NCBI GenBank assembly: GCA_943789205.1 | Contig: CALSTG010000001.1 | Coordinates: 1,354,435 to 1,418,434 of the forward strand | Length of the DNA: 64,000 bases | Direction: 5' to 3' | DNA from: an uncultured Flavobacteriales bacterium | GTDB lineage: Bacteria > Bacteroidota > Bacteroidia > Flavobacteriales_D > Crocinitomicaceae | In this document: positions 1 through 64,000 of the stretch, one piece after another | Position numbering within the stretch: the first letter of the stretch is position 1 | Layout of the letters: each line of letters opens with the position of its first letter | Notes under the pieces: model-generated | Seen by the model: only the letters and a program-made list of their open reading frames with translations | Told to the model about the DNA's origin: nothing | Databases searched by the model: none | Program-made: the position numbers and the translations under genes

Positions 1-107
1 TGTGGTAGCACACTGTCCTGCGTTCGGTGTAAAGGTGTAGTTTGTTGTTGCGGTATTGTTCACCGCTGGTGCCCATGTTCCTGAGATACTATTCGTGCTC
101 GTGCCTA
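1..107 (-). pseudogene. Out-of-frame continuation of the lectin-like secreted protein
   Basis: Read on the minus strand, this stretch continues the repeat pattern of the gene that starts at 1651, but in a different frame. It encodes TSTNSISGTWAPAVNN and then a YTFTP motif and a Cys, matching the previous repeat (SLNGIEGSWSPAPNN followed by YTFTPNPDECA). The in-frame version instead ends at a TAG at 89-91 after residues with no resemblance to the repeat. The shift lies at about 103-110, next to a CACGAGCACG near-duplication and not in a homopolymer. The gene runs off the left edge of the window. Either the gene is truly broken, or the assembly has a one- or two-base error here. Confidence 0.6.
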
Positions 108-1651
108 GGTAGGCTTAAAGCATCACCACTACAAATATCTGCAATTGGAGAAAATGTAGGTATTGTGTTTGCCGGATTAACAGATACAATAATATTTTCT
201 TCAGCTGTAACCGTACAGATCGAGCTGCTCACTATTGCCGTAACCGAAACATTACCATTTAATATACTTGGGCTATAAGTTGTGTTTACATTGGTTGGAT
301 CTGAAAAAGATCCAGAAATCGCCGACCAACTGATACTAGTCCCCAGACCCGAAATGACCGCTGAAAAATTAGTATCATCTCCCTCGCAAAGCGTTAAGTC
401 ACCAATAGGTTCGATGCTTGGGGCTTCTCGAACTACGATAGTCATAGAGGCGCTTCCAGCACACTCATCTGGATTGGGTGTAAATGTATATGTTGTTGTA
501 CTTAAATTGTTGGGTGCGGGTGACCACGAACCTTCGATACCGTTTAAACTTGTATTTGGCAGGTTTATGGGTTCCCCTTCACAGACATAAGGGATGTTTG
601 TGAAGCTCGGCGTCACAGAATTGTTAACCGTGAGATTTACAGCTTGCGAGAAGGTACAACCCGGAGTAGTTTCTAGTTGGATATAAAATATCCCTGAGTT
701 AAATAAAAGATTTGGATTCGTTACAGGATTCGTGCATGAAGCATTGTTCCAATAAGTTAAATTTCCAGATTCGCTTCCTGCGGTTATTGAGGCATCTGTA
801 ATATTTCCAATTCCACAAAAAGCAGGAGGGTCGGTAATTATTAAATTTGGTGTTGAACAAACACAGGTTGGGCTTGGAATACTTGTTTGCATATCTATTT
901 CACAAATGGAATGGATTTGTGTAGCCCCACCCGAAGATGATGTAAAACCCCAATAAACTGCAGAAGGAGAGGTAAAAAAGGTTCTGATATCACCATTGTA
1001 TGCGTTGACTAGGGCATCGTCGAAGTACACTCTATATTGTAAGGCAAACGGATTCCAAGTAATACAAATCTCATGATCATTTCCATCAACCACGGAGTTA
1101 CCTGAAGGCAATAAACAACTTGGTCCTGAAATCGTGGCGCTGCTACTTGTAGAGCCATCTATTTGAATCGAGCTATGGTTACATGGGATGTCATTATCTC
1201 CAAAAGAAGAACCGTTATAGGTGTCGAATTCAACAGAAACACTGGGGTCAATGGGACAACCTCCCCCTTGGCAATTAATAGGGTTTCCGGGAGCATAACC
1301 CATACCGCCTCCAGTTCCTCCTAGAACATCTAAACCCTCACCTTGAAGAACAAACGCTATTCCATCTCCTGTTAACTGGTCAGCTCCGAAGTTAGCTTTG
1401 AAATTTAGTTTGAAACTTTGGTACAAGCTTATGGTATTACAGACCCAAACTGCACCTTGTTGAAAATTCCCTGGACCATTCATATCGATACAACTTCCGT
1501 TCGCACTTGAGGTCCCTACGAGTTGATAGGTATTGGCATCACATGTTCCTGAGGTTTGGTTTAGACTAGAGCCATTTACCGTAATGGTCTGGCAAAATAT
1601 GAGAGGTGCGAAAAGCACACCGCAAAGCGTGAGTATGAGTGAGTTAAACAA
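89..1651 (-). CDS. Secreted L-type lectin-like protein with CEGE/YTFTP repeats (3' part frameshifted)
   Basis: Signal peptide at residues 1-20, ending before QTITVNG. Residues about 25-255 form a legume-lectin-like (L-type lectin) beta sandwich, with motifs such as GDGIAFVLQG and VSVEFDTYNG. A Cys-rich linker (CVCSTP) follows, then repeats of roughly 75 residues, each with CEGE or CSGD, a GSW motif and YTFTP. Such proteins in Bacteroidota are exported by T9SS and end in a sorting domain; that end is not visible here. The start is TTG at 1651, since no in-frame ATG precedes the signal peptide. The frame stops at 89, but the protein clearly continues in another frame, so this product is truncated or the sequence carries an error. 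A second lectin T9SS protein lies at 53327-56041. Confidence 0.7.
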   Translation of the reverse strand: MFNSLILTLCGVLFAPLIFCQTITVNGSSLNQTSGTCDANTYQLVGTSSANGSCIDMNGPGNFQQGAVWVCNTISLYQSFKLNFKANFGADQLTGDGIAFVLQGEGLDVLGGTGGGMGYAPGNPINCQGGGCPIDPSVSVEFDTYNGSSFGDNDIPCNHSSIQIDGSTSSSATISGPSCLLPSGNSVVDGNDHEICITWNPFALQYRVYFDDALVNAYNGDIRTFFTSPSAVYWGFTSSSGGATQIHSICEIDMQTSIPSPTCVCSTPNLIITDPPAFCGIGNITDASITAGSESGNLTYWNNASCTNPVTNPNLLFNSGIFYIQLETTPGCTFSQAVNLTVNNSVTPSFTNIPYVCEGEPINLPNTSLNGIEGSWSPAPNNLSTTTYTFTPNPDECAGSASMTIVVREAPSIEPIGDLTLCEGDDTNFSAVISGLGTSISWSAISGSFSDPTNVNTTYSPSILNGNVSVTAIVSSSICTVTAEENIIVSVNPANTIPTFSPIADICSGDALSLPRHEHE

Positions 1652-1806
1652 GAGTTTATAGTTTTGAGTTCCACGAATATAAAAAGAAATAAGTGTATAA
1701 ATGACATTTACTAGCGCTTTTTCTTTGTTTCTCGACCTTTATATCGCCTCAAAAGAGTTGAAATAAATTTATTTCGTTACATTGAGAATGAAACTAAAAG
1801 GTGGAG

Positions 1807-2631
1807 ATGAAGCAATTTAAAAAAATACGAACTCAAGATAATTTGGAGCTGGAGCTCTATCAATCGTCGGTAATTTCACCAAAAGCAGTGCTTTTTTTGG
1901 TACATGGGATGGGTGAGCATGCCCTGCGATATGCTCATGTTGCTGAATATTTTAAGAACGTGAATATAATTACAGTTGCTATAGACCTTAGAGGTCATGG
2001 AAGGTCTCAAGGTAAGCGTGGTCATATGCCAAGCTATGAACTTATGATGCAAGATCTAAAAATTGCTATCGATTGTATCAAAGATAACTATCGAAAAATA
2101 CCTTTAATCATCTATGGACATAGTATGGGTGGCAATCTTATTTTAAATTTTTTATTGAGAAATCAAGAAGGTGTTTCTGCAGCAATTGCTACGGGGCCAT
2201 ATTTAAGGCTTGGCTTTGAGCCCCCGAAATGGAAAGTGCTTCTCGCTAAGCTCTCTGCAAATATATACCCCGGACTGAGTCAACCAACAGAGCTAGAGCA
2301 AGAAGCACTTTCGCGCACACCTCAAGTTATTGCAGAATACCAAAACGACCCACTTGTACATGATAAAATTACTGCATCATTTTTTGTAAATATCCACCAA
2401 GCGGGAATTGATGCAATCAACAGAGCATCTGAAATAGACGTCCCTCTTTTAATCATGCATGGAGCAAAAGATAGGCTCACATCCCCCCAAGGAACAAAGG
2501 AATTTCATGCAAATGCAAAGGACAATGTTAGGCTCCACATTTGGGATGAATTATTTCATGAGATTCATAATGAACCTGAAAAATCCGAGGTTTTTAAAAT
2601 GATTTTAGAATGGCTTAACAACATCTTATAA
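1807..2631 (+). CDS. Alpha/beta hydrolase, monoacylglycerol lipase/lysophospholipase-like
   Basis: About 274 residues, the full length for the PldB/monoacylglycerol-lipase group of serine hydrolases, which hydrolyse acyl esters in the cytoplasm. The oxyanion-hole motif HGMGEH lies near residue 35, the nucleophile elbow GHSMGG near residue 107, the acid in GAKDRLTS near 223 and the catalytic His in ELFHEIHNE near 253. ATG at 1807 was chosen; a GTG two codons earlier (1801) is possible. The gene stands alone, is convergent with the PAP2-like gene and overlaps its 3' end by 6 bases. The exact substrate cannot be read from the sequence. Confidence 0.85.
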   Translation: MKQFKKIRTQDNLELELYQSSVISPKAVLFLVHGMGEHALRYAHVAEYFKNVNIITVAIDLRGHGRSQGKRGHMPSYELMMQDLKIAIDCIKDNYRKIPLIIYGHSMGGNLILNFLLRNQEGVSAAIATGPYLRLGFEPPKWKVLLAKLSANIYPGLSQPTELEQEALSRTPQVIAEYQNDPLVHDKITASFFVNIHQAGIDAINRASEIDVPLLIMHGAKDRLTSPQGTKEFHANAKDNVRLHIWDELFHEIHNEPEKSEVFKMILEWLNNIL

Positions 2632-3279
2632 AAGTATTGGTAACCATGTTATGGTGATGTAAGTAATCACAAAAGCAATAGACCACCCTGAATATACCTC
2701 TAATGGTGAATGTTTGTCAAGATAAAGTCGAGCAGAAAGCACAAGCCCTGAGGTTAAAAATCCAATTAAAATGAGCCAAGCATTGAAGACGATTTGATTT
2801 CCTCCAAATGCACACAAGTAACCTGCAAGGATTCCCGCGCCTGCGGCATGTAAGGATATTTTAAAACGACTGGTTAAAAGGATGCATATGAACGCGACAA
2901 TTGCGCCTGTAAGCGGCAAAGTATATATGTAAATTGGTAAGACAAAATCAGGTGCTTTTTTCCAAAATAAAAAGAACAATAAAATACAATAGGAAAGCAT
3001 AATGAATAGTGGGAATAAGCGTTCTTTCCTTTGGTCCATTTCAACAGAAGACAACAGCCCTCTTTTATACATTAGAATAAAGGATATCCCCGGTGCAATC
3101 GAGGTGAAAACCGCAAACAAAAATAGTATTTGGGTTTTAAGTCCATCAGGTAAATCAAATAATGAAGCATTGCTAATACTCGCCTCTTGAGATGGGATAT
3201 ATAAGGTTAATAGCAATCCATAAATAGGCATAAAAAGAGGCAAGAAGAGCCAAGAAACCGTTTTAGAAAGCAGTTGCAT
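2626..3279 (-). CDS. PAP2-superfamily-like integral membrane protein
   Basis: 217 residues with about six hydrophobic helices. It resembles the PAP2 (phosphatidic acid phosphatase type 2) fold found in Bacteroidota, but the catalytic motifs are degenerate. The usual PSGH motif is replaced by SLHAAG, and the third motif reads SARLYLDKHSPLE, keeping the His but carrying Glu where Asp is normal. Phosphatase activity is therefore uncertain. Its ATG overlaps the rpoN stop codon by one base (TAATG), so it is translationally coupled to and cotranscribed with rpoN. A lipid-phosphatase role is inference from the family only. Confidence 0.7.
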   Translation of the reverse strand: MQLLSKTVSWLFLPLFMPIYGLLLTLYIPSQEASISNASLFDLPDGLKTQILFLFAVFTSIAPGISFILMYKRGLLSSVEMDQRKERLFPLFIMLSYCILLFFLFWKKAPDFVLPIYIYTLPLTGAIVAFICILLTSRFKISLHAAGAGILAGYLCAFGGNQIVFNAWLILIGFLTSGLVLSARLYLDKHSPLEVYSGWSIAFVITYITITWLPILL

Positions 3280-4718
3280 TATAGTTCTTTACGCATTCTT
3301 GCAACTGGTATGTTGAGTTGCTCACGGTATTTAGCAACTGTCCGTCTTGCTATATTATACCCTTTATCCCTTAATAAATTCATGAGTTTTTCGTCAGTCA
3401 AAGGCGTTCTCTTATTTTCGGAGTCAACAGCTTCTGATAATATTTTTTTAACTTCTCTCGTCGATACCTCCTCTCCGCTATCTGTGGAGAGTGATTCTGA
3501 GAAAAAATATTTCAAAGAAAACACCCCGAAATGTGTTTGTACAAATTTACTATTCGCAACTCTTGAAACAGTAGAAATATCGAGGTTGACGATGTCAGCA
3601 ATGTCTTTAAGAATCATTGGTTTCATTTGAGTTTCATCTCCTGTGATGAAGTAGGCCTCCTGAAATCTCATAATGGCAGTCATGGTCATTAACAGCGTAT
3701 TTTGACGTTGTCTGATAGCATCTATAAACCACTTGGCGTTGTCTAGCTTTTGTTTTACGAAATTAACCGCGTCTTTATCCGTTTTTGAAGTTTTGGCACC
3801 CTCGGAGTATGAGCGTAGCATGGTTTCATATTCGCGACTAACCCTCAATTCCGGTGCATTTCTGGAATTTATAGTTAACTCGAGTCTTCCTTCATTTTCG
3901 TATATAATGAAGTCTGGAACAATCTGTTGAAAGTTTTTATTACTTCCTTTTGAAGCCCCTCCAGGTTTTGGATTTAATTTTAAAATTTCATCAATCGCTT
4001 CTTTAAGATCTTCGTTTACAATTTCAAGCTTTTTAGCAATCTTTTCGTAGTGTTTTTTAGTGAACTCTTCAAAATGATTTTCTAGAATAGTTTTGGCCGT
4101 ATATTTTGAAATATTACCATCTTGTTTTCTATTGATTTGAAGCAGTAAGCATTCTTGAAGATTTCGTGCACCCACTCCTGCTGGATCAAGCTCCTGAATC
4201 ATATGTAAAACCGCTAAAACTTCCTGTTCATTTACATGAACATTCATCGAGAAAGCAAGGTCATCTACAATAGCCTCTAGGTCTCTATTTAAATATCCTG
4301 CCTCATCGAGATTACCAATAAGAATATGCGCAATGAGCTCTTGTCCCTCTTCAAGTTTTAGAAGTTGTAGCTGTTCATTTAGTCTTTCGCGGAAGGTAGT
4401 GCCTCCTGAAAAGGGAATTACTTTATCGTCAGAGTCTTTAGACTGATTGTTTGCTCTAGTTTTGTACTCGGCTACGTCATCTTGGAGATAATCTGAAATA
4501 TCAAAATCATCTGACTCTCTTTCTTCAAACTCTTCTTCATTAGAATAGTCTTCATCAAGCTCCTCTTTCCCTTCCTCAAGGGCTGGGTTTTCCTCAATCT
4601 CTTGTTTGATTCTTTGGTCAAGTTCCATGGTTGGAACCTGCAACAATTTCATCAATTGAATTTGCTGAGGGGAGAGCCTTTGCTCTAGTTTTTGAATAAG
4701 ATTCTGTCTTAAAGCCAT
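3279..4718 (-). CDS. rpoN: RNA polymerase sigma-54 factor
   Basis: 479 residues. The N-terminal activator-interacting region is present (LEQRLSPQQIQLMKLLQ with PTMELDQRIKQEIEENPAL), followed by a very acidic region II (about residues 50-90), the core-binding domain and a C-terminal HTH. The RpoN box ARRTVAKYRE lies about 20 residues from the end. Sigma-54 recognises -24/-12 promoters (GG and GC) and needs AAA+ activators. ATG at 4718 was chosen over an in-frame TTG at 4736, because the TTG falls inside a promoter-like TATATTTG box and a GAGGGAAG stretch precedes the ATG. It is coupled to the downstream PAP2-like gene. A candidate sigma-54 promoter occurs in this window at 14794-14809. Confidence 0.95.
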   Translation of the reverse strand: MALRQNLIQKLEQRLSPQQIQLMKLLQVPTMELDQRIKQEIEENPALEEGKEELDEDYSNEEEFEERESDDFDISDYLQDDVAEYKTRANNQSKDSDDKVIPFSGGTTFRERLNEQLQLLKLEEGQELIAHILIGNLDEAGYLNRDLEAIVDDLAFSMNVHVNEQEVLAVLHMIQELDPAGVGARNLQECLLLQINRKQDGNISKYTAKTILENHFEEFTKKHYEKIAKKLEIVNEDLKEAIDEILKLNPKPGGASKGSNKNFQQIVPDFIIYENEGRLELTINSRNAPELRVSREYETMLRSYSEGAKTSKTDKDAVNFVKQKLDNAKWFIDAIRQRQNTLLMTMTAIMRFQEAYFITGDETQMKPMILKDIADIVNLDISTVSRVANSKFVQTHFGVFSLKYFFSESLSTDSGEEVSTREVKKILSEAVDSENKRTPLTDEKLMNLLRDKGYNIARRTVAKYREQLNIPVARMRKEL

Positions 4719-4733
4719 ATTATAGTCTTCCCT

Positions 4734-4741
4734 CAAATATA
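4734..4741 (-). promoter_or_regulatory. Bacteroidota -7 box for rpoN
   Basis: On the minus strand this reads TATATTTG, an exact match to TAnnTTTG, with 15 bases between its end and the rpoN ATG at 4718. No clear -33 TTG was seen at the usual distance. Confidence 0.4.
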
Positions 4742-4807
4742 AGATATAATAACCCTATTAAAAAAGAGGAATTGACCTAAAAACGTTAAAAAACAGTTAA
4801 TTACTGA

Positions 4808-5734
4808 TTACTCTATCTTTTGTTTGATGACTTGGTAGATTTCCCAAGTTGTTTGATTGAACGCACAAATTAGTAAATGCATGTTAGATGGATTATATGT
4901 ACCATCAAGCTGATCTGGAACAGCAAAGCTATAATTGATTAGATATTTATTATTTACTAAGTTTTCACTTGTAATCGGACGTCCGAAAGTCTCATTGTTC
5001 AAGTTACCCCTATGTATATCCCGATGCACATATGAGGTGTTGTGTGAGTTGTCAGCCATTTTTTGATCCCCAACAAGAGAATCTTCCAATAAATAAACCA
5101 TAATCGCGAGGTTTTCATTAACATCTTCAAAAAGAGGATCTGCCTCCACGTGAAGGAATGCTCCTTTTGTAGCTTCGTAATAATTGAGCTCAGATTGTAA
5201 GTTTACTTTTAAATCGTTGCTGCTGATGATTTCATTAGTCATGCTCGTCCATTGAGCAGGGCTTTGAAAAATTGTTCCATTATCGAATCGGTTTACAGTG
5301 CCTCGAGGATTTCCAGGGAAGCCACCATCATTTTCACCAAAATATTGCCCGATTTCAACGCCTTGTGGATTGGTGAAATCTGTTGGGTAGTCAGGTGGCG
5401 AAACGGATTGGAAATCGCCTATGCCATCTGGTCCTGCATGAATACCCGCAGAAAACACCCTTGTTGGATTTGCCAAATGTAATTCGTGAGCCAATTCTGC
5501 TGCGGCAGGACAAAAAACGCATTTGTGCCCCGTGAAGTCTTCGATAATTACATTTCTCTCGGTATTTGAGTTTTCATCGAAAATCGGCCATTCGTTATTT
5601 TGGTAATCGGACCAAAGACCCGGGTATAATGTTGTATCAAGATCGATGCTCACTGTAGGAGGATACGGGTTCTCTACATGGTCGCAAGAACATAAAATAA
5701 AATAAAGAATACCAATTGAAAGTATATAGCGCAT
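4808..5734 (-). CDS. Omp28-related outer membrane lipoprotein with thioredoxin-like CxxC
   Basis: 308 residues with a lipoprotein signal (lipobox LCSC, lipidated Cys at 17). The Omp28 family signature follows: EDFTGHKCVFCPAAAELAH, with the Cys pair at 72 and 75. Omp28 proteins have a thioredoxin-like domain and are attached to the outer membrane; their substrate is unknown. It is the last gene of the TlpA / DUF6029 / Omp28 run, 2 bases after the DUF6029 stop. The combination of a TlpA thioredoxin, a beta-barrel and a CxxC lipoprotein suggests a redox-linked envelope function, which is inference. Confidence 0.85.
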   Translation of the reverse strand: MRYILSIGILYFILCSCDHVENPYPPTVSIDLDTTLYPGLWSDYQNNEWPIFDENSNTERNVIIEDFTGHKCVFCPAAAELAHELHLANPTRVFSAGIHAGPDGIGDFQSVSPPDYPTDFTNPQGVEIGQYFGENDGGFPGNPRGTVNRFDNGTIFQSPAQWTSMTNEIISSNDLKVNLQSELNYYEATKGAFLHVEADPLFEDVNENLAIMVYLLEDSLVGDQKMADNSHNTSYVHRDIHRGNLNNETFGRPITSENLVNNKYLINYSFAVPDQLDGTYNPSNMHLLICAFNQTTWEIYQVIKQKIE

Positions 5735-5736
5735 AA

Positions 5737-7404
5737 TTAAAAACTTTGAGTGAAGCTAAGGGTTAGACCATTGTTGGCTGGGACAAACCTACATACACCA
5801 CCTACACAAAACAATCCAGCTCTCTGTCTTCCAAAAGAAACAGTGAATCGGGTCGATTCTTTTATATAGCCACAGGTAACAATGGGATAATTTACTCTTT
5901 TTGAGGCATCCGAGTTTCCATAATTATATTGGTTCATGAAGCTGAAAAAGTAATGTGGGGATATGGTATATTCCACAAGAGCAGTAAACCAATCTCCTTT
6001 GTCATTTTCTCCATTAGCTTGGGGCTTTACGAATAACCCTTGTAATTCTGCACGGATGGAATGCTTGGGTGCAATCTTGTATAACATTTCAACAACGCCA
6101 ATATGTGCGTTGATGACACCTTGAGCATCATTTGAAATTTTAGCCACATCATTATTTATCTTAATGTTGTAGTAGCTCAGGATTCCAGAAAACTTTTTGT
6201 TTATTTTTTTTGTGATATTGAAATTAATATCCTGCCAGTAAAGACTGTCGCTCATTACAAAAGGTGTGCTCGTATATGCAACTCCTGTAGAATCATTTGG
6301 ATTTATAGAACTTGCATCCATTTTCGGCTGATAGGTTGTGGAAAAGTTGGCGCCAATAGTAGTTCCATATTTACCTCCTAATTTCGATTTTCTTTTAAAA
6401 GTATAAAGAAAGTCTACCTGATAGGCGACTTCACCAACAGGTTGTGTTGCATATGGATATAATGTGGCAACGAGGTTATAGGTGTGTGTTTTATTCAAAG
6501 CAGGCAAATAATTTATAAATACGTCTTGCAGGTCTTTTGTCCGGTCTGAACGATAGCTCATATTGTCCACTGACTTGGCAGAAAAGAGCAATCCAAGCCC
6601 TTTTTTAGTGTAGGTCAAATTAAAAACACTGGCATGACCGTAATTATAGATATAGTTATTGTCATTACTCGGATCTTGTTCTTTTTGAATGTACTCACCA
6701 TCCAGGAAAAAGTTTTTATACATCAATTGAAACCTGCCACCATACGCGCCTACATTTTCAGGAAGAATAAGCGTCGAGTTGTCATCTTTTTGATACTTGC
6801 TTACAAAAGATGCGCCCAATACGATATCTAGTTCTGAGTCACTCATTTTTTTTATGGCCTCGTTTAAATGAATTTCTCCATCTATACCTCGAACGATTCC
6901 ATCTGCGTGTACGATTCTTCCGCTTTGAAAGGAAAGTCTTTGGTACCCATAAACACCTTTTAATACAATCCCAGGTTTAGGTTTTACAATTACTCGAGCT
7001 CCATCCAACAAATTATCATAACCCAACGCTCTATCCTCATAAGCTCGAAGAGCAAGACCACTTCCAAATTGTTCATAAAACGAACCTAAGGTTACATCAA
7101 CAAAGTCATTTTTATATCCAACATAACGCATCCCAAGTCCAGTTCCATCAAACCTGTTTGGATATCCTTGAATTCTAGGTAGATAGGATTCAAGTCGCAT
7201 GCCTGCCTTAAAATTACCATTCGTATAAAAGACATTCATATAGGAGTTAATGAGGCCTTTTGATGGGGGTTGATTTGCACCAATAACCGTATCTTCATTC
7301 AGGTATTGAAAAGTTGATTCTGCATTTCCCGATATGGAACCTTGCGCAAACAAAAAAGAAGCCCCCATAACAAAGGGAGCTAAAAGCAAAAAGTTAAGAT
7401 TCAT
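5737..7404 (-). CDS. DUF6029 family outer membrane beta-barrel protein
   Basis: 555 residues. Signal peptide ends at LFAQG (about residue 21). The rest is rich in alternating aromatic/polar strands and ends in Phe (SFTQSF), typical of an outer membrane beta-barrel. Family-like segments near the N terminus include GMRLESYLPRIQGY and LGSFYEQFGSGLALR. The function of DUF6029 is unknown. It sits 6 bases downstream of the TlpA-like gene and 2 bases upstream of the Omp28 lipoprotein, an arrangement I know as recurrent in Bacteroidota. A pore or assembly role is inference. Confidence 0.8.
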   Translation of the reverse strand: MNLNFLLLAPFVMGASFLFAQGSISGNAESTFQYLNEDTVIGANQPPSKGLINSYMNVFYTNGNFKAGMRLESYLPRIQGYPNRFDGTGLGMRYVGYKNDFVDVTLGSFYEQFGSGLALRAYEDRALGYDNLLDGARVIVKPKPGIVLKGVYGYQRLSFQSGRIVHADGIVRGIDGEIHLNEAIKKMSDSELDIVLGASFVSKYQKDDNSTLILPENVGAYGGRFQLMYKNFFLDGEYIQKEQDPSNDNNYIYNYGHASVFNLTYTKKGLGLLFSAKSVDNMSYRSDRTKDLQDVFINYLPALNKTHTYNLVATLYPYATQPVGEVAYQVDFLYTFKRKSKLGGKYGTTIGANFSTTYQPKMDASSINPNDSTGVAYTSTPFVMSDSLYWQDINFNITKKINKKFSGILSYYNIKINNDVAKISNDAQGVINAHIGVVEMLYKIAPKHSIRAELQGLFVKPQANGENDKGDWFTALVEYTISPHYFFSFMNQYNYGNSDASKRVNYPIVTCGYIKESTRFTVSFGRQRAGLFCVGGVCRFVPANNGLTLSFTQSF

Positions 7405-7410
7405 TTTGTC

Positions 7411-7914
7411 CTATTTGGAACCAAGTTTTAGAATTTCCTCATAGAGTTCATCTTCATCGCCCGGAGCATAGTTGTTGTGTGAATATACAATATTTCCTTC
7501 AGTATCAATTAAAAAGGTATGCGGTACATTATTAACGCCCATTGCTCTTTTAAAGTCTCCATTTGGATCTAAAAGGATTTCGTAATCCCATGCTTTACCA
7601 TTTGAATAAACAGCAACTTGTCTTTTTGTTTTTTCATCATCAACTGAAACTGCAACAAGAGTTACACCTGTTTCATCTTGCCAATCTGGGTATAAATCAT
7701 GAATGGTATTAAGTTCTTTTTTACAAGGAGAACACCAGGTAGCCCAAAAGCTAATTACAACGGGGCCTTCAAAACCCATATTTGCAGTATTTATAACAGA
7801 TCCAGAAAGATCTTTTAATTCTACAGACGGTAATTTTTTTTGAGTTTTTTCTGTTTCTTGTGCAAATAGGAGGCCTGCAAAAAGGCAAAATAGGAATGTG
7901 AATTTCGTTTTCAT
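7411..7914 (-). CDS. TlpA/ResA-like periplasmic thioredoxin
   Basis: 167 residues with a cleavable signal peptide (ending LLFAQE) and a thioredoxin fold with active site WCSPC (Cys 61 and 64) in SFWATWCSPCKKE. The cis-Pro loop is NNVPHTFLID. TlpA-family proteins reduce disulfides in the periplasm. ATG at 7914 was chosen: the longer frame to 7956 would add a non-signal sequence ahead of a perfect signal peptide, and a -7 box lies at 7954-7961. First gene of the TlpA / DUF6029 / Omp28 operon. Confidence 0.9.
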   Translation of the reverse strand: MKTKFTFLFCLFAGLLFAQETEKTQKKLPSVELKDLSGSVINTANMGFEGPVVISFWATWCSPCKKELNTIHDLYPDWQDETGVTLVAVSVDDEKTKRQVAVYSNGKAWDYEILLDPNGDFKRAMGVNNVPHTFLIDTEGNIVYSHNNYAPGDEDELYEEILKLGSK

Positions 7915-7953
7915 AAAGTTGTTTTTAACATCAAAGCAAAAAGAATGCCACGC

Positions 7954-7961
7954 CAAAAATA
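7954..7961 (-). promoter_or_regulatory. Bacteroidota -7 box for the TlpA/DUF6029/Omp28 operon
   Basis: Reads TATTTTTG on the minus strand, an exact TAnnTTTG match, 39 bases ahead of the ATG at 7914. A CAA at 7974-7976 (TTG on the minus strand) is closer than the usual -33 distance. Confidence 0.4.
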
Positions 7962-8007
7962 AGTAAATTAATACAAGTGCATCTTTGAGATTGACTAACT
8001 TGAAATT

Positions 8008-8038
8008 TTGACATTTAGTGTGGAAAAGGCTATATTTG
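8008..8038 (+). promoter_or_regulatory. Bacteroidota -33/-7 promoter giving a near-leaderless mRNA
   Basis: TTG at 8008-8010 (within TTTTG), then 20 bases, then TATATTTG at 8031-8038. This fits the TTTG / TAnnTTTG form well. Only 4 bases separate the box from the ATG at 8043, so transcription should start at or next to the start codon. Confidence 0.6.
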
Positions 8039-8042
8039 TTTT

Positions 8043-8777
8043 ATGAAAAAACTCTACTTTACCATTCTACTTATTTTACCTTCTCTTTTGTTTGCACAAA
8101 CAACCATTAACCTTCAGGATTCTGAGGAAAACATTTCGGGAGGGTCTTATGAATTTACCACCTCAAATTCAGATGCTGTAGATATTCCATTGGAAATCAA
8201 AAACATGGGAACGTCTGATGCAGATTGGAGAGTCACAAGATTAAGAATTGATGTGCCTGCTGATTGGTCTGATTTAATTTGTTGGGGACACTCGACGGAT
8301 GCCTTCGGAGGGACTTGTTTTTCTTCGAGTCAAATGCTTGGCAACCCATGGACGACTCCTATTTCTTCAAATTTTACAGTAAGTCCTAACGAGTATGGAA
8401 AGTTAAAGGTCACAATAAATCCTACAGAAGGAGCCACAGGATTAGGACACTATCGTTATTATGTATCAAATGATGGTGTAAACTTTATTGATTCGGTAGA
8501 CATTAAACTCGATTATAGTCTATCCGTTCAAGAAGTTGAACCTATCCAAGTTTCTATTGTCCCAAATCCTGCATCGGAATTCATCCAAATTAATTTAAGT
8601 GGCGTTGTTACCGCACAAATGAAAATGGTTGATGTATTAGGTAGTGAAGTTTTAAATCAGACGGTTATGTCTAATGCTACTTTCGATATTTCAAACTTTA
8701 GAAACGGGGTATACATAATGTCTTTCAATGCGCCTGGTTCAAAATCAATTGTACGTAAAGTAATTGTTAAACATTAA
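8043..8777 (+). CDS. Secreted protein with T9SS type A sorting domain
   Basis: 244 residues. Signal peptide ends at LLFAQ. A beta-rich central domain (about 22-160) has no family I can name; it includes ISGGSYEFTTSNSDAVDIP, with two Cys near 80-90 (LICWGHS, GTCFSSS). The C-terminal 75 residues are a Por-type sorting tail: IVPNPASEFIQINLSG, then VDVLGSEV, DISNFRNGVYIM and a basic end. The tail is removed as the protein is exported and anchored through T9SS. The cargo function is unknown. Confidence 0.8.
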   Translation: MKKLYFTILLILPSLLFAQTTINLQDSEENISGGSYEFTTSNSDAVDIPLEIKNMGTSDADWRVTRLRIDVPADWSDLICWGHSTDAFGGTCFSSSQMLGNPWTTPISSNFTVSPNEYGKLKVTINPTEGATGLGHYRYYVSNDGVNFIDSVDIKLDYSLSVQEVEPIQVSIVPNPASEFIQINLSGVVTAQMKMVDVLGSEVLNQTVMSNATFDISNFRNGVYIMSFNAPGSKSIVRKVIVKH

Positions 8778-8832
8778 TTTCTAATTAACATTCCTGACCT
8801 CTTTAGACGATTAATTTGTCTAATTTCGTTGC

Positions 8833-10995
8833 ATGTCTAAGAAAAGATCAAAAAAAAGGTCTAGTGGTGTCGGGCGGAAATCACTGAGAACATTACTCAT
8901 TCGTGTTTTTGAAAAACACAACTCCAAGGAATTAACCCACAAAGAAATTTGTCAAATTGTCGATGCGCGCGATCCTAATTCGCGACAAAATGTATTTGAT
9001 GAGCTGAATGTGCTCTTTAAACATGGATCTATAGACCGTGTAAATCATTTTACATTTAAAGCAAAATCCAATTTACAATATTTAGAAGGTCAAATTGATA
9101 TTACCCAGCGCGGTGCAGGTTTTGTTTCCTGCGAGGGTTATGATAAAGACTTTTACATTTCCCCACAAAATATTAATAAAGCTTTGCAAAGGGATACGGT
9201 AAAAATCAAGGTGATTAAACAAGGCCGTTCTAGAGATGAAGCGGTCGTTGTTGAAGTATTAAAGCGTGACAAAGTTCAATTTGTGGGCGCGCTTAGAATT
9301 CTAGATAAACATGCCGTTTTAATTCCTGATAATCATAGACTTGGCTTGGACATTGAGATTCCTAAAAACAAAATCAGTTCAGCAAAAAATGGTGATAAAG
9401 TCTTGGTCAAAATCACAACCTGGCCTCAAGGCAGAGAGACTCCTTATGGGGAGGTAACAGCCGTGCTAGGTGCCAGCGGTAGCAATGATGCAGAGATGTT
9501 AGGTATTTTGTACAATCAAGGTATTGAACCAGTATTCCCCGATGCGGTAATGGAAGAGGCTGAATATGTTAAAATTGAACTTGATGAAGAGGAAATTACT
9601 CGAAGAAGGGATTTTCGGGATATTCTTACTTTCACTATTGATCCATTAGATGCCAGAGATTTTGATGATGCCATTTCTATTCAAAGATTATCAAATGGAA
9701 ATTTAGAGATAGGCGTGCATATAGCCGATGTTAGTCATTATGTTCAAGAGGGCAGTGCCATGGATATTGAGGCTTTAAAAAGATCAAATTCTGTTTATTT
9801 AGTTGATCGAGTCATTCCTATGCTTCCTGAGCAACTTTCGAATGTCGTTTGTTCGTTACGTCCAAAGGAGGATAAATTTAGTTTTTCAGCTGTTTTTGAG
9901 CTCGATGAATCTGGTAAAATTTACAATGAATGGTTTGGTAAAACTGTCATTCATTCGGATAGAAGATTTACATATGAAGAGGCCCAAGATATTATAATGG
10001 GCGCTGATGGCGATCATAAGTCTGAATTGCACCTCTTGAATAAAATTGCAAAGACGCTAAGAAAAAGAAGAATGAAAAATGGCGCTTTAAGTATTGAATC
10101 CGAAGAAATGAGATTCCGCTTAAACGATCAAGGGTTTCCAGCAGAGGTAGTTGTGAAAACATCCAAAGAGGCACATAAATTAGTTGAAGAGTTCATGTTA
10201 TTGGCAAACAAGCAAGTCGCAATATTTTTAGGAAAGCCAAAACAAGAGGGTGATAAAGCGATAACAAGTCTATATAGAACACACGACCGACCGGACCCTG
10301 CAAAGCTTGACATTTTTTCAGTATTCATTAATAAATTCGGGTATAAGGTTGATTTGAATCAACCCGAACAAATTGCTAAAAATATAAATAAGCTTCTCGG
10401 AGACATTCGTTTAAAGAATGAATATTCTTTAATTCAGTCCATGGCAATAAGGTCCATGGCAAAAGCCGTTTATGAGACTGAGAACATTGGTCATTATGGG
10501 CTAGCTTTTGAGCATTACACGCATTTTACTTCCCCTATTCGTAGGTATGCTGATTTAGTGATTCATCGCATTTTACATTCAGCTGTTGAGAAACGAAAAA
10601 ACCCTTATGAAAAGGGATTAGAATCAATCTGTAAGCATATTTCGGCAAATGAAAGGAAGGCTTCAGAGGCAGAAAGAGAATCAACTAAATATTTTCAAAC
10701 CTTATTTGTGCAGGAACATATTGGTGAAGTTTTTGAAGGTACAATATCAGGAATTGCTGATCACGGCATGTATGTGAGGATGAAAGAAAATTACTGCGAA
10801 GGTATGGTTCCAATGAGTCAAATCCCTGGAGATAGATTTCATTTTGATCAGGATAAATTTTGTATTCGCGGCACTAAAACAAAAAAGGAGTATAATTTTG
10901 GTGATACCGTTTTTGTTCGAGTTTATGAGGTGAGCCCACGGAAGAGGCAAGTTGACTTGGAATTTGTAAGTGATCAAAAGGATGGCATTAATTAA
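8833..10995 (+). CDS. rnr: Ribonuclease R
   Basis: 720 residues. It has a basic N terminus (KKRSKKRSS), an N-terminal winged-helix region, cold-shock-type OB folds (residues about 70-220), the RNB exonuclease domain with the acidic metal-binding cluster DPLDARDFDDAIS near residue 275, and a C-terminal S1 domain (about 635-715, GTISGIADHGMYVRM). RNase R degrades structured RNA 3' to 5' in the cytoplasm. Its last 14 bases overlap the gamma-carbonic anhydrase gene, so the two are likely translationally coupled. Confidence 0.95.
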   Translation: MSKKRSKKRSSGVGRKSLRTLLIRVFEKHNSKELTHKEICQIVDARDPNSRQNVFDELNVLFKHGSIDRVNHFTFKAKSNLQYLEGQIDITQRGAGFVSCEGYDKDFYISPQNINKALQRDTVKIKVIKQGRSRDEAVVVEVLKRDKVQFVGALRILDKHAVLIPDNHRLGLDIEIPKNKISSAKNGDKVLVKITTWPQGRETPYGEVTAVLGASGSNDAEMLGILYNQGIEPVFPDAVMEEAEYVKIELDEEEITRRRDFRDILTFTIDPLDARDFDDAISIQRLSNGNLEIGVHIADVSHYVQEGSAMDIEALKRSNSVYLVDRVIPMLPEQLSNVVCSLRPKEDKFSFSAVFELDESGKIYNEWFGKTVIHSDRRFTYEEAQDIIMGADGDHKSELHLLNKIAKTLRKRRMKNGALSIESEEMRFRLNDQGFPAEVVVKTSKEAHKLVEEFMLLANKQVAIFLGKPKQEGDKAITSLYRTHDRPDPAKLDIFSVFINKFGYKVDLNQPEQIAKNINKLLGDIRLKNEYSLIQSMAIRSMAKAVYETENIGHYGLAFEHYTHFTSPIRRYADLVIHRILHSAVEKRKNPYEKGLESICKHISANERKASEAERESTKYFQTLFVQEHIGEVFEGTISGIADHGMYVRMKENYCEGMVPMSQIPGDRFHFDQDKFCIRGTKTKKEYNFGDTVFVRVYEVSPRKRQVDLEFVSDQKDGIN

Positions 10996-11494
10996 AAAAT
11001 GTAGAGGCTTTGAGCCCTATATCGGAGAAGACTGTTGGTTGGCAGAAAATGCAACGTTGGTTGGCGATTTGAAGATGGGTGACCAGTGCTCCGTATGGTT
11101 TAATGCAGTAATAAGAGCAGATGTTAATTCGATTCGGATTGGTAATAAAGTGAATGTTCAGGATGGTGCAGTTTTACATTGTACATATGAGAAGACCCAG
11201 GTGGTTATTGGCAATAATGTTTCTATCGGTCATAATGCACTAATTCATGGTTGTACTATTGAAGATAATGTATTGATTGGCATGGGTTCAATTGTTATGG
11301 ATAATTGTCATGTTGAATCGAATGCTATTGTAGCAGCAGGTGCTGTTTTATTAGAAGGAACTAAGGTAGAATCTTGGAGTATATATGCTGGCGTTCCTGC
11401 AAAGAAGGTTAAAACCTTATCTAAAGAGTTATTTAAAGGCGAGGTGGAACGAATTTCTAAAAATTACATTAAATATTCGTCTTGGTTTAAATAA
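10982..11494 (+). CDS. Gamma-class carbonic anhydrase family protein (left-handed beta helix)
   Basis: About 170 residues of hexapeptide repeats forming a left-handed beta helix (ENATLVGDLKMGDQCSVWF, then IRADVNSIRIGNKVNVQDGA). The three zinc-ligand histidines of the YrdA/gamma-CA family are present, in VLHCT and SIGHNALIHGC. ATG at 10982 was chosen; an in-frame start four codons earlier lies deep inside rnr. The family is annotated as carbonic anhydrase or acyltransferase-like, and activity varies between members. Followed directly by a bidirectional terminator. Confidence 0.9.
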   Translation: MALIKKCRGFEPYIGEDCWLAENATLVGDLKMGDQCSVWFNAVIRADVNSIRIGNKVNVQDGAVLHCTYEKTQVVIGNNVSIGHNALIHGCTIEDNVLIGMGSIVMDNCHVESNAIVAAGAVLLEGTKVESWSIYAGVPAKKVKTLSKELFKGEVERISKNYIKYSSWFK

Positions 11495-11495
11495 A

Positions 11496-11521
11496 AAAAG
11501 CGACCCTTTCGGATCGCTTTT
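11496..11521. terminator. Bidirectional intrinsic terminator between gamma-CA and proteorhodopsin genes
   Basis: An A-run, then GCGACCC, loop TTTC, GGATCGC and a T-run: a stem of about 11 pairs with one G-T wobble. With A and T tracts on both sides it can terminate both convergent genes. Confidence 0.85.
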
Positions 11522-11546
11522 CAAAAATCTAAAATCTAAATTTTTA

Positions 11547-12278
11547 TTATGCTTCTTTAGTAGACGCTACAGCTAGAGAATACACAACTAAACCGAAACC
11601 GATTTTGTTGATTGCATCACCAATGTTATAAATTACGTCCATCGCTAACTCCATTCCGAAGATTTCACCTTCAGCACCGTACCAACCTGCAGTACCTGCC
11701 ATGTAACCGATTGGGTAAATTGCCCATCCAATTAAAACGAATTTACAAAGTGTATTGTGTGCACTTAATACTGCCCCGCCTGCTTTTGTTGCTAAGGCTT
11801 TCGCTTCGCCAAACATGATCAAGTAAACAATGTAGAAATAAGCAAGACCAGAAAGTAAACCCCACATTGCTGCGTTGTCTCTGTCAACACCTTCACCCCA
11901 GTATCCTGTAACTAACATTACTACTGAAGCTCCAATCAAAGTCCACATTAATTTTTGTGTAGCTCCTGCTACTTTCAAAATTAAGTAGAACTCTACGCAC
12001 ATTAAAGGAACTGTAAGAATCCAATCTACATATCTAAAGAATGTAGGTGACTCACCTGTAGACGCCCAATAGTCACGCATGTAATAATAGTGAACTGCGG
12101 CTATGAAGGTGATCAAACCGGAAACAAGAATAGAAGTTCTCCATTTGCGGTCAAATGAGTTCATAGATAAAAAGAAGAAGGCAGCGGCTGCCATCATCGC
12201 CATACATCCTACGAAGAATGTAAAGCCAACATAATCATCGGTTGCCATTCGAGGCACCATAAGCATTAAATTATTCAT
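11547..12278 (-). CDS. Proteorhodopsin, green-absorbing light-driven proton pump
   Basis: 243 residues from the ATG at 12278, with seven transmembrane helices. Helix C reads RYVDWILTVPLMCVEFYL. It has the proton acceptor Asp85, Thr89 and proton donor Glu96 (the D-T-E set of outward H+ pumps), and Met93 at the colour-tuning site (105 in classic numbering), which indicates green absorption. His63, partner of the acceptor, is present in AAVHYYYM. The retinal lysine is Lys225 in GDAINKIGFG, with counter-ion Asp221. It uses light to build a proton gradient across the inner membrane. An in-frame upstream start at 12332 is less likely. No carotenoid or retinal synthesis genes lie in this window. Confidence 0.95.
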   Translation of the reverse strand: MNNLMLMVPRMATDDYVGFTFFVGCMAMMAAAAFFFLSMNSFDRKWRTSILVSGLITFIAAVHYYYMRDYWASTGESPTFFRYVDWILTVPLMCVEFYLILKVAGATQKLMWTLIGASVVMLVTGYWGEGVDRDNAAMWGLLSGLAYFYIVYLIMFGEAKALATKAGGAVLSAHNTLCKFVLIGWAIYPIGYMAGTAGWYGAEGEIFGMELAMDVIYNIGDAINKIGFGLVVYSLAVASTKEA

Positions 12279-12697
12279 TTTGTTAAGTTTTTGGTTATGA
12301 GGTTTAAACAAGAGTTGTTTAGAAAAGTTCATTTTTGTGCACGTTTTTTTTAGAATAAAAGCACATTAAAAACGTTAAGTAGTTGAATTATAGACATTTA
12401 ATACGTAAAAAAAATGAGAATTTTTTGTACAAATAAATTTTTTATCATCTCTTTATATGTGATTTTTGATTTTGGAAGGGACAGTGTTGTGCATCTTTTG
12501 TAAGTAGTTTTTAAAAAAGGAATACTTAAATCTTAACGATAGGTTTTTCAACTAACATATTTATGATGGTATTAAGGCTATTTTAAAATAGCAACCTCAG
12601 TTTACAGAATATAGAATGCTCTAAACTTTTTCATTTTGAATGTAATTACAACTTTCAACCTTCTGTCTTTTTAAGTATTTTAGCTGAAAATAAAAGG
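12279..12697. other. Divergent intergenic region between proteorhodopsin and pepP
   Basis: A 419-base A/T-rich gap holding the promoters of two divergent genes. No TAnnTTTG box with good spacing was found on either strand and no coding frame is convincing. The only clear structure is a 16-base perfect palindrome at 12577-12592. Confidence 0.6.
12577..12592. repeat. 16-base perfect palindrome
   Basis: GCTATTTTAAAATAGC, self-complementary across all 16 bases, 105 bases upstream of pepP and about 300 bases upstream of the proteorhodopsin gene. It has no loop, so it looks more like a dimeric regulator's binding site than a terminator. The protein that would bind it is unknown. Confidence 0.5.
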
Positions 12698-13990
12698 ATG
12701 AAATATCAAACGATTGATGCGGCACTATATAAATTAAATAGAAAGGATTTTATGTCACAAATGGAAGATGGCGCTCTTGCTGTTTTTAATTCGAATGATA
12801 TATTTCCAATAAGCGCGGACAGTACAATGCCATTTCAGCAGCACAGAGATATTTTATTTTTATCTGGCGTAGATCAAGAAGAATCAATATTGGTATTATT
12901 TCCAAATGCTAAAAACCCAAACCAACGAGAGGTACTTTTTCTAAAAGAGACCAGCGAACTAATTGCTATATGGGAAGGAGAAAAATTAGATAAGAAAAGA
13001 GCCTTAGAGGTTTCAGGTATCGCCACCGTACATTGGCTTCAGGATTTTCAAACGGTATTCAAGCAAATGATGGCTGAAGCATCTGGAGTGTATTTAAATA
13101 CGAATGAGCATCTCAGAGCCAACACAGAAGTAGAAACTAGAGAAGATCGTTTTATTAAAAAAGTAAAACAAGACTATCCCACACATCAAGTCCATAAATC
13201 TGCACCAATATTGCATCGTTTAAGGTCTGTGAAACATCCCATTGAAATTAATTTGATGCAGAAAGCTTGTGATATTACGAAGGCAGGAATTCATAGATTA
13301 CTAAAGTTCATTAAACCAGGCGTATGGGAGCATCATATTGAGGCAGAGCTTGCACACGAGTTCTTGATGCATTCTTCCCGAGGTTTTGCTTACACGCCAA
13401 TAATTGCCTCTGGAAAGAATGCCTGTGTTTTACATTACATCGAAAATAACAAAGAGTGTTTTGATGGAGATGTTATTTTGCTTGACGTCGGTGCTGAATA
13501 TGCAAACTATGCATCCGATTTAACAAGATGCATTCCCGTGAGTGGAACTTTTACAGCAAGACAAAAAGAAGTATATAATGCTGTACTTCACGTTAAGAAC
13601 GAAGCTGAAAAATTATTGGTTCCAGGAACGATGATGTCCGAATACCATAAACAAGTAGGCCTTCTAATGGAGGAGCAATTGGTTAAGCTAAAATTAATAT
13701 CACTTTCGGATATTAAATCTCAAAATCCTGATTGGCCTGCTTATAAAAAATACTTTATGCATGGGACCTCTCATTTTATTGGTTTAGATACCCATGACGT
13801 TGGACTTTGGAATGAGCCGATAAAGGCGGGTATGGCTTTTACGTGCGAACCAGGGATTTATATACCTGAAGAAAATTTAGGTATTCGTCTAGAGGATGAT
13901 CTGGTCGTACAAGAAAAAGGAGCACCTTTAAATTTAATGTCTGAAATCCCTCTTGAAGCGGATGAAATTGAGGACTTAATGAATTCTTGA
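12698..13990 (+). CDS. pepP: Xaa-Pro aminopeptidase (aminopeptidase P family)
   Basis: 430 residues. The N-terminal creatinase-like domain (about 1-170) starts with an aminopeptidase P N-domain, and the C-terminal pita-bread metallopeptidase domain holds the two-metal site. Ligands are visible as Asp in LLDVGAEYANYASDLTRC (two Asp), His in HGTSHFIGLDTHDVG, Glu in CEPGIYIP and Glu in GIRLEDD. It removes an N-terminal residue before proline. The following hydrolase gene begins 4 bases after its stop. Confidence 0.92.
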   Translation: MKYQTIDAALYKLNRKDFMSQMEDGALAVFNSNDIFPISADSTMPFQQHRDILFLSGVDQEESILVLFPNAKNPNQREVLFLKETSELIAIWEGEKLDKKRALEVSGIATVHWLQDFQTVFKQMMAEASGVYLNTNEHLRANTEVETREDRFIKKVKQDYPTHQVHKSAPILHRLRSVKHPIEINLMQKACDITKAGIHRLLKFIKPGVWEHHIEAELAHEFLMHSSRGFAYTPIIASGKNACVLHYIENNKECFDGDVILLDVGAEYANYASDLTRCIPVSGTFTARQKEVYNAVLHVKNEAEKLLVPGTMMSEYHKQVGLLMEEQLVKLKLISLSDIKSQNPDWPAYKKYFMHGTSHFIGLDTHDVGLWNEPIKAGMAFTCEPGIYIPEENLGIRLEDDLVVQEKGAPLNLMSEIPLEADEIEDLMNS

Positions 13991-13994
13991 TTTT

Positions 13995-14741
13995 TTGTTA
14001 GCTTATAAAATAATAGGTTCTGGAAAACCATCTTGTGTATTGATACATGGTTTTTTAGAGTCTTCTGAAATGTGGGATGCCCTGTCACTTGACCTTCTTG
14101 AGATTTCTTTCATATGTATTGACCTTCCTGGACATGGGAGTTCATCTTTTAATGGGTTCACTAATGTCGAAAAAGGAATGGAAGAATTGGCTTTTGCCGT
14201 TATAGAGGTTTTAGAAAGTCTCAACATTCATGATTTTAATATTGTTGGTCATTCCCTAGGTGGCTACGTTGCGCTAGAGGTAAAACGAATTCGCAATAAT
14301 TGTAAAAAACTGGTGCTGTTAAATTCAAATTATTCGGAAGATAGTCCAGCAAAAATATTAGATAGGAAGCGCATAGCATCTATTGTAAAAAAATCAAAAT
14401 CCTTATTTATTCAAAAGGCAATACCATCACTCTTTTCAAACCCTTCTTCGCAGAAGAATGAAATTTCCCGAATGATTTCAAGTGCACTAACGATTCCGTC
14501 TGACGCTATTGCATGGACTTCACTTGCGATGGCAAGTCGCAAGAAATGGACCTCTTTAGAACCAACCAAAGATTTCTACCTGATTCAAGGCTCCTTGGAT
14601 CACATGCGTGCAAATCGCGGAAATGAATTCCAACTTCTCGATAAGAATCAGGTTTTTAAAATAGACAATGCGGGTCACATGAGTCATATTGAAAACCCTT
14701 CGGAACTTATGCGTCTTTTAAAGCTGATTTTGGAGTGCTAA
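13995..14741 (+). CDS. Alpha/beta fold hydrolase
   Basis: 248 residues. It has the oxyanion motif HGFLESSEMW near residue 20, the nucleophile elbow GHSLGGY near 90, the acid in LIQGSLDHM near 205 and the His in DNAGHMSHIENP near 228. That is a complete catalytic triad of the MenH/haloperoxidase-like alpha/beta hydrolases. The start is TTG at 13995, 4 bases after the pepP stop; the in-frame stop at 13980 rules out a much longer protein. The substrate cannot be told from the sequence. Confidence 0.8.
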   Translation: MLAYKIIGSGKPSCVLIHGFLESSEMWDALSLDLLEISFICIDLPGHGSSSFNGFTNVEKGMEELAFAVIEVLESLNIHDFNIVGHSLGGYVALEVKRIRNNCKKLVLLNSNYSEDSPAKILDRKRIASIVKKSKSLFIQKAIPSLFSNPSSQKNEISRMISSALTIPSDAIAWTSLAMASRKKWTSLEPTKDFYLIQGSLDHMRANRGNEFQLLDKNQVFKIDNAGHMSHIENPSELMRLLKLILEC

Positions 14742-14793
14742 AAGTCTTCATGGTCAGTGCAAAGTTCAGATTATCAGTATGATATTTTTATTT

Positions 14794-14809
14794 TTGGCAC
14801 GGTTATGGC
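14794..14809 (+). promoter_or_regulatory. Sigma-54 (-24/-12) promoter candidate
   Basis: TTGGCACG at 14794-14801, four bases, then TGGC at 14806-14809. The -24 half is a perfect match to the sigma-54 consensus. The -12 half has one mismatch (TGGC for TTGC), and the GG-to-GC spacing is exactly 10 bases. The start site would fall near 14821, giving a leader of about 56 bases before the ATG at 14877. rpoN itself is encoded at 3279-4718. Confidence 0.6.
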
Positions 14810-14876
14810 TTTTAGATCATCGATTAGAAAACATTAATTTCAATCAACACTTTTTATTAATTAAAAATCCATCCTT

Positions 14877-15860
14877 ATGAAAACACCCGTACTTTTATCT
14901 TTCTTAATTATATCAATGGCCGTTTTTGGACAAAAACGCACCTCCACACGAAGTGTTTCAACAAAGCAGTCAACACCGAAACCAGCGGTAAGGCAAACTC
15001 CGAGGCCGCGGCCTTCAAGTTCCTTTTCTAGACCCTCAAGTTCGTCCTCTAGACCTTCGAGTTCACCCTCTAGACCTTCGAGTTCTTCTCCATCGTATTA
15101 CGAGGCACCTAGACCACAGCGACATCAAACAAGAAATCCCGCACCGAGTACAAATAACAATAGCGGTAGAACTCCGAGTACCCAAACCGGCTCCAATGGT
15201 TCAACAGGAACTTCAGGAAGTTCGTCGAATACCAGTCCGTCAGTAACGAATTTTCATTCTCAATCTGCCGGAACTAGTCCAAGTACAGGATACTATACAA
15301 ATTCAGGCCCTATAGTTTCTGTTTCAGGGACCGGAATTGAGTACATGCGTATTGCTAATGCCACAGGTGGTCAATACTTGATTTATTCACAAAAGGAGTC
15401 TGCTAAGGCGATTGAAGATGTGATTCGTCAATATGCAAATGATTCTTCTGACATCGTTATTCTTGTTGATGTATCTGGTAGTATGTCTAATAATGTGAAG
15501 GATATTTCAAAGGAAAGCGACAAAATTGTTCAAGCCATGCCAATAGGATCTCGTTTAGGCGGAGCAGTATTCAAATTTTCAAAGCATCCTAAATGGTTTC
15601 AATTTTCGGATTTAAATGAAGACCACTTTTACGCGCTAGATTTAATTACGGCGAGTCGCAGATATATGAGTAGTGAGTCTCATTATGATGCAATGTTAAA
15701 AGCAATTCATTCAAATACTTGGGAAAACAGAAAGCGAATGATTATTACCTTAACTGACGAGTTTGTCGAGTCCGGTGAAAACTTCAATCCTTCTAGTGCT
15801 GTCATTTCAGCAGCCAATGCGAAAAATATAGAAATACATACAATCATGCTTTCCTACTAA
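14877..15860 (+). CDS. Secreted Ser/Pro-rich protein with C-terminal von Willebrand factor A domain
   Basis: 327 residues. Signal peptide ends at AVFGQ. Residues 20-140 are low-complexity Ser/Pro/Thr/Arg, including SRPSSS repeats encoded by 21-base tandem repeats. Residues about 190-327 form a VWA domain with the metal-ion-dependent adhesion motif DVSGSMS, and TLTDEFVES later. VWA domains mediate metal-dependent protein binding. There is no T9SS tail, so it probably stays in the periplasm or uses another route. A sigma-54 promoter candidate lies upstream. The function is unknown; a role in envelope assembly or adhesion is inference. Confidence 0.8.
   Translation: MKTPVLLSFLIISMAVFGQKRTSTRSVSTKQSTPKPAVRQTPRPRPSSSFSRPSSSSSRPSSSPSRPSSSSPSYYEAPRPQRHQTRNPAPSTNNNSGRTPSTQTGSNGSTGTSGSSSNTSPSVTNFHSQSAGTSPSTGYYTNSGPIVSVSGTGIEYMRIANATGGQYLIYSQKESAKAIEDVIRQYANDSSDIVILVDVSGSMSNNVKDISKESDKIVQAMPIGSRLGGAVFKFSKHPKWFQFSDLNEDHFYALDLITASRRYMSSESHYDAMLKAIHSNTWENRKRMIITLTDEFVESGENFNPSSAVISAANAKNIEIHTIMLSY
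15006..15089 (+). repeat. 21-base tandem repeat in the VWA protein gene
   Basis: Three clear units at 15027-15047, 15048-15068 and 15069-15089, of the form TCTAGACCTTCGAGTTC plus four variable bases, preceded by a weaker unit at 15006-15026. They encode the SRPSSS segments. Tandem units of this size can vary in copy number by slippage. Confidence 0.85.
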
Positions 15861-15882
15861 TTAAAGGGGCATGAAATATTAT

Positions 15883-15935
15883 TGCCGTTAATCGTTCATT
15901 TGAAATTAGTTATTTTAGTGAAACTTTTAACGGCA
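15883..15935. repeat. 9-base inverted repeat flanking the presumed promoter of the M23 gene
   Basis: TGCCGTTAA at 15883-15891 and its exact complement TTAACGGCA at 15927-15935, separated by 35 bases. The second arm is followed by five T and then immediately the ATG at 15941. The segment between contains TATTTTAG, one mismatch from the -7 consensus. It could be an operator pair or a weak hairpin. Confidence 0.45.
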
Positions 15936-15940
15936 TTTTT

Positions 15941-16501
15941 ATGCGTCTGCAATTATTTTTACTACTTCTAATATGTAACAGCACTTTTGCCCAAAAGAGT
16001 GCGCTTAATGAAGGGCCTGATCATATTTACGCACTACCATTCGAATCCGGAAAAACGATTCTAATCATGCAAGGTTATAATGGCAAATACTCTCATAAAA
16101 ATAAGTTTGCTTTGGATTTTAGGCTTAGAAAAGGAAAACCAATTTGTGCCTCGAGATCTGGAAAAGTCATTAAAATGGTTGAGCACAATAACGAAGGTGG
16201 TGGGAATATTAAATTCGTAAATAAAGCGAATTATGTGGTGGTTGATCATGGCGATGGTACGTATGCAGGTTATTGGCACTTAGAACAGAATGGAGCTTTA
16301 GTCGAAGTAGGTGATATTGTAAAAGTTGGAGATAAAATAGGTACATCGGGAAGTACAGGGTTTTCGACAATGGCGCATCTTCACTTTATGGTTTACCGTT
16401 ATAATGAAGAAGGAAAACAACAAACGATTCCTACTTATTTTGCGACTAAGAAAAAACCATGCAAACGTCTGAAATCCTACAGTTTGGTTCGACGTAAATG
16501 A
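15941..16501 (+). CDS. M23 family metallopeptidase (LytM-like)
   Basis: 186 residues. Signal peptide ends at STFAQ. The peptidase domain spans about residues 40-165, with zinc ligands in SHKNKFALDF (His, Asp) and in HLHF, plus the typical turn GDKIGTSGSTGFSTMAHLHF. M23 enzymes cut peptidoglycan cross-links or act as scaffolds for cell-wall hydrolases in the periplasm. It has no partner domain such as LysM or a coiled coil. A bidirectional terminator follows. Confidence 0.88.
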   Translation: MRLQLFLLLLICNSTFAQKSALNEGPDHIYALPFESGKTILIMQGYNGKYSHKNKFALDFRLRKGKPICASRSGKVIKMVEHNNEGGGNIKFVNKANYVVVDHGDGTYAGYWHLEQNGALVEVGDIVKVGDKIGTSGSTGFSTMAHLHFMVYRYNEEGKQQTIPTYFATKKKPCKRLKSYSLVRRK

Positions 16502-16512
16502 TTAAATAGACA

Positions 16513-16540
16513 TAAAAAAAGCCGAGACGAACTCGGCTTA
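16513..16540. terminator. Bidirectional intrinsic terminator
   Basis: A-run, GCCGAG, ACGA loop region, CTCGGC, TTAAT. It serves the M23 gene on one strand and the OMP gene ending at 16559 on the other. Confidence 0.75.
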
Positions 16541-16558
16541 ATATTAAAAATATGGTAT

Positions 16559-17185
16559 CTAAAATTTTAAGGCAAGGCCAAATTGAATTGGCGCACCACC
16601 CCAAGCACCCAATTCTATGTGGGCACCCAAATTTTCGGTAAAGAAATATCTTGCTCCGAATGCCAAACGAAATGAAACAGGAATTAGTGCCTCCTCCTGT
16701 TCTGCATCTACTTCACCATTGGTAGAAGAAACTCGGTTTACCATTTTATAACCAATACCAGCACCTATATATGCATCCAACTGATCATTTTGAACAATGT
16801 GCTTATTTAAACGAACCATAATTCTCGACCTTTTTGTTGTTAAATCATAATTGTTTGATGCTATGGAATCATTGAAACTGTCTGAAACCGGATCATAAAC
16901 AGAGAAAGTATCTATTGCATCATAGTTATAACCTGTAGTAACAAAATTCCCATCAATGCCAATTCCGAAATCATCGGCAAGCATATATTCGAATCGACCA
17001 CCAAATGCAAAAGGACCACCATTCACCGTGTAATTTTCTCCTAGATCTCCGTTGTCCCATAAAATATTACCAGTGGGAAATCCTACTCCAGCATCAAGCA
17101 GGATACTACCCTGCATTACAGGTGATTGTGCATTGATTGAAATTGAAAAGATAAGCCCAATAGTTAAAAATAAAATCTTTTTCAT
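16559..17185 (-). CDS. Outer membrane beta-barrel protein (OmpA/OprF-like fold, no peptidoglycan domain)
   Basis: 208 residues. Signal peptide ends at SINAQ. The rest shows alternating strands with glycine and aromatic residues (GGRFEYMLADDFGIGIDGNF, YIGAGIGYKMVN) and ends with a terminal Phe (FGLALKF), as in 8-stranded outer membrane barrels. It carries no known binding motif. Single gene, convergent with the M23 peptidase. Confidence 0.7.
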   Translation of the reverse strand: MKKILFLTIGLIFSISINAQSPVMQGSILLDAGVGFPTGNILWDNGDLGENYTVNGGPFAFGGRFEYMLADDFGIGIDGNFVTTGYNYDAIDTFSVYDPVSDSFNDSIASNNYDLTTKRSRIMVRLNKHIVQNDQLDAYIGAGIGYKMVNRVSSTNGEVDAEQEEALIPVSFRLAFGARYFFTENLGAHIELGAWGGAPIQFGLALKF

Positions 17186-17393
17186 ATTAAATAATTTAAG
17201 TTTGATTAAGGGTACGATTATTCTTTCAAAAAGGTTTGATATAAAGACAATTTTGAGTCAACTTTCAAACTAAATTTAAATTTAATTTATCTGGTAAATT
17301 AATTCTCAACAATACATTGTGCAGTTGTTTCATGTTAATTCTACATTTCTAACCGTTAATTACATTATCTTTAGAATCTAAATAAGAGTAACG

Positions 17394-17603
17394 ATGGGAC
17401 GATCACAAGAAACTTTTTTTAAAAAACAACGTGAAAAAAATCGCGAGAGAAAGAAGAGAGAGAAATTAGAAAAGAAAGAAAACCGAAGAGCATCATCGAC
17501 AGGTGGTAGTGAAATAGATTGGGACAGTGCACCAGAAAACAAGACCATGACTAAGGACGAAATGGATCAGAAAGCACAAAATAGACAGCAGACTAAAGAT
17601 TAA
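17394..17603 (+). CDS. Small highly basic charged protein upstream of cold-shock protein
   Basis: 69 residues. It begins MGRSQETFFKKQREKN and is dominated by Lys/Arg/Glu to residue 35, predicting a charged helix, then a disordered tail. I recognise it as resembling a small Bacteroidota protein found beside or fused to cold-shock domains. It lies 20 bases ahead of the cold-shock gene, so the two are likely cotranscribed. An RNA-related role is inference. A one-mismatch -7 box (TATCTTTA) precedes it at about 17366. Confidence 0.7.
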   Translation: MGRSQETFFKKQREKNRERKKREKLEKKENRRASSTGGSEIDWDSAPENKTMTKDEMDQKAQNRQQTKD

Positions 17604-17623
17604 TAATTAATAATACAAGTACA

Positions 17624-17815
17624 ATGAAAAAAGGAGTGGTAAAATTTTTCAACAATGAAAAAGGATTTGGATTTATCGTTGATGAAGAATCAAAAGAAGA
17701 CGTTTTCGTTCACAAAACTGGATTGGTTGATAATATTCAGGAGGACGATACGGTTGAATTTGAAGTAGAGCAAGGACAAAGAGGACTTAACGCTGTAAAT
17801 GTTACTAAAGTTTAA
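17624..17815 (+). CDS. Cold-shock domain protein (CspA family)
   Basis: 63 residues, a single OB-fold cold-shock domain. The RNA-binding motifs KGFGFI (RNP1) and DVFVH (RNP2) are intact. Such proteins bind single-stranded RNA/DNA and melt RNA structure. Whether this copy is cold-induced cannot be seen. Followed by a strong terminator. Confidence 0.95.
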   Translation: MKKGVVKFFNNEKGFGFIVDEESKEDVFVHKTGLVDNIQEDDTVEFEVEQGQRGLNAVNVTKV

Positions 17816-17836
17816 ACCTTAAACGATACAAATGTT

Positions 17837-17862
17837 AAGGGGCTTCATTAAGCCCCTTTTTT
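17837..17862 (+). terminator. Intrinsic terminator after the cold-shock gene
   Basis: AAGGGGCT, loop TCATT, AAGCCCCTT and a T-run. The strong G/C stem ends at the stop codon of the convergent aldehyde dehydrogenase gene. Confidence 0.9.
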
Positions 17863-19240
17863 ATGTCAAGAATTTTTTAAGCCATTTGAAACCTTTAAAG
17901 GGCACATATTTAAAGGGTAAGTCAATCCATGTAGGTGTACTAAGTACTGATTTTCTATGCGAAAAACAAAGAAAACTATTGTAACCATGGTAAGCACCGA
18001 AACCACTATGACCTACACCACCAAATGGCAGGTAGGGGTTTGCCATATGCATCATCGCATCATTAATACATGCCCCACCGGAACTTATTTTATTCAAGAT
18101 CGGTTTTGCTTTGCTTGAATCTCCGTAATAATATAAGGCTAATGGTTTTTCGAATTTGTGAATTATGGCTAAAGCCTCATCCATAGTATCAAAACCAATA
18201 ACTGGTAAAAGTGGACCAAAAATTTCTTCCTGCATTATGGGATCAGCAGTTGAAACATCATTTAAAATGGTGGGTTCAATTTGGAAAGTTTCTTTGTTCA
18301 AAGCACCGCCATATTTTATTTTTGATGTATCCATCAGCTCAACAAGCCTATCAAAGTGTCTTTGATGAATGATTTTTGGGTAATTTGGGCTTGCTAAAAC
18401 TGGACTCCCATACATCTCCTTCCAAGCACAATCTATTTCTTTCATAAGCGATTCTTTGATGGAATTATGAACAAGAAGGTAATCAGGAGCAATACATGTT
18501 TGTCCGGAATTTATGGTTTTAGACCAGGCAATCCTTTTTGCAGCTACTTTAAGCGAAGCGCTATGGTCAACAATACATGGTGACTTACCTCCAAGCTCAA
18601 GGGTAACAGGTGTCAGAAAATCAGCAGCAGCTCTCATCACGATTTTACCCAAGGCACTCCCACCCGTGAAAAAAATATGATCGAAACGTTTTTTAAATAG
18701 AATTTGATTTTCCTTCTTATCTCCGTGTACGATTGAAATATGAGCTTCGTCGAATGTTTCTTTAATGATTTTATCCATTATCGAGGCCGTGTGTCTGCTG
18801 TCCGCTGAAGGTTTCAGAATAGCACAACAACCAGAAGATAGTACACCAATTAGCGGAGAAAAAAGCAGTAAAAAAGGATAATTCCAGGGCGCAATAATTA
18901 GGTTGATTCCAATAGGTTCTATATCAATCCTACTGCGAGAAGGTCGTAAAAGGATAGGTGTTTTTACCCGTTTTGATCGACTCCATTTATTTAAGTTCTT
19001 TAGGTGAAGTTTTATTTCTGAAACCACTAAATTGAACTCCGTAAGGAAGCCCTCTTCTTTCGATTTATTTAAGTCTTTATGAAGCGCATTTAATATTTCT
19101 TGTTCATATTTTTCACAAACTGTCAATAAACGATTTAAAGCATTTTTTCTAAATGAAATAGATTTCGTTCGATGAGAAGCAAAGAACCTATTTTGTTTAA
19201 GAATTATACTATCAATCTCGGATTCCTTTAGAAAAGTCAT
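17861..19240 (-). CDS. Aldehyde dehydrogenase (class 3-like, NAD(P)-dependent)
   Basis: 459 residues, the shorter ALDH3/coniferyl-aldehyde type. The catalytic Cys lies in NSGQTCIAPDYLLV near residue 240, the general base Glu in VTLELGGKSP near 205, and the nucleotide-binding glycines in FTGGSALGKIV. It oxidises medium- or long-chain aldehydes to acids; the true substrate is unknown. It follows dtd by 23 bases but has its own -7 box 4 bases from its ATG. Confidence 0.9.
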   Translation of the reverse strand: MTFLKESEIDSIILKQNRFFASHRTKSISFRKNALNRLLTVCEKYEQEILNALHKDLNKSKEEGFLTEFNLVVSEIKLHLKNLNKWSRSKRVKTPILLRPSRSRIDIEPIGINLIIAPWNYPFLLLFSPLIGVLSSGCCAILKPSADSRHTASIMDKIIKETFDEAHISIVHGDKKENQILFKKRFDHIFFTGGSALGKIVMRAAADFLTPVTLELGGKSPCIVDHSASLKVAAKRIAWSKTINSGQTCIAPDYLLVHNSIKESLMKEIDCAWKEMYGSPVLASPNYPKIIHQRHFDRLVELMDTSKIKYGGALNKETFQIEPTILNDVSTADPIMQEEIFGPLLPVIGFDTMDEALAIIHKFEKPLALYYYGDSSKAKPILNKISSGGACINDAMMHMANPYLPFGGVGHSGFGAYHGYNSFLCFSHRKSVLSTPTWIDLPFKYVPFKGFKWLKKFLT

Positions 19241-19244
19241 GATT

Positions 19245-19252
19245 CAAATTTA
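19245..19252 (-). promoter_or_regulatory. -7 box of the aldehyde dehydrogenase gene
   Basis: Reads TAAATTTG on the minus strand (exact TAnnTTTG), 4 bases before the ATG at 19240. This implies a leaderless or nearly leaderless transcript starting in the dtd-ALDH gap. Confidence 0.45.
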
Positions 19253-19263
19253 AGAAAAGTAAC

Positions 19264-19716
19264 TTACTCCTTCTTTTTAGAATCTATAATGATGGTAACA
19301 GGTCCATCATTGATTAATGAAATTTTCATGTCGGCGCCAAAAACACCACTTTTAACTTCTGTTAGAAGATGGGTATTTAGCTCCATTAAAAAATAGTTAT
19401 AAAGTGGAATGGCGCTCTCAGATTTAGCAGCTTTAATGAAGCTGGGTCTATTTCCTTTTTTTGTTTTAGCATGCAAAGTAAATTGACTCACAACAAGGAT
19501 TTCTCCTTGAACATCATTGACCGTCAAATTCATCTTGGAATGTTGATCATTGAATATCCTTAAACCCGTTGTTTTTTGAATAAGGTAGTCCGCATCTGCT
19601 TTTTCATCCGTTGCTTCAATACCGATTAAAATCAATAGACCATTACTGATTTGTGAATGAATTTTGTTGTCAATTTTTACTTCTGCACAAGCAACGCGCT
19701 GGGTTACAATTTTCAT
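19264..19716 (-). CDS. dtd: D-aminoacyl-tRNA deacylase
   Basis: 150 residues, the usual Dtd length. Both signatures are present: SQFTLHA near residue 78 and the Gly-cisPro motif NDGPVTI near 137. Dtd hydrolyses D-aminoacyl-tRNA (and Gly-tRNA-Ala), preventing D-amino acids entering proteins. Its ATG overlaps the rsgA stop by 4 bases, so the two are coupled. Confidence 0.95.
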   Translation of the reverse strand: MKIVTQRVACAEVKIDNKIHSQISNGLLILIGIEATDEKADADYLIQKTTGLRIFNDQHSKMNLTVNDVQGEILVVSQFTLHAKTKKGNRPSFIKAAKSESAIPLYNYFLMELNTHLLTEVKSGVFGADMKISLINDGPVTIIIDSKKKE

Positions 19717-20660
19717 TTGAAGTCATTTTTGCGATAGCTTTCGGAGGCATCTTCAGACATAAGTTGCAGGTAAGTCAGGTATCTAGAGGATGCAATTTTT
19801 TCTTCGTCAACGGCTTTTTTTATTGCGCATTTAGGTTCTTCAAGATGGCGGCAGTTATGAAATTTACAAGCACCAAGGAGCTCTCGCATTTCGGGAAAAT
19901 AATGTGCGTAATGTTCTTTTTCAAGATCAACCAGGCCAAATGCTCTAATTCCTGGCGTGTCAATTATGAATCCACCGCTTGCAAGGGCGTGCATTTCGGA
20001 AAAAGTTGTTGTATGTCTGCCTTGTTCATGTGCTTTTGATATTTCTCCAACACGCAATGCTAAGCTTGGATCTAAAGAGTTTACAAGCGTAGTTTTCCCC
20101 ACACCACTATTTCCTGAAATCATTACTTTGTTACCCGTTATTTCTTCTTTAAGGAAGGTAATATATTCAGGATCTTCGGCTATAATGTGATGGCATGGAT
20201 ATCCAAGTTCTTCATAGATTTCAGTCAGGTAATACATCAAATCTTTTTCTTTCTGGCCATAAACATCAATTTTATTGAACAGAATTGTAGTAGGAATTCT
20301 AAAAGATTCTGCTGCGACCAAGAAACGGTCTATAAAAGCAACTTGTGTCTCGGGGGACTTCAAAGTAACGACTAAATATACCCTATCAATATTGGCGGCT
20401 ATAATTTGCATCTGTTTACTAAGATTGGTCGATTTGCGCACTAGATAGTTTTTTCTAGCTTCAACACTTTGAATCGTATATATTGTTTCACTCGACGTTT
20501 CGATGACTGTTAAGTTAACAACATCGCCAGCTGCTATTGGGTTGGTTGTCTTTAACCCTGCGAGTCTCAGCTTTCCTTTAACCGAGGCTTGTACGATAGC
20601 TCCTCCCTCAAGGAGTATTTTGTACCATTTCCCCGTTGACTTTATTACCTCACCTTGCAT
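19713..20660 (-). CDS. rsgA: Ribosome small subunit-dependent GTPase A
   Basis: 315 residues. N-terminal OB fold (1-70), then the circularly permuted GTPase with order G4 (LFNKID), G1 (GNSGVGKTT) and G3 (DTPGI), and a C-terminal zinc knuckle (CKFHNCRHLEEPKC). RsgA acts late in 30S ribosome maturation. Divergent from aroE, with a 72-base gap that carries a -7 box for each. Confidence 0.95.
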   Translation of the reverse strand: MQGEVIKSTGKWYKILLEGGAIVQASVKGKLRLAGLKTTNPIAAGDVVNLTVIETSSETIYTIQSVEARKNYLVRKSTNLSKQMQIIAANIDRVYLVVTLKSPETQVAFIDRFLVAAESFRIPTTILFNKIDVYGQKEKDLMYYLTEIYEELGYPCHHIIAEDPEYITFLKEEITGNKVMISGNSGVGKTTLVNSLDPSLALRVGEISKAHEQGRHTTTFSEMHALASGGFIIDTPGIRAFGLVDLEKEHYAHYFPEMRELLGACKFHNCRHLEEPKCAIKKAVDEEKIASSRYLTYLQLMSEDASESYRKNDFK

Positions 20661-20664
20661 GATA

Positions 20665-20672
20665 CAAAGGTA
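20665..20672 (-). promoter_or_regulatory. -7 box of rsgA-dtd
   Basis: Reads TACCTTTG on the minus strand (exact TAnnTTTG) with 4 bases to the rsgA ATG, predicting a leaderless mRNA. No -33 match at the standard spacing. Confidence 0.45.
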
Positions 20673-20715
20673 ATTTACTTGTCAAGTAATGAAAAGAAAT
20701 CCATTAAAATAGTTG

Positions 20716-20723
20716 TATTTTTG
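20716..20723 (+). promoter_or_regulatory. -7 box of aroE
   Basis: TATTTTTG, exact TAnnTTTG, 9 bases before the aroE ATG at 20733. Divergent from the rsgA promoter 43 bases away. Confidence 0.4.
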
Positions 20724-20732
20724 ATTTAGTTT

Positions 20733-21470
20733 ATGATGAAATATGGTCTTTTGGGGAAGCATTTGTCCCATTCATTTTCGCAACGATTTTTTGAATCACA
20801 TTTTAAAGAGCACAAAATTGATGCTTCTTATGAATTGATTGAATTAAGCTCAACTGATGCTTTAAAGGATTTTATGCACAGTAGCGTTGCTCAATATCAA
20901 GGATTAAATGTTACGATCCCGTTTAAAGAACATATTCTTGAATTTGTTGATGAGGTTAGTCCAGAGTCTCAAATTATTGGCGCCATAAACACAATTAAGG
21001 TACTCGGTAGTGGAAAGATTTTAGGATATAACACGGATGCATTTGGGTTTCATCAAAGCATAAAGCCGTTCTTAGATTTTAACCATCATCGTGCAATTAT
21101 TTTAGGAACTGGTGGGGCTTCAAAAGCAGTTGCTTTCGTTCTAGAAAAGTTGGGTTTAGATGTGTTTTTCATTTCCAGAAATCCTGAAGGGTCGAGGCAA
21201 TTTAGTTATTCAGAAATAAATGCACAGATGTTGTCAACCTGTAAGTTAGTGATCAATTGTACCCCTGTTGGTATGTTTCCTAAAAGCGATTATTTTATTG
21301 ATATTCCTTATGAATTCCTTACTAAAGAGCATTTGATTATAGATTTAATTTACAACCCTTCAGAGACAATATTTTTAAAGAAATCTCGTGAAAGTGGCGC
21401 AATAGTATTAAATGGAGAGAGTATGCTGCATCAACAAGCATTAAAAAGTTGGGAGCTTTGGAAGCAGTAA
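20733..21470 (+). CDS. aroE: Shikimate dehydrogenase
   Basis: 245 residues. The shikimate-binding N domain (HLSHSFSQ, and NVTIPFKEH with the catalytic Lys and NTDAFG) is followed by the NADP Rossmann domain with GTGGASKAV. It reduces 3-dehydroshikimate to shikimate in aromatic amino acid synthesis. Slightly shorter than the E. coli enzyme (272), as is usual in Bacteroidota. Two consecutive ATGs occur; the first is given. Confidence 0.93.
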   Translation: MMKYGLLGKHLSHSFSQRFFESHFKEHKIDASYELIELSSTDALKDFMHSSVAQYQGLNVTIPFKEHILEFVDEVSPESQIIGAINTIKVLGSGKILGYNTDAFGFHQSIKPFLDFNHHRAIILGTGGASKAVAFVLEKLGLDVFFISRNPEGSRQFSYSEINAQMLSTCKLVINCTPVGMFPKSDYFIDIPYEFLTKEHLIIDLIYNPSETIFLKKSRESGAIVLNGESMLHQQALKSWELWKQ

Positions 21471-21536
21471 TTGAGACAATGTTTTGTTATGAATGCGAAA
21501 TGTCCTAATTTTAAGGATTAATCGAACTTCATTAAC

Positions 21537-23420
21537 ATGTTTTTGAAAACCTTCCTTTTGACATTCCTGATTTTGACACTAACAGCAAATGGTTTCGGTC
21601 AAACGACACAGTTGAAAGCAGCATTTTGTCCGACAACCGTTCCAAGCTTAGGAACAAATATAAGATGTGACGGTGTTGCAGGAGCAGAAGGTTATCGATT
21701 TGAAATTTGGAATCAAGCTCAAGATGACAGCCTCAAGACCTATGATTCCTATGCCAATAACCGTGGAAATAGACTTCGGTTTTCCTGGGTAGGTGGTGGC
21801 GTTATTGAATATTCAACGACTTATGCTATTCGTGTCTCTTGGTACGATTTAGATACAGACACTTGGAGTGTCCCTGGTGCATTTTGTGAGGTTACGACTC
21901 CATCTAATCCTTTCACTCAATTAGCTGCAGCTTTTTGTGGAGCTGAAATAGCTACGGAAAGCACCAATATATTATGCAATCAAGTAACTGGGGCAGTTCA
22001 ATACCGATTTGAAGTCTCTATAGGAGGTGTATTTTTAGAAAATGTTGATAAGACAACCTACAAATTGAGATTGTCTAATCTTACTTCACCTGGTCACCCG
22101 CAGCATTGTACACAGTATGACATTCGTGTTGCCTCGAGAACAACGCCTACAGGTGCATGGTCTGCTTTTGGCGCGTCTTGTTTTGTAACTTTTAAGGTGC
22201 CAACTACTGTTATTTCTCCTGTTTATTGCGGGACTACAATTAACTATCTTCAACAAGACACGATACACGCGAATGCTTTAGGTGTTGCTGATGGATACAG
22301 ATTCCGAATTGAAAGTGGTGGTACAATAATTGAAGATACAGTTGCAAACCCAAGCGCATACAACGGTATTACTTTTAGGAAATTTCCAGGTGTTCAATAC
22401 GGTCAAACATACAATGTTTCAGTTAAAATTCGATCGAATGGCTGTTGGGGTGAATTTGGTACATCTTGTGCTATTTCAACTGTCCTACAACCTGAAACAG
22501 AGCTGAGGCCTGCGAATTGTGGTGCGACAAATTTAATTCCAGCCAACAATCTTTATGGTAATTCAATCATTTATGCCCAGGAATATGAATACCGTATAAA
22601 TGGTGGTGTTCTTTCTAATGAAATATACAATACATCTACAAGTTTTGCCGGTATTCCCACCTCTCCTAGGTTTAGACTTGCATGGCTTGACAATTCGAGT
22701 TTAGTTTCTTACGGAACGACTTATTCAATAGAAGCTCGTGTGAAAGTAGGAGGTGTTTACGGTGCTTGGGGCCCCGCGTGTAACGTGTCACTTCAGGGAA
22801 CACCAGTGACGGAATTAAAACCTGCATTTTGTGGCATTTCTCTTTCGAGCATGGGGACAAATTTGTACTGTAATACAGTTTCTCTATCTCAAGGCTATAA
22901 GTTTGAGGTTCGAACTGTTGGTGAAGACTTAGTTGGAGAGTACGATGGAATGGCTGCAGGAACAAGTAGTAAATTTAGAATGAATTGGGTTCCTGGAGTT
23001 GCATATAATACCACTTATCGTGTTCGAGCAGCATGGAATGATGGAACTTCCTGGAGTTCCTATGGTTCATTTTGTGAGGTTACAACACCTGTCTCCGCAA
23101 TTATAATTTCAAGTGATGATGAATTGGAGGAGGAAACTTTTGCCTTGAAATCCATTGAAACCCCATTTGATTTTCAGACATATCCTAATCCATTTAAGGC
23201 GTCATTCCGTATGAATTTAAATGAATTTAACCGCACTAATACAGACCTTATTGATCTTGTCATTTTTGACATGCAGGGAAGAATCATGGAACACAATGTG
23301 TTTTCATTTGAAGAACTCTCAACAAAACAATTTGGTCAAAATTATAACCCTGGAACCTATATCATAAGGTTGAACAATTCAGGTAAGCTATTTCAACAAA
23401 GAGTGATAAAAATAAATTAG
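21537..23420 (+). CDS. Secreted protein of five ~98-residue repeats with T9SS type A sorting domain
   Basis: 627 residues. Signal peptide ends at GFGQT. Residues about 23-520 consist of five repeats of 95-100 residues. Each begins with T-x-L-x-P/A-A-x-x-C and contains (Y/F)RFE-like and Y-x-(T/V)-x-Y-x-(I/V)-x-(A/V) strands and an F/W-G-x-x-C end, so each has a likely disulfide. The unit looks like an immunoglobulin/fibronectin-type fold. The last 85 residues are a Por-type sorting tail (YPNPFKASFRMNL, VIFDMQGRIM, NPGTYIIRL). It is a surface or secreted protein of unknown ligand. Confidence 0.8.
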   Translation: MFLKTFLLTFLILTLTANGFGQTTQLKAAFCPTTVPSLGTNIRCDGVAGAEGYRFEIWNQAQDDSLKTYDSYANNRGNRLRFSWVGGGVIEYSTTYAIRVSWYDLDTDTWSVPGAFCEVTTPSNPFTQLAAAFCGAEIATESTNILCNQVTGAVQYRFEVSIGGVFLENVDKTTYKLRLSNLTSPGHPQHCTQYDIRVASRTTPTGAWSAFGASCFVTFKVPTTVISPVYCGTTINYLQQDTIHANALGVADGYRFRIESGGTIIEDTVANPSAYNGITFRKFPGVQYGQTYNVSVKIRSNGCWGEFGTSCAISTVLQPETELRPANCGATNLIPANNLYGNSIIYAQEYEYRINGGVLSNEIYNTSTSFAGIPTSPRFRLAWLDNSSLVSYGTTYSIEARVKVGGVYGAWGPACNVSLQGTPVTELKPAFCGISLSSMGTNLYCNTVSLSQGYKFEVRTVGEDLVGEYDGMAAGTSSKFRMNWVPGVAYNTTYRVRAAWNDGTSWSSYGSFCEVTTPVSAIIISSDDELEEETFALKSIETPFDFQTYPNPFKASFRMNLNEFNRTNTDLIDLVIFDMQGRIMEHNVFSFEELSTKQFGQNYNPGTYIIRLNNSGKLFQQRVIKIN

Positions 23421-23426
23421 ACTTGC

Positions 23427-24824
23427 CTAGATATGAAGTGGTCTATCTTCTGTTGCCGATAGAGCTGCCTCTTTAATTGCCTCTGTATACGTAGGGTGAG
23501 GATGACAAATCCTAGCAAGGTCTTCTGCCGAAGCTCTATATTCCATAGCGGTAACTGCCTCCATGATAAGATCTGCCGCTCTTGGCGCAATCATATGCAC
23601 GCCGAGTATTTCGTCAGTTGTTTTGTCGGCAAGTATTTTCACCATACCGTTAATATCCATACTTGCTCTTGCGCGTCCTAAAGCTCTTATCGGAAATGAG
23701 CCTGATTTAAATTCAATGTTATCGGCAATCAATTCTTGTTCTGTTTTTCCCACTGCAGCAATTTCTGGCCAAGTATAAACAACACCAGGGATCAAATTAT
23801 GGTTGATATGTGGTTTCTGACCCGCAATGAATTCAGCAGCATAAACACCCTCTTCTTCAGCTTTATGGGCAAGCATGGCTCCGCGAACAACATCTCCAAT
23901 TGCATAAACATTCGGAATGTTTGATTGCAAGTGTTCATTAACAACGATTTGTCCTCGATCATTTGATGAAATACCTGCTGATTTGAGATTCAAGCCTTCG
24001 GTAAAAGCTTTTCTTCCAACTGCTACAAGGCAATGGTCTCCTTCAATTTTAACCTCTTCACCCTTTTTATTTAATGCGGTAACAATTACTTTCTTACCCA
24101 TGTTTTTGACCGATTGTACCCGATGCTCCATGTGTAGCTTGAAGCCTTCTTTTTTGAGAACTTTTCCATACTCTTTGCCTATACTAATATCCATAGTAGG
24201 AAGTATTGTTTTTGCAAATTCTATAACCTCAACTTGACTGCCAAGTCTTTTATAAACAGACCCAAGTTCTAAGCCAATAACTCCCGCACCAATAACCAAC
24301 ATTTTACCAGGAATTTCTTTAAGGTTCAAAGCCTCTGTACTTGTTATAATTCTTTTTTTGTCCGGCTCCATACCCGGAAAATAATTCGGTTTAGATCCCG
24401 TGGCAATAATTATATTTTTTCCTTTTATTTGCGATTTCTTTTTATCTAATCCTAAAACTTCTACAGTATTTTTATCTAAAAAAGAACCTATACCATGGTG
24501 AACATCAATCTTATTTTTATCCATAAGGAATTTGACACCATCACAAGTTTGGCTGATGACCTCATCTTTTCTCGCCATCATTTGTTTTAAGTTGACTTTA
24601 GGTGCGTTAACCTCAATGCCGTGCTTTTCAAAAGTATGCGTCGCATTGTGGTAATGCTCAGATGAATCTAGTAATGCTTTAGAAGGAATACAACCCACAT
24701 TTAAACAGGTCCCACCAAGCGTGCTGTATTTTTCAACGATTGCAGTTTTCATTCCCAGTTGCGCACTTCGAATCGCAGCTACATATCCTCCTGGCCCCGA
24801 TCCGATTACAATTACATCGTACAT
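23427..24824 (-). CDS. lpdA: Dihydrolipoyl dehydrogenase (E3)
   Basis: 465 residues from the ATG at 24824. The FAD motif GSGPGGYVAA is at the N terminus, the redox disulfide GGTCLNVGCIPSK is Cys40-Cys45, the NAD motif is GAGVIGLELG and the C-terminal His-Glu pair lies in HPHPTYTE. It reoxidises the lipoyl group of 2-oxoacid dehydrogenase complexes or the glycine cleavage system. A longer frame to 24884 adds 20 residues before the conserved start and crosses the promoter box, so the internal ATG is preferred. No E1/E2 genes are adjacent. Confidence 0.95.
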   Translation of the reverse strand: MYDVIVIGSGPGGYVAAIRSAQLGMKTAIVEKYSTLGGTCLNVGCIPSKALLDSSEHYHNATHTFEKHGIEVNAPKVNLKQMMARKDEVISQTCDGVKFLMDKNKIDVHHGIGSFLDKNTVEVLGLDKKKSQIKGKNIIIATGSKPNYFPGMEPDKKRIITSTEALNLKEIPGKMLVIGAGVIGLELGSVYKRLGSQVEVIEFAKTILPTMDISIGKEYGKVLKKEGFKLHMEHRVQSVKNMGKKVIVTALNKKGEEVKIEGDHCLVAVGRKAFTEGLNLKSAGISSNDRGQIVVNEHLQSNIPNVYAIGDVVRGAMLAHKAEEEGVYAAEFIAGQKPHINHNLIPGVVYTWPEIAAVGKTEQELIADNIEFKSGSFPIRALGRARASMDINGMVKILADKTTDEILGVHMIAPRAADLIMEAVTAMEYRASAEDLARICHPHPTYTEAIKEAALSATEDRPLHI

Positions 24825-24840
24825 AGTATCAAATTTTATA

Positions 24841-24848
24841 CAAAGGTA
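24841..24848 (-). promoter_or_regulatory. -7 box of lpdA
   Basis: TACCTTTG on the minus strand, exact TAnnTTTG, 16 bases before the ATG at 24824. It supports that start over the one at 24884. Confidence 0.45.
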
Positions 24849-24948
24849 ACAAACATCAACTATACTTTTTAACAGTTGGTTCATAGATTTACAATGCAGC
24901 TCATTGTCGCTTCAATGTCTAGAATTAGATTCTTTATAAAGACTTATT

Positions 24949-24956
24949 TATTTTTG
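24949..24956 (+). promoter_or_regulatory. -7 box of the SDR gene
   Basis: TATTTTTG followed by C, exact TAnnTTTGC, 11 bases before the ATG at 24968. Confidence 0.4.
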
Positions 24957-24967
24957 CGTTTGTTAAT

Positions 24968-25759
24968 ATGAAAATTCTTTTAATTTTTGGTGTAGGATGG
25001 CTGGGTAGTAAAATGCTTCATGCCTTAGCTGAGGATGGCCGAAGAATTATAGTTGCATCGCGCGATTTGAATAATAAGGTGGCTTTGCCGAATGTTGAAT
25101 ATGCTCAAATAAAGGTTGATGATAAAGCGGGGCGGATAACATTTGTCAATCAGTTTCCTACCGAAATTAATCAACTTTTATTAATGTTGCCGCCATCAGG
25201 CTGGGCAAATTATGAAAAGTCAATAAGGTGTATAGTTGAAATGTATCCCAATTGTGAACAAGTTATTTATACGAGCTCAACAGGCGTGTATCAAGAACAG
25301 ATTGGAAATGTAAATGAAGATTCAGCGATAAAGCCTGAACATCCTGTATTTCGTGCCGAACAAGTTATAAAAAGATGCTACCCTAACAACCACATAATTC
25401 TCCGTTTGTCAGGTCTTGTAGGAAGTGACAGGCACCCCGTAAAATTTCTATTAAAAAAAGAAAATGTGAATAATGGACTGGCTCCAGTGAATTTGATTCA
25501 TCGCAAAGATATTATTCAGGCCATGCTATTTATTTTACGAAATACAGAAACTTCAGGGGTATACAATCTTTGTTATCCAAAACATCCGTTGAAATCCTCA
25601 TATTATAATTTTATAGCGAAAAAACTTTTTAAAAAACAGATTCATTTTATTGATGGTATAGGTGGAAAAGAGATTGATGGCTCAAAATTTGCTTTAGACT
25701 ATGCATACCAGTATCAATTTGACATTTGTGATATAAATAACTTTACTGCGCTTAAATAA
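24968..25759 (+). CDS. NAD(P)-binding SDR-type protein (epimerase/YeeZ-like)
   Basis: 263 residues. A Rossmann nucleotide motif sits at the N terminus (FGVGWLGSKML). The segment YTSSTGVYQE aligns with the catalytic Ser/Tyr region of extended SDRs, but the standard YxxxK is not evident. RLSGLVGSDRHPVKF and VNLIHRKDI resemble NAD-dependent epimerase/dehydratase proteins. It is a stand-alone gene between lpdA and a T9SS protein. The substrate is unknown, and it may have lost epimerase activity. Confidence 0.75.
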   Translation: MKILLIFGVGWLGSKMLHALAEDGRRIIVASRDLNNKVALPNVEYAQIKVDDKAGRITFVNQFPTEINQLLLMLPPSGWANYEKSIRCIVEMYPNCEQVIYTSSTGVYQEQIGNVNEDSAIKPEHPVFRAEQVIKRCYPNNHIILRLSGLVGSDRHPVKFLLKKENVNNGLAPVNLIHRKDIIQAMLFILRNTETSGVYNLCYPKHPLKSSYYNFIAKKLFKKQIHFIDGIGGKEIDGSKFALDYAYQYQFDICDINNFTALK

Positions 25760-25792
25760 CACAACATTTTAAAGTTTTGAACGTCTTTTTAT

Positions 25793-28465
25793 ATGATGAG
25801 AACTGTAATACTTCTTCTATTTGCATTTTATATGCACAATGTACATGCCTCTCACATTATCGGTGGAGATATTTACTATGATTATTTAGGAGGGAATAAC
25901 TATCGTTTCTTTATATCATTATACAGAGATTGTAATTCAGACGGCGCAGAATATGATGACCCTTTGCGGCTATCTGTTTACAAGCAAAATCAGGACCTTT
26001 ATCAAACCGTTGATGTTTCATTTCCAGGAAGCAACTTTGTTCCTTTAGACTTTAATAATCCTTGCGCGACGCCGCCCTCAGGAATTTGCGTAGAGCGAGC
26101 AATCTATCAAAAAGTGTTGAATCTACCTCCTACACCTGGAGGATACGCGATAACATATCAACGCTGTTGTAGAGGTCCAGATATCGTGAATATTGTAAAT
26201 CCAGACGATACAGGTTTGACATTAACCACACAGGTGCCTGGCTCTGAAACTGGGTTTTCGAATAACAGTAGTCCGAGGTTTACAAATTACCCACCTTATT
26301 TAATATGTAACAATGACGAACTTGTTTTTGACCATTCGGCAACGGATCCAGATGGTGACCAACTGATTTACTCCCTAGCAACTCCTTTTTCTGGCGCAGA
26401 CTCATTTGACCCGGCCCCTCAAATAGCACCTGCTCCTCCATATTTTCCTATTCAATGGACCGGAGGATTTTCTGCTCAAAGTCCTCTTGGTCCAAATGCA
26501 ACTACTGAGATTAGTAATATAGGAACACTCACTGTAGATCCGAGTTTAATAGGTCTTTTTGTTGTAGGGGTTCGGGTTCAGGAATATAGGAATGGCGTGC
26601 TAATAGGAGAAACGATAAGAGATTTTTTGTTTAAAGTTTTTGATTGTAATATTACTTTACAAGCACTTCTTCCATTACAAGAAGAGTTATCCACCTTTGT
26701 GTCATATTGTCAAGGGTTAACCGTACAATTCGAGAATAATTCATTCGGGGGAAATGCCTACGCTTGGGATTTTGGTGTTGAAGAGCAATCTTCTGATGTT
26801 AGTAACAACTTTGCACCGACATTTACCTATCCCGGACCTGGTGATTACTTAACGACACTTATTGTAAATCCAGGTATGGCATGCACAGACACAGCTTTCA
26901 TGAATATAACTGTTGGTAATCCGTTTTCACTTTCATGGACAGCAGAGGATTCCATTTGCATAATCAATAATTCTTTTGATTTCATTATCGCTACGAGTAA
27001 CCAAGGGGCAAACTTTCAATGGACATTTGGTAGTGCTGCCAATATTCAAGATTGGTCTGGTGCTAACGTACCATCAATTAGTTTTTCAAGTCCGGGATTT
27101 CATACGATTGCTTTATTTGGAGATGATGGTGATTGCGCAACCACCTTCGAGGATTCAATTTATATATTTGATCAGCCTAATGTAGATATTCTAGTTCCAG
27201 ATGACATCTCCTGTATTGGTTTGACTGTTTCTTTCGAAAGTCTTTTGAGTAATGTTTTAAGTGCCAATTGGGATTTTGGTGCCAATAACACGAATGAAGA
27301 TCAAAGTGTATTACAAAACCCTTCGTACACATACGATAGTCCTGGATCCTATACTATTCAATTGATAGGTGCTAATTCACCTGGTTGTATTGATTCTTCG
27401 GAGATGATCATTGATATCAACGAACCTATAGTGTTGGCATTTAGCCACAGTGATTCTTTATGTATATCGGATGGTTTATTTGCCTTTGAAGCACAGGTTA
27501 GTGGCCCTGATGGGACTTTATATTCCTGGGATTTTGGTGAAAATGCATCCATTCAAAATTCTAACGAGTTGTCAATTTCCGATTTGCAATTTTCTACCAG
27601 TGGAGTACAAGAGGTTCAGTTGAGTGCAGTTTTTGAAAATTGTTCAGATTCAGTACAATCTGAACTTTATGTTTTCTCAGAACCACTAATAGACTTCGAC
27701 GTTTTTGATAATGAATTGTGTGTACCGAGTAACGCCCAATTTATTAACCAAAGTCAAGTGGAAGGACAAGTTATTTATGAATGGAACTTTGGTGATGGTC
27801 AGACATCTAATGCCATTAGCCCGTCATTGAGCTATACTTCAGTTGGAAGCTTTAGCGTTGGATTAACCTTAATGGCTCTTGAAGGATGTACAGATACCTT
27901 ATATTTATTACAACAGGATTTTATAAATGTATATCCCTCGCCGATAGCGGGGTTTTATGTAAGCCCTGAAAATGTTGATGTCTGCGATAATGAGGTTGCA
28001 TTTATAGATGAATCTGTTGGAGCATTGAATTATATCTATTTCTTTGACAATGGTCAATTTTCAACCACTGAAGCCAATTTTAGTCATGCATATACACAAG
28101 ATGGTTCTGATTATCCTTTGCAAATCGCATTTAATGAATATGGCTGTGTTGATTCTTCGCGTAACGAGGTGTTTGTGGAACCATTTGTCATTTATATACC
28201 AAATACTTTTATACCCGATGGTGATGGGGTGAATGATTTTTTTGTTCCAATTACGGATTTTGAAATAAATGAATGGGAGTTTAATATTTACAATAGATGG
28301 GGGACACGCATTTTTTCTAGTACTGTGGTAGGTAATTCGTGGGACGGTTATTTTAATGGGCGCCTTGTACAAGATGGTGTTTATACGTATACCCTAACCT
28401 ATAAATCCTGCGCGAATCCAATAGAGGTAAAAATGATAAAAGGGTTTGTAAATGTTCTTCGTTAA
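25793..28465 (+). CDS. Large secreted PKD-repeat protein with T9SS type B (gliding motility-associated) C-terminal domain
   Basis: 890 residues. Signal peptide ends at VHAS. The N-terminal domain of about 280 residues begins [19 protein letters not shown] and includes ISLYRDCN and a CCRG motif, a domain common in Bacteroidota surface proteins. Several PKD-like domains follow (WDFG, WTFG and WNFGDG motifs at about 330, 410, 500, 580 and 665). The end is the CHU_C-type sorting domain ([42 protein letters not shown]). It should be exported by T9SS and anchored or secreted. The 3' end overlaps convergent lptB by 4 bases. Confidence 0.88.
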
Positions 28466-29196
28466 TGAACTTTTTTCTTCAGCTCAAAGTTTGTTCCAAG
28501 ATATACTCTTCTGACCTGTTCATCATCTGCCAGTTCTTCGGCAGTCCCGGATTTTAATATATTACCTTCAAATAGGAGATAAGTACGGTCTGTAATTGAA
28601 AGTGTCTCCTGAACATTATGATCCGTTATAAGGATGCCAATATTCTTCTTTTTTAGTTCAGAGACAATACTTTGTATGTCCTCTACAGCAATGGGGTCAA
28701 CACCTGCAAATGGTTCATCTAAAAGAACAAACTTTGGGTCTGTAGCCAATGCTCGTGCGATTTCGGTTCTTCTTTTCTCACCACCTGAAAGCCTATTCCC
28801 TAAAGTTTTTCTAAAGTCATTAAGATTAAACTCATTCAGCAGCTCTTCTAAGCGTGCTTTTCTTTGTGCAGGTGACTTATCCGTCATTTCGAGAATGGCC
28901 ATTATATTGTCTTCTACACTGAGCTTTCTAAAGACTGAAATCTCTTGTGGTAGATATCCAATACCCATTTGTGCTCGCTTATACATTGGAAGCTTTGTGA
29001 TTTCAACTTCATCAAGATATACTTCACCGGAGTCTGGACGAACGAGTCCAACAATCATGTAAAATGAAGTTGTTTTGCCTGCACCGTTAGGTCCCAATAA
29101 ACCAACAATCTCACCCTGTCCTACTTCAATAGAAACGTCTTTAACTACATTTTTGCCTTTATAGCTTTTTTGAATGTTTTTTGTGTAGAGTTTCAT
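28462..29196 (-). CDS. lptB: LPS export ABC transporter ATP-binding protein
   Basis: 244 residues. Walker [12 protein letters not shown], signature LSGGEKRR, Walker [14 protein letters not shown] and the His switch LITDHNV are all present. The lptB-specific [19 protein letters not shown] region also matches. LptB powers LptFG-driven lipopolysaccharide transport from the inner membrane. Downstream of the DUF5686 gene by 12 bases, probably one transcript with tatC. Confidence 0.92.
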
Positions 29197-29208
29197 AATT
29201 CCAAGGTA

Positions 29209-31683
29209 CTAAAAAATAAGAGCAAATTTTGCACGAATACCAAGTGGACTTGTATCCGCATCAAGATAGGTCATACGCCACACAACATCAACACGGAAGA
29301 ATTTGAATAAATTTTCAATTCCTATGGAAGATTCTGCATATGGGAGTTTATCGAATTCTTTTATGAAGTCTGGGTATATCATATTGACTTGGTGTCTGTG
29401 ACTTAGTGCACCAAAAGCCATTCGGCCAGAGGTCACAAGTCTTAGATTAAGTTTTTTAACTAGAGGGATTTTATTCATAAAAAATCCATCCCAGTGATTC
29501 TCAATATAAACACCTGTATATCTGTCACAAACAAATTCTAAAAAATTTAGCTTATTAAATGCAGAAGTCATCAACCAAAGTGATTGGTTTCCTGGTATTG
29601 CATGTAAAAGTGGGTAGGCAACATTCCCAAAGACAGCGCCAATATTAGCCCCATACTCAAGCCTTCCAAGAATACCTAATTGGGTTTTATGCTCAATATT
29701 AAGTTGAATTTTTTGATAATTGTATTCGCTTCCTAAAAGATTTTTAACGCCAAATATTCCTTGCAAAGATATAGCTGGGAATTTTGATCTAATACTTGTT
29801 CTATCGAAAGCACCAGAGATATATTCTTCATCTTTCGCCCACCGAATAAGCGCTGTGAATTCAGTTGTGGTGATTTGGGTTATCGTATCAATTACACCAC
29901 TATTGGAATTAGGCCTTAAGAAGTTTGCCAAGCCTAATGGGTTGAATTGTTTCCATTCTGCACCAGCACTAAAAAGAATGTCTTTCCCAAAATCTTTTTC
30001 GAGTTTGGCGCCGGTCTTTTTTAAAAAAGTCAATTTATCAAAGGGAGCCGTACTAAATAAAGTTGCAAATGTATTGCCCATTCCGATTGCATATGGAGAA
30101 AGACCAATTTGTTCAATATCATAATTATAATACAAGGAGAGAACAGCTCTTTTTTTACCACCAATATTACCTCTTAACGTAGCCCCATATTTCCATGTGC
30201 GATCACCGAAGCCATAAGCACCTTTGATACCGAGTTCTATCTTTTTTGAAAAGGCATTTGATGTTCTAAGTGCAAGAGCAGTTCTGAATTTTTCGACAGG
30301 ATTGGTACTTGCTAATGAGTAGATATCACCTATTTCAAGCTTACCAAGCTGATAGTAGCCGCTAGCCGCCATATAGGTTATGTTTTTTAACCGCTTAAAG
30401 TATGGATTGGTATTTAAGGAATCGATCATCGCTCCAATCCCTGCTTCTTGTTTAGACAGTTGTGCGGGCCTGAGTGAGTCCCAAGCTTCTTTTGTTTTCG
30501 TTCCTGCGCCTTCGGCAACATCAACGGTATTTGAAGATTTATAGAAATTTTTAGCTCTTTTTTTATTGATAACGAATGCATTTCGTTCAGACGTTTTTCG
30601 GGCATAAAAGCCACTTAACTTTGATTTTTTGGTAAGTTGAATATCTGCAATTAGTTTTTCTTTTTTGAGCATCCAAGTCGAATCTTGAAGCCTCGTGAAT
30701 TCCTGTGTAAAATAAAAATCTTGAATAAAATTCAAGTTGATATCTTCAGAAACATTGGCATGAAAGGATTTAACTGCAAAGCTTGTGTCATGAATCCACA
30801 TATTGCCTGTGAAGGTAAGTTCCCCTTTTCGCTTTGGTATAAATTTTAAATTATAGCACCATTGATTGTCTATCAAGCTTGAATCTTCCAAATAATATTT
30901 ATAAAAAAAACGAGAATTATTCGCTGTCGGACTAACAAATGATTTACCAAAAATCTTATAGATATTGTCATAAATATTGAGATCAAGATACATGTCACCA
31001 AGGAATTGATTCAATTCCAAGTTTTCAACACCAGTAGTTCTTGATGCAGTTATGATTTCTTTTTTTTCTCGAGGTTTTTTCTTAAAATAAAATTTTGAAA
31101 GTGTTTCATTAAGTATGAGGGGTAGGTAATTCACGCCATCCTCGGTAGAGTCTAGATAATTCAATAAGACGTTTAGCTTTTGAACTTGCTTATTTTCCTG
31201 AAGCTCATTACCCACATTATTTAAATCAAACTGTATTTTTGTGTAGAGCTCATATTCATAACTGTCCAGGTTATTTTTATCATTTTTCCATTTATTTGCA
31301 ATTAAGTTTCTGTGTAAAACTTTTGAAGGGAGCTCTTCGGGAGCTCTTACAGTAATTTCTTCAAAATCAAGGAAAATACTCTTAAGCGGAATCGTAATAT
31401 TTTTGGCTGTAGAATTTTCCTTTATCTCATTACGATCTATTCGTGATTTTTGATAACCTGTTGAAGAAATCTCGATAAACTTGTCACTATTCGAGAGCTT
31501 TAATGAAAACGCTCCTATAGAATCCGTAAGTGTAGCTCTTTTTGAAGGAAAGGCTTTTACCACGGAAAAAGGCAAAGGTAGTTCGGTCTTTTTATCTATA
31601 ACCGAACCATAGATTCTGAACTCTTGGCTAAAAATCATATGATTTATTCCAAGCATAAATAATAGAAGGAGCACTCTATTCAT
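29209..31683 (-). CDS. DUF5686 family outer membrane protein with carboxypeptidase-like regulatory domain
   Basis: About 824 residues. Signal peptide ends at MIFSQ. A carboxypeptidase-regulatory-like (CarboxypepD_reg) domain spans residues about 23-105 (IYGSVIDKKTELPLPFSVV), followed by the DUF5686 region (EEITVRAPEELPSKVLHRNLIANKW) and a C-terminal beta-barrel of about 400 residues with strands such as YGFGDRTWKYGATLRGN, ending in Phe (KFALIF). The function is unknown. ATG at 31683 was chosen; GTG at 31689 is also in frame. It overlaps the tatC stop by 8 bases and is thus coupled to tatC. Confidence 0.82.
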   Translation of the reverse strand: MNRVLLLLFMLGINHMIFSQEFRIYGSVIDKKTELPLPFSVVKAFPSKRATLTDSIGAFSLKLSNSDKFIEISSTGYQKSRIDRNEIKENSTAKNITIPLKSIFLDFEEITVRAPEELPSKVLHRNLIANKWKNDKNNLDSYEYELYTKIQFDLNNVGNELQENKQVQKLNVLLNYLDSTEDGVNYLPLILNETLSKFYFKKKPREKKEIITASRTTGVENLELNQFLGDMYLDLNIYDNIYKIFGKSFVSPTANNSRFFYKYYLEDSSLIDNQWCYNLKFIPKRKGELTFTGNMWIHDTSFAVKSFHANVSEDINLNFIQDFYFTQEFTRLQDSTWMLKKEKLIADIQLTKKSKLSGFYARKTSERNAFVINKKRAKNFYKSSNTVDVAEGAGTKTKEAWDSLRPAQLSKQEAGIGAMIDSLNTNPYFKRLKNITYMAASGYYQLGKLEIGDIYSLASTNPVEKFRTALALRTSNAFSKKIELGIKGAYGFGDRTWKYGATLRGNIGGKKRAVLSLYYNYDIEQIGLSPYAIGMGNTFATLFSTAPFDKLTFLKKTGAKLEKDFGKDILFSAGAEWKQFNPLGLANFLRPNSNSGVIDTITQITTTEFTALIRWAKDEEYISGAFDRTSIRSKFPAISLQGIFGVKNLLGSEYNYQKIQLNIEHKTQLGILGRLEYGANIGAVFGNVAYPLLHAIPGNQSLWLMTSAFNKLNFLEFVCDRYTGVYIENHWDGFFMNKIPLVKKLNLRLVTSGRMAFGALSHRHQVNMIYPDFIKEFDKLPYAESSIGIENLFKFFRVDVVWRMTYLDADTSPLGIRAKFALIF

Positions 31684-32476
31684 TAGCACTACTTTTTATA
31701 ACTCTTTTGGAAATCAGGATTCCAATTTCATAAAGAATAAATATTGGAATTGAAACGATAATTTGCGAAATAATATCTGGAGGTGTTATGATTGCGGATA
31801 AAATCAAAATGCCAACAATGGAGTGCTTGCGATATTTGATAAGAAACTCAGGACTCAGGACACCAATTTTAGTCATCAGATAAGTGATTACAGGAAGAAG
31901 GAAGAACAAGCCTGTGTAGAATACAGTCGAAAGAATCATACTCATGTACGAGCTAATGGTGAAGTCATTCCTGATTTCGCTAGAAATTTGATACGACCCG
32001 AAAAACTGAATGCTCAATGGAGCCACAACAAAATATCCAAATAAAATACCGAGAAAGAAAAGAAGGCTTACATAAAAGACAATACCCTTGGCCATTCGCT
32101 TTTCATTTAGCTTGAGCCCTGGCTTGAGAAAGGCCCATATTTGGTAAAAGATGTAAGGGAATCCAAGAACAATGCCTCCCATAAAACTCATCATAAGTGC
32201 GTATCCAAACTGACCAGAAACGGTCATACTTTGAAGCTGTACCGGGATGTCATCCACGCAGGTACCAAAGTATTTACACATCATTCTGAAAGAGAAGAAA
32301 TCTTTCTGTTTCATGGACATGAAAAGATTATTCATAATCCATTCTTGATAGTACCAAATTACAATCCCAATAACCAATATTGCTATAGCAGATCGCACAA
32401 GCCGCCATCGTAGTTCCTCTAGGTGCTCAAGAAATGACATTTGGTCTAAGTCTGAATTGCTGTTGTGGTTTTTCAA
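31676..32476 (-). CDS. tatC: Sec-independent protein translocase TatC
   Basis: 266 residues with six transmembrane helices. The family motif MSFLEHLEELRWRLVRS is near the N terminus and GGIVLGFPYIFYQIWAFLKPGL is in the middle. TatC is the receptor for twin-arginine signal peptides. The start is TTG at 32476 with AAGGAT just upstream; an in-frame ATG at 32440 would start exactly at MSFLEH. No tatA lies in the window. Confidence 0.93.
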   Translation of the reverse strand: MKNHNSNSDLDQMSFLEHLEELRWRLVRSAIAILVIGIVIWYYQEWIMNNLFMSMKQKDFFSFRMMCKYFGTCVDDIPVQLQSMTVSGQFGYALMMSFMGGIVLGFPYIFYQIWAFLKPGLKLNEKRMAKGIVFYVSLLFFLGILFGYFVVAPLSIQFFGSYQISSEIRNDFTISSYMSMILSTVFYTGLFFLLPVITYLMTKIGVLSPEFLIKYRKHSIVGILILSAIITPPDIISQIIVSIPIFILYEIGILISKRVIKSSANE

Positions 32477-32495
32477 TATCCTTGGTAATGTGTTA

Positions 32496-32503
32496 CAAAT
32501 TTA
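32496..32503 (-). promoter_or_regulatory. -7 box of the tatC-DUF5686-lptB operon
   Basis: TAAATTTG on the minus strand, exact TAnnTTTG, 19 bases before the TTG start at 32476. Confidence 0.4.
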
Positions 32504-32552
32504 ACCAAAAGGCATAATAAACGAATTAAATAAAGTAAAAGCTCAATTAGAA

Positions 32553-32567
32553 CGTAAAACATTTACG
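32553..32567. repeat. Inverted repeat abutting a start codon
   Basis: CGTAAA ACA TTTACG, perfect 6-base arms around 3 bases, ending immediately before the ATG at 32568. Possible operator or a start-codon-proximal hairpin; the partner is unknown. Confidence 0.35.
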
Positions 32568-32918
32568 ATGTACGAGTATAGATTTGTATCAAAATTAAAA
32601 CACATGCCAAAATTTCAGATTCAAAAGTTATCGTTTAATTCATTAAATGATTGGATAGAGCTCCAAGGAAATATTGTAAAAGGATTTCTTAAGAGCGAAT
32701 ACACGATTAAAATTGACGTTTCACAAATTAACAGAATCCTTAACGCGATTCAAAGCAACAATCCTGAACAGTCAATATATGACTTTTACAGTTCACATAC
32801 ACAAAATCAGTTTAGTGAGTATCGATTTGATTTCGACGAATTAGACGTTAGAGAGCTCTCTTTTTCAGAGCTTAAAGGTCAAACTTCTTTCGAGGCTTTG
32901 AGAATGATCAGGGCTTAA
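32568..32918 (+). CDS. Protein of unknown function
   Basis: 116 residues, no signal peptide, no membrane segment and no motif I recognise. It is mixed alpha/beta and acidic toward the C terminus (FDFDELDVRELSFSELKG). A start at the internal Met (32604, MPKFQIQKL) is also possible. It stands alone between divergent tatC and a convergent lipoprotein gene, overlapping the latter by 4 bases. Its codon usage looks normal and it spans its whole gap without a stop, which supports a real gene. Confidence 0.55.
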   Translation: MYEYRFVSKLKHMPKFQIQKLSFNSLNDWIELQGNIVKGFLKSEYTIKIDVSQINRILNAIQSNNPEQSIYDFYSSHTQNQFSEYRFDFDELDVRELSFSELKGQTSFEALRMIRA

Positions 32919-33295
32919 GGTTGAATAAAAACCGTTTCTTCATTAATTTGTTCTGGCTCGATTTTAATAATACCTTGACCTATTTTGTTTAGCAGTTGCG
33001 CCTTAATATCTAAAACAGCTACGCCTGCTTGACCAAGTTGGTAAATATCATTGTAATTAAACGTCGCCATTCCTGCTGCATTCGTAAACGCTGTATCGTA
33101 AACTGCCACTAGCTGAACCGGAGGGTTTTGAGTATTGGTGCCATACAAGACAACCATCGCTCCTTCAACCACTGCATTTCCTTCATCTCTAACATAAATA
33201 TTAGCTATCGTATCTGCTTTTTTCTTACAAGAAGACATTCCTAGTATTGAAACTACGATTAGGGCAATGGGTATTAAAATTTGCTTCATTTTCAT
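32915..33295 (-). CDS. Small lipoprotein, member 3 of a tandem family
   Basis: 126 residues. Lipobox GMSSC with the lipidated Cys at 23. The rest is one Ig-like/carboxypeptidase-regulatory-type domain (IYVRDEGNAVVEGAMVVLYG, then FTNAAGMATFNYNDIYQLGQAGVAVLDI). It resembles the two genes that follow at higher coordinates. It lies 6 bases after the stop of the middle copy, so the two are cotranscribed. Function unknown. Confidence 0.7.
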   Translation of the reverse strand: MKMKQILIPIALIVVSILGMSSCKKKADTIANIYVRDEGNAVVEGAMVVLYGTNTQNPPVQLVAVYDTAFTNAAGMATFNYNDIYQLGQAGVAVLDIKAQLLNKIGQGIIKIEPEQINEETVFIQP

Positions 33296-33301
33296 GATTG
33301 C

Positions 33302-33670
33302 TTAGTTTGGTAAATAAATAGTTTCCACAGAGGTTGTATGTATTCTACATCTTGTATACCCTGCGGCCTCTTTAGTGTTTGATTTGACAAGGATATCAAA
33401 GTAACCTGTTGTGTTATCTGGGCCAGATACATTAAAATACTCATCCATATCGAATGTCGTAAAACCCGAACTATTCGTGTAAGTAGTATCTACATAAGGA
33501 AGTGTAGCTGGGTTAGATTGTTGATCTCCAATAATTATCACTTTCGCTCCGTAAACCAATTGGTTGGTTGACGATCTAACAAAAACCTTAAGAATTGCAG
33601 GGTCTTTTGGAGTGCATCCTGTAAATGTGAGAAGGACTAAAGTGAAACTGAGAAATAATATTTTTTTCAT
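33302..33670 (-). CDS. Small lipoprotein, member 2 of a tandem family
   Basis: 122 residues. Lipobox FTGC near residue 19, then a single beta-sandwich domain (LKVFVRSSTNQLVYGAKVIIIG, then TYTNSSGFTTFDMDEYF). It shares with its neighbours the order V-R-(D/S/N), V-x-G-(A/V)-x-V, (T/A)-N-(S/A)-(S/N)-G and a C-terminal hydrophobic end. A -7 box precedes it. Function unknown. Confidence 0.7.
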   Translation of the reverse strand: MKKILFLSFTLVLLTFTGCTPKDPAILKVFVRSSTNQLVYGAKVIIIGDQQSNPATLPYVDTTYTNSSGFTTFDMDEYFNVSGPDNTTGYFDILVKSNTKEAAGYTRCRIHTTSVETIYLPN

Positions 33671-33687
33671 TGTTCTAGTTGTGAGCT

Positions 33688-33695
33688 CAAAGTTA
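33688..33695 (-). promoter_or_regulatory. -7 box of the middle lipoprotein gene
   Basis: TAACTTTG on the minus strand, exact TAnnTTTG, 17 bases before the ATG at 33670. Confidence 0.35.
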
Positions 33696-33738
33696 AGCTA
33701 AATATTTATTAATTCTATACGCAATATTTCTAAAAGTG

Positions 33739-34098
33739 TTACTGAATGACCAAATCAAGACGATTGTCAATCTCTTCAACAATTTCAATTACCTCAGAAC
33801 CGTATAGGTTGTTCTGTTGAACGCTCGCTAAGACGACGGCAACTCCTGTCTGTCCGGATTTAAACACCTCATTCAAATTAAAAAACGCAATACCATTCGA
33901 ATTAGTTGCTTCTTCATAGTCGATGAGTAATTCCTGTCCTTCCAAATTAGCAGTTGGTTCTGCCCGAACTTTAACCAGAACTCCAGTTACAATTTGGCCA
34001 GCACTATTTCTTACCTCAACAGTGAGACTTGTCGGTCGACTCTTGTAACATGAAGGGAATAACAATATTACAATGAAAAGAAAACAAGAAAATCTCAT
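33739..34098 (-). CDS. Small lipoprotein, member 1 of a tandem family
   Basis: 119 residues. Lipobox FPSC near residue 17, then a single Ig-like domain (LTVEVRNSAGQIVTGVLVKV, then ATNSNGIAFFNLNEVFKSGQTGVAVV). The pattern matches the two genes downstream, especially member 3 (GQ-x-GVAV). Divergent from pheS. Function unknown. Confidence 0.7.
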   Translation of the reverse strand: MRFSCFLFIVILLFPSCYKSRPTSLTVEVRNSAGQIVTGVLVKVRAEPTANLEGQELLIDYEEATNSNGIAFFNLNEVFKSGQTGVAVVLASVQQNNLYGSEVIEIVEEIDNRLDLVIQ

Positions 34099-34122
34099 TA
34101 GGTATCAAAAACGTTTTTGTTG

Positions 34123-34130
34123 TACTTTTG
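34123..34130 (+). promoter_or_regulatory. -7 box of pheS-ytxJ
   Basis: TACTTTTG, exact TAnnTTTG, 43 bases before the pheS ATG. No Phe-rich leader peptide or terminator was seen in the leader. Confidence 0.4.
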
Positions 34131-34173
34131 TATATTACAATTAACCCGAACTAAAAGTTACAGGACGTAAGCA

Positions 34174-35196
34174 ATGAATGAACAGATTCAAAATATAGAA
34201 AAGCAATTGTCTAGTTATGAATTCAAAGCCTCACAGGATATTGAGAGTTTTAGAATTCAATTTTTAGGATCCAAGGGTTTGATTAAGGGACTTTATGGGC
34301 TATTGAGAGATGTGCCAAACGATCAGAAAAAATCTAGCGGACAGTTGATAAATGCCCTTAAGCAAAAAGCGGAGTCCATGCTAGCTCAGGCAAAAAATAA
34401 TCAGACTACTGCAACTTCCAAAAAGGCTCATGAAGATCTGACGAAGCCGGCTCCCGATGTAAAATTAGGAAGTCATCACCCGCTCTCAATTATAAGAAGA
34501 GAAATCGTTGACATTTTCCGAAAAATAGGTTTTTCAATTTCTGAAGGGCCAGAAATCGAGGACGATTGGCATAACTTTTCAGCGCTAAATTTCCCTCCAG
34601 AGCATCCTGCTAGAGATATGCAGGATACTTTTTTCATTGAGAAAGGAGCGAATGAAATTGCACTACGAACGCATACGAGTTCTGTTCAGGTCCGTGTAAT
34701 GGAAGGCTCAGTGCCTCCTATTAGAACTATTTCGCCTGGAAGGGTTTATCGCAATGAAGCCATATCAGCACGAGCACATTGTTTCTTTCATCAAATAGAA
34801 GGTTTATATATTGATGAGGATGTTTCTTTTGCTGACCTAAAACAAACTTTGTTGTTTTTTGCTCAAGAGGTATTTGGATCAAAGGCAAAAATTAGATTGA
34901 GACCAAGTTATTTCCCTTTTACTGAACCTAGTGCAGAAGTGGATGTGTCCTGTACGATATGTAATTCCAAGGGGTGTAACGTTTGTAAGTACACAGGTTG
35001 GTTAGAGATTCTTGGATGCGGCATGGTAGATCCCAACGTTTTAGAAGCCTCTGGAATTGATTCAAAGAAATATTCAGGTTTTGCATTTGGAATGGGTGTT
35101 GAAAGAATTGCACAACTGAAATTCAAAGTAAATGATTTAAGAATGTACTCTGAAAATGATTTACGTTTTTTAAATCAATTCAAATCTACTTTATAG
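34174..35196 (+). CDS. pheS: Phenylalanine-tRNA ligase alpha subunit
   Basis: 340 residues. It has an N-terminal coiled-coil tRNA-binding arm (1-90), then the class II catalytic core with motif 2 (GRVYRNEAISARAHCFFHQIEG) and motif 3 (GFAFGMGVERIAQLKF). It charges tRNA-Phe together with PheT, whose gene is not in the window. The ytxJ gene starts at the very next base after its stop. Confidence 0.96.
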   Translation: MNEQIQNIEKQLSSYEFKASQDIESFRIQFLGSKGLIKGLYGLLRDVPNDQKKSSGQLINALKQKAESMLAQAKNNQTTATSKKAHEDLTKPAPDVKLGSHHPLSIIRREIVDIFRKIGFSISEGPEIEDDWHNFSALNFPPEHPARDMQDTFFIEKGANEIALRTHTSSVQVRVMEGSVPPIRTISPGRVYRNEAISARAHCFFHQIEGLYIDEDVSFADLKQTLLFFAQEVFGSKAKIRLRPSYFPFTEPSAEVDVSCTICNSKGCNVCKYTGWLEILGCGMVDPNVLEASGIDSKKYSGFAFGMGVERIAQLKFKVNDLRMYSENDLRFLNQFKSTL

Positions 35197-35529
35197 ATGT
35201 CTTGGCAACCTTTAAGTGATAATGATATAATGAGTCAATTAAACAATGTATCGACCATTCAAATTATTTTCAAACATAGCCCAAGGTGTGGTATTTCAGC
35301 TATGGCACTTCGAAGATTTGAAAAATCTTCCCTTTTCGGTAGAGAAGATTGTGATTTCTGGTTGCTAAATGTTCTTGAGCATCGATCGATTTCAAATAAT
35401 TTGGCAGCTGAATTCAATGTCCGACATGAATCTCCTCAGGTTATGGTTTTTGACGCTAAAAATCTCGTTTATCACGCATCTCATTCTTATATCGATACGG
35501 ATGAAATAGTACGGATTTTAAAAAAATGA
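35197..35529 (+). CDS. ytxJ: Monothiol bacilliredoxin, YtxJ family
   Basis: 110 residues, thioredoxin-like. The family motif reads FKHSPRCGISAMALRRFE, with a single active-site Cys near residue 32, and SPQVMVF supplies the cis-Pro loop. YtxJ-type proteins are associated with bacillithiol, the low-molecular-weight thiol of Firmicutes and many Bacteroidota, and are thought to reduce bacillithiolated proteins. The ATG directly abuts the pheS stop, with no gap. Two bases separate it from the next gene. Confidence 0.85.
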   Translation: MSWQPLSDNDIMSQLNNVSTIQIIFKHSPRCGISAMALRRFEKSSLFGREDCDFWLLNVLEHRSISNNLAAEFNVRHESPQVMVFDAKNLVYHASHSYIDTDEIVRILKK

Positions 35530-35530
35530 C

Positions 35531-36661
35531 ATGAAAAAAGTAGGAATCCTTCTATTAACGATAGCTCTCATTGTTGCCTTCATTATTCCATATTTGGATT
35601 CTGAAAATGAGGTGGTTGAAAATGAAATTGATTTTGGTTTTGCTTCTGCTCAAAAATTTTTTTCAGTTAAGCGTGGAGAAGATTTTGAATTCACTTGCAC
35701 TGACTTAAGCAATATCGACGAACTGAGGCTAGATATTGATGGTGTAATTGTTAAGTCTTGGAAATTAGAATCCAATGCCAAGCAGAAGTTTTCTTTTTCA
35801 ACAAACACCTTTGATTTAGGCACCTATTCCATAGAGCTTCAGGCATATAATAAGAATGAACTTCTGGGCAGCGATGGCGGAAGATTTTTATTTATCAATG
35901 CAGAGGAAGGTCCTCAGGAATTTATTTACGAGCTTTTAGAAACGCACCCGCACAATCCAGAAAATTTTACGCAAGGGTATGAGTTTTATAATAACGTTCT
36001 TTTTGAATCAACCGGAAACCCGAATCAAACAAATGCAACGAAAGTAGCTCGCATTGATGAAAACACAGGAGCATCAGTCTTGGAAGCTTTCCAACCCAAT
36101 CCTCTTTTTGGCGAGGGTATTACGATTCTTGAATCCATAATTTATCAGATTTCATGGCAAGACCAAAAATGCTTTGTTTATAATGCTTTAGATTTAAGTC
36201 TCTTAGATTCTTTACGTTATGATGGCGAAGGTTGGGGACTTTGCAATAACGATGAACACATTTTTATGTCAAATGGAACAAATGAATTGACGGTAAGAGA
36301 CCCCGAGAATTTTGAGATTCTCAAGACAATTAAGGTTCATTCGGATAGAGGGCCTGTCACTAATTTAAATGAGCTAGAGTTTTTCAATGGTCGCATTTAT
36401 GCCAATGTTTGGATCAGTGAGCAACGATTCCAACATGATTCACGAATAAACTTGAATAAAATTGTGATTATCAATCCAAAGACTGGAGCGGTGGAAGGTC
36501 TTTTAGACATCTCTGAATTAATCCGGAAGGCAGGAGCTAAAAATGTACCAAATGGGATTGCTTACCGAAAGAGCTCCAATTCATTTTGGCTAACAGGAAA
36601 GTATTGGGAGCAATCTTTTGAAGTACAGCTTTCACTTAAAAATACAGAGGACGCGCAGTAA
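35531..36661 (+). CDS. Glutaminyl-peptide cyclotransferase (plant/bacterial glutamine cyclotransferase type)
   Basis: 376 residues. An N-terminal membrane or signal segment (residues 5-23) leads to a short Ig-like region (about 40-120), then the five-bladed beta-propeller glutamine cyclotransferase domain (about 135-370) with FTQGYEF, ESTG, EGWGL and ELEFFNGRIYANVW motifs. It converts N-terminal Gln of exported proteins to pyroglutamate. Gln next to the signal cleavage site is frequent in the exported proteins of this window (for example FAQ, FGQT), giving plausible substrates, an inference. Its 3' end overlaps a convergent gene by 26 bases. Confidence 0.88.
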   Translation: MKKVGILLLTIALIVAFIIPYLDSENEVVENEIDFGFASAQKFFSVKRGEDFEFTCTDLSNIDELRLDIDGVIVKSWKLESNAKQKFSFSTNTFDLGTYSIELQAYNKNELLGSDGGRFLFINAEEGPQEFIYELLETHPHNPENFTQGYEFYNNVLFESTGNPNQTNATKVARIDENTGASVLEAFQPNPLFGEGITILESIIYQISWQDQKCFVYNALDLSLLDSLRYDGEGWGLCNNDEHIFMSNGTNELTVRDPENFEILKTIKVHSDRGPVTNLNELEFFNGRIYANVWISEQRFQHDSRINLNKIVIINPKTGAVEGLLDISELIRKAGAKNVPNGIAYRKSSNSFWLTGKYWEQSFEVQLSLKNTEDAQ

Positions 36662-37514
36662 GCTTACCGTTGGTGTATAGTATACTTGGAAAGGGAAGTT
36701 TAAGTGTATTTAAAGCCTCGAGAAAGCTTTTCAGTAATTTTGACTTAACGGATATTTGAGAAAGATCAATATCTAATGAAAATAGAAGCTCTCTATGACT
36801 TTCAATTCCTTCATATATCGGCGCATCTCCTTTGAGCCTTCCTCGAATACTGTGTCCAAAACTTAACATGAGCCAATTGGGCCATTGTTGTACACCAAGT
36901 TGAAAAGGAGAAAAGCTTAACCAATAGGTTTGACCATTATAATCCTTAAGTAGAGATTCTATAAAATTATTACCTAAAACATCTGGTCTTTGTTCGGCAA
37001 AACGCGTTTGATGGAATGAAAATTTCGGTTTGAATATTTGTCTTTGGAAATAATGCTCTTGAAATAGATACAAACCCACACCAAGCGTATTAAACGCCAT
37101 GTCGCTTAAAGAGAAGCCCCAAGTTTCACTGAATCCATCTAAGATTTCAATAGCACTCAAGTATCCCATACTTATTCCGGCGGCAGTCCAAAGACTTTTC
37201 TTTTGACTCAAACCTGTCCAGGCATAAACCTCATTTAAGCCACGGGTTAGGTGGTAAACAGTAAATGCGTGACCCATCTTATCCATTTGCATCCAATTTT
37301 TGCTGTCATTGAACAGGTGAAATGAGGATTGATTTTCATTAGAATACCAAAGCTTGTTTAAACCGTAAATACTTCCGATGCTTGTAAGACCAATGCCTGT
37401 TGTCGTAAGCGTAAATCTTTGTGAGGAAAAGATACTTTCAACCGAGTCTTTAGCTGTTTGCGATCTGAGCGGTCCAAAAACATTCAGGACTATAAAAATT
37501 AAAATAAACCTCAC
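36636..37514 (-). CDS. DUF2279 (YfiM-like) membrane-associated protein
   Basis: 292 residues. Signal peptide ends near LRSQT. The DUF2279 pattern is visible as KMGHAFTVYHLTRG, GYLSAIEILDGFSETWGFSLSDMAFNTLGV, then a C-terminal domain of about 130 residues rich in aromatic strands. YfiM-type proteins are putative outer membrane lipoproteins or barrels of unknown role. Convergent with the glutamine cyclotransferase gene; their last 26 bases overlap. Confidence 0.75.
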   Translation of the reverse strand: MRFILIFIVLNVFGPLRSQTAKDSVESIFSSQRFTLTTTGIGLTSIGSIYGLNKLWYSNENQSSFHLFNDSKNWMQMDKMGHAFTVYHLTRGLNEVYAWTGLSQKKSLWTAAGISMGYLSAIEILDGFSETWGFSLSDMAFNTLGVGLYLFQEHYFQRQIFKPKFSFHQTRFAEQRPDVLGNNFIESLLKDYNGQTYWLSFSPFQLGVQQWPNWLMLSFGHSIRGRLKGDAPIYEGIESHRELLFSLDIDLSQISVKSKLLKSFLEALNTLKLPFPSILYTNGKLTARPLYF

Positions 37515-37590
37515 ACCTCGAATTTAGAGAATATATCCAAGATTTTACCGTTATCCTATTTACATTATATTTAAAGTAAAAGATTGATTT

Positions 37591-38274
37591 ATGGTAAATA
37601 GCAGAAAAGATTGGAAAGACATAAAGAGCAATGACAGTTGGTCTATTTTTAAAATTATGTCCGAGTTTGTAGAAGGGTTTGACCGTATGTCAAAAATCGG
37701 TCCTTGTGTATCTATATTTGGTTCGGCACGAACTCCTGAAGAAAACCCCCATTATAAATTGGGTGTTGATTTGGCTGAGGAGCTCTCTAAACGTGGCTAT
37801 GGGATTATATCAGGTGGAGGACCTGGAATAATGGAGGCTGCAAATCGTGGGGCTCAAAAAGGTGTTGGTCCATCTGTTGGATTAAATATCGATCTGCCTT
37901 TTGAACAAAATCATAATCCATATATTGATTCTGCGCACAATTTAGAATTTGATTATTTCTTCGTTCGTAAAGTGATTTTCGTTAAATATTCGCAAGCATT
38001 TGTTGCGCTGCCGGGTGGCTTTGGAACACTTGATGAGCTTTTTGAGGCCCTGACATTGATTCAAACGAATAAAATTGCAAGAAGACCTGTGGTATTGGTT
38101 GGAAAAGATTATTGGTCAGGAATGACAGATTGGATTCAGAAAACGATGCTAGATGCAGAGCAAAACATCTCACCCTCAGATCTTGACTTATTTAGGTTGG
38201 TCGATACACCTGAAGAGGCTGTAGAATATATTGAAGATTTCTTCACAACTCATTCTTTAACGCCCAACTTTTAA
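37591..38274 (+). CDS. LOG family protein (cytokinin riboside 5'-monophosphate phosphoribohydrolase-like)
   Basis: 227 residues. The LOG signatures are SIFGSARTPEENP, SGGGPGIMEAANRGA and the catalytic PGGFGTLDELFEALTL. Characterised members split nucleoside 5'-monophosphates into base and ribose phosphate; in bacteria the physiological substrate is usually unclear. Stand-alone gene; a one-mismatch -7 box (TATATTTA) precedes it. Confidence 0.9.
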   Translation: MVNSRKDWKDIKSNDSWSIFKIMSEFVEGFDRMSKIGPCVSIFGSARTPEENPHYKLGVDLAEELSKRGYGIISGGGPGIMEAANRGAQKGVGPSVGLNIDLPFEQNHNPYIDSAHNLEFDYFFVRKVIFVKYSQAFVALPGGFGTLDELFEALTLIQTNKIARRPVVLVGKDYWSGMTDWIQKTMLDAEQNISPSDLDLFRLVDTPEEAVEYIEDFFTTHSLTPNF

Positions 38275-38301
38275 TACTACAAAAGACCTTATATTTACAG
38301 C

Positions 38302-39147
38302 GTGAAAGATAAGCTTAAATCTATATTTCGTTATCGTATATTTCTGATCATCAAACAGTTTTTTTGGTCCAAAACTTTTTTGTTTAGTTCCATAGCAATT
38401 GTTGGTATGTATGCAGGAATTCTATTTGGCACCATGAAGTATCTTGATTCTTATACCAATCATGGTGAGGAGGTCGCTGTACCTAGGCTTATTGGCATGT
38501 CGTCAGTTGAGGCAAAATTGAAGTTGGAAAAGCTTGGTCTCAGCTATGAAATCCTTGATAGTATTTATGATCCATCGCAACCGAATGGAATGGTCATTGA
38601 GCAAATGATTGCACCCACAGCGATTTCAAAAGTTCATGTTAAATCCAACAGGGTTGTTGGCTTGCGTCTTTCTAAAAATAAAGAGCTAACTGAAATGCCT
38701 GATTTATTATTTGATCGGGTCAAAATTGCCGAAAGAAGATTATCTAGTCGTGGCTTTTTATACACAATTGAATATGAACCAACAATTGAAGCTGCTGGTT
38801 CGGTATTGGCGCAAAAATTTGAGGGCGTTGAAATTGACGCTGGTTCTAAAATACCAAAAGGTTCTGAGATTACCCTCGTGGTTGGTCGAAACGAAATAGG
38901 CGTTCTTCTTGAATTACCGAATTTGGTCGGTATGAATTATTCGGATGCCATAAACTTGTTGCAAACTACTGGTTTTCAATCTTTCTCCACGATCTGTAAC
39001 GATTGCGAAACTAAGAGTGACACCCTGAATGCGATTGTTTTTGTTCAGTCTCCTGAATATTTTGAAAACAAAACACTAGAACGCTCAAAACATATTACAA
39101 TTCTCATCAATGCAGGGTCGGTTCCCTCAGAAAATCCATTTGAATGA
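38302..39147 (+). CDS. Membrane-anchored triple PASTA domain protein
   Basis: 281 residues. A cytoplasmic stub (1-30), one transmembrane helix (about 31-50), then three PASTA domains (about 60-125, 130-197, 203-278). These begin VPRLIGMSSVEAKLKLEKLG, MPDLLFDRVKIAERRLSSRG and LPNLVGMNYSDAINLLQTTG. PASTA domains bind uncross-linked peptidoglycan stems. Unlike in Firmicutes, no kinase domain is fused. GTG start at 38302. First of a coupled run, PASTA / T9SS protein / rluD. Confidence 0.88.
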   Translation: MKDKLKSIFRYRIFLIIKQFFWSKTFLFSSIAIVGMYAGILFGTMKYLDSYTNHGEEVAVPRLIGMSSVEAKLKLEKLGLSYEILDSIYDPSQPNGMVIEQMIAPTAISKVHVKSNRVVGLRLSKNKELTEMPDLLFDRVKIAERRLSSRGFLYTIEYEPTIEAAGSVLAQKFEGVEIDAGSKIPKGSEITLVVGRNEIGVLLELPNLVGMNYSDAINLLQTTGFQSFSTICNDCETKSDTLNAIVFVQSPEYFENKTLERSKHITILINAGSVPSENPFE

Positions 39148-41357
39148 AGTTACTAGTCTTTTTTATTTGTGTCTTAATCACAACCACAAGTGCGATAGCT
39201 CAAATTCAGCTCGCTCCTTTAACGCAATACTCATTTCTCCACTCCTTGTATTCAGAAAAAGAATTGGGTATCGATAGTACCTTTGTATATTCAACAGATA
39301 CCATTGATCTTCCATTTTTCGATGATTTCACTACGAATAAAGTACAACAATATGCTCCTGACTTTAACAATCCTCTTACCACAAGTGTTCTTTATTATTA
39401 CTTGATTGATCAAGCCACCGCGATTCCTATTGAAAATAACGTTGGTTATACGAATCAGGTTACTTTTCGCCGATATTACGATCCAGTAGAAGGGATTTTT
39501 TATGATACGGTCTTCAATGCGCAAACAGTCAATGTAGCTGACTTCTCATCCTATCCAGTAAATTACGAGCCGGTGGACTTATACCCACCCTATTATATAT
39601 ATGACACTTTGAATCAAGGTGACATTTCAGATACTGTTTGGATTGAGAACCCGCCTTATTTTCAAGATTCGGCGCGGCAATTTTTCCTCCCGGTTTCTAA
39701 TCCAAACCAACTTTGGATTGATGAGTTTACCTACCATAACTTTAGGTTTGCGGACCATCCTCGAACGCTCGGTGTTATGACCTTTGATGGTCTAGATGCA
39801 TCAGGATTTCCTTATGCAATTGGAACTACATCTTCTGGTTATGCCGATGCTTTAACTTCCAAACCTATCGATATGTCCTCGTTGAGTGTTGCTGATTCTG
39901 TATATATATCTTTTCTGTATCAACCACAAGGCTTCGGTGATGAACCTGAATCAACGGACTCCTTAATTCTTGAGTTTTATGATACTGGAGAAAATACTTG
40001 GAATCGAATTTGGGGCGATACGGGTAAAAGTGTCGTGCCGTTTCAAATTGTGCATTTGCCAATACTGGGACAGAATTATTTTTCTAATGGCTTTCAATTT
40101 AGATTTAGAAATTATGGAGGTCTTTCGGGTGCCTTAGACCAATTTCATTTAGATATGGTTTATTTAAGAGAAGCGATTCCTCCTGCTTTCGCTGATACAA
40201 TATTTAAAGATTTTTCTTTTGTTTATCCTTTGAATTCATTGATTTCTGAATATACATCTGTTCCCTGGGATCATTATAAGGGTTCTACAGAAAATAAAAT
40301 GACCGAATCATTAGAGGTTGTAGTATTCAATGGCAGTATTGGCCCAGAGAATTATCAGGATGGGTCAGTAGAGGTGAGCTACGGTGGTGTTACAGAGGGT
40401 AATTTTACATTACAAGGATTTACACTAGCGGAACAACAAATAAATTATGCTGCGTTAGATTTTGCGACATCTTTTCATGATTTAAAGTCAGGTTATGAGT
40501 TCCCAAGAAACTTGACAGGTGCTTATGAAGAATTTGATGTGACCGCCAATGCATCTGCGCAATATCCAAATTATGAGCCTAATGATTCAACGGCTTTCAA
40601 ACAAGGGTTTTATAATTTTTACAGCTATGACGACGGGTCAGCTGAAGCGGCGTTTGGTCCTACAGGAAGTCAAGCTCGCTTAGCCATTCATTTTGAAGCC
40701 TACGAGCCAGATAGTATAATAGGATTGAATCTTTGTTTTGTTCCCTCAGTTAATGATGTGTCAGATAAGCTTTTTCTATTGACCGTATGGGACGACAATA
40801 ATGGGGAGCCAGGTGAGGTTTTGTATGAGGACGATGTATTCAATCCAAGATCACCTATTTACAGTGGATCAGAAAATGAGTATACAAGTTATTTCTTTAT
40901 TGATACTGCGAAAATCCCAGTTGGAGGCTCGTTTTTCGTAGGCTGGCGTCAGCTTGACCCAGATCGACTCAACCTAGGATTTGATAGAAACATTGACCAT
41001 TCTGAAGAGATTTTTTATAGTGTGGATGGAGGTGTGACTTGGTTAATATCCCCTTTCTCAGGTAGCGCGATGCTGCGACCAGTTTTTTCTACTCAAATGG
41101 ATGAAACCTTAGGTATCGTTGCTGAGCAGAAGGAAAGAGTTGAGATACTTGTTTATCCAAATCCTGCGATGAATGAAATTCAAATTACCAATTCATTAGG
41201 TATTTTTGGTTCGCAAAAATTACTTCTTGATGCAATGGGTCGCATACTCATCGAAACAAGAGATGAGAAAATCAATTTAGAGTCCTTTTCATCGGGAGTC
41301 TATTTTGTTCAGATTCCCGAGTTGTCTAATTCAATAGTCAAAGTAATAAAGCCTTAA
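39144..41357 (+). CDS. Secreted protein with T9SS type A sorting domain
   Basis: 737 residues. Signal peptide ends at SAIAQ. The region 25-640 is beta-rich with no named domain I can assign; there is a jelly-roll-like stretch near 210-340 (DSVYISFLYQPQGFG, then GNYGGLSGALDQFHLD-type strands). The C-terminal 75 residues form the Por-type sorting tail (VYPNPAMNEIQITN, LLDAMGRIL, SGVYFVQI). The ATG overlaps the PASTA gene stop by 4 bases and the stop overlaps rluD by one base, so a surface protein is coupled between two core genes. Confidence 0.8.
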   Translation: MKLLVFFICVLITTTSAIAQIQLAPLTQYSFLHSLYSEKELGIDSTFVYSTDTIDLPFFDDFTTNKVQQYAPDFNNPLTTSVLYYYLIDQATAIPIENNVGYTNQVTFRRYYDPVEGIFYDTVFNAQTVNVADFSSYPVNYEPVDLYPPYYIYDTLNQGDISDTVWIENPPYFQDSARQFFLPVSNPNQLWIDEFTYHNFRFADHPRTLGVMTFDGLDASGFPYAIGTTSSGYADALTSKPIDMSSLSVADSVYISFLYQPQGFGDEPESTDSLILEFYDTGENTWNRIWGDTGKSVVPFQIVHLPILGQNYFSNGFQFRFRNYGGLSGALDQFHLDMVYLREAIPPAFADTIFKDFSFVYPLNSLISEYTSVPWDHYKGSTENKMTESLEVVVFNGSIGPENYQDGSVEVSYGGVTEGNFTLQGFTLAEQQINYAALDFATSFHDLKSGYEFPRNLTGAYEEFDVTANASAQYPNYEPNDSTAFKQGFYNFYSYDDGSAEAAFGPTGSQARLAIHFEAYEPDSIIGLNLCFVPSVNDVSDKLFLLTVWDDNNGEPGEVLYEDDVFNPRSPIYSGSENEYTSYFFIDTAKIPVGGSFFVGWRQLDPDRLNLGFDRNIDHSEEIFYSVDGGVTWLISPFSGSAMLRPVFSTQMDETLGIVAEQKERVEILVYPNPAMNEIQITNSLGIFGSQKLLLDAMGRILIETRDEKINLESFSSGVYFVQIPELSNSIVKVIKP

Positions 41358-42376
41358 TGGAAGAGGAGTCAATAGCATCGGATCAGGAAGATCTTTTTGA
41401 ACATTATAAGTTTCAAGCTGATCCAAGACAAGAGCAGGTTCGAATTGATAAGTTTCTCGGTGAAAGACTTGCAAATACGTCTCGGAATAAGATTCAAACA
41501 GCCGCGAAAAATGGCAATATTTTAGTTAATGGAGAAAAAGTCAAGCAAAATTATCGTGTAAAACCTGGTGACATCGTTTCTATGGTGCTTCCTTACCCTG
41601 TTCGAGAGTTTGAGCTAAAAGCACAAGACATACCCATTCAAATTGTTTACGAAGATGACAGTCTTGTTCTCGTTAATAAAGAGGCAGGAATGGTTGTGCA
41701 TCCGGGGCATGGCAACTATGACGGTACGCTTGTAAATGCTTTGATATTTCACTTCGAACAACTCCCGGAGCTTCCTTCTGATTATTCTGGAAGACCTGGT
41801 CTCGTCCATCGAATTGATAAAAACACATCTGGGCTACTCGTTATTGCAAAAACTGAGAATGCATTAACAAAACTTGCCAAACAATTCTATGATAAGATCA
41901 CCTCACGAAAGTATATTGCGTTAGTCTGGGGGGATGTAGAAGATGAAGGCACGATTACAGGTCATATCGCAAGATCTAAAAAGAATCGGAAAGTTATGGC
42001 AGTGTATCCAGATGGAGAAGAAGGGAAACATGCCGTTACTCATTTCAAAGTCCTAGAACGGTTCGGATATGTAACACTTGTGGAATGTCGACTTGAAACG
42101 GGAAGAACACACCAAATAAGGGCTCATTTTAAGTGGATAGGACACCCGCTTTTCAATGATGTCGAATATGGAGGGGATCGTGTGCTAAAGGGATTAAAAA
42201 CATCTAAATATCAGAAGTTTATAGAAAATAATTTCAGTTTATTCAAGGGACAAGCGCTTCATGCAAAATCTTTAGGCTTTAAGCACCCAACAACGAGTGA
42301 GAGTATGCAATTTGACGCACCACTGCCTGATTATTTTGAAATGGCTCTCAAGCGTTTCCGTGATTATTGTAAATAA
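41357..42376 (+). CDS. rluD: 23S rRNA pseudouridine synthase, RluA/RluD family
   Basis: 339 residues. N-terminal S4 RNA-binding domain (about 28-90, VRIDKFLGERL), then the synthase domain with the catalytic Asp in GLVHRIDKNTSGLLVIAKT and the RTHQIRAH motif. RluD modifies 23S rRNA helix 69; assignment to RluD over other RluA members rests on the S4 domain and the length. Coupled to the upstream T9SS gene (TAATG). Confidence 0.9.
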   Translation: MEEESIASDQEDLFEHYKFQADPRQEQVRIDKFLGERLANTSRNKIQTAAKNGNILVNGEKVKQNYRVKPGDIVSMVLPYPVREFELKAQDIPIQIVYEDDSLVLVNKEAGMVVHPGHGNYDGTLVNALIFHFEQLPELPSDYSGRPGLVHRIDKNTSGLLVIAKTENALTKLAKQFYDKITSRKYIALVWGDVEDEGTITGHIARSKKNRKVMAVYPDGEEGKHAVTHFKVLERFGYVTLVECRLETGRTHQIRAHFKWIGHPLFNDVEYGGDRVLKGLKTSKYQKFIENNFSLFKGQALHAKSLGFKHPTTSESMQFDAPLPDYFEMALKRFRDYCK

Positions 42377-42399
42377 TGATATTTTTTCTTTATTTTTGC
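42367..42399 (+). promoter_or_regulatory. Promoter of the PorE-like gene
   Basis: TTG at 42367-42369, 21 bases, then TATTTTTGC at 42391-42399. This is a good Bacteroidota -33/-7 pair, 33 bases ahead of the ATG at 42432. Confidence 0.55.
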
Positions 42400-42431
42400 T
42401 TTTCCACAATAGGAATAACGACTATTAACCT

Positions 42432-44558
42432 ATGAACAAGAACTTTACAATACTCTTTTTTCTGCTGATCGGATACACGGTCTCTGCGCAAACGTCTGGA
42501 CCAAAATATATTCGTGAGGCACATGCCTCTTTTGAATCAGGCAAATATTTCGAGGCAATAGATAAGTGCCAAGCTGCTTTCACTAAACTGGGGTCTAAAG
42601 GTTCACTCAAACAAAAGGGAGATATGGCATTCAGGATTGCTGAATCGTATCGTCTTTTAGAGCGTTATGAGAGTGCAAACGAATGGTTGGATGTTTGTGT
42701 GGAATTAAAATATTTTGACGTCAATCCAGATATCTATTTTTTAAAAGGCGAAGCACTTAGAAAAATGGGAGATTTTGGTAAAGCAGAAAAGAGTTATTCT
42801 GAATATAAAAAAATCTCTGATGGTTCTAGATCGGATGAGGTAGATATTGCCTTAAAATCTTGCGAGGAATACAAGTTCTATGATATGATGGAACCTGAAA
42901 TTAATTACGAGGTTAAATGCGAAACAAAGGTCAACAGAAAAGAGTTTGATATGTCTCCCACATTCTCAGATAAAAAAGGTTTAAAGATATATTTTTCTTC
43001 GAGTAGAGAAGAGAGCTACGGATCTGGAAGAGACCCTATTACTGGCGAGAAATATATGGACATATATGTTGCAGAGTTTGACAAAAATGGAGACCCTACC
43101 AACGTCAAATCGATCGATGAGGATGGAATTGTGAATACTTCGGAAAGTGAAGGAACGCTTTGCTTTGATAAAAAATTCAAGAAAATGTATTTCACAAGAT
43201 GTCCCAACAAAGAAAAAATGATGTTGGGTTGTGATATATGGACAGTGGACTTAGTAGACGGCACATTTGCGAACCCAGTAAAGTTGAAATTGAAGAGTGA
43301 TCCAATGATATCGGTTGGTCATCCTTGTTTGACAACAGACGGAACTATGCTGATTTTTGCTTCTGATATGCAATATAGCGGTACAGACGAATCTTTTGGA
43401 GGAAGAGACTTGTGGTATATTTCTTACAACAAAAAATCTAAATCTTGGGATTCAATTCCCAAAAATATGGGAGCCCAATACAACACCAAGGGTAATGAAC
43501 TTTTCCCTTCGATTGGTAAGGGTGGAGAGTTCTTTTTTGCGAGCGATGGACACAAAGGAATTGGTGGGTTAGATATTTTCATGTGTGCACCTGGAGAAGA
43601 CAAAAACGTTTGGGGTGTAGCTAAGAATATGGGTTATCCTATCAATTCACCAAGTAATGATTATGCAATTACAAGCAGAGGTAAAAAGGGTTATTTTACC
43701 TCGGAACGAAGATTGAACAATGATCAGTACGCACCGGATGTTTGGAGCTACAGTGTTCCTCCAAACTTATATGACGTTCAAGTAATTGTTCACGAGTTTG
43801 GAAACAAGAACGAAAGAATCGCTGAAGCGAATGTTTCTTTTAATGGTGATGATGATTCTGATTGGAATGGTGAAACAAATGAGTCAGGAACTACAATCAA
43901 GTATGATGTTAAAAATGGTAAGCAGCGCTATATCAATGAAGATGTGACTTATGCCATAAATGCTATGAAGGAAGGCTATCTTCAAAACCCTAACGCTACA
44001 AAAATTACGACTGTTGGTTTGAAAGAAAGTCAATCGTTTATTGTCGAAATTGAGCTGGTGCCTATCGTTGAAGAAATCCGTACTCCAGAAGTAAGATATC
44101 CATTGAACGAATGGTCTTTCATCAATGATGAAACGTGTATGTCAACAGACTCCTTAGACTTTTTATACAATTTATTAAGCACGCATCCATACATTACTAT
44201 TGATTTATTCTCACATACGGATTCACGTTCTTCTGCAAATTACAACCAGGTTCTCTCAGAAAATAGAGCAAAGGCGGTGTACAAATTTTTAGTTGAAGAA
44301 AAAGGTATTGATGCCAGAAGGATTCAACCAATTGGAAAGGGAGAAGCTGAACCAGCTATGTGGACTGATGCAAATGGTCAATTAATTGAGCTTACTGAAA
44401 GATTCATAAATAAATTTAGATCGTCTGATAAGGCAAAATTTGAAAAATTACATCAAATTAACCGTCGTACAACTGCAAGAATCACGAGTCAAGATTTTGA
44501 TCCCAATACGGCTGCTCCTGCGAATCCAGAATGGATGGAGTTTAAACCGCTGAGATAG
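42432..44558 (+). CDS. PorE-like OmpA family protein (TPR + WD40-like propeller + CarboxypepD_reg + OmpA)
   Basis: 708 residues. Signal peptide ends at VSAQT. TPR repeats occupy about 25-135 (HASFESGKYFEAIDKC, LLERYESANEWLDVC), a PD40/WD40-like beta-propeller about 150-440 (DMSPTFSDKKGLKIYFSSSR, GGRDLWY, GGLDIFMC), a carboxypeptidase-regulatory-like domain about 450-545, and a C-terminal OmpA peptidoglycan-binding domain about 565-690 (LFSHTDSRSSANYNQVLSENRA). This four-domain order matches PorE, a T9SS-associated protein thought to link the machinery to peptidoglycan. The same architecture also occurs in other OmpA proteins of Bacteroidota, so PorE identity is likely but not certain. Confidence 0.85.
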   Translation: MNKNFTILFFLLIGYTVSAQTSGPKYIREAHASFESGKYFEAIDKCQAAFTKLGSKGSLKQKGDMAFRIAESYRLLERYESANEWLDVCVELKYFDVNPDIYFLKGEALRKMGDFGKAEKSYSEYKKISDGSRSDEVDIALKSCEEYKFYDMMEPEINYEVKCETKVNRKEFDMSPTFSDKKGLKIYFSSSREESYGSGRDPITGEKYMDIYVAEFDKNGDPTNVKSIDEDGIVNTSESEGTLCFDKKFKKMYFTRCPNKEKMMLGCDIWTVDLVDGTFANPVKLKLKSDPMISVGHPCLTTDGTMLIFASDMQYSGTDESFGGRDLWYISYNKKSKSWDSIPKNMGAQYNTKGNELFPSIGKGGEFFFASDGHKGIGGLDIFMCAPGEDKNVWGVAKNMGYPINSPSNDYAITSRGKKGYFTSERRLNNDQYAPDVWSYSVPPNLYDVQVIVHEFGNKNERIAEANVSFNGDDDSDWNGETNESGTTIKYDVKNGKQRYINEDVTYAINAMKEGYLQNPNATKITTVGLKESQSFIVEIELVPIVEEIRTPEVRYPLNEWSFINDETCMSTDSLDFLYNLLSTHPYITIDLFSHTDSRSSANYNQVLSENRAKAVYKFLVEEKGIDARRIQPIGKGEAEPAMWTDANGQLIELTERFINKFRSSDKAKFEKLHQINRRTTARITSQDFDPNTAAPANPEWMEFKPLR

Positions 44559-44576
44559 TTTGTTTTTTGCCTACAA

Positions 44577-44816
44577 ATGAAAAGATTACTTCAGAAAATC
44601 CTGTTCTTTTTTGAAATGCAATCCTATGGTGTGTGCGAATGGTGGGCTCGCAAACTGGGTATACGTACCACGCAAGTAAGACTTGGCTTCATATATTTTT
44701 CTTTTGTCACATTGGGATCTCCCTTGCTTATTTATCTAATAATGGCCTGGTTACTGGAGCACAAGCACTATTTTACATTTTCTTCAAAGAGAAAAAAATC
44801 AGTTTGGGAACTCTAG
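44577..44816 (+). CDS. PspC domain protein
   Basis: 79 residues, one PspC-type unit: a cytoplasmic start, GVCEWWARKLGIRTTQVRLGF, then one transmembrane helix (about 36-62), then a basic tail. PspC domains sense envelope stress in other bacteria; small single-domain versions are common in Bacteroidota. It lies 18 bases after the PorE-like gene and 3 bases before the next gene, probably cotranscribed with both. Confidence 0.8.
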   Translation: MKRLLQKILFFFEMQSYGVCEWWARKLGIRTTQVRLGFIYFSFVTLGSPLLIYLIMAWLLEHKHYFTFSSKRKKSVWEL

Positions 44817-44819
44817 CTT

Positions 44820-45704
44820 ATGAAAATTCTTATTACCGGAAGTAATGGCCTGTTAGGCCAAAAGATAGTTAAGCAGCTTTTAAAAAAACAAATTCCTTTT
44901 CTGGCTACCTCCAAAGGCGAGAATAGAAATCCTGATTGTCCCGAGACACGTTACGCACAAATGGATATTTCGAAAACAAGTCATGTTTCAAATGTTTTTA
45001 CGGATTTTCAACCGACTGCCGTTATGCATACTGCAGCAATTACCAACGTTGATTATTGTGAATCAAATGCAAAGGAATGTGAGCTTATCAATGTTACCTC
45101 AACTCAGATTTTATTCGAGGCTTCAAAACAGATAGGAGCTCAATTTATAGCATTATCCACAGACTTTGTTTTTGACGGATTGAAAGGGAACTATAAGGAG
45201 ACAGATACTCCGAATCCTTTAAGTGTTTATGCCCAATCTAAGCTTGATGCAGAGAGGCTTATTCAAAACGGAACTACAGACAATTGGACAATTGTAAGGA
45301 CCATTATTGTTTTTGGTAGGGGAAAGCGCTTATCACGATCAAATATCGTTTTATGGGCCAAAGAGGCTTTGGAGTCAGGAAAAGATTTGAATATTATTGA
45401 TGACCAATTCCGTGCGCCTACATGGGCTGATGATTTGGCATGGGCTTGTGTACAAATCGCACTACTTAATAAAAAAGGCATATATCATATTTCTGGGCCA
45501 GAAACATTTTCTATATATGACCTTGTCTTGCGTATCGCTAAGTACTTAAATTTAGATACTAAAAATTTACATAAAACTACGAGTGAATCGTTAAATCAAG
45601 CTGCAAAAAGACCGCCAAGAACTGGGTTTGATCTGAGTAAAGCGCATTCAGAAATAGGTTACAAACCTATGCTTTTTGAAGAGAGTCTAAAGCTTTTATT
45701 CTAA
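44820..45704 (+). CDS. SDR oxidoreductase, dTDP-4-dehydrorhamnose reductase (RmlD)-like
   Basis: 294 residues. Rossmann motif GSNGLLGQKI at the N terminus, STDFVFDGLKGNYKETD with the catalytic Thr/Asp context, and the YAQSK pair matching YxxxK. APTWADDLAWACVQIA is typical of RmlD. No other rhamnose genes are nearby, so the true substrate is uncertain. Confidence 0.85.
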   Translation: MKILITGSNGLLGQKIVKQLLKKQIPFLATSKGENRNPDCPETRYAQMDISKTSHVSNVFTDFQPTAVMHTAAITNVDYCESNAKECELINVTSTQILFEASKQIGAQFIALSTDFVFDGLKGNYKETDTPNPLSVYAQSKLDAERLIQNGTTDNWTIVRTIIVFGRGKRLSRSNIVLWAKEALESGKDLNIIDDQFRAPTWADDLAWACVQIALLNKKGIYHISGPETFSIYDLVLRIAKYLNLDTKNLHKTTSESLNQAAKRPPRTGFDLSKAHSEIGYKPMLFEESLKLLF

Positions 45705-45748
45705 TATGAAAAACCTTACCTTCGGGACCATAATTAAATTTTAACAAG

Positions 45749-47338
45749 ATGAAAAAAGGATTGTTTGCCCTTATTGCTTTATTAATGCCTGTATTCACTT
45801 TCGCACAAGATGAGATGGGTTTAGATCAAAAAATAGATCAAGCATTTAAACCTATTTCTGATTTTATTTCAGGAATCATCTTTTTTGAAGTTTTCGAAGG
45901 AGCTCCCTTCGTGATTATTCTTTTAGTTTGCAGTGCATTGTTTTTCACTCTTTATTTTGGCTTTCCAAATATTCGATTTTTTGGAAAAGCAATTAACGTT
46001 GTTAGGGGTAAATATGATCACGTGGACCATTCATCTGCTGGCAATGACAATTTAGCTGTTGATGGTGACATAAAAGATACAATTGCTGATGAAAGTAAAG
46101 AGGGCGAGGTAACTCATTTTCAAGCCTTGGCTACTGCTGTTTCAGGAACTGTTGGTAATGGGAACATAGCCGGAGTTGCATTGGCCATTGCATTAGGAGG
46201 TCCTGGTGCTACTTTTTGGATGGTAGTTTGCGGTTTACTCGGCATGTCATCAAAGTTTGTAGAATGCACACTTGGAGTTCAGTATAGGGATATAGGTGAA
46301 GACGGTACTGTGTATGGAGGTCCAATGTATTATTTAAGTAAAGGGTTGAAGGAAAAAGGTTTTGCAATGCTCGGTAAAATAACTGCCGTTTTATTTGCCA
46401 TATTTTGCATTGGTGGATCTTTTGGTGGCGGAAATGCTGCACAAAGCAATCAAGCAACAATAGTTTTAAAAGAACTTATGGGTTGGGAGAGCTCTAGCGC
46501 GGGAGCAATCATTGGGGTAACTTTAGCCGTTCTGGTTGGTATTATTATCATTGGTGGTATTAAACGAATAGCATCTGTTACCGAAAAGATAGTGCCTTTT
46601 ATGGCTGTTTTGTATTTGGCAGCTTGTTTATACATCATTCTCAGTAATTTTAGCCTGGTCGACAATGCTTTTGCCTTAATTTTTCAAGAGGCATTTGATC
46701 CACAAGCAATTGGTGTTGGTGGTGTAATCGGAGTTCTTTTAGTCGGGTTTAAAAGGGCTGCCTTCTCGAATGAGGCTGGTGCAGGTTCCGCATCTATTGC
46801 GCATTCTGCGGTCAAAACAAAATATTCAGCGTCTGAAGGTCTTGTAGCTTTGTTAGAGCCTTTTATAGACACTGTTGTCATCTGTACAATGACAGCTCTA
46901 GTAATTATCATATATAATTTTGGTGGTAATTTTGACTATGGCGGTGAAGGTTCTGTAATGATAGATGGCGTGGCTTATGAAGGAGCGGGTATTACGTCAA
47001 AAGCATTTGGTCAATATATCCCTTACTCTAATGTATTTTTAACTATTGCTGTTGTTTTGTTTGCTGTTTCCACAATGATTTCGTGGTCCTATTATGGTTT
47101 ACAGTCTTGGAAATTCTTATTTGGTAGAGGTAGGACTGCAGATTTAACATATAAGTTTTTATTCTTAGGGTTTGTGGTTATAGGTGCTGCAGCCAGTATG
47201 GATTCTATTTGGGGCTTTTCCGATGCCATGATTTTTGCAATGGTATTTCCAAATATGATTGGTCTATTCTTCTTATTCCCAATTGTGAAAAAAGAGCTTG
47301 CACGATATTTAAGTGCAATTAAAGGGTCAAAATCATAA
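45749..47338 (+). CDS. Alanine/glycine:cation (sodium) symporter, AGCS family
   Basis: 529 residues with about ten transmembrane helices and a signal-like first segment. AGCS signatures: GTVGNGNIAGVALAIALGGPG, MSSKFVECTLGVQYR, FGGGNAAQSNQ and SNEAGAGSASIAHSA. It imports alanine or glycine with Na+, in keeping with a marine setting. A longer N-terminal region (1-45) with FAQDEMG suggests a cleaved or first-helix leader, as often seen in Bacteroidota copies. Confidence 0.93.
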   Translation: MKKGLFALIALLMPVFTFAQDEMGLDQKIDQAFKPISDFISGIIFFEVFEGAPFVIILLVCSALFFTLYFGFPNIRFFGKAINVVRGKYDHVDHSSAGNDNLAVDGDIKDTIADESKEGEVTHFQALATAVSGTVGNGNIAGVALAIALGGPGATFWMVVCGLLGMSSKFVECTLGVQYRDIGEDGTVYGGPMYYLSKGLKEKGFAMLGKITAVLFAIFCIGGSFGGGNAAQSNQATIVLKELMGWESSSAGAIIGVTLAVLVGIIIIGGIKRIASVTEKIVPFMAVLYLAACLYIILSNFSLVDNAFALIFQEAFDPQAIGVGGVIGVLLVGFKRAAFSNEAGAGSASIAHSAVKTKYSASEGLVALLEPFIDTVVICTMTALVIIIYNFGGNFDYGGEGSVMIDGVAYEGAGITSKAFGQYIPYSNVFLTIAVVLFAVSTMISWSYYGLQSWKFLFGRGRTADLTYKFLFLGFVVIGAAASMDSIWGFSDAMIFAMVFPNMIGLFFLFPIVKKELARYLSAIKGSKS

Positions 47339-47362
47339 TTTAATCTAGTTATGTTATAGGCT

Positions 47363-48238
47363 ATGAAGTCGCCTTTCTATATTTCAAAAAAAAGTAGAAG
47401 AGGCTTAACTGCATTGTTTTTTCTTGCATTCATTGTTGTTTTGTTACCAAGACTTTATGTCTATTTTCTGAAGGCAGATACGGTCCTCATAAATAAGCCA
47501 ATAATAGAGGTTGAAGCTAAAATCAATACTTCAAAATCAAAAGAGGAGAAAAATATATATCCTAAGAAAAAAAAGAAGCTTATCTACAGATCGCCAAAAG
47601 GTAAATTCGACCCAAATGAATATACTCACGAGGACTGGATGTATTTGGGTTTGTCAGAAAAGCAATCAAATGTAATTCTGAGGTTTTTAAACCATAAGAT
47701 ATATGCGAATGAGGCATTGAGAAAGATTTATGTCCTACCCGATACTGTTTATGATTTAATAAAAGATTCAACAGTGTACCCGAGGCCTAAATTTGATGAA
47801 AAGGAGTCTTTTATAGACAAGACGACACCATCTATTACAAAGTTTTTAGAACTTAACACTATTGATTCTCTCGGGCTGATTTCAATAAATGGCATAGGTC
47901 CATTTTATGCTTCGCAAATTATGAAGTACAGAAATAAACTCGGAGGGTTCTATAAAAGAGAGCAGCTGATGGAGGTATGGAAGATGAAAGAAGAAACCTA
48001 TCAGATACTTTTAGAAAGTTTAATTATTGACACCAGCGCATTAAAAAAAATACATTTAAATACTGTAAGCTTTGAGATGCTTAAAAACCACCCATATTTG
48101 AGCTATTCTCAAGCGAATTCCATTGTTAAAATGCGAACACAACTTGGCAGGTTTGATACGATCAGTTCCATAAAAAAGTCTAAGCTTATCAGTGATGATG
48201 TCTATTTAAAAATTCGGCCTTATTTGAGCTTAGATTAA
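47363..48238 (+). CDS. Membrane-anchored helix-hairpin-helix protein (ComEA-like)
   Basis: 291 residues. One N-terminal transmembrane helix (about 14-34) is followed by a Lys-rich linker (about 55-75) and repeated helix-hairpin-helix units: ELNTIDSLGLISINGIGPFYASQIMKYR near 175 and HLNTVSFEMLKNHPYLSYSQANSIVKMR near 240. The HHH units bind DNA without sequence preference. ComEA proteins bind DNA for uptake, but no other competence gene is nearby, so the role is inference. Confidence 0.85.
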   Translation: MKSPFYISKKSRRGLTALFFLAFIVVLLPRLYVYFLKADTVLINKPIIEVEAKINTSKSKEEKNIYPKKKKKLIYRSPKGKFDPNEYTHEDWMYLGLSEKQSNVILRFLNHKIYANEALRKIYVLPDTVYDLIKDSTVYPRPKFDEKESFIDKTTPSITKFLELNTIDSLGLISINGIGPFYASQIMKYRNKLGGFYKREQLMEVWKMKEETYQILLESLIIDTSALKKIHLNTVSFEMLKNHPYLSYSQANSIVKMRTQLGRFDTISSIKKSKLISDDVYLKIRPYLSLD

Positions 48239-48311
48239 CAATTGTGGGTTGTGATTTTTCATCAGTTATTAAAAAAAAGGGTATAAAATTCTTAATCGGA
48301 GAAACCTTCAC

Positions 48312-48320
48312 TAAATTTGC
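48312..48320 (+). promoter_or_regulatory. -7 box of apt (near-leaderless)
   Basis: TAAATTTGC, exact TAnnTTTGC, ending 2 to 3 bases before the ATG at 48323. The transcript should begin at the start codon. Confidence 0.5.
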
Positions 48321-48322
48321 AT

Positions 48323-48853
48323 ATGCTTTTAGAAGACAAGCTTAAAAATGTTATTCGTGATGTCCCGGATTTTCCAAAACCTGGAATTCTATTCAAGGAT
48401 ATTTCAACCATTATGTTGAATCCTGAATTATCTAAAGAGGTCGTTGCTCATTTAGCGTCAGTATATAGTGGTCAAAAGATTGATGCTGTCGCTGGAATAG
48501 AGAGTAGGGGTTTTCTTTTTGGGTATCCTTTAGCAATGGCTCTTGATATTCCATTTATTTTAATTCGAAAGAAAGGTAAACTCCCGTATAAAAAAAAGAG
48601 CTTTGCCTATGAATTAGAATATGGTACCGCAGAAATTGAAATGCACGACGATGCAGTAACTGCGGGTCAAAATGTATTAATTCATGATGACCTACTTGCT
48701 ACTGGTGGTTCTGCGGCGGCGGCGGCAGAGCTCGTAAAACAATGTGGCGGTCAAATTGCAGGATTTAGTTTTTTAGTAAACCTTAGCTTTCTTAATGGAG
48801 ACAAGAAGCTACAGAAATATTCTTCCAACAGTATGAATTTAGTCTCCTATTAA
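48323..48853 (+). CDS. apt: Adenine phosphoribosyltransferase
   Basis: 176 residues. Motifs: DFPKPGILFKDISTIM near the N terminus, GIESRGFLFG, and the PRPP-binding loop IHDDLLATGGSA. It makes AMP from adenine and PRPP in purine salvage. ATG at 48323 was chosen over a TTG two codons earlier, because the TTG lies within the promoter box. The run of Ala codons after the PRPP loop is GCG-rich (48712-48726). Confidence 0.95.
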   Translation: MLLEDKLKNVIRDVPDFPKPGILFKDISTIMLNPELSKEVVAHLASVYSGQKIDAVAGIESRGFLFGYPLAMALDIPFILIRKKGKLPYKKKSFAYELEYGTAEIEMHDDAVTAGQNVLIHDDLLATGGSAAAAAELVKQCGGQIAGFSFLVNLSFLNGDKKLQKYSSNSMNLVSY

Positions 48854-48874
48854 TAGAATTTAATCATCAGATAT

Positions 48875-50014
48875 ATGAATTTTGAGCAAAACGAAAATCA
48901 GGGAATGATTGCGCAAATGGTTAGAGACTTTGCGGAAAAAGAAATCAAACCAAATATGAAAAACTGGGATGATCACGAAATCTTTCCTGAAGAAACTATG
49001 AAAAAGTTGGGCGAGCTAGGCCTTTTAGGCATATTTATCCCTGAAGAATATGGTGGTTCGGGTTTTGGTTATGCTGAGTATGCTACAGCATTAATGGAGC
49101 TCGGAAAAGTATGCGGAGGAATTGGTTTGAGTGTTGCTGCTCATAATTCTCTTTGTACAGGACATATCTTCTATCACGGGAGTGAGGCGCAAAAGAAAAA
49201 GTACCTTCCAAAGTTAGCAAGTGGTGAATGGATAGGAGCGTGGGGGCTTACTGAGGCGAATACAGGATCTGATGCCATGCGTATGAAAACAACAGCAGTC
49301 AAAGACGGTGATCATTGGGTATTAAATGGCACAAAGAATTGGATCACGCATGGTTTGTCCGGAGATGTTGCCGTAGTTCTAATTCGAACAGGTGACTTAT
49401 TGGATAGTAAAGGAATTACCGCTTTTATTGTCGAAAAAGGCACCCCAGGGTTTTCTGCAGTTAAGATAAAAGAAAAGTTAGGTGTTCGAGCAAGCGAAAC
49501 AGCAGAGCTCATCTTCGATAATGTTAGAATTCCAGAAGAAAATGTCATAGGTGATGTTGGAGCTGGTTTTAAACAAGCAATGCAAATATTAGACGGTGGA
49601 AGAATTTCTATTGCCTCACTGAGCTGTGGTGTTGCGAGGGGTGCATATGAAGCATCTGTTAAGTATGCCAAAGAAAGAGAACAATTTGGTAAGCCAATAG
49701 CCCATTTTCAAGCGATAGCCTTCAAACTTGCTGATATGGCAACAGAGGTTGAAGCTGCGGAGCTATTAACCTTTCAGGCGGCATATTTAAAGGACAATAA
49801 GCGTCCTGTAACAAAAGCAGGTGCTTATGCGAAATATTATGCTTCTGAAGTTTCTGTAAAATGTGGAAATGAGGCAGTTCAGGTTATGGGTGGTTATGGA
49901 TATACGAAAGAGTATCCTGCTGAGAAATTTTTGAGAGATGCAAAGCTGATGACTATCGGTGAAGGAACCTCGGAAATACAAAAAATCGTGATTTCTAGAG
50001 AAATTTTAAAATAA
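48875..50014 (+). CDS. Acyl-CoA dehydrogenase
   Basis: 379 residues, the standard length. N-terminal helical domain, mid beta domain with [12 protein letters not shown], and a C-terminal helical domain with [13 protein letters not shown] and [16 protein letters not shown]. The catalytic base Glu lies in [10 protein letters not shown] near residue 365, as in short-chain acyl-CoA dehydrogenases. It removes hydrogens from acyl-CoA with FAD and passes electrons to ETF. Follows apt by 21 bases. Chain-length specificity is not readable. Confidence 0.93.
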
Positions 50015-50018
50015 TTCC

Positions 50019-50049
50019 TTGTAGGATATAGAAAATACCGTATCTTTGC
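50019..50049 (+). promoter_or_regulatory. Promoter of rpsU
   Basis: TTG at 50019-50021, 19 bases, then TATCTTTGC at 50041-50049. The best -33/-7 pair in the window, with a leader of roughly 28 bases before the ATG at 50081. Confidence 0.75.
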
Positions 50050-50080
50050 CCACCGATATCAATATAAATATCAAAAGAAT

Positions 50081-50272
50081 ATGTTAATTATACCGATTAA
50101 AGAAGGAGAGAACATCGAAAGAGCTCTCAAAAAGTACAAGAAGAAATTCGAAAAAACTAAAGTAATGCTTCAGCTTCGTGGCCGTAAGCAATTTGAGAAG
50201 CCTTCTATTACAAAAAGACAGCAGATTATCAGAGCGTCTTACAAGCAGAGAATGCAATCAATGGAACAGTAA
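50081..50272 (+). CDS. rpsU: 30S ribosomal protein bS21
   Basis: 63 residues, basic. Starts MLIIPIKEGENIERALKKYK, with KKFEKTKV and QRMQSMEQ at the end, as in Bacteroidota bS21. Binds the 30S platform near the 3' end of 16S rRNA. The leader (TATCAAAAGAAT before ATG) has no Shine-Dalgarno-like sequence; an AAGGAG occurs only inside the gene at about 50102. Followed by an intrinsic terminator. Confidence 0.96.
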   Translation: MLIIPIKEGENIERALKKYKKKFEKTKVMLQLRGRKQFEKPSITKRQQIIRASYKQRMQSMEQ

Positions 50273-50296
50273 CCTTATTTAAATATATACGTTATT

Positions 50297-50323
50297 AAAA
50301 GGAGTCATTAGACTCCTTTTTTT
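50297..50323 (+). terminator. Intrinsic terminator of rpsU running into the next ATG
   Basis: AAAAGGAGTC, loop ATTA, GACTCC and a run of seven or more T. The T-run ends at 50323, directly before the ATG of the recombinase gene at 50324. Confidence 0.88.
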
Positions 50324-51202
50324 ATGTTCGATAAATTCCTTGCTTACTTAAAATTTGAAAAGCGTTATTCAATGCATACGGTGAATGCATATAAGCGTGA
50401 TCTAAATGACTTTCTTCAGTATTCTGAAATCAAGGATGTAACGGAATTTGAAGCCCTGAGTCCTGCATATATAAGGTCATGGATTGTTTACTTAATTGAA
50501 AGCGGTTTAAAAAACCGGTCAGTAAATAGAAAGCTTGCAACTTTGAGAAGTTTTTATAAATGGTTGGTTAAAGAAACCATAGTTTCTTGCTCCCCAATGT
50601 CTAAAGTGAATGGCCCGAAAAGTGAAAAGCACCTCCCGCAATTTGTTCAAGAATCGGAACTTAATCTTGACAAAATGAAAAAATTATTTTCAAAGGATTT
50701 TGATGGAAGACGAGATGAATTAATGTTTGAACTGTTCTATCAGACAGGAATTCGGTTAAGTGAATTAATAGCTTTGAAGCTTTCAGATATCCAAACTGGT
50801 CAAATCAAGGTATTGGGAAAAAGGAATAAAGAAAGGATTATTCCGATTTCAAATAATCTGTATCATCAAATACAGCAATACCTTAGGCTACGTGAAAATC
50901 AATCCCCCGAATGCCCCAATATATTGATTTTAGCAAGCGGTAAGAAACTCTATCCTGCATTTGCTTATCGAAAAATTAATAGCTATCTTGGAAAGGTAAC
51001 GACGCTGGATAAAAAGAGTCCACACGTGTTGCGGCATACTTTTGCAACACACATGCTTAACCGTGGCACGGGACTCGAGACTTTGAAAGATCTATTGGGA
51101 CATGCCAATTTATCAGCTACTCAAATTTATACCCACAATTCGTTTGCAAAGTTAAATTCAATTTATTCACAAGCCCACCCGCGTGGGCGTAAAACCAACT
51201 AA
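50324..51202 (+). CDS. xerC: Tyrosine recombinase, XerC/XerD-like
   Basis: 292 residues. N-terminal SAM-like domain (1-95), then the catalytic domain with Arg in QTGIRLSEL, Lys in VLGKRNKERI, His and Arg in HVLRHTFATH, His in GHANLSATQ and nucleophile Tyr in IYTHN. It is the chromosomal Xer type, not a phage integrase. It lies between rpsU and hpf. Its start codon abuts the rpsU terminator, so expression may depend on read-through. Assignment to XerC versus XerD is uncertain. Confidence 0.88.
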   Translation: MFDKFLAYLKFEKRYSMHTVNAYKRDLNDFLQYSEIKDVTEFEALSPAYIRSWIVYLIESGLKNRSVNRKLATLRSFYKWLVKETIVSCSPMSKVNGPKSEKHLPQFVQESELNLDKMKKLFSKDFDGRRDELMFELFYQTGIRLSELIALKLSDIQTGQIKVLGKRNKERIIPISNNLYHQIQQYLRLRENQSPECPNILILASGKKLYPAFAYRKINSYLGKVTTLDKKSPHVLRHTFATHMLNRGTGLETLKDLLGHANLSATQIYTHNSFAKLNSIYSQAHPRGRKTN

Positions 51203-51205
51203 CCT

Positions 51206-51493
51206 ATGGATACTCAAATGCATGCCGTACATTTCAAAGCAGACCAGAAATTATTGACATTTATACAAGAAAAGCTCAATAAACTCGAGCAGTTTAATGA
51301 CAAGATTGTATCCGCTGAGGTTTTTTTGAGATTGGAGAATGATCGAGATAAAGCAAATAAAATAGCCGAGATAAAGCTTCATGTTCCAGGAAAAGATCTT
51401 TTTGCAAAAAAGCAATGTAAAAGTTTTGAAGAGGCTGCTGATGTTGCTGTAGAAGCTTTACGAAGACAAATAATCAAAGACAAATCAAAATAA
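51206..51493 (+). CDS. hpf: Ribosome hibernation-promoting factor (short form)
   Basis: 95 residues, HPF/RaiA fold: HFKADQKLLTFIQEKLNKLE, IAEIKLHVPGKDLFAKKQCKSFEEAADVAVEALRRQI. It silences 70S ribosomes in stationary phase by occupying the decoding region. Starts 3 bases after the recombinase stop, so cotranscribed with it. Confidence 0.92.
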   Translation: MDTQMHAVHFKADQKLLTFIQEKLNKLEQFNDKIVSAEVFLRLENDRDKANKIAEIKLHVPGKDLFAKKQCKSFEEAADVAVEALRRQIIKDKSK

Positions 51494-52018
51494 TTGTCTA
51501 AATATATAATACTCTTTTTTTTTCTGTATTCCTCTTTGACGATTTCCTCACAGGTGCTAACGCTTGAGGAAAGGAATCTCTATAATATAATTATGGAATA
51601 CCGTATGGAGCTTGGCCTTCCTGAAATCCCAATTTCAAAAGCGTTAACAAAGGTTGCGCAATTGCATTGTGAAGATTTAACTGTAAATCATCCTGATAAG
51701 GACATTTGTAATTTACATAGCTGGTCCAATAAAGGGACTTGGAATTCTTGTTGTTATACCGATGATCATGCGAAAGCCTCTTGTATGTGGGATAAACCCA
51801 AAGAACTTACGAGCTATAATTTTCCTGGTTATGAGATCGCAAGTTATAGCAGTGCCTCTATGACGGCGGAAATGGCGCTGGATATATGGAAAAAAAGCAA
51901 ACCTCATAACGATGTAATTTCGAACAAAGACATTTGGAAGGAACAATGGAAAGCTATTGGAATAGGCATCCAAGGATCATACGCCGTAGTTTGGTTCGGA
52001 AACTCTTTAGATGATTAA
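51494..52018 (+). CDS. CAP (SCP/PR1) domain secreted protein
   Basis: 174 residues. Signal peptide ends at TISSQ. The CAP domain includes RNLYNIIMEYRMELGLP, VAQLHCEDL, HSWSNKGTWNSCCY and MALDIWKKSKPHNDVI. His in LHSW and His in PHNDVI match the conserved CAP cavity residues. CAP proteins are extracellular with diverse functions. TTG start at 51494, directly after the hpf stop, since no ATG precedes the signal peptide. Confidence 0.8.
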   Translation: MSKYIILFFFLYSSLTISSQVLTLEERNLYNIIMEYRMELGLPEIPISKALTKVAQLHCEDLTVNHPDKDICNLHSWSNKGTWNSCCYTDDHAKASCMWDKPKELTSYNFPGYEIASYSSASMTAEMALDIWKKSKPHNDVISNKDIWKEQWKAIGIGIQGSYAVVWFGNSLDD

Positions 52019-52416
52019 TTCAATATTTCTTTATTCAGAAGCTCCAAGTATTCATAAGAATGTCTTGTGAGCTGGTATAAAAGATGCAGCCTGTTTTGTT
52101 CGTTAAGAATCATCAAATCTTCAATTACGCCATAGGATTCCATATAATTGTGATAAAAAGATTGAACAGTTTGTCTAGGTAGTGATTCAATATAGGTTAC
52201 CACCTGAATTTGTTGTAATTCTTCGGGAGCTTCTATATCAACTGCATTTTCGTTGAGATTGTCAACAATAAAATGACTTAAATATTCTGCACACGAAATA
52301 AGCGATTGTCTTTTTACCTCCGTGGGTATATATTCTTTAGCCTCTTCACAAAGTTTATATTCGTCAAAGCCCATTAAGTGCTCTCTAAACCTTTCGTCTT
52401 CTGTTAGTAGTCTCAT
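52015..52416 (-). CDS. Protein of unknown function
   Basis: 133 residues, acidic, predicted all-helical, no signal or membrane segment. I do not recognise a family. It is convergent with the CAP gene and overlaps it by 4 bases. The frame is intact and its codon use resembles its neighbours, so a real cytoplasmic protein is likely. Confidence 0.6.
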   Translation of the reverse strand: MRLLTEDERFREHLMGFDEYKLCEEAKEYIPTEVKRQSLISCAEYLSHFIVDNLNENAVDIEAPEELQQIQVVTYIESLPRQTVQSFYHNYMESYGVIEDLMILNEQNRLHLLYQLTRHSYEYLELLNKEILN

Positions 52417-52560
52417 AAAATGATTTTAGACTACAAAGAAAAAGCAAGAGGTCGTAATTTTTTTACGGCCTTATAAGAATCCTTCATATTGGATAAATTA
52501 AGAAGAGATGCGTCAGTGACACAAAACTCTATTTTACTACTTTATGTAGCGTTAGATAAG

Positions 52561-53274
52561 CTATTTAATAGTGTAAGTGACTCCAAATACAACGCCTCCT
52601 GAAATTGCTTGTGTCGGCTCGTGTGTTGGGTGCCAAAAACCCGGCTCTTCAGAACTCCCTAGGGAATAACCTTCACCATCAACACCCATTAGATCACCAA
52701 AGCTATATTGTAATCTAATTCCTAAAAGTAAACCTATTGGAAGGTCGGAAAGTGCAATTTTTGATCCGAAACCAAGGACACCAGAAATATACGAAGACGC
52801 ATATTCTTCTTTTACATCTTTTGATTCTTCAAATCCAATGCCAATAATTTCTCCTGTTCGATCGAATTGAGCACTTGAAATATTTGTGAGCTGAGGTCCA
52901 AGCTCAATATATGCTCCTTTTGCACTCTGAAACTTTAAGAGCAGTGGAATTTGAATGGTCTCTAGTTTTATATTAGAGGTGTAACTCCCTGTCGATTCAT
53001 CATTAATAGAGTAAGCTCCTGTATACGCCGCATTGTGGGTGTTGTATAAAAATTCAATTCCAACGCCCGTCATTCCGAAATATGCATTAGCTGCAACACC
53101 ATAACTTGAACCCCAGGCCAGGTCATAATCTTGTGTAGCACCCATATCTGATATATTTTTATTTAATAACCAAGTTGAGTTGGCTGCACCTTTGGCATGT
53201 ACATCAAATGACAGTTGTCCGTGTAGACTTTGTGCAAATATAAAAAAGGTAAATATTGAAGTAATTATTTTCAT
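52561..53274 (-). CDS. Outer membrane beta-barrel protein (PorT-like barrel family)
   Basis: 237 residues. Signal peptide ends at LHGQL. Alternating strands fill the rest: YGVAANAYFGMTGVGIEFLY, IQIPLLLKFQSAKGAYIELGPQ, LLLGIRLQYSFGDLMG. The IPLLLKF / YIELGPQ pair is characteristic of the outer membrane beta-barrel domain found in PorT-type proteins. It may be a general barrel and not PorT itself. It follows the large lectin protein on the same strand. Confidence 0.72.
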   Translation of the reverse strand: MKIITSIFTFFIFAQSLHGQLSFDVHAKGAANSTWLLNKNISDMGATQDYDLAWGSSYGVAANAYFGMTGVGIEFLYNTHNAAYTGAYSINDESTGSYTSNIKLETIQIPLLLKFQSAKGAYIELGPQLTNISSAQFDRTGEIIGIGFEESKDVKEEYASSYISGVLGFGSKIALSDLPIGLLLGIRLQYSFGDLMGVDGEGYSLGSSEEPGFWHPTHEPTQAISGGVVFGVTYTIK

Positions 53275-53326
53275 AAGAATGATTTTTTTACGAAAATAAG
53301 ATAAAAGTTGCTTATGAAAGAGGTGA

Positions 53327-56041
53327 TTAACGAATTAAATTCACGTGTCCTGATAAGGTTTTTCGTTCATCCGTATCTGGCATTTTATACATAATCTTCC
53401 ATACATAAGTACCTTCTTGAGCTTTTACTCCGCCAGTTCCATAGCTCCCATCCCATCCATAATCTGGTTGATGTGATTCAAAAATGATTTGGCCCCATCG
53501 GTTGTATATCCATAGGGTGTAATTATATGGGTCAATAGAAGGCGAAAGAACGGGTGTAAAAATCTGGTTGTATTGGTCTTCATCGGGTGTGAAAGAATTC
53601 GGAATGAATATGATAGGTGCTTCTTTGCATTCTATAAAAAGGGATGTCGTATCAGAGCACCCCTGAACTGTACTAGCTATTAATGTTGCTAAATATCCAT
53701 AGGCATTGTTCTCATATTGGTATTGAGGGTTTTCTTCATTTGAGAAGGCTTCATCTCCAAAATCCCAAGCAAAGTTTACTGCTGATATTGATGATGCATT
53801 ATAAAATTGAACCCATTGGTTACTTAGTGTAATTACTGCGGGTGCTGCTGTGAAATTCGCAGATGGTTGACTATCGAGACACATTAGATTTTCAATTGAA
53901 ATAGAAGATGAACATCCTTGTTCTGTGCTCGTTAAACTCACATCGTAACATCCTGCCGTTTCAAAGGTCATCATTTGCTCACAGGTATTAAACATATTAC
54001 CGTCGCTAAGCGTCCACGAACAGCTCGTGTTTTGATTTGCGAAAGGATTTGTAAAAGTAATATCAATTGGAACACAGCCTTCATTGGCGCTCACTTCAAT
54101 GTCAATTTGTGGATTCAAGATAACCATACAATTTAGTGTTGCTAGTGAGTCACATCCAGTAACCAAACTTTGGAGACTAGCTGTTTGAAGCCCTGCTTCA
54201 TTAATTAAAAGGCCATTCCAATTAAAAGGAAGCTCAGATGCGCAAACGGTTGTATCTGTATCACTAGTCAAGGTTGGGTTGATCAATAGATTTAGGTTAA
54301 CAATAGAGTCACAACCGGTAAGGATGCTTTCAATGATAGTTGAGTAGGAATCAGATAGCGTTAATTGGTTGCCATTCCATTCGAAAGGAAGTTCGCTGTC
54401 GCATATTGTAATGTTTGTGGTGCTTGATAAAGTTAGATTTACTGTTAAGTTTAAGCTCGTTATTGAATCACAACCAGTAATGCTGCTAAAAAGCGTTGTC
54501 GTATGAGTGCCTGCATTTGAAATTTCCAATCCATTCCAAAATAAGGGCAGTTCTGTTTCACAAACTGTTGAGTCAGTCGAACTAAAAAGAGTTGGATTAA
54601 CGTTTAGGTTTAATGTGACCGTGGAATCACAGCCTGAAACCACACTGTTAAGAATTGTACTTTGAGTATCTGTTCCGGTAAATATTAAGCCATTCCAATT
54701 TAGGGGAAGTTCAGATTCACAAATAATAGAATCCGTCGTGCTTTCGAGAGAAGGAAGGACGATAACATTCAAATTTGCAGCTGAATCACAACCTACACTG
54801 TTTGTTAGTGTTGCCATAAAGTCGCCAGTTTCATTAATTGAAATGCCATTCCAAAGAAAAGGTAATTCCGTGTCGCATACCACAGTATCATTAAAGCTCG
54901 TTGTTGCTGTATTCACAGTTAGGTTTAAGGTTGCTACGGAGTCGCAATTATTAACACTTAATAGGGATAGTGTTTCCGTCGTGGAGGTATTCAACACCAA
55001 ATCATTCCAAAGGAATGGAAGTTCATTTTCACAGATGGCTATATTTTCTGTGCTATTTAAATCCGGGAGGATGGTAACATTAATGGTGTCATAATCAGGA
55101 CAGGCACCTGAATTCGCCGTAATCAGTGTTTCAACAATAAATTGCTGAAAAATAGGTTGACTTGTATTGTTTTCGATGGTTGTTGTAGGATTAGAAATAT
55201 TAGGGTCATCAAGTAGTGTTGGATTGTCCCATAGATAGCTGTTATTGGGGTCATCCGTAGTGCCAATTTGTACGGGTTCACCGCTGCAAACGGAAATGTC
55301 AGCCCCTGCGTTCGCTTCTGGGAGGTCTGCAAAAATTTGAACATTCTTGATCGAATGTTTATCGTTTAAACCTCCAGTACTTGCCGTGAAACCCATATAT
55401 CCTGCAAAATTTACCGGAAAAAAGGCATTAATGTAAAGCACTCCATTTACAGTTAGGGTAATGGTTCCGTTATTGTAGGTTATTGTCGCGGAATTATAAT
55501 TGTTGGAGCGGATAAAATTCAAGTTTCCGCCTACATTATTAATAAAGACCAGGCCAGATGAAATAGCAGGATTTTCATTGTAACCTACACCGCTGTATAT
55601 GCCTAGGCCTGGATTGGCGGCACCCCAATTGTTATAAGTATCAAAAATAACTTTAATACCATTTGCGGTAGAAGGCACACCTACGCCACCTCCTGACACA
55701 AATCCTACAGGAGGAACATCAAGAAAACAAAAAGCAATCCCATCTGCGCCGTTACCTTCCCAAATTCTAAATTCAAAGTCCACGTGCCATTGATTACACG
55801 TAGATAAGTCTAACGGCTCTTGAAAGAAAACGGCTCCACTGCTCGTATTGGTTTGGTTGGTCAGAATGATTTCATCGCTATCATTATTGGCATCTCCAAC
55901 AGTATTTCCAACGTATGCTGCTCCGGTCAAATTCCACCCTGAGGTATTAACTGGAGTTCCTTGAAGTTCCGCAAAAACCAATTGCCCGAACACATCATGT
56001 ATTAGAATGACAAAAGACATTACAAGCAGTAATCTGGACAT
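53327..56041 (-). CDS. Secreted L-type lectin / six-repeat / PKD protein with T9SS type B C-terminal domain
   Basis: 904 residues. Signal peptide ends at VFGQL. L-type lectin-like domain about 25-240 (HVDFEFRIWEGNGADGIAFCF, VIFDTYNNWG), an Ig-like region about 240-320, then six tandem repeats of about 46 residues (about 325-640). Each repeat has CxxELPxxWNG and, later, GCDSxxxLNLxV. A PKD domain follows near 725-800 (FAWDFGDEAFSNEENPQYQY), and the end is a CHU_C-type sorting domain (IFIPNSFTPDEDQYNQIF, WIYNRWGQIIFE, WDGSYG, GTYVWKIMY). A polysaccharide-binding surface role is likely from the lectin domain; the repeat ligand is unknown. Confidence 0.88.
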   Translation of the reverse strand: MSRLLLVMSFVILIHDVFGQLVFAELQGTPVNTSGWNLTGAAYVGNTVGDANNDSDEIILTNQTNTSSGAVFFQEPLDLSTCNQWHVDFEFRIWEGNGADGIAFCFLDVPPVGFVSGGGVGVPSTANGIKVIFDTYNNWGAANPGLGIYSGVGYNENPAISSGLVFINNVGGNLNFIRSNNYNSATITYNNGTITLTVNGVLYINAFFPVNFAGYMGFTASTGGLNDKHSIKNVQIFADLPEANAGADISVCSGEPVQIGTTDDPNNSYLWDNPTLLDDPNISNPTTTIENNTSQPIFQQFIVETLITANSGACPDYDTINVTILPDLNSTENIAICENELPFLWNDLVLNTSTTETLSLLSVNNCDSVATLNLTVNTATTSFNDTVVCDTELPFLWNGISINETGDFMATLTNSVGCDSAANLNVIVLPSLESTTDSIICESELPLNWNGLIFTGTDTQSTILNSVVSGCDSTVTLNLNVNPTLFSSTDSTVCETELPLFWNGLEISNAGTHTTTLFSSITGCDSITSLNLTVNLTLSSTTNITICDSELPFEWNGNQLTLSDSYSTIIESILTGCDSIVNLNLLINPTLTSDTDTTVCASELPFNWNGLLINEAGLQTASLQSLVTGCDSLATLNCMVILNPQIDIEVSANEGCVPIDITFTNPFANQNTSCSWTLSDGNMFNTCEQMMTFETAGCYDVSLTSTEQGCSSSISIENLMCLDSQPSANFTAAPAVITLSNQWVQFYNASSISAVNFAWDFGDEAFSNEENPQYQYENNAYGYLATLIASTVQGCSDTTSLFIECKEAPIIFIPNSFTPDEDQYNQIFTPVLSPSIDPYNYTLWIYNRWGQIIFESHQPDYGWDGSYGTGGVKAQEGTYVWKIMYKMPDTDERKTLSGHVNLIR
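54118..55065 (-). repeat. Six tandem ~138-base coding repeats
   Basis: Encode the CxxELPxxWNG ... GCDS units of the lectin protein. They are conserved at the protein level and diverged at the DNA level, which points to old duplications. Each unit holds two Cys, so one disulfide per unit is likely. Confidence 0.8.
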
Positions 56042-56059
56042 TTTAGCGGTTTAACTCTT

Positions 56060-56067
56060 CAAATATA
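56060..56067 (-). promoter_or_regulatory. -7 box of the lectin T9SS gene
   Basis: TATATTTG on the minus strand, exact TAnnTTTG, 18 bases before the ATG at 56041. Confidence 0.45.
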
Positions 56068-56212
56068 CAGACAAAGTTTTTAGGAAATAGTTGCCTAAAG
56101 TTTTTTTTATGTCATAAAGACACTTAGTCAAGGTCAGAACTTTTTATTCGTTTGCAGCACCATGTTTTACGGAAAACTGATTTTTGTCATTTTTTTTAAA
56201 TATCAATCGAAA

Positions 56213-56220
56213 TACATTTG
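56213..56220 (+). promoter_or_regulatory. -7 box of the ilv operon
   Basis: TACATTTG, exact TAnnTTTG, 8 bases before the leader-peptide ATG at 56229. The nearest upstream TTTG (56183-56186) is 26 bases away, longer than usual, so the -33 is uncertain. Confidence 0.5.
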
Positions 56221-56228
56221 TATTCAAA

Positions 56229-56285
56229 ATGATGAATTACACTACTATAAAGGAGATTATTAAAATTATTGCTGAACGCAACTGA
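56229..56285 (+). CDS. Isoleucine-rich leader peptide of the ilv operon
   Basis: 18 codons, MMNYTTIKEIIKIIAERN, then TGA at 56283-56285. Five of the eight residues from position 7 to 14 are isoleucine (ATA, ATT x4); there are no leucine or valine codons. The Ile codons span 56247-56270. The stop codon lies two bases before the antiterminator strand. It is too short to be a functional protein and its position, composition and stop fit a sensor of charged tRNA-Ile. An alternative start at the second ATG (56232) gives 17 codons. Confidence 0.8.
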   Translation: MMNYTTIKEIIKIIAERN

Positions 56286-56287
56286 TC

Positions 56288-56338
56288 TTTGGATGGTATA
56301 AAAAATATTGTAAAGCTATCCAAAAGGATGGCTTTTTT
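56288..56338 (+). promoter_or_regulatory. Transcription attenuator of the ilv operon (antiterminator/terminator pair)
   Basis: Terminator: stem of ten pairs between 56312-56321 (AAAGCTATCC) and 56326-56335 (GGATGGCTTT) with an AAAA loop and T-run 56333-56338. Antiterminator: TTTGGATGG at 56288-56296 can pair with CTATCCAAA at 56316-56324 (nine pairs, one wobble), which removes the 5' arm of the terminator. The two folds are mutually exclusive. A ribosome stalled on the Ile codons leaves 56288-56296 free, so transcription continues. A ribosome reaching the stop at 56283 covers it, so the terminator forms. Confidence 0.8.
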
Positions 56339-56362
56339 AGTTTAAAATTTAAAAGCAGAATT

Positions 56363-57253
56363 ATGTATTATTCAGACGATACTATCGTATATCTAGATGG
56401 CAAATGGACAAAAGCAAAAGATGCAAGCCTGACACTATACAATCAATCTTTACATTATGGAAACGCCGTATTTGAAGGTATTCGATCTTATGAAACTGAA
56501 GATGGCACTTTGATTTTTAAAGCAAAAGAGCATTACGATAGGCTTCATTTTTCGGCACAAAAGATGCAAATCCCACTTGCTTTATCAAGTGAGACGTTAA
56601 CTAAATTATCCTATGAGCTACTTAAAAAAAACAATTTAACAAATGCATATATACGACCACTAATCTATCCTGGGGAAAACATGAGTCTTGTTTCAGGTGA
56701 TGACTCACACGTTTTATTATGCGCATGGGAATGGGGAAGATATTTGGGAGACAGTTTATTGCGCTTAATGACTTCCTCTTTTCAACGTCCAAATCCTAAA
56801 GCGTGTTTTGTTGAAGCAAAAGTTACGGGTCACTATACCAATTCAATTCTTGCCACAACCGAAGCAAAACAAGAGGGCTTTGATGAAGCTTTGCTGTTGG
56901 ATTCTAATGGTTTTGTAGCTGAAGGACCTGGCGCTAATTTCTTCTTTGAAAAGGATGAGGTTTTATATACACCTAAGCTTGGAAATATTCTTCCTGGCAT
57001 TACAAGGCAAACAATTTTTGAACTGGCTAATGAAATGGGTATAGAGGTTCGAGAAAGCCAATTTAAAGTAGAAGATGTTTATGCGGCTGATGGTGCCTTT
57101 TTTACGGGAACAGCTGCTGAGGTAGCAGGTATAGAAAGTCTTGATGGTAAGAATTTTGGCTTACAATGGTCGGATACAATTGGCTATGAATTGTCAAGAG
57201 CATACAATAATCGAGTACAAAAAAAAGAGTATAAAAATTTTGAATTAGTTTAA
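56363..57253 (+). CDS. ilvE: Branched-chain amino acid aminotransferase
   Basis: 296 residues, fold type IV PLP enzyme. [13 protein letters not shown] near residue 32 and the PLP-binding Lys in [14 protein letters not shown] near 155, with EGPGANFFF and GNILPGITR later. It transfers the amino group in the last step of Ile, Val and Leu synthesis. First gene of the six-gene operon, behind the Ile attenuator. Confidence 0.95.
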
Positions 57254-57254
57254 T

Positions 57255-58931
57255 ATGAAACTCAATAAATACAGTCAGCGAGTAACTCAAGATGATTCCC
57301 AACCGGCAGCTCAAGCAATGCTTCATGCTATAGGTCTAAGTGAGGAGGATTTTTCAAAACCATTTGTTGGGATTGCGAGTACTGGATATGAGGGAAATCC
57401 TTGTAATATGCATCTTAATGAATTAGCTAAGCTTGTCAAGAAAGGAACCCTTCAAGAAGATTTAGTTGGATTAATTTTTAATACAATAGGCGTGAGTGAC
57501 GGTATTTCAATGGGAACTCCGGGTATGCGTTTTTCGCTTCCTTCTCGGGAGATCATTGCAGATTCGATGGAGACAGTTGTAGAGGGAATGTCATACGATG
57601 CTTTAGCAACAGTTGTTGGCTGTGATAAAAATATGCCTGGTGCATTAATCGCGATGCTTCGCGTGAATAGACCAAGTGTCTTATTATACGGAGGTACCAT
57701 TTCTTCTGGCTGTCATGAAGGTAAGAAACTTGATGTTGTATCTGCTTTCGAGGCGTGGGGACAAAAAAATGCAGGCAATATTGAAGAGAGAGAATATAAG
57801 TCCATCATCAAAAAAGCATGTCCAGGTGCTGGTGCATGTGGAGGAATGTATACGGCCAATACTATGGCAGCGGCAATAGAGGCTTTAGGAATGTCCCTGC
57901 CCTTTAACTCCTCTAACCCTGCTTTAAGTGATGCAAAGAAGAATGAAAGTGTTGCAGTAGGAAGAGCACTTCGTTTACTAATAGAAAAAGATATTAAGCC
58001 AAGTGATATTGTTACAAAGAAAGCTCTTGAAAACGCAATACGCTTAGTTACTGTGTTGGGTGGATCTACAAATGCAGTATTGCATTTTTTAGCTATAGCG
58101 TCAGCAGCAAAAATATCATTTACCCTTGATGATTTCCAGAGGATTTCAGACAGTACACCATTCTTGGCAGATCTAAAACCAAGTGGAAGGTATTTGATGG
58201 AGGATTTACATAATGTCGGAGGTGTTCCGGCTGTTTTAAAGTATATGTTAGGTGAAGACATGCTTCACGGAGATTGTTTAACCGTGACAGGAAAAACTTT
58301 GGCTGAAAACTTAGCTTGCGTACCTTCTTTAACCGAAGGACAGGATGTCATTCTACCTATAACAAAACCTATCAAAGACTCCGGACATATTCGAATCCTA
58401 AAGGGGAACCTTTCTCCAACCGGAGGAGTAGCAAAAATCACAGGAAAGGAAGGATTAATATTTACTGGAAAAGCAAAGGTGTTTGATTCAGAATATGATG
58501 CTAATGATGGTATAAGAAAGGGTGAAGTTGTAAAAGGAGATGTTGTTGTCATTCGTTATGAAGGTCCCAAGGGAGGCCCTGGAATGCCTGAGATGCTTAA
58601 GCCGACAGCTGCTATTATTGGTGCTGGTCTCGGTAATGATGTGGCATTAATAACGGACGGTCGTTTTTCAGGCGGCACACACGGTTTTGTCGTTGGACAT
58701 ATATCACCAGAGGCACAAGAAGGAGGGCCTATCGCATTTGTAAAACAAGGTGATGAGATTACAATTGACGCTGTTAAAAATACCATCACACTAAACATTT
58801 CCACAGAAGAAATGGCGTTAAGAAAAACTACGTGGATAGCACCACCTCTTAAGGTTGGGAAAGGTTCACTTTATAAATATGCCAAGCTCGTTTCACCTGC
58901 ATCTGAGGGATGTGTAACTGATAATTTCTAG
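57255..58931 (+). CDS. ilvD: Dihydroxy-acid dehydratase
   Basis: 558 residues. The iron-sulfur ligand cysteines are visible in [17 protein letters not shown] and [12 protein letters not shown]. The C-terminal motif is [15 protein letters not shown]. It dehydrates dihydroxy acids to 2-oxo acids in Ile and Val synthesis. Starts 1 base after the ilvE stop. Confidence 0.97.
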
Positions 58932-58935
58932 TAAT

Positions 58936-60669
58936 ATGGACGCGCTTAAAAAAGTACAACAACCGCAAGTATCAACTCAAAAAACAATGAGCGGAGCTCA
59001 AGCCGTTGTTCAATCCTTAATTAAGGAAGGAGTAGATCTCATTTTTGGGTATCCAGGTGGAGCAATAATGCCAGTGTATGATGCTTTGTATGATGTAGAA
59101 GATGAATTGAAACACATTTTGGTACGACATGAACAAGGCGCAACTCACGCAGCACAGGGTTATGCCAGAGCTTCCGGAAAAGTAGGAGTATGTATTGCAA
59201 CATCTGGCCCCGGTGCAACCAATTTAATTACAGGAATCGCAGATGCTCAGATAGACTCAACACCAATGGTATGTATCACTGGACAAGTTGCAAGTGGGCT
59301 ATTAGGATCTGATGCCTTTCAGGAAACAGATGTCATAGGTATTTCAATGCCTGTTACAAAGTGGAATTATCAGGTAACAAGAGCCGAGGAAATTCCAGAC
59401 GCCCTAGCTAAAGCATTTTACATTGCGAGATCTGGTAAGCCAGGTCCCGTTTTAGTCGATATTACAAAGGATGCCCAATTTGGAAGCTTAACTTTCAATT
59501 ATAATCCTTTTAAGGGAATGCGAAGCTATGTACCTCGTCCAAGAGTAGATTTAAGCAAAGTTAAAGCTGCTGCTGCACTTATAAATAATGCAAAACGTCC
59601 GTTGGTTCTTTTTGGTCAAGGGATTATACTTTCAGAGGCTGAGTCTGAGTTTCAGACATTTATTGAAAAGGCAGAATTGCCATCTGCATGGACAATCATG
59701 GGGCTTTCAGCACTTGACACAGATCATTATTTAAACGTTGGAATGCTTGGAATGCATGGGAATTATGCTCCAAATAAATTAACAAATGAATGTGATGTTC
59801 TAATAGCAATAGGTATGCGCTTTGACGATCGTATAACAGGTGACTTAAGTCGCTATGCCACACAAGCAAAAGTTATTCATCTCGAAATTGACCCAGCGGA
59901 GGTTGATAAAAATGTTAAAACAGATGTGGCTATTCTAGGAGACGCCAAAGAAAGTTTATTAGCCCTTACTGAATGGATTAAGCCAAACAATCATAGAGTC
60001 TGGCTTGATGAATTTCGAAAACTTGAATTTGAGGAATACGAGGAAGTCATCAAGGAAGAGTTGAATCCGAGTGTAGATGAATTAAGTATGGGAGAGGTGA
60101 TACGCTCAATAAATGATCAAACTGCGGGAGATGCCATTATTGTAACGGATGTTGGACAACATCAAATGGTTACTTGTCGTTATGCTCAATTCAAAAACAG
60201 TACTAAATCTATGATTACAAGCGGAGGTTTAGGTACGATGGGTTTCTGTTTACCTGCGGCTATTGGCGCTAAAATAGCCAAGCCTCAAAAACAAGTTATT
60301 GGTATAATTGGTGATGGTGGTTTTCAAATGACCTTGCAGGAGTTAGGTACGATTTTTCAAACTAAAACCCCTGTAAAGATTGTTGTTCTGAATAATGAAT
60401 TCTTGGGTATGGTTCGTCAATGGCAAGAACTCTTTTTTGAAAAAAGATATGCATCAACGACTATGGTTAATCCAGATTTTCAACAAATAGTTTCCGGATA
60501 TGGTATTGAGACAAGAAAAGTTACTGAACGTAAAGATCTCAATGATGCGGTTAGTAAAATGCTTGCTCATGATGGTGCTTTCTTTTTAGAGGTGCGGGTA
60601 GCAAAAGAGAACAATGTATTTCCTATGGTTCCTACTGGTGCATCGGTATCAGAAATACGACTTAAATAA
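58936..60669 (+). CDS. ilvB: Acetolactate synthase large (catalytic) subunit
   Basis: 577 residues. Thiamine diphosphate enzyme with the catalytic Glu in VRHEQGATHAAQGYARA, an FAD/central domain, and the ThDP-Mg motif GDGGFQMTLQEL ... NN. It condenses pyruvate with pyruvate or 2-oxobutyrate. Starts 4 bases after ilvD and is paired with the regulatory subunit next to it. Confidence 0.97.
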   Translation: MDALKKVQQPQVSTQKTMSGAQAVVQSLIKEGVDLIFGYPGGAIMPVYDALYDVEDELKHILVRHEQGATHAAQGYARASGKVGVCIATSGPGATNLITGIADAQIDSTPMVCITGQVASGLLGSDAFQETDVIGISMPVTKWNYQVTRAEEIPDALAKAFYIARSGKPGPVLVDITKDAQFGSLTFNYNPFKGMRSYVPRPRVDLSKVKAAAALINNAKRPLVLFGQGIILSEAESEFQTFIEKAELPSAWTIMGLSALDTDHYLNVGMLGMHGNYAPNKLTNECDVLIAIGMRFDDRITGDLSRYATQAKVIHLEIDPAEVDKNVKTDVAILGDAKESLLALTEWIKPNNHRVWLDEFRKLEFEEYEEVIKEELNPSVDELSMGEVIRSINDQTAGDAIIVTDVGQHQMVTCRYAQFKNSTKSMITSGGLGTMGFCLPAAIGAKIAKPQKQVIGIIGDGGFQMTLQELGTIFQTKTPVKIVVLNNEFLGMVRQWQELFFEKRYASTTMVNPDFQQIVSGYGIETRKVTERKDLNDAVSKMLAHDGAFFLEVRVAKENNVFPMVPTGASVSEIRLK

Positions 60670-60675
60670 TTAGCA

Positions 60676-61206
60676 ATGAAAAAAAGATATACAATATCCG
60701 TCTTTACTGAGGACATGGTAGGTCTTCTAAATAGAGTGACCATTGTCTTTACAAGAAGAAAAATAAACATTGAAAGTATAGCTGCTTCAGATAGTGAGGT
60801 ACAAAATATTCATCGCTATACAATTGTAATTAACGAGACAGAAGACCTTGTTAAGAAAGTAACACTTCAGTTAGACAAGCAGGTTGAGGTAATTAAAGCT
60901 GTATATCATTTAGACGAAGAGATCATCTATCAAGAGATTGCCTTATTCAAAGTTCCAACAAATATCTTAATGCAGGGAGGTGAAGCCGAGCACATAGTTC
61001 GCTCTCATCACGCGCGAGTATTAAGTGTTGAGTCCGAATTTACGGTGATTGAAAAAACAGGTCATAAAGAAGAAACACAGCACCTATTTGATGAACTAGC
61101 ACCTTATGGAATATTAGAGTTTGTGAGGTCAGGAAGAGTCGCGATTACCAAACCAATGCGCACCTTGACTTCCATTGTAAATGAATTAGAAAACACCTAT
61201 AAATAA
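60676..61206 (+). CDS. ilvN: Acetolactate synthase small (regulatory) subunit
   Basis: 176 residues. An N-terminal ACT domain (about 3-75: [15 protein letters not shown], then [15 protein letters not shown]) and a C-terminal regulatory domain (about 85-170). It confers valine feedback inhibition on the large subunit. Follows ilvB by 6 bases. Confidence 0.95.
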
Positions 61207-61210
61207 GATT

Positions 61211-62689
61211 ATGAGCAATTATTTTAACACCTTAACAGAAACACAAAAATTAATACAGCTTGGAAAATGTGATTTCCTAGAAACATCAGATTTCATAAAC
61301 GGACTTCAAGTTTTACAGGACAAAAAAATTGTCATTATAGGGTGTGGTTCTCAAGGGTTGAACCAGGGTCTGAACATGCGTGATTCGGGATTAGACGTTT
61401 CATATGCATTAAGAGATGCTGCAATTAAAGACAAGAGAGCTTCTTATCAAAATGCAGTTTCCAATGGTTTTAAGGTTGGTACCTATGCCGCCTTAATACC
61501 TAGTGCTGATTTAGTCATTAATCTTACACCGGACAAACAACATTCAGCTGTGGTGAATCGAGCAATACCGCTGATGAAGCTTGGTTCAACTTTAGCTTAT
61601 TCTCATGGCTTTAACATTGTTGAGGAAGGCATCAAGGTACGAGAGGATATTACGGTTATACTCATGGCACCAAAGTCTCCTGGTTCTGAAGTTAGAGAAG
61701 AATACAAAAGAGGATTTGGCGTGCCAACACTAATTGCAGTCCATCCAGAAAATGATCCAAATGCGACAGGATTTGAATGGGCAAAGGCATATGCGTATGC
61801 AACAGGTGGGCATCGCGCAGGGGTTTTACATTCTTCCTTTGTTGCTGAGGTGAAATCAGATTTGATGGGCGAACAAACCATACTTTGTGGTATGCTTCAA
61901 TCAGGTTCTATTTTAGCTTTTGATAAGATGATCGAACAGGGTGTAACACCTAGCTATGCAGCTCAGCTTATTCAATACGGGTGGGAAGCAATTTCTGAAG
62001 AACTCAAGAAAGGCGGGCTTACTCAAATGATTTCTCGAGTTTCAGATGAAAACAAGGTCAAGGTTTACGCGCTCTCGGAAGATTTAAAAACAATTATGCG
62101 CCCGTTGTTTGAAAAACATATGAATCGCATTATGTCTGGAAAATTCTCTTCTGAAATGATGGAGGATTGGACTAATGATGATGTCAACCTGTTGGCATGG
62201 AGAGCTCAAACGCTTGAGACTGAATTCGAAAAAACCGAAGCGTCTGATGCGAGCTTATACGACGACCAGAACTATTTTGATCATGGAACCTTGCTCATGG
62301 CTTTTATAAAGTCAGGCGTTGAATTGGCCTTTGAGACTATGGTAAATGCTGGAATAAAAGAAGAATCAGCTTATTACGAGTCTTTGCATGAGCTGCCTTT
62401 AATTGCCAATACGGTAGCAAGAAAAAAGCTTTACGAGATGAATAGAATTATTTCTGATACCGCGGAATACGGTTGTTATTTATTTGATCAAGAATGTCAA
62501 CCGTTATTGAAAGAATTTGTATTGAACTTAGATGCAGGTCTTGTAGGTAATGCTTTTCAACCTGACGGTGACGAGTTGTCACATTTAGCCCATGTCAATG
62601 AATCCATTCAAGGACATCCTATTGAAAAAGTAGGTCTGACCTTGAGAGCCGCAATGGCGCTAGAGAAACAAGAGTTGAGTCATGTATAA
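61211..62689 (+). CDS. ilvC: Ketol-acid reductoisomerase, class II (long form)
   Basis: 492 residues, about the length of the E. coli enzyme. NADPH motif [17 protein letters not shown], then [11 protein letters not shown], and two knotted C-terminal domains with GELAFETM-type [17 protein letters not shown]. It performs the isomerisation and reduction after acetolactate synthase. Overlaps ilvA by 8 bases. Confidence 0.97.
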
Positions 62690-63929
62690 AGTTGACCTTT
62701 CTGCTGTTGAGGCAGCAGCAAAGCGACTTGAAAATGTTGCGCTTTGTTCACCCCTTGGTTTGAATGAAACACAGTCTCGTAAATATGGTGCTTCGGTTTA
62801 TTTCAAACGTGAAGATTTACAGCAGGTTCGATCCTATAAGATTAGAGGAGCGTATAATAAAATTTCAACCATTCGCTCAGCTGATTTACAGAAAGGAGTC
62901 GTTTGTGCAAGTGCAGGGAATCATGCCCAAGGTGTTGCGTATTCTTGCGCGCGAAAAAAGGTCAAAGGAATGATTTTTATGCCGACACCTACGCCTAAAC
63001 AAAAGATTGCACAGGTAAAAATGTTTGGCGGTGATTATGTTGAAGTGATTTTAGTAGGAGATACTTTTGATGATGCCTCTCAACAGGCAAGAGATTATTG
63101 TAAAGCCAATGCAATGCTTTTCGTTCATCCCTTTGATGATGAAAAAGTGATTGAAGGTCAAGCAACAATTGGTCTTGAGATTTTGGCACAATCGAAGGTA
63201 GGTATAGATTATCTTTTTTTACCGGTTGGCGGCGGCGGCGTGGCCTCAGGAGTTTCAAGTGTTTTTAAAGAGCTTTCACCAAAAACAAAAATAATAGGTG
63301 TCGAACCCGAAGGTGCACCATCGATGTCTACCTCAATGGCAAACGGAGTAAATACAACCATAGATGAGGTTGAAAAATTTGTGGATGGAGCTTCGGTTAA
63401 AAGAGTTGGTGATTTGAATTTTAATATTTGTAAGAAAAACCTGACGCAAATGGCCACCGTTCATGAAGGTAAGATTTGTCAGACCATATTGGATATGTAT
63501 AATAAAGACGCGATTGTTGTAGAGCCAGCAGGGGCAATGACCGTAGCTGTTCTTGACGATTACAGAGAAGAGATTAAAGGTAAGAATGTAGTCTGCTTAG
63601 TGAGTGGAAGTAATAATGACATTACCCGGACTGAAGAGATAAAAGAAAGGGCATTATTACATGCTGGAGTAAAACATTATTTTGTGGTACGCTTCCCTCA
63701 GCGCGCAGGTGCTTTGAAGGATTTTATAGAAAAAGTTTTAGGTCCGAAGGATGACATCACGCATTTTGAGTATTCCAAAAAGCAAAGCCGAGAAAATGCC
63801 CCAGCAGTAGTTGGTATTGAGTTGGGCAGTTCAAGTGAATTGGATGCGCTAATAGAAAGAATGAAAGCGTTTAAATTCTATGGGGAATACCTGAATGACA
63901 AGCCAGACCTATTTCAATTTCTAGTATAA
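62682..63929 (+). CDS. ilvA: Threonine deaminase (threonine ammonia-lyase)
   Basis: 415 residues. PLP-binding Lys in [13 protein letters not shown] near residue 52, the phosphate-binding loop [10 protein letters not shown] near 180, and one C-terminal ACT-like regulatory domain (about 325-415, [20 protein letters not shown]). That is shorter than the E. coli enzyme (514), which has two ACT-like units. It makes 2-oxobutyrate from threonine, the committed step of Ile synthesis. Last gene of the operon; its 8-base overlap with ilvC implies coupling. Confidence 0.95.
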
Positions 63930-63931
63930 AA

Positions 63932-64000
63932 TCAAAGATTTTGTGCCCTTTGCCAAGGACCAAGATTATGAGCGGTGATACCTTCTTTTCTCAGGAGAGA
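63932..64000 (-). CDS. 3' end of a gene running off the window
   Basis: An open frame on the minus strand enters from the right edge and stops at 63932-63934. The visible tail is 22 residues, ending GPWQRAQNL. It is convergent with ilvA with 2 bases between. Too short to identify; it shows that no further leu or ilv gene follows ilvA on the same strand immediately. Confidence 0.4.
   Translation of the reverse strand, partial: SLLRKEGITAHNLGPWQRAQNL

Follow-up and report, generated by a model that had tools for sequence, protein, structure and literature searches.

The leader-peptide attenuators of the enterobacterial ilvGMEDA, his and trp operons are built from regulatory codons, a 1:2 protector hairpin, a 2:3 antiterminator and a 3:4 terminator, and the position of the ribosome decides which of these form. 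In the Bacteroidetes, attenuators were reportedly predicted by Vitreschak in 2004, and Lopatovskaya is said to have treated them in 2010. A reading of the present DNA made from the sequence alone (the sequence-only reading) held that coupled attenuation is little described in Bacteroidota. However, work on Flavobacterium psychrophilum published in 2021 already gave strong indications that amino-acid operons are preceded by leader-peptide attenuators (PMC9723704). The conserved 5' elements given in that paper include those of pheA and hisG, and the words "ilv" and "isoleucine" are absent from its main text. Short ORFs reminiscent of leader peptides have been noted in Bacteroides thetaiotaomicron (PMC7366714). 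A 2010 screen described leader-peptide systems as shown only in Proteobacteria and Actinobacteria, and itself found one in Firmicutes (PMC2965389). In the open literature that we searched, we found no account of an ilv leader-peptide attenuator family of Bacteroidota, nor of two or three such ilv attenuators in series, and for ilv the remark of the sequence-only reading can be retained.

The locus analyzed here resembles the enterobacterial ilvGMEDA, his and trp leaders in having a leader ORF with regulatory codons and the 1:2, 2:3 and 3:4 pairings; at the sequence level, the comparison was made through Rfam. It differs from them in using Ile codons only, in its short leader of about 110 nt and in a near-leaderless start, and its one 1:2 hairpin is simpler than the enterobacterial ilv fold. 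With the attenuators inferred in Flavobacterium psychrophilum (PMC9723704) it shares the phylum and the position upstream of amino-acid biosynthesis operons. The actinobacterial ilvB leaders (PMC1262725) likewise combine a short ORF containing Ile, Val and Leu codons with a terminator before ilv genes. There, codon runs and terminator overlap, and how these leaders act is described as unclear, whereas our locus has 26 nt between the stop codon and the terminator arm and possesses each of the three helices. Bacteroid-trp RNA (RF01692; PMC2864571), a Bacteroidetes cis-regulatory RNA named after trp, gave no match to our locus at the gathering score.

The ilv leader and its codons

The window is the whole 64,000-nt stretch of DNA that was analyzed, and its features are given on the plus strand unless stated otherwise. 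It comes from a genome close to Crocinitomicaceae MAGs, the nearest named match being MOX_bin63, with an IlvE that is 95% identical. The ORF list, with gene names assigned by recognition, places an ilvE-ilvD-ilvB-ilvN-ilvC-ilvA operon at 56363-63929, with ilvE as its first gene (56363-57253). An intrinsic terminator at 56312-56338 ends 24 nt before the start of ilvE. The upstream neighbour gene (53327-56041, minus strand) is divergent from the ilv operon, so the terminator cannot serve it, and the idea that the terminator is that gene's own was rejected.

For comparison, we aligned the window with seven relatives that were judged by eye to be of its type (alignment A1, 8 sequences); L047, which has a single attenuator and also carries GGATGG, was put with the other class. 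A promoter box, TACATTTG, is located at 56213-56220 and was named by TAnnTTTG, the -7 consensus of Bacteroidota. In the surveyed regions, 48 of 103 first attenuators and 2 of 31 later ones carry TAnnTTTG no more than 60 nt upstream of their leader, compared with 151 of 2060 random 60-nt windows. Further upstream, the element TGATTTTTGTCATTTTTT (TGA-N6-TCA; 56178-56195) is conserved in A1 and lies exactly 35 nt from the start of the -7 box in 8/8 of these single-attenuator sequences. The corresponding pattern, TGATTTTTRTCATWTTTT, is present in 15 of 169 loci, which amount to 8 distinct sequences, the 8 of A1. Near -42 of the inferred transcription start, TGATTTTTGTCATTTTTT is a candidate activator site and may bind an activator of the CRP/FNR type. 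The exact string TGATTTTTRTCAT occurs five times in the genome (reversed control, 0), the other four occurrences being intragenic by eye.

The leader ORF, MMNYTTIKEIIKIIAERN followed by a stop codon (56229-56285, 18 codons), starts 8 nt past the -7 box, and no Shine-Dalgarno sequence is visible before it. Bacteroidota mostly initiate translation without such sequences. Five of the 18 codons specify Ile (ATA at 56247; ATT at 56256, 56259, 56265 and 56268), and none specifies Leu or Val. The four ATT codons, which we regard as the regulatory ones, stand in ATT ATT AAA ATT ATT (56256-56270). The stop codon TGA occupies 56283-56285 and is followed, after two bases, by the antiterminator strand TTTGGATGG. 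All elements listed in the sequence-only reading, namely the -7 box, the 18-codon leader with five Ile codons and no Leu or Val codon, and the stop two bases before TTTGGATGG, are therefore present in the sequence.

The window alone is less striking, and it is conservation that makes the case: 13 of 200 shuffles gave an ORF with an equal Ile count (for the longer, TTG-started reading, with six Ile), which is not significant. All eight A1 sequences, the window included, have an 18-codon leader ORF, with Ile-Ile at codons 13-14 in 8/8 and at codons 10-11 in 7/8. The variable columns of these ORFs are spread across the three codon positions (10, 9 and 9), so the peptide apart from its Ile residues seems unimportant. 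The ilv operon also makes valine, yet the window leader has no Val codon, which counts against an Ile attenuator. The use of Ile codons without Leu fits the gene content, since the only HMGL-like protein in the genome (63.8 bits, cut-off 29; genome 95% complete) looks, by eye, less like LeuA than like an HMG-CoA lyase; if the cell lacks LeuA, the absence of Leu codons from the leader would be accounted for.

Terminators before biosynthetic operons are commonly of the T-box, riboswitch or protein-controlled kinds, and such a sensor could act here with the short ORF being incidental. We regard this as very improbable, because neither the window nor 7 related loci contain an Rfam family at its gathering score and because the feature that returns from locus to locus is a fixed spacing between Ile codons and terminator. 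The families without a match at the gathering cut-off in these eight loci include the amino-acid leaders, T-box and Bacteroid-trp, and the best weak match in the leader was Phe_leader (22.5 bits against a cut-off of 55). A known riboswitch, T-box or Rfam leader was thus rejected. Short leader ORFs are easily overlooked, and Rfam gave no match for the window or the 7 related loci examined.

Alternative pairings and a predicted 1:2 protector hairpin

The terminator consists of a 10-pair stem with an AAAA loop, AAAGCTATCC.AAAA.GGATGGCTTT (56312-56335), and a run of six T at 56333-56338. Segment 2, the antiterminator strand TTTGGATGG (56288-56296), can form 9 pairs with segment 3, CTATCCAAA (56316-56324). 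Since CTATCCAAA overlaps the 5' arm and loop of the terminator, the antiterminator and the terminator are mutually exclusive, as the sequence-only reading had proposed. On A1, the terminator helix was paired in 80/80 cells, compared with 28-69% when slid, and the antiterminator helix in 93.1% of 72 cells, compared with 22-63% when slid. The window's antiterminator pairing was equalled by 5% of 40 shuffles, and the 133-nt stretch of the window folds with z = -3.5, with 1 of 200 shuffles as stable. No both-side changes were found in either helix within the two aligned classes where this was tested, because their sequences hardly vary. In the alignments of regions upstream of ilvE, the check suggested by the sequence-only reading, the Ile codons, the leader and the alternative pairing are conserved; the terminator and antiterminator pairs show no covariation within these close classes.

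A further hairpin, which the sequence-only reading had missed, was found in the predicted folds. Segment 1 (56244-56259, comprising 56244-56248 and 56252-56259) pairs with 56293-56297 and 56283-56290, respectively, and encloses an inner stem-loop at 56269-56281. The minimum-energy fold of the window leader is made up of this 1:2 hairpin and the terminator (-27 kcal/mol), and two sampled pairs of the hairpin are predicted at P = 0.99 in the window. The hairpin is predicted to bury most of the antiterminator strand. On A1, 97.1% of 136 cells were paired in the 1:2 structure, compared with 29-50% when it was slid by 1-3 columns. When folded singly, 7 of the 8 sequences gave the hairpin or nearly so, and L034 folded otherwise.

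Covariation of the 1:2 hairpin on A1 is thin. One pair changed on both sides (A-U to U-A and U-G, two cells); shuffles matched the number of cells in 16/500 cases and the number of such pairs in 223/500. The inner stem-loop is uninformative in this respect, since its 4 pairs are invariant in A1. We also aligned a sister class, A2, which represents the upstream attenuator of tandem loci (12 of 16 sequences; L006, L135, L035 and L047 were omitted owing to indels or other length). In A2, both-side changes were found in 3 of the 6 pairs of the inner stem of 1:2 and in 14 of 72 cells, a cell count that none of 500 shuffles reached; in 6 of the 12 sequences, however, the outermost of these pairs does not form. 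With a 1:2 hairpin that is predicted, kept in relatives and covarying in the sister class, the layout of the window corresponds to the classical 1:2 / 2:3 / 3:4 arrangement.

The sequence-only reading had assumed that no protector or pause hairpin is needed. In such a minimal attenuator, the ribosome at the stop codon alone would decide and untranslated RNA would read through. The placement of the stop codon 2 nt before the antiterminator strand does indicate that masking by the terminating ribosome belongs to the design, and the pre-terminator RNA of 72 of the 134 attenuators in our survey is less than one standard deviation more stable than shuffles (at least one standard deviation in only 62/134), so that a genuine 1:2 hairpin may be absent from some families. 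However, the hairpin is the predicted ground state in the window, is kept in its relatives and shows compensatory changes in the inner stem of the sister class. Across the 134 attenuators, moreover, the antiterminator strand was paired upstream with a mean of 0.73 in predicted folds, compared with 0.55 when the leader was shuffled, and the value was higher in 109/134. We therefore rejected the compact design without a protector on the fold, its conservation in A1 and the covariation in A2, and consider it improbable. We are less sure that every family has a 1:2 hairpin.

We conclude that the window very probably contains a classical ribosome-mediated transcription attenuator tuned to isoleucyl-tRNA. 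The elements, their conservation, the mutually exclusive pairings and the spacing are shown by the sequences, and from them we infer how the leader would be translated in the cell and where ribosome and RNA polymerase would halt or continue. Transcription would start a few bases before the near-leaderless leader ORF. In the absence of translation, the RNA is predicted to fold into the 1:2 hairpin and the 3:4 terminator and to stop near 56338, because the 1:2 hairpin sequesters the antiterminator strand. A ribosome that reaches the stop codon would cover segment 2, and the terminator would form. A ribosome waiting at the ATT codons would instead cover segment 1 and leave segment 2 free to pair with segment 3, and this 2:3 pairing would let RNA polymerase continue into ilvE-D-B-N-C-A.

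The spacing in the window agrees with this scheme. Counted from the first base of each codon, the antiterminator strand begins 20 nt downstream of the last Ile codon and 5 nt downstream of the stop codon. As a ribosome covers up to 12 nt downstream (PMC4833913), the strand would be free with the ribosome at the Ile codons and covered with the ribosome at the stop. In predicted folds of the nascent RNA with the ribosome at the Ile codons, the antiterminator hairpin reaches -10.8 to -11.6 kcal/mol while the terminator is still incomplete, whereas placing the ribosome at the stop gave no antiterminator hairpin. At equilibrium, the terminator is still predicted to be favoured when segment 1 is masked (P(2:3) 0.12-0.21), so the switch must be kinetic and decided during transcription.

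Leaders across related genomes

We surveyed regions of Bacteroidota found by searches with the window's IlvE, among them searches of its genus, family and order; these regions do not form an even sample of the phylum, and the survey knowingly included no Bacteroidales member. One IlvE search contributed 80 of 95 loci. We left out 15 paralogue loci (L016-L030) and L105, which was too short, and merged 149 regions into 118 distinct ones. A terminator within 160 nt of ilvE was found in 103/118 regions, and 15/118 had none by these criteria. A leader was called when it had at least 3 Ile codons, including Ile-Ile, in its last 16 codons and a stop 10-40 nt before the terminator arm. Such an Ile-rich leader precedes the terminator in 98/103 regions, compared with 77/2060 dinucleotide shuffles; the five failures were L007, L013, L094, L098 and L144, and for L007 other criteria did find a leader. 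A chance ORF in AT-rich DNA was rejected on this comparison. The organisms with such leaders include Flavobacterium, Ulvibacter, Aequorivita, Myroides, Pedobacter, Chitinophaga, Niastella, Lacibacter, Roseivirga and Fulvivirga. The central proposal of the sequence-only reading, an Ile-reading leader-peptide attenuator of the ilv operon, is supported by this recurrence and by the location of the antiterminator strand, which falls within the stretch that a ribosome halted on the stop codon would cover. The IlvE of the window was matched at E <= 1e-60 in 64 of 240 genomes of its family, in which isoleucine/valine synthesis may be patchy.

The leader sequences diverge widely among relatives. In this set, which was selected for Ile, Ile accounts for 705 of 2137 leader codons. 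Synonym choice was not a selection criterion, and it differs from that in the ilvE genes: Ile is written ATT in 567/705 cases in leaders versus 585/1274 in ilvE, and Val is written GTC in 111/235 versus 104/1487, counts that come from related sequences and are not independent. The codon choice of the leaders may be under selection for sensing.

In 118 of the 134 attenuators, 21-29 nt separate the leader stop from the terminator arm. We searched for the antiterminator strand from 25 nt before to 20 nt after the stop codon, and a few of the strands chosen are apparently mistaken (e.g., L036 at -190). In 71/134 attenuators, where about 7 are expected, a strand close to the stop outdoes at least 95% of 40 shuffles in its pairing with the terminator arm; the remaining 63/134 failed, including L002, the closest relative of the window, in which 0.55 of the shuffles were as good. 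Relative to the stop, the strand starts at a median of -1 (middle half -5 to +2; 134 attenuators). Many Chitinophaga-like loci have the strand 7-19 nt upstream of the stop, with the Ile run also shifted upstream. Between the last Ile-Ile codon and the strand there are 16 nt in the median (middle half 14-20), which would place the strand just outside a ribosome stalled at that codon. Codon and strand shift together (Spearman 0.51), but their spacing (variance 54.8) is no less variable than the strand's own position (53.7).

Probable attenuators in series

Two attenuators were found upstream of ilvE in 23 regions and three in 4 (27/118 in total), a few of the upstream ones being doubtful (e.g., L106 at -378). 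Examples are L036, L037, L038, L039, L041, L046, L070, L072, L078, L089 and L161. The attenuators of a series appear to share one promoter, since the -7 box is, by the counts given above, frequent before first attenuators and rare before later ones. The window has a single attenuator. In a quick tree of 95 of the 118 IlvE proteins, L035, which has two attenuators, is sister to five single-attenuator sequences including the window. This suits the loss of a second attenuator in the line of the window, the alternative being a gain in L035. The tandem arrangement in itself is not new, having been described for Salmonella mgtCBR (PMC3641672).

On balance, we lean slightly towards the view that Bacteroidota control their ilv operons through a widespread family of coupled attenuators, often arrayed in twos or threes after a single promoter, and that ribosomes enter the later leaders at internal starts lacking Shine-Dalgarno sequences. 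If this is true, the leading ribosome would closely trail RNA polymerase in Bacteroidota, and serial attenuators would multiply repression or make the response sharper. As a switch, the attenuator is ordinary, but its spread is informative, since attenuation of this kind works only if the first ribosome stays close to RNA polymerase. Found in flavobacteria, chitinophagas, pedobacters and relatives of cytophagas, these leaders would be simple reporters of transcription-translation coupling, and the serial arrays would be natural constructs for learning what a second or third attenuator adds.

Genes of other amino-acid pathways were also noted in the genome of the window. Homoserine dehydrogenase and prephenate dehydratase had no match in this genome (95% complete), and two chorismate-binding genes were found. 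At the start of its contig 1, a his leader that resembles the ilv leader in appearance, MYKSNLHHHHLHTCTQAMWK (HHHHLH), is followed by a terminator before hisG (L166, 120-245), which speaks for the attenuator reading of the ilv locus, and this his leader folds with z = -5.25.
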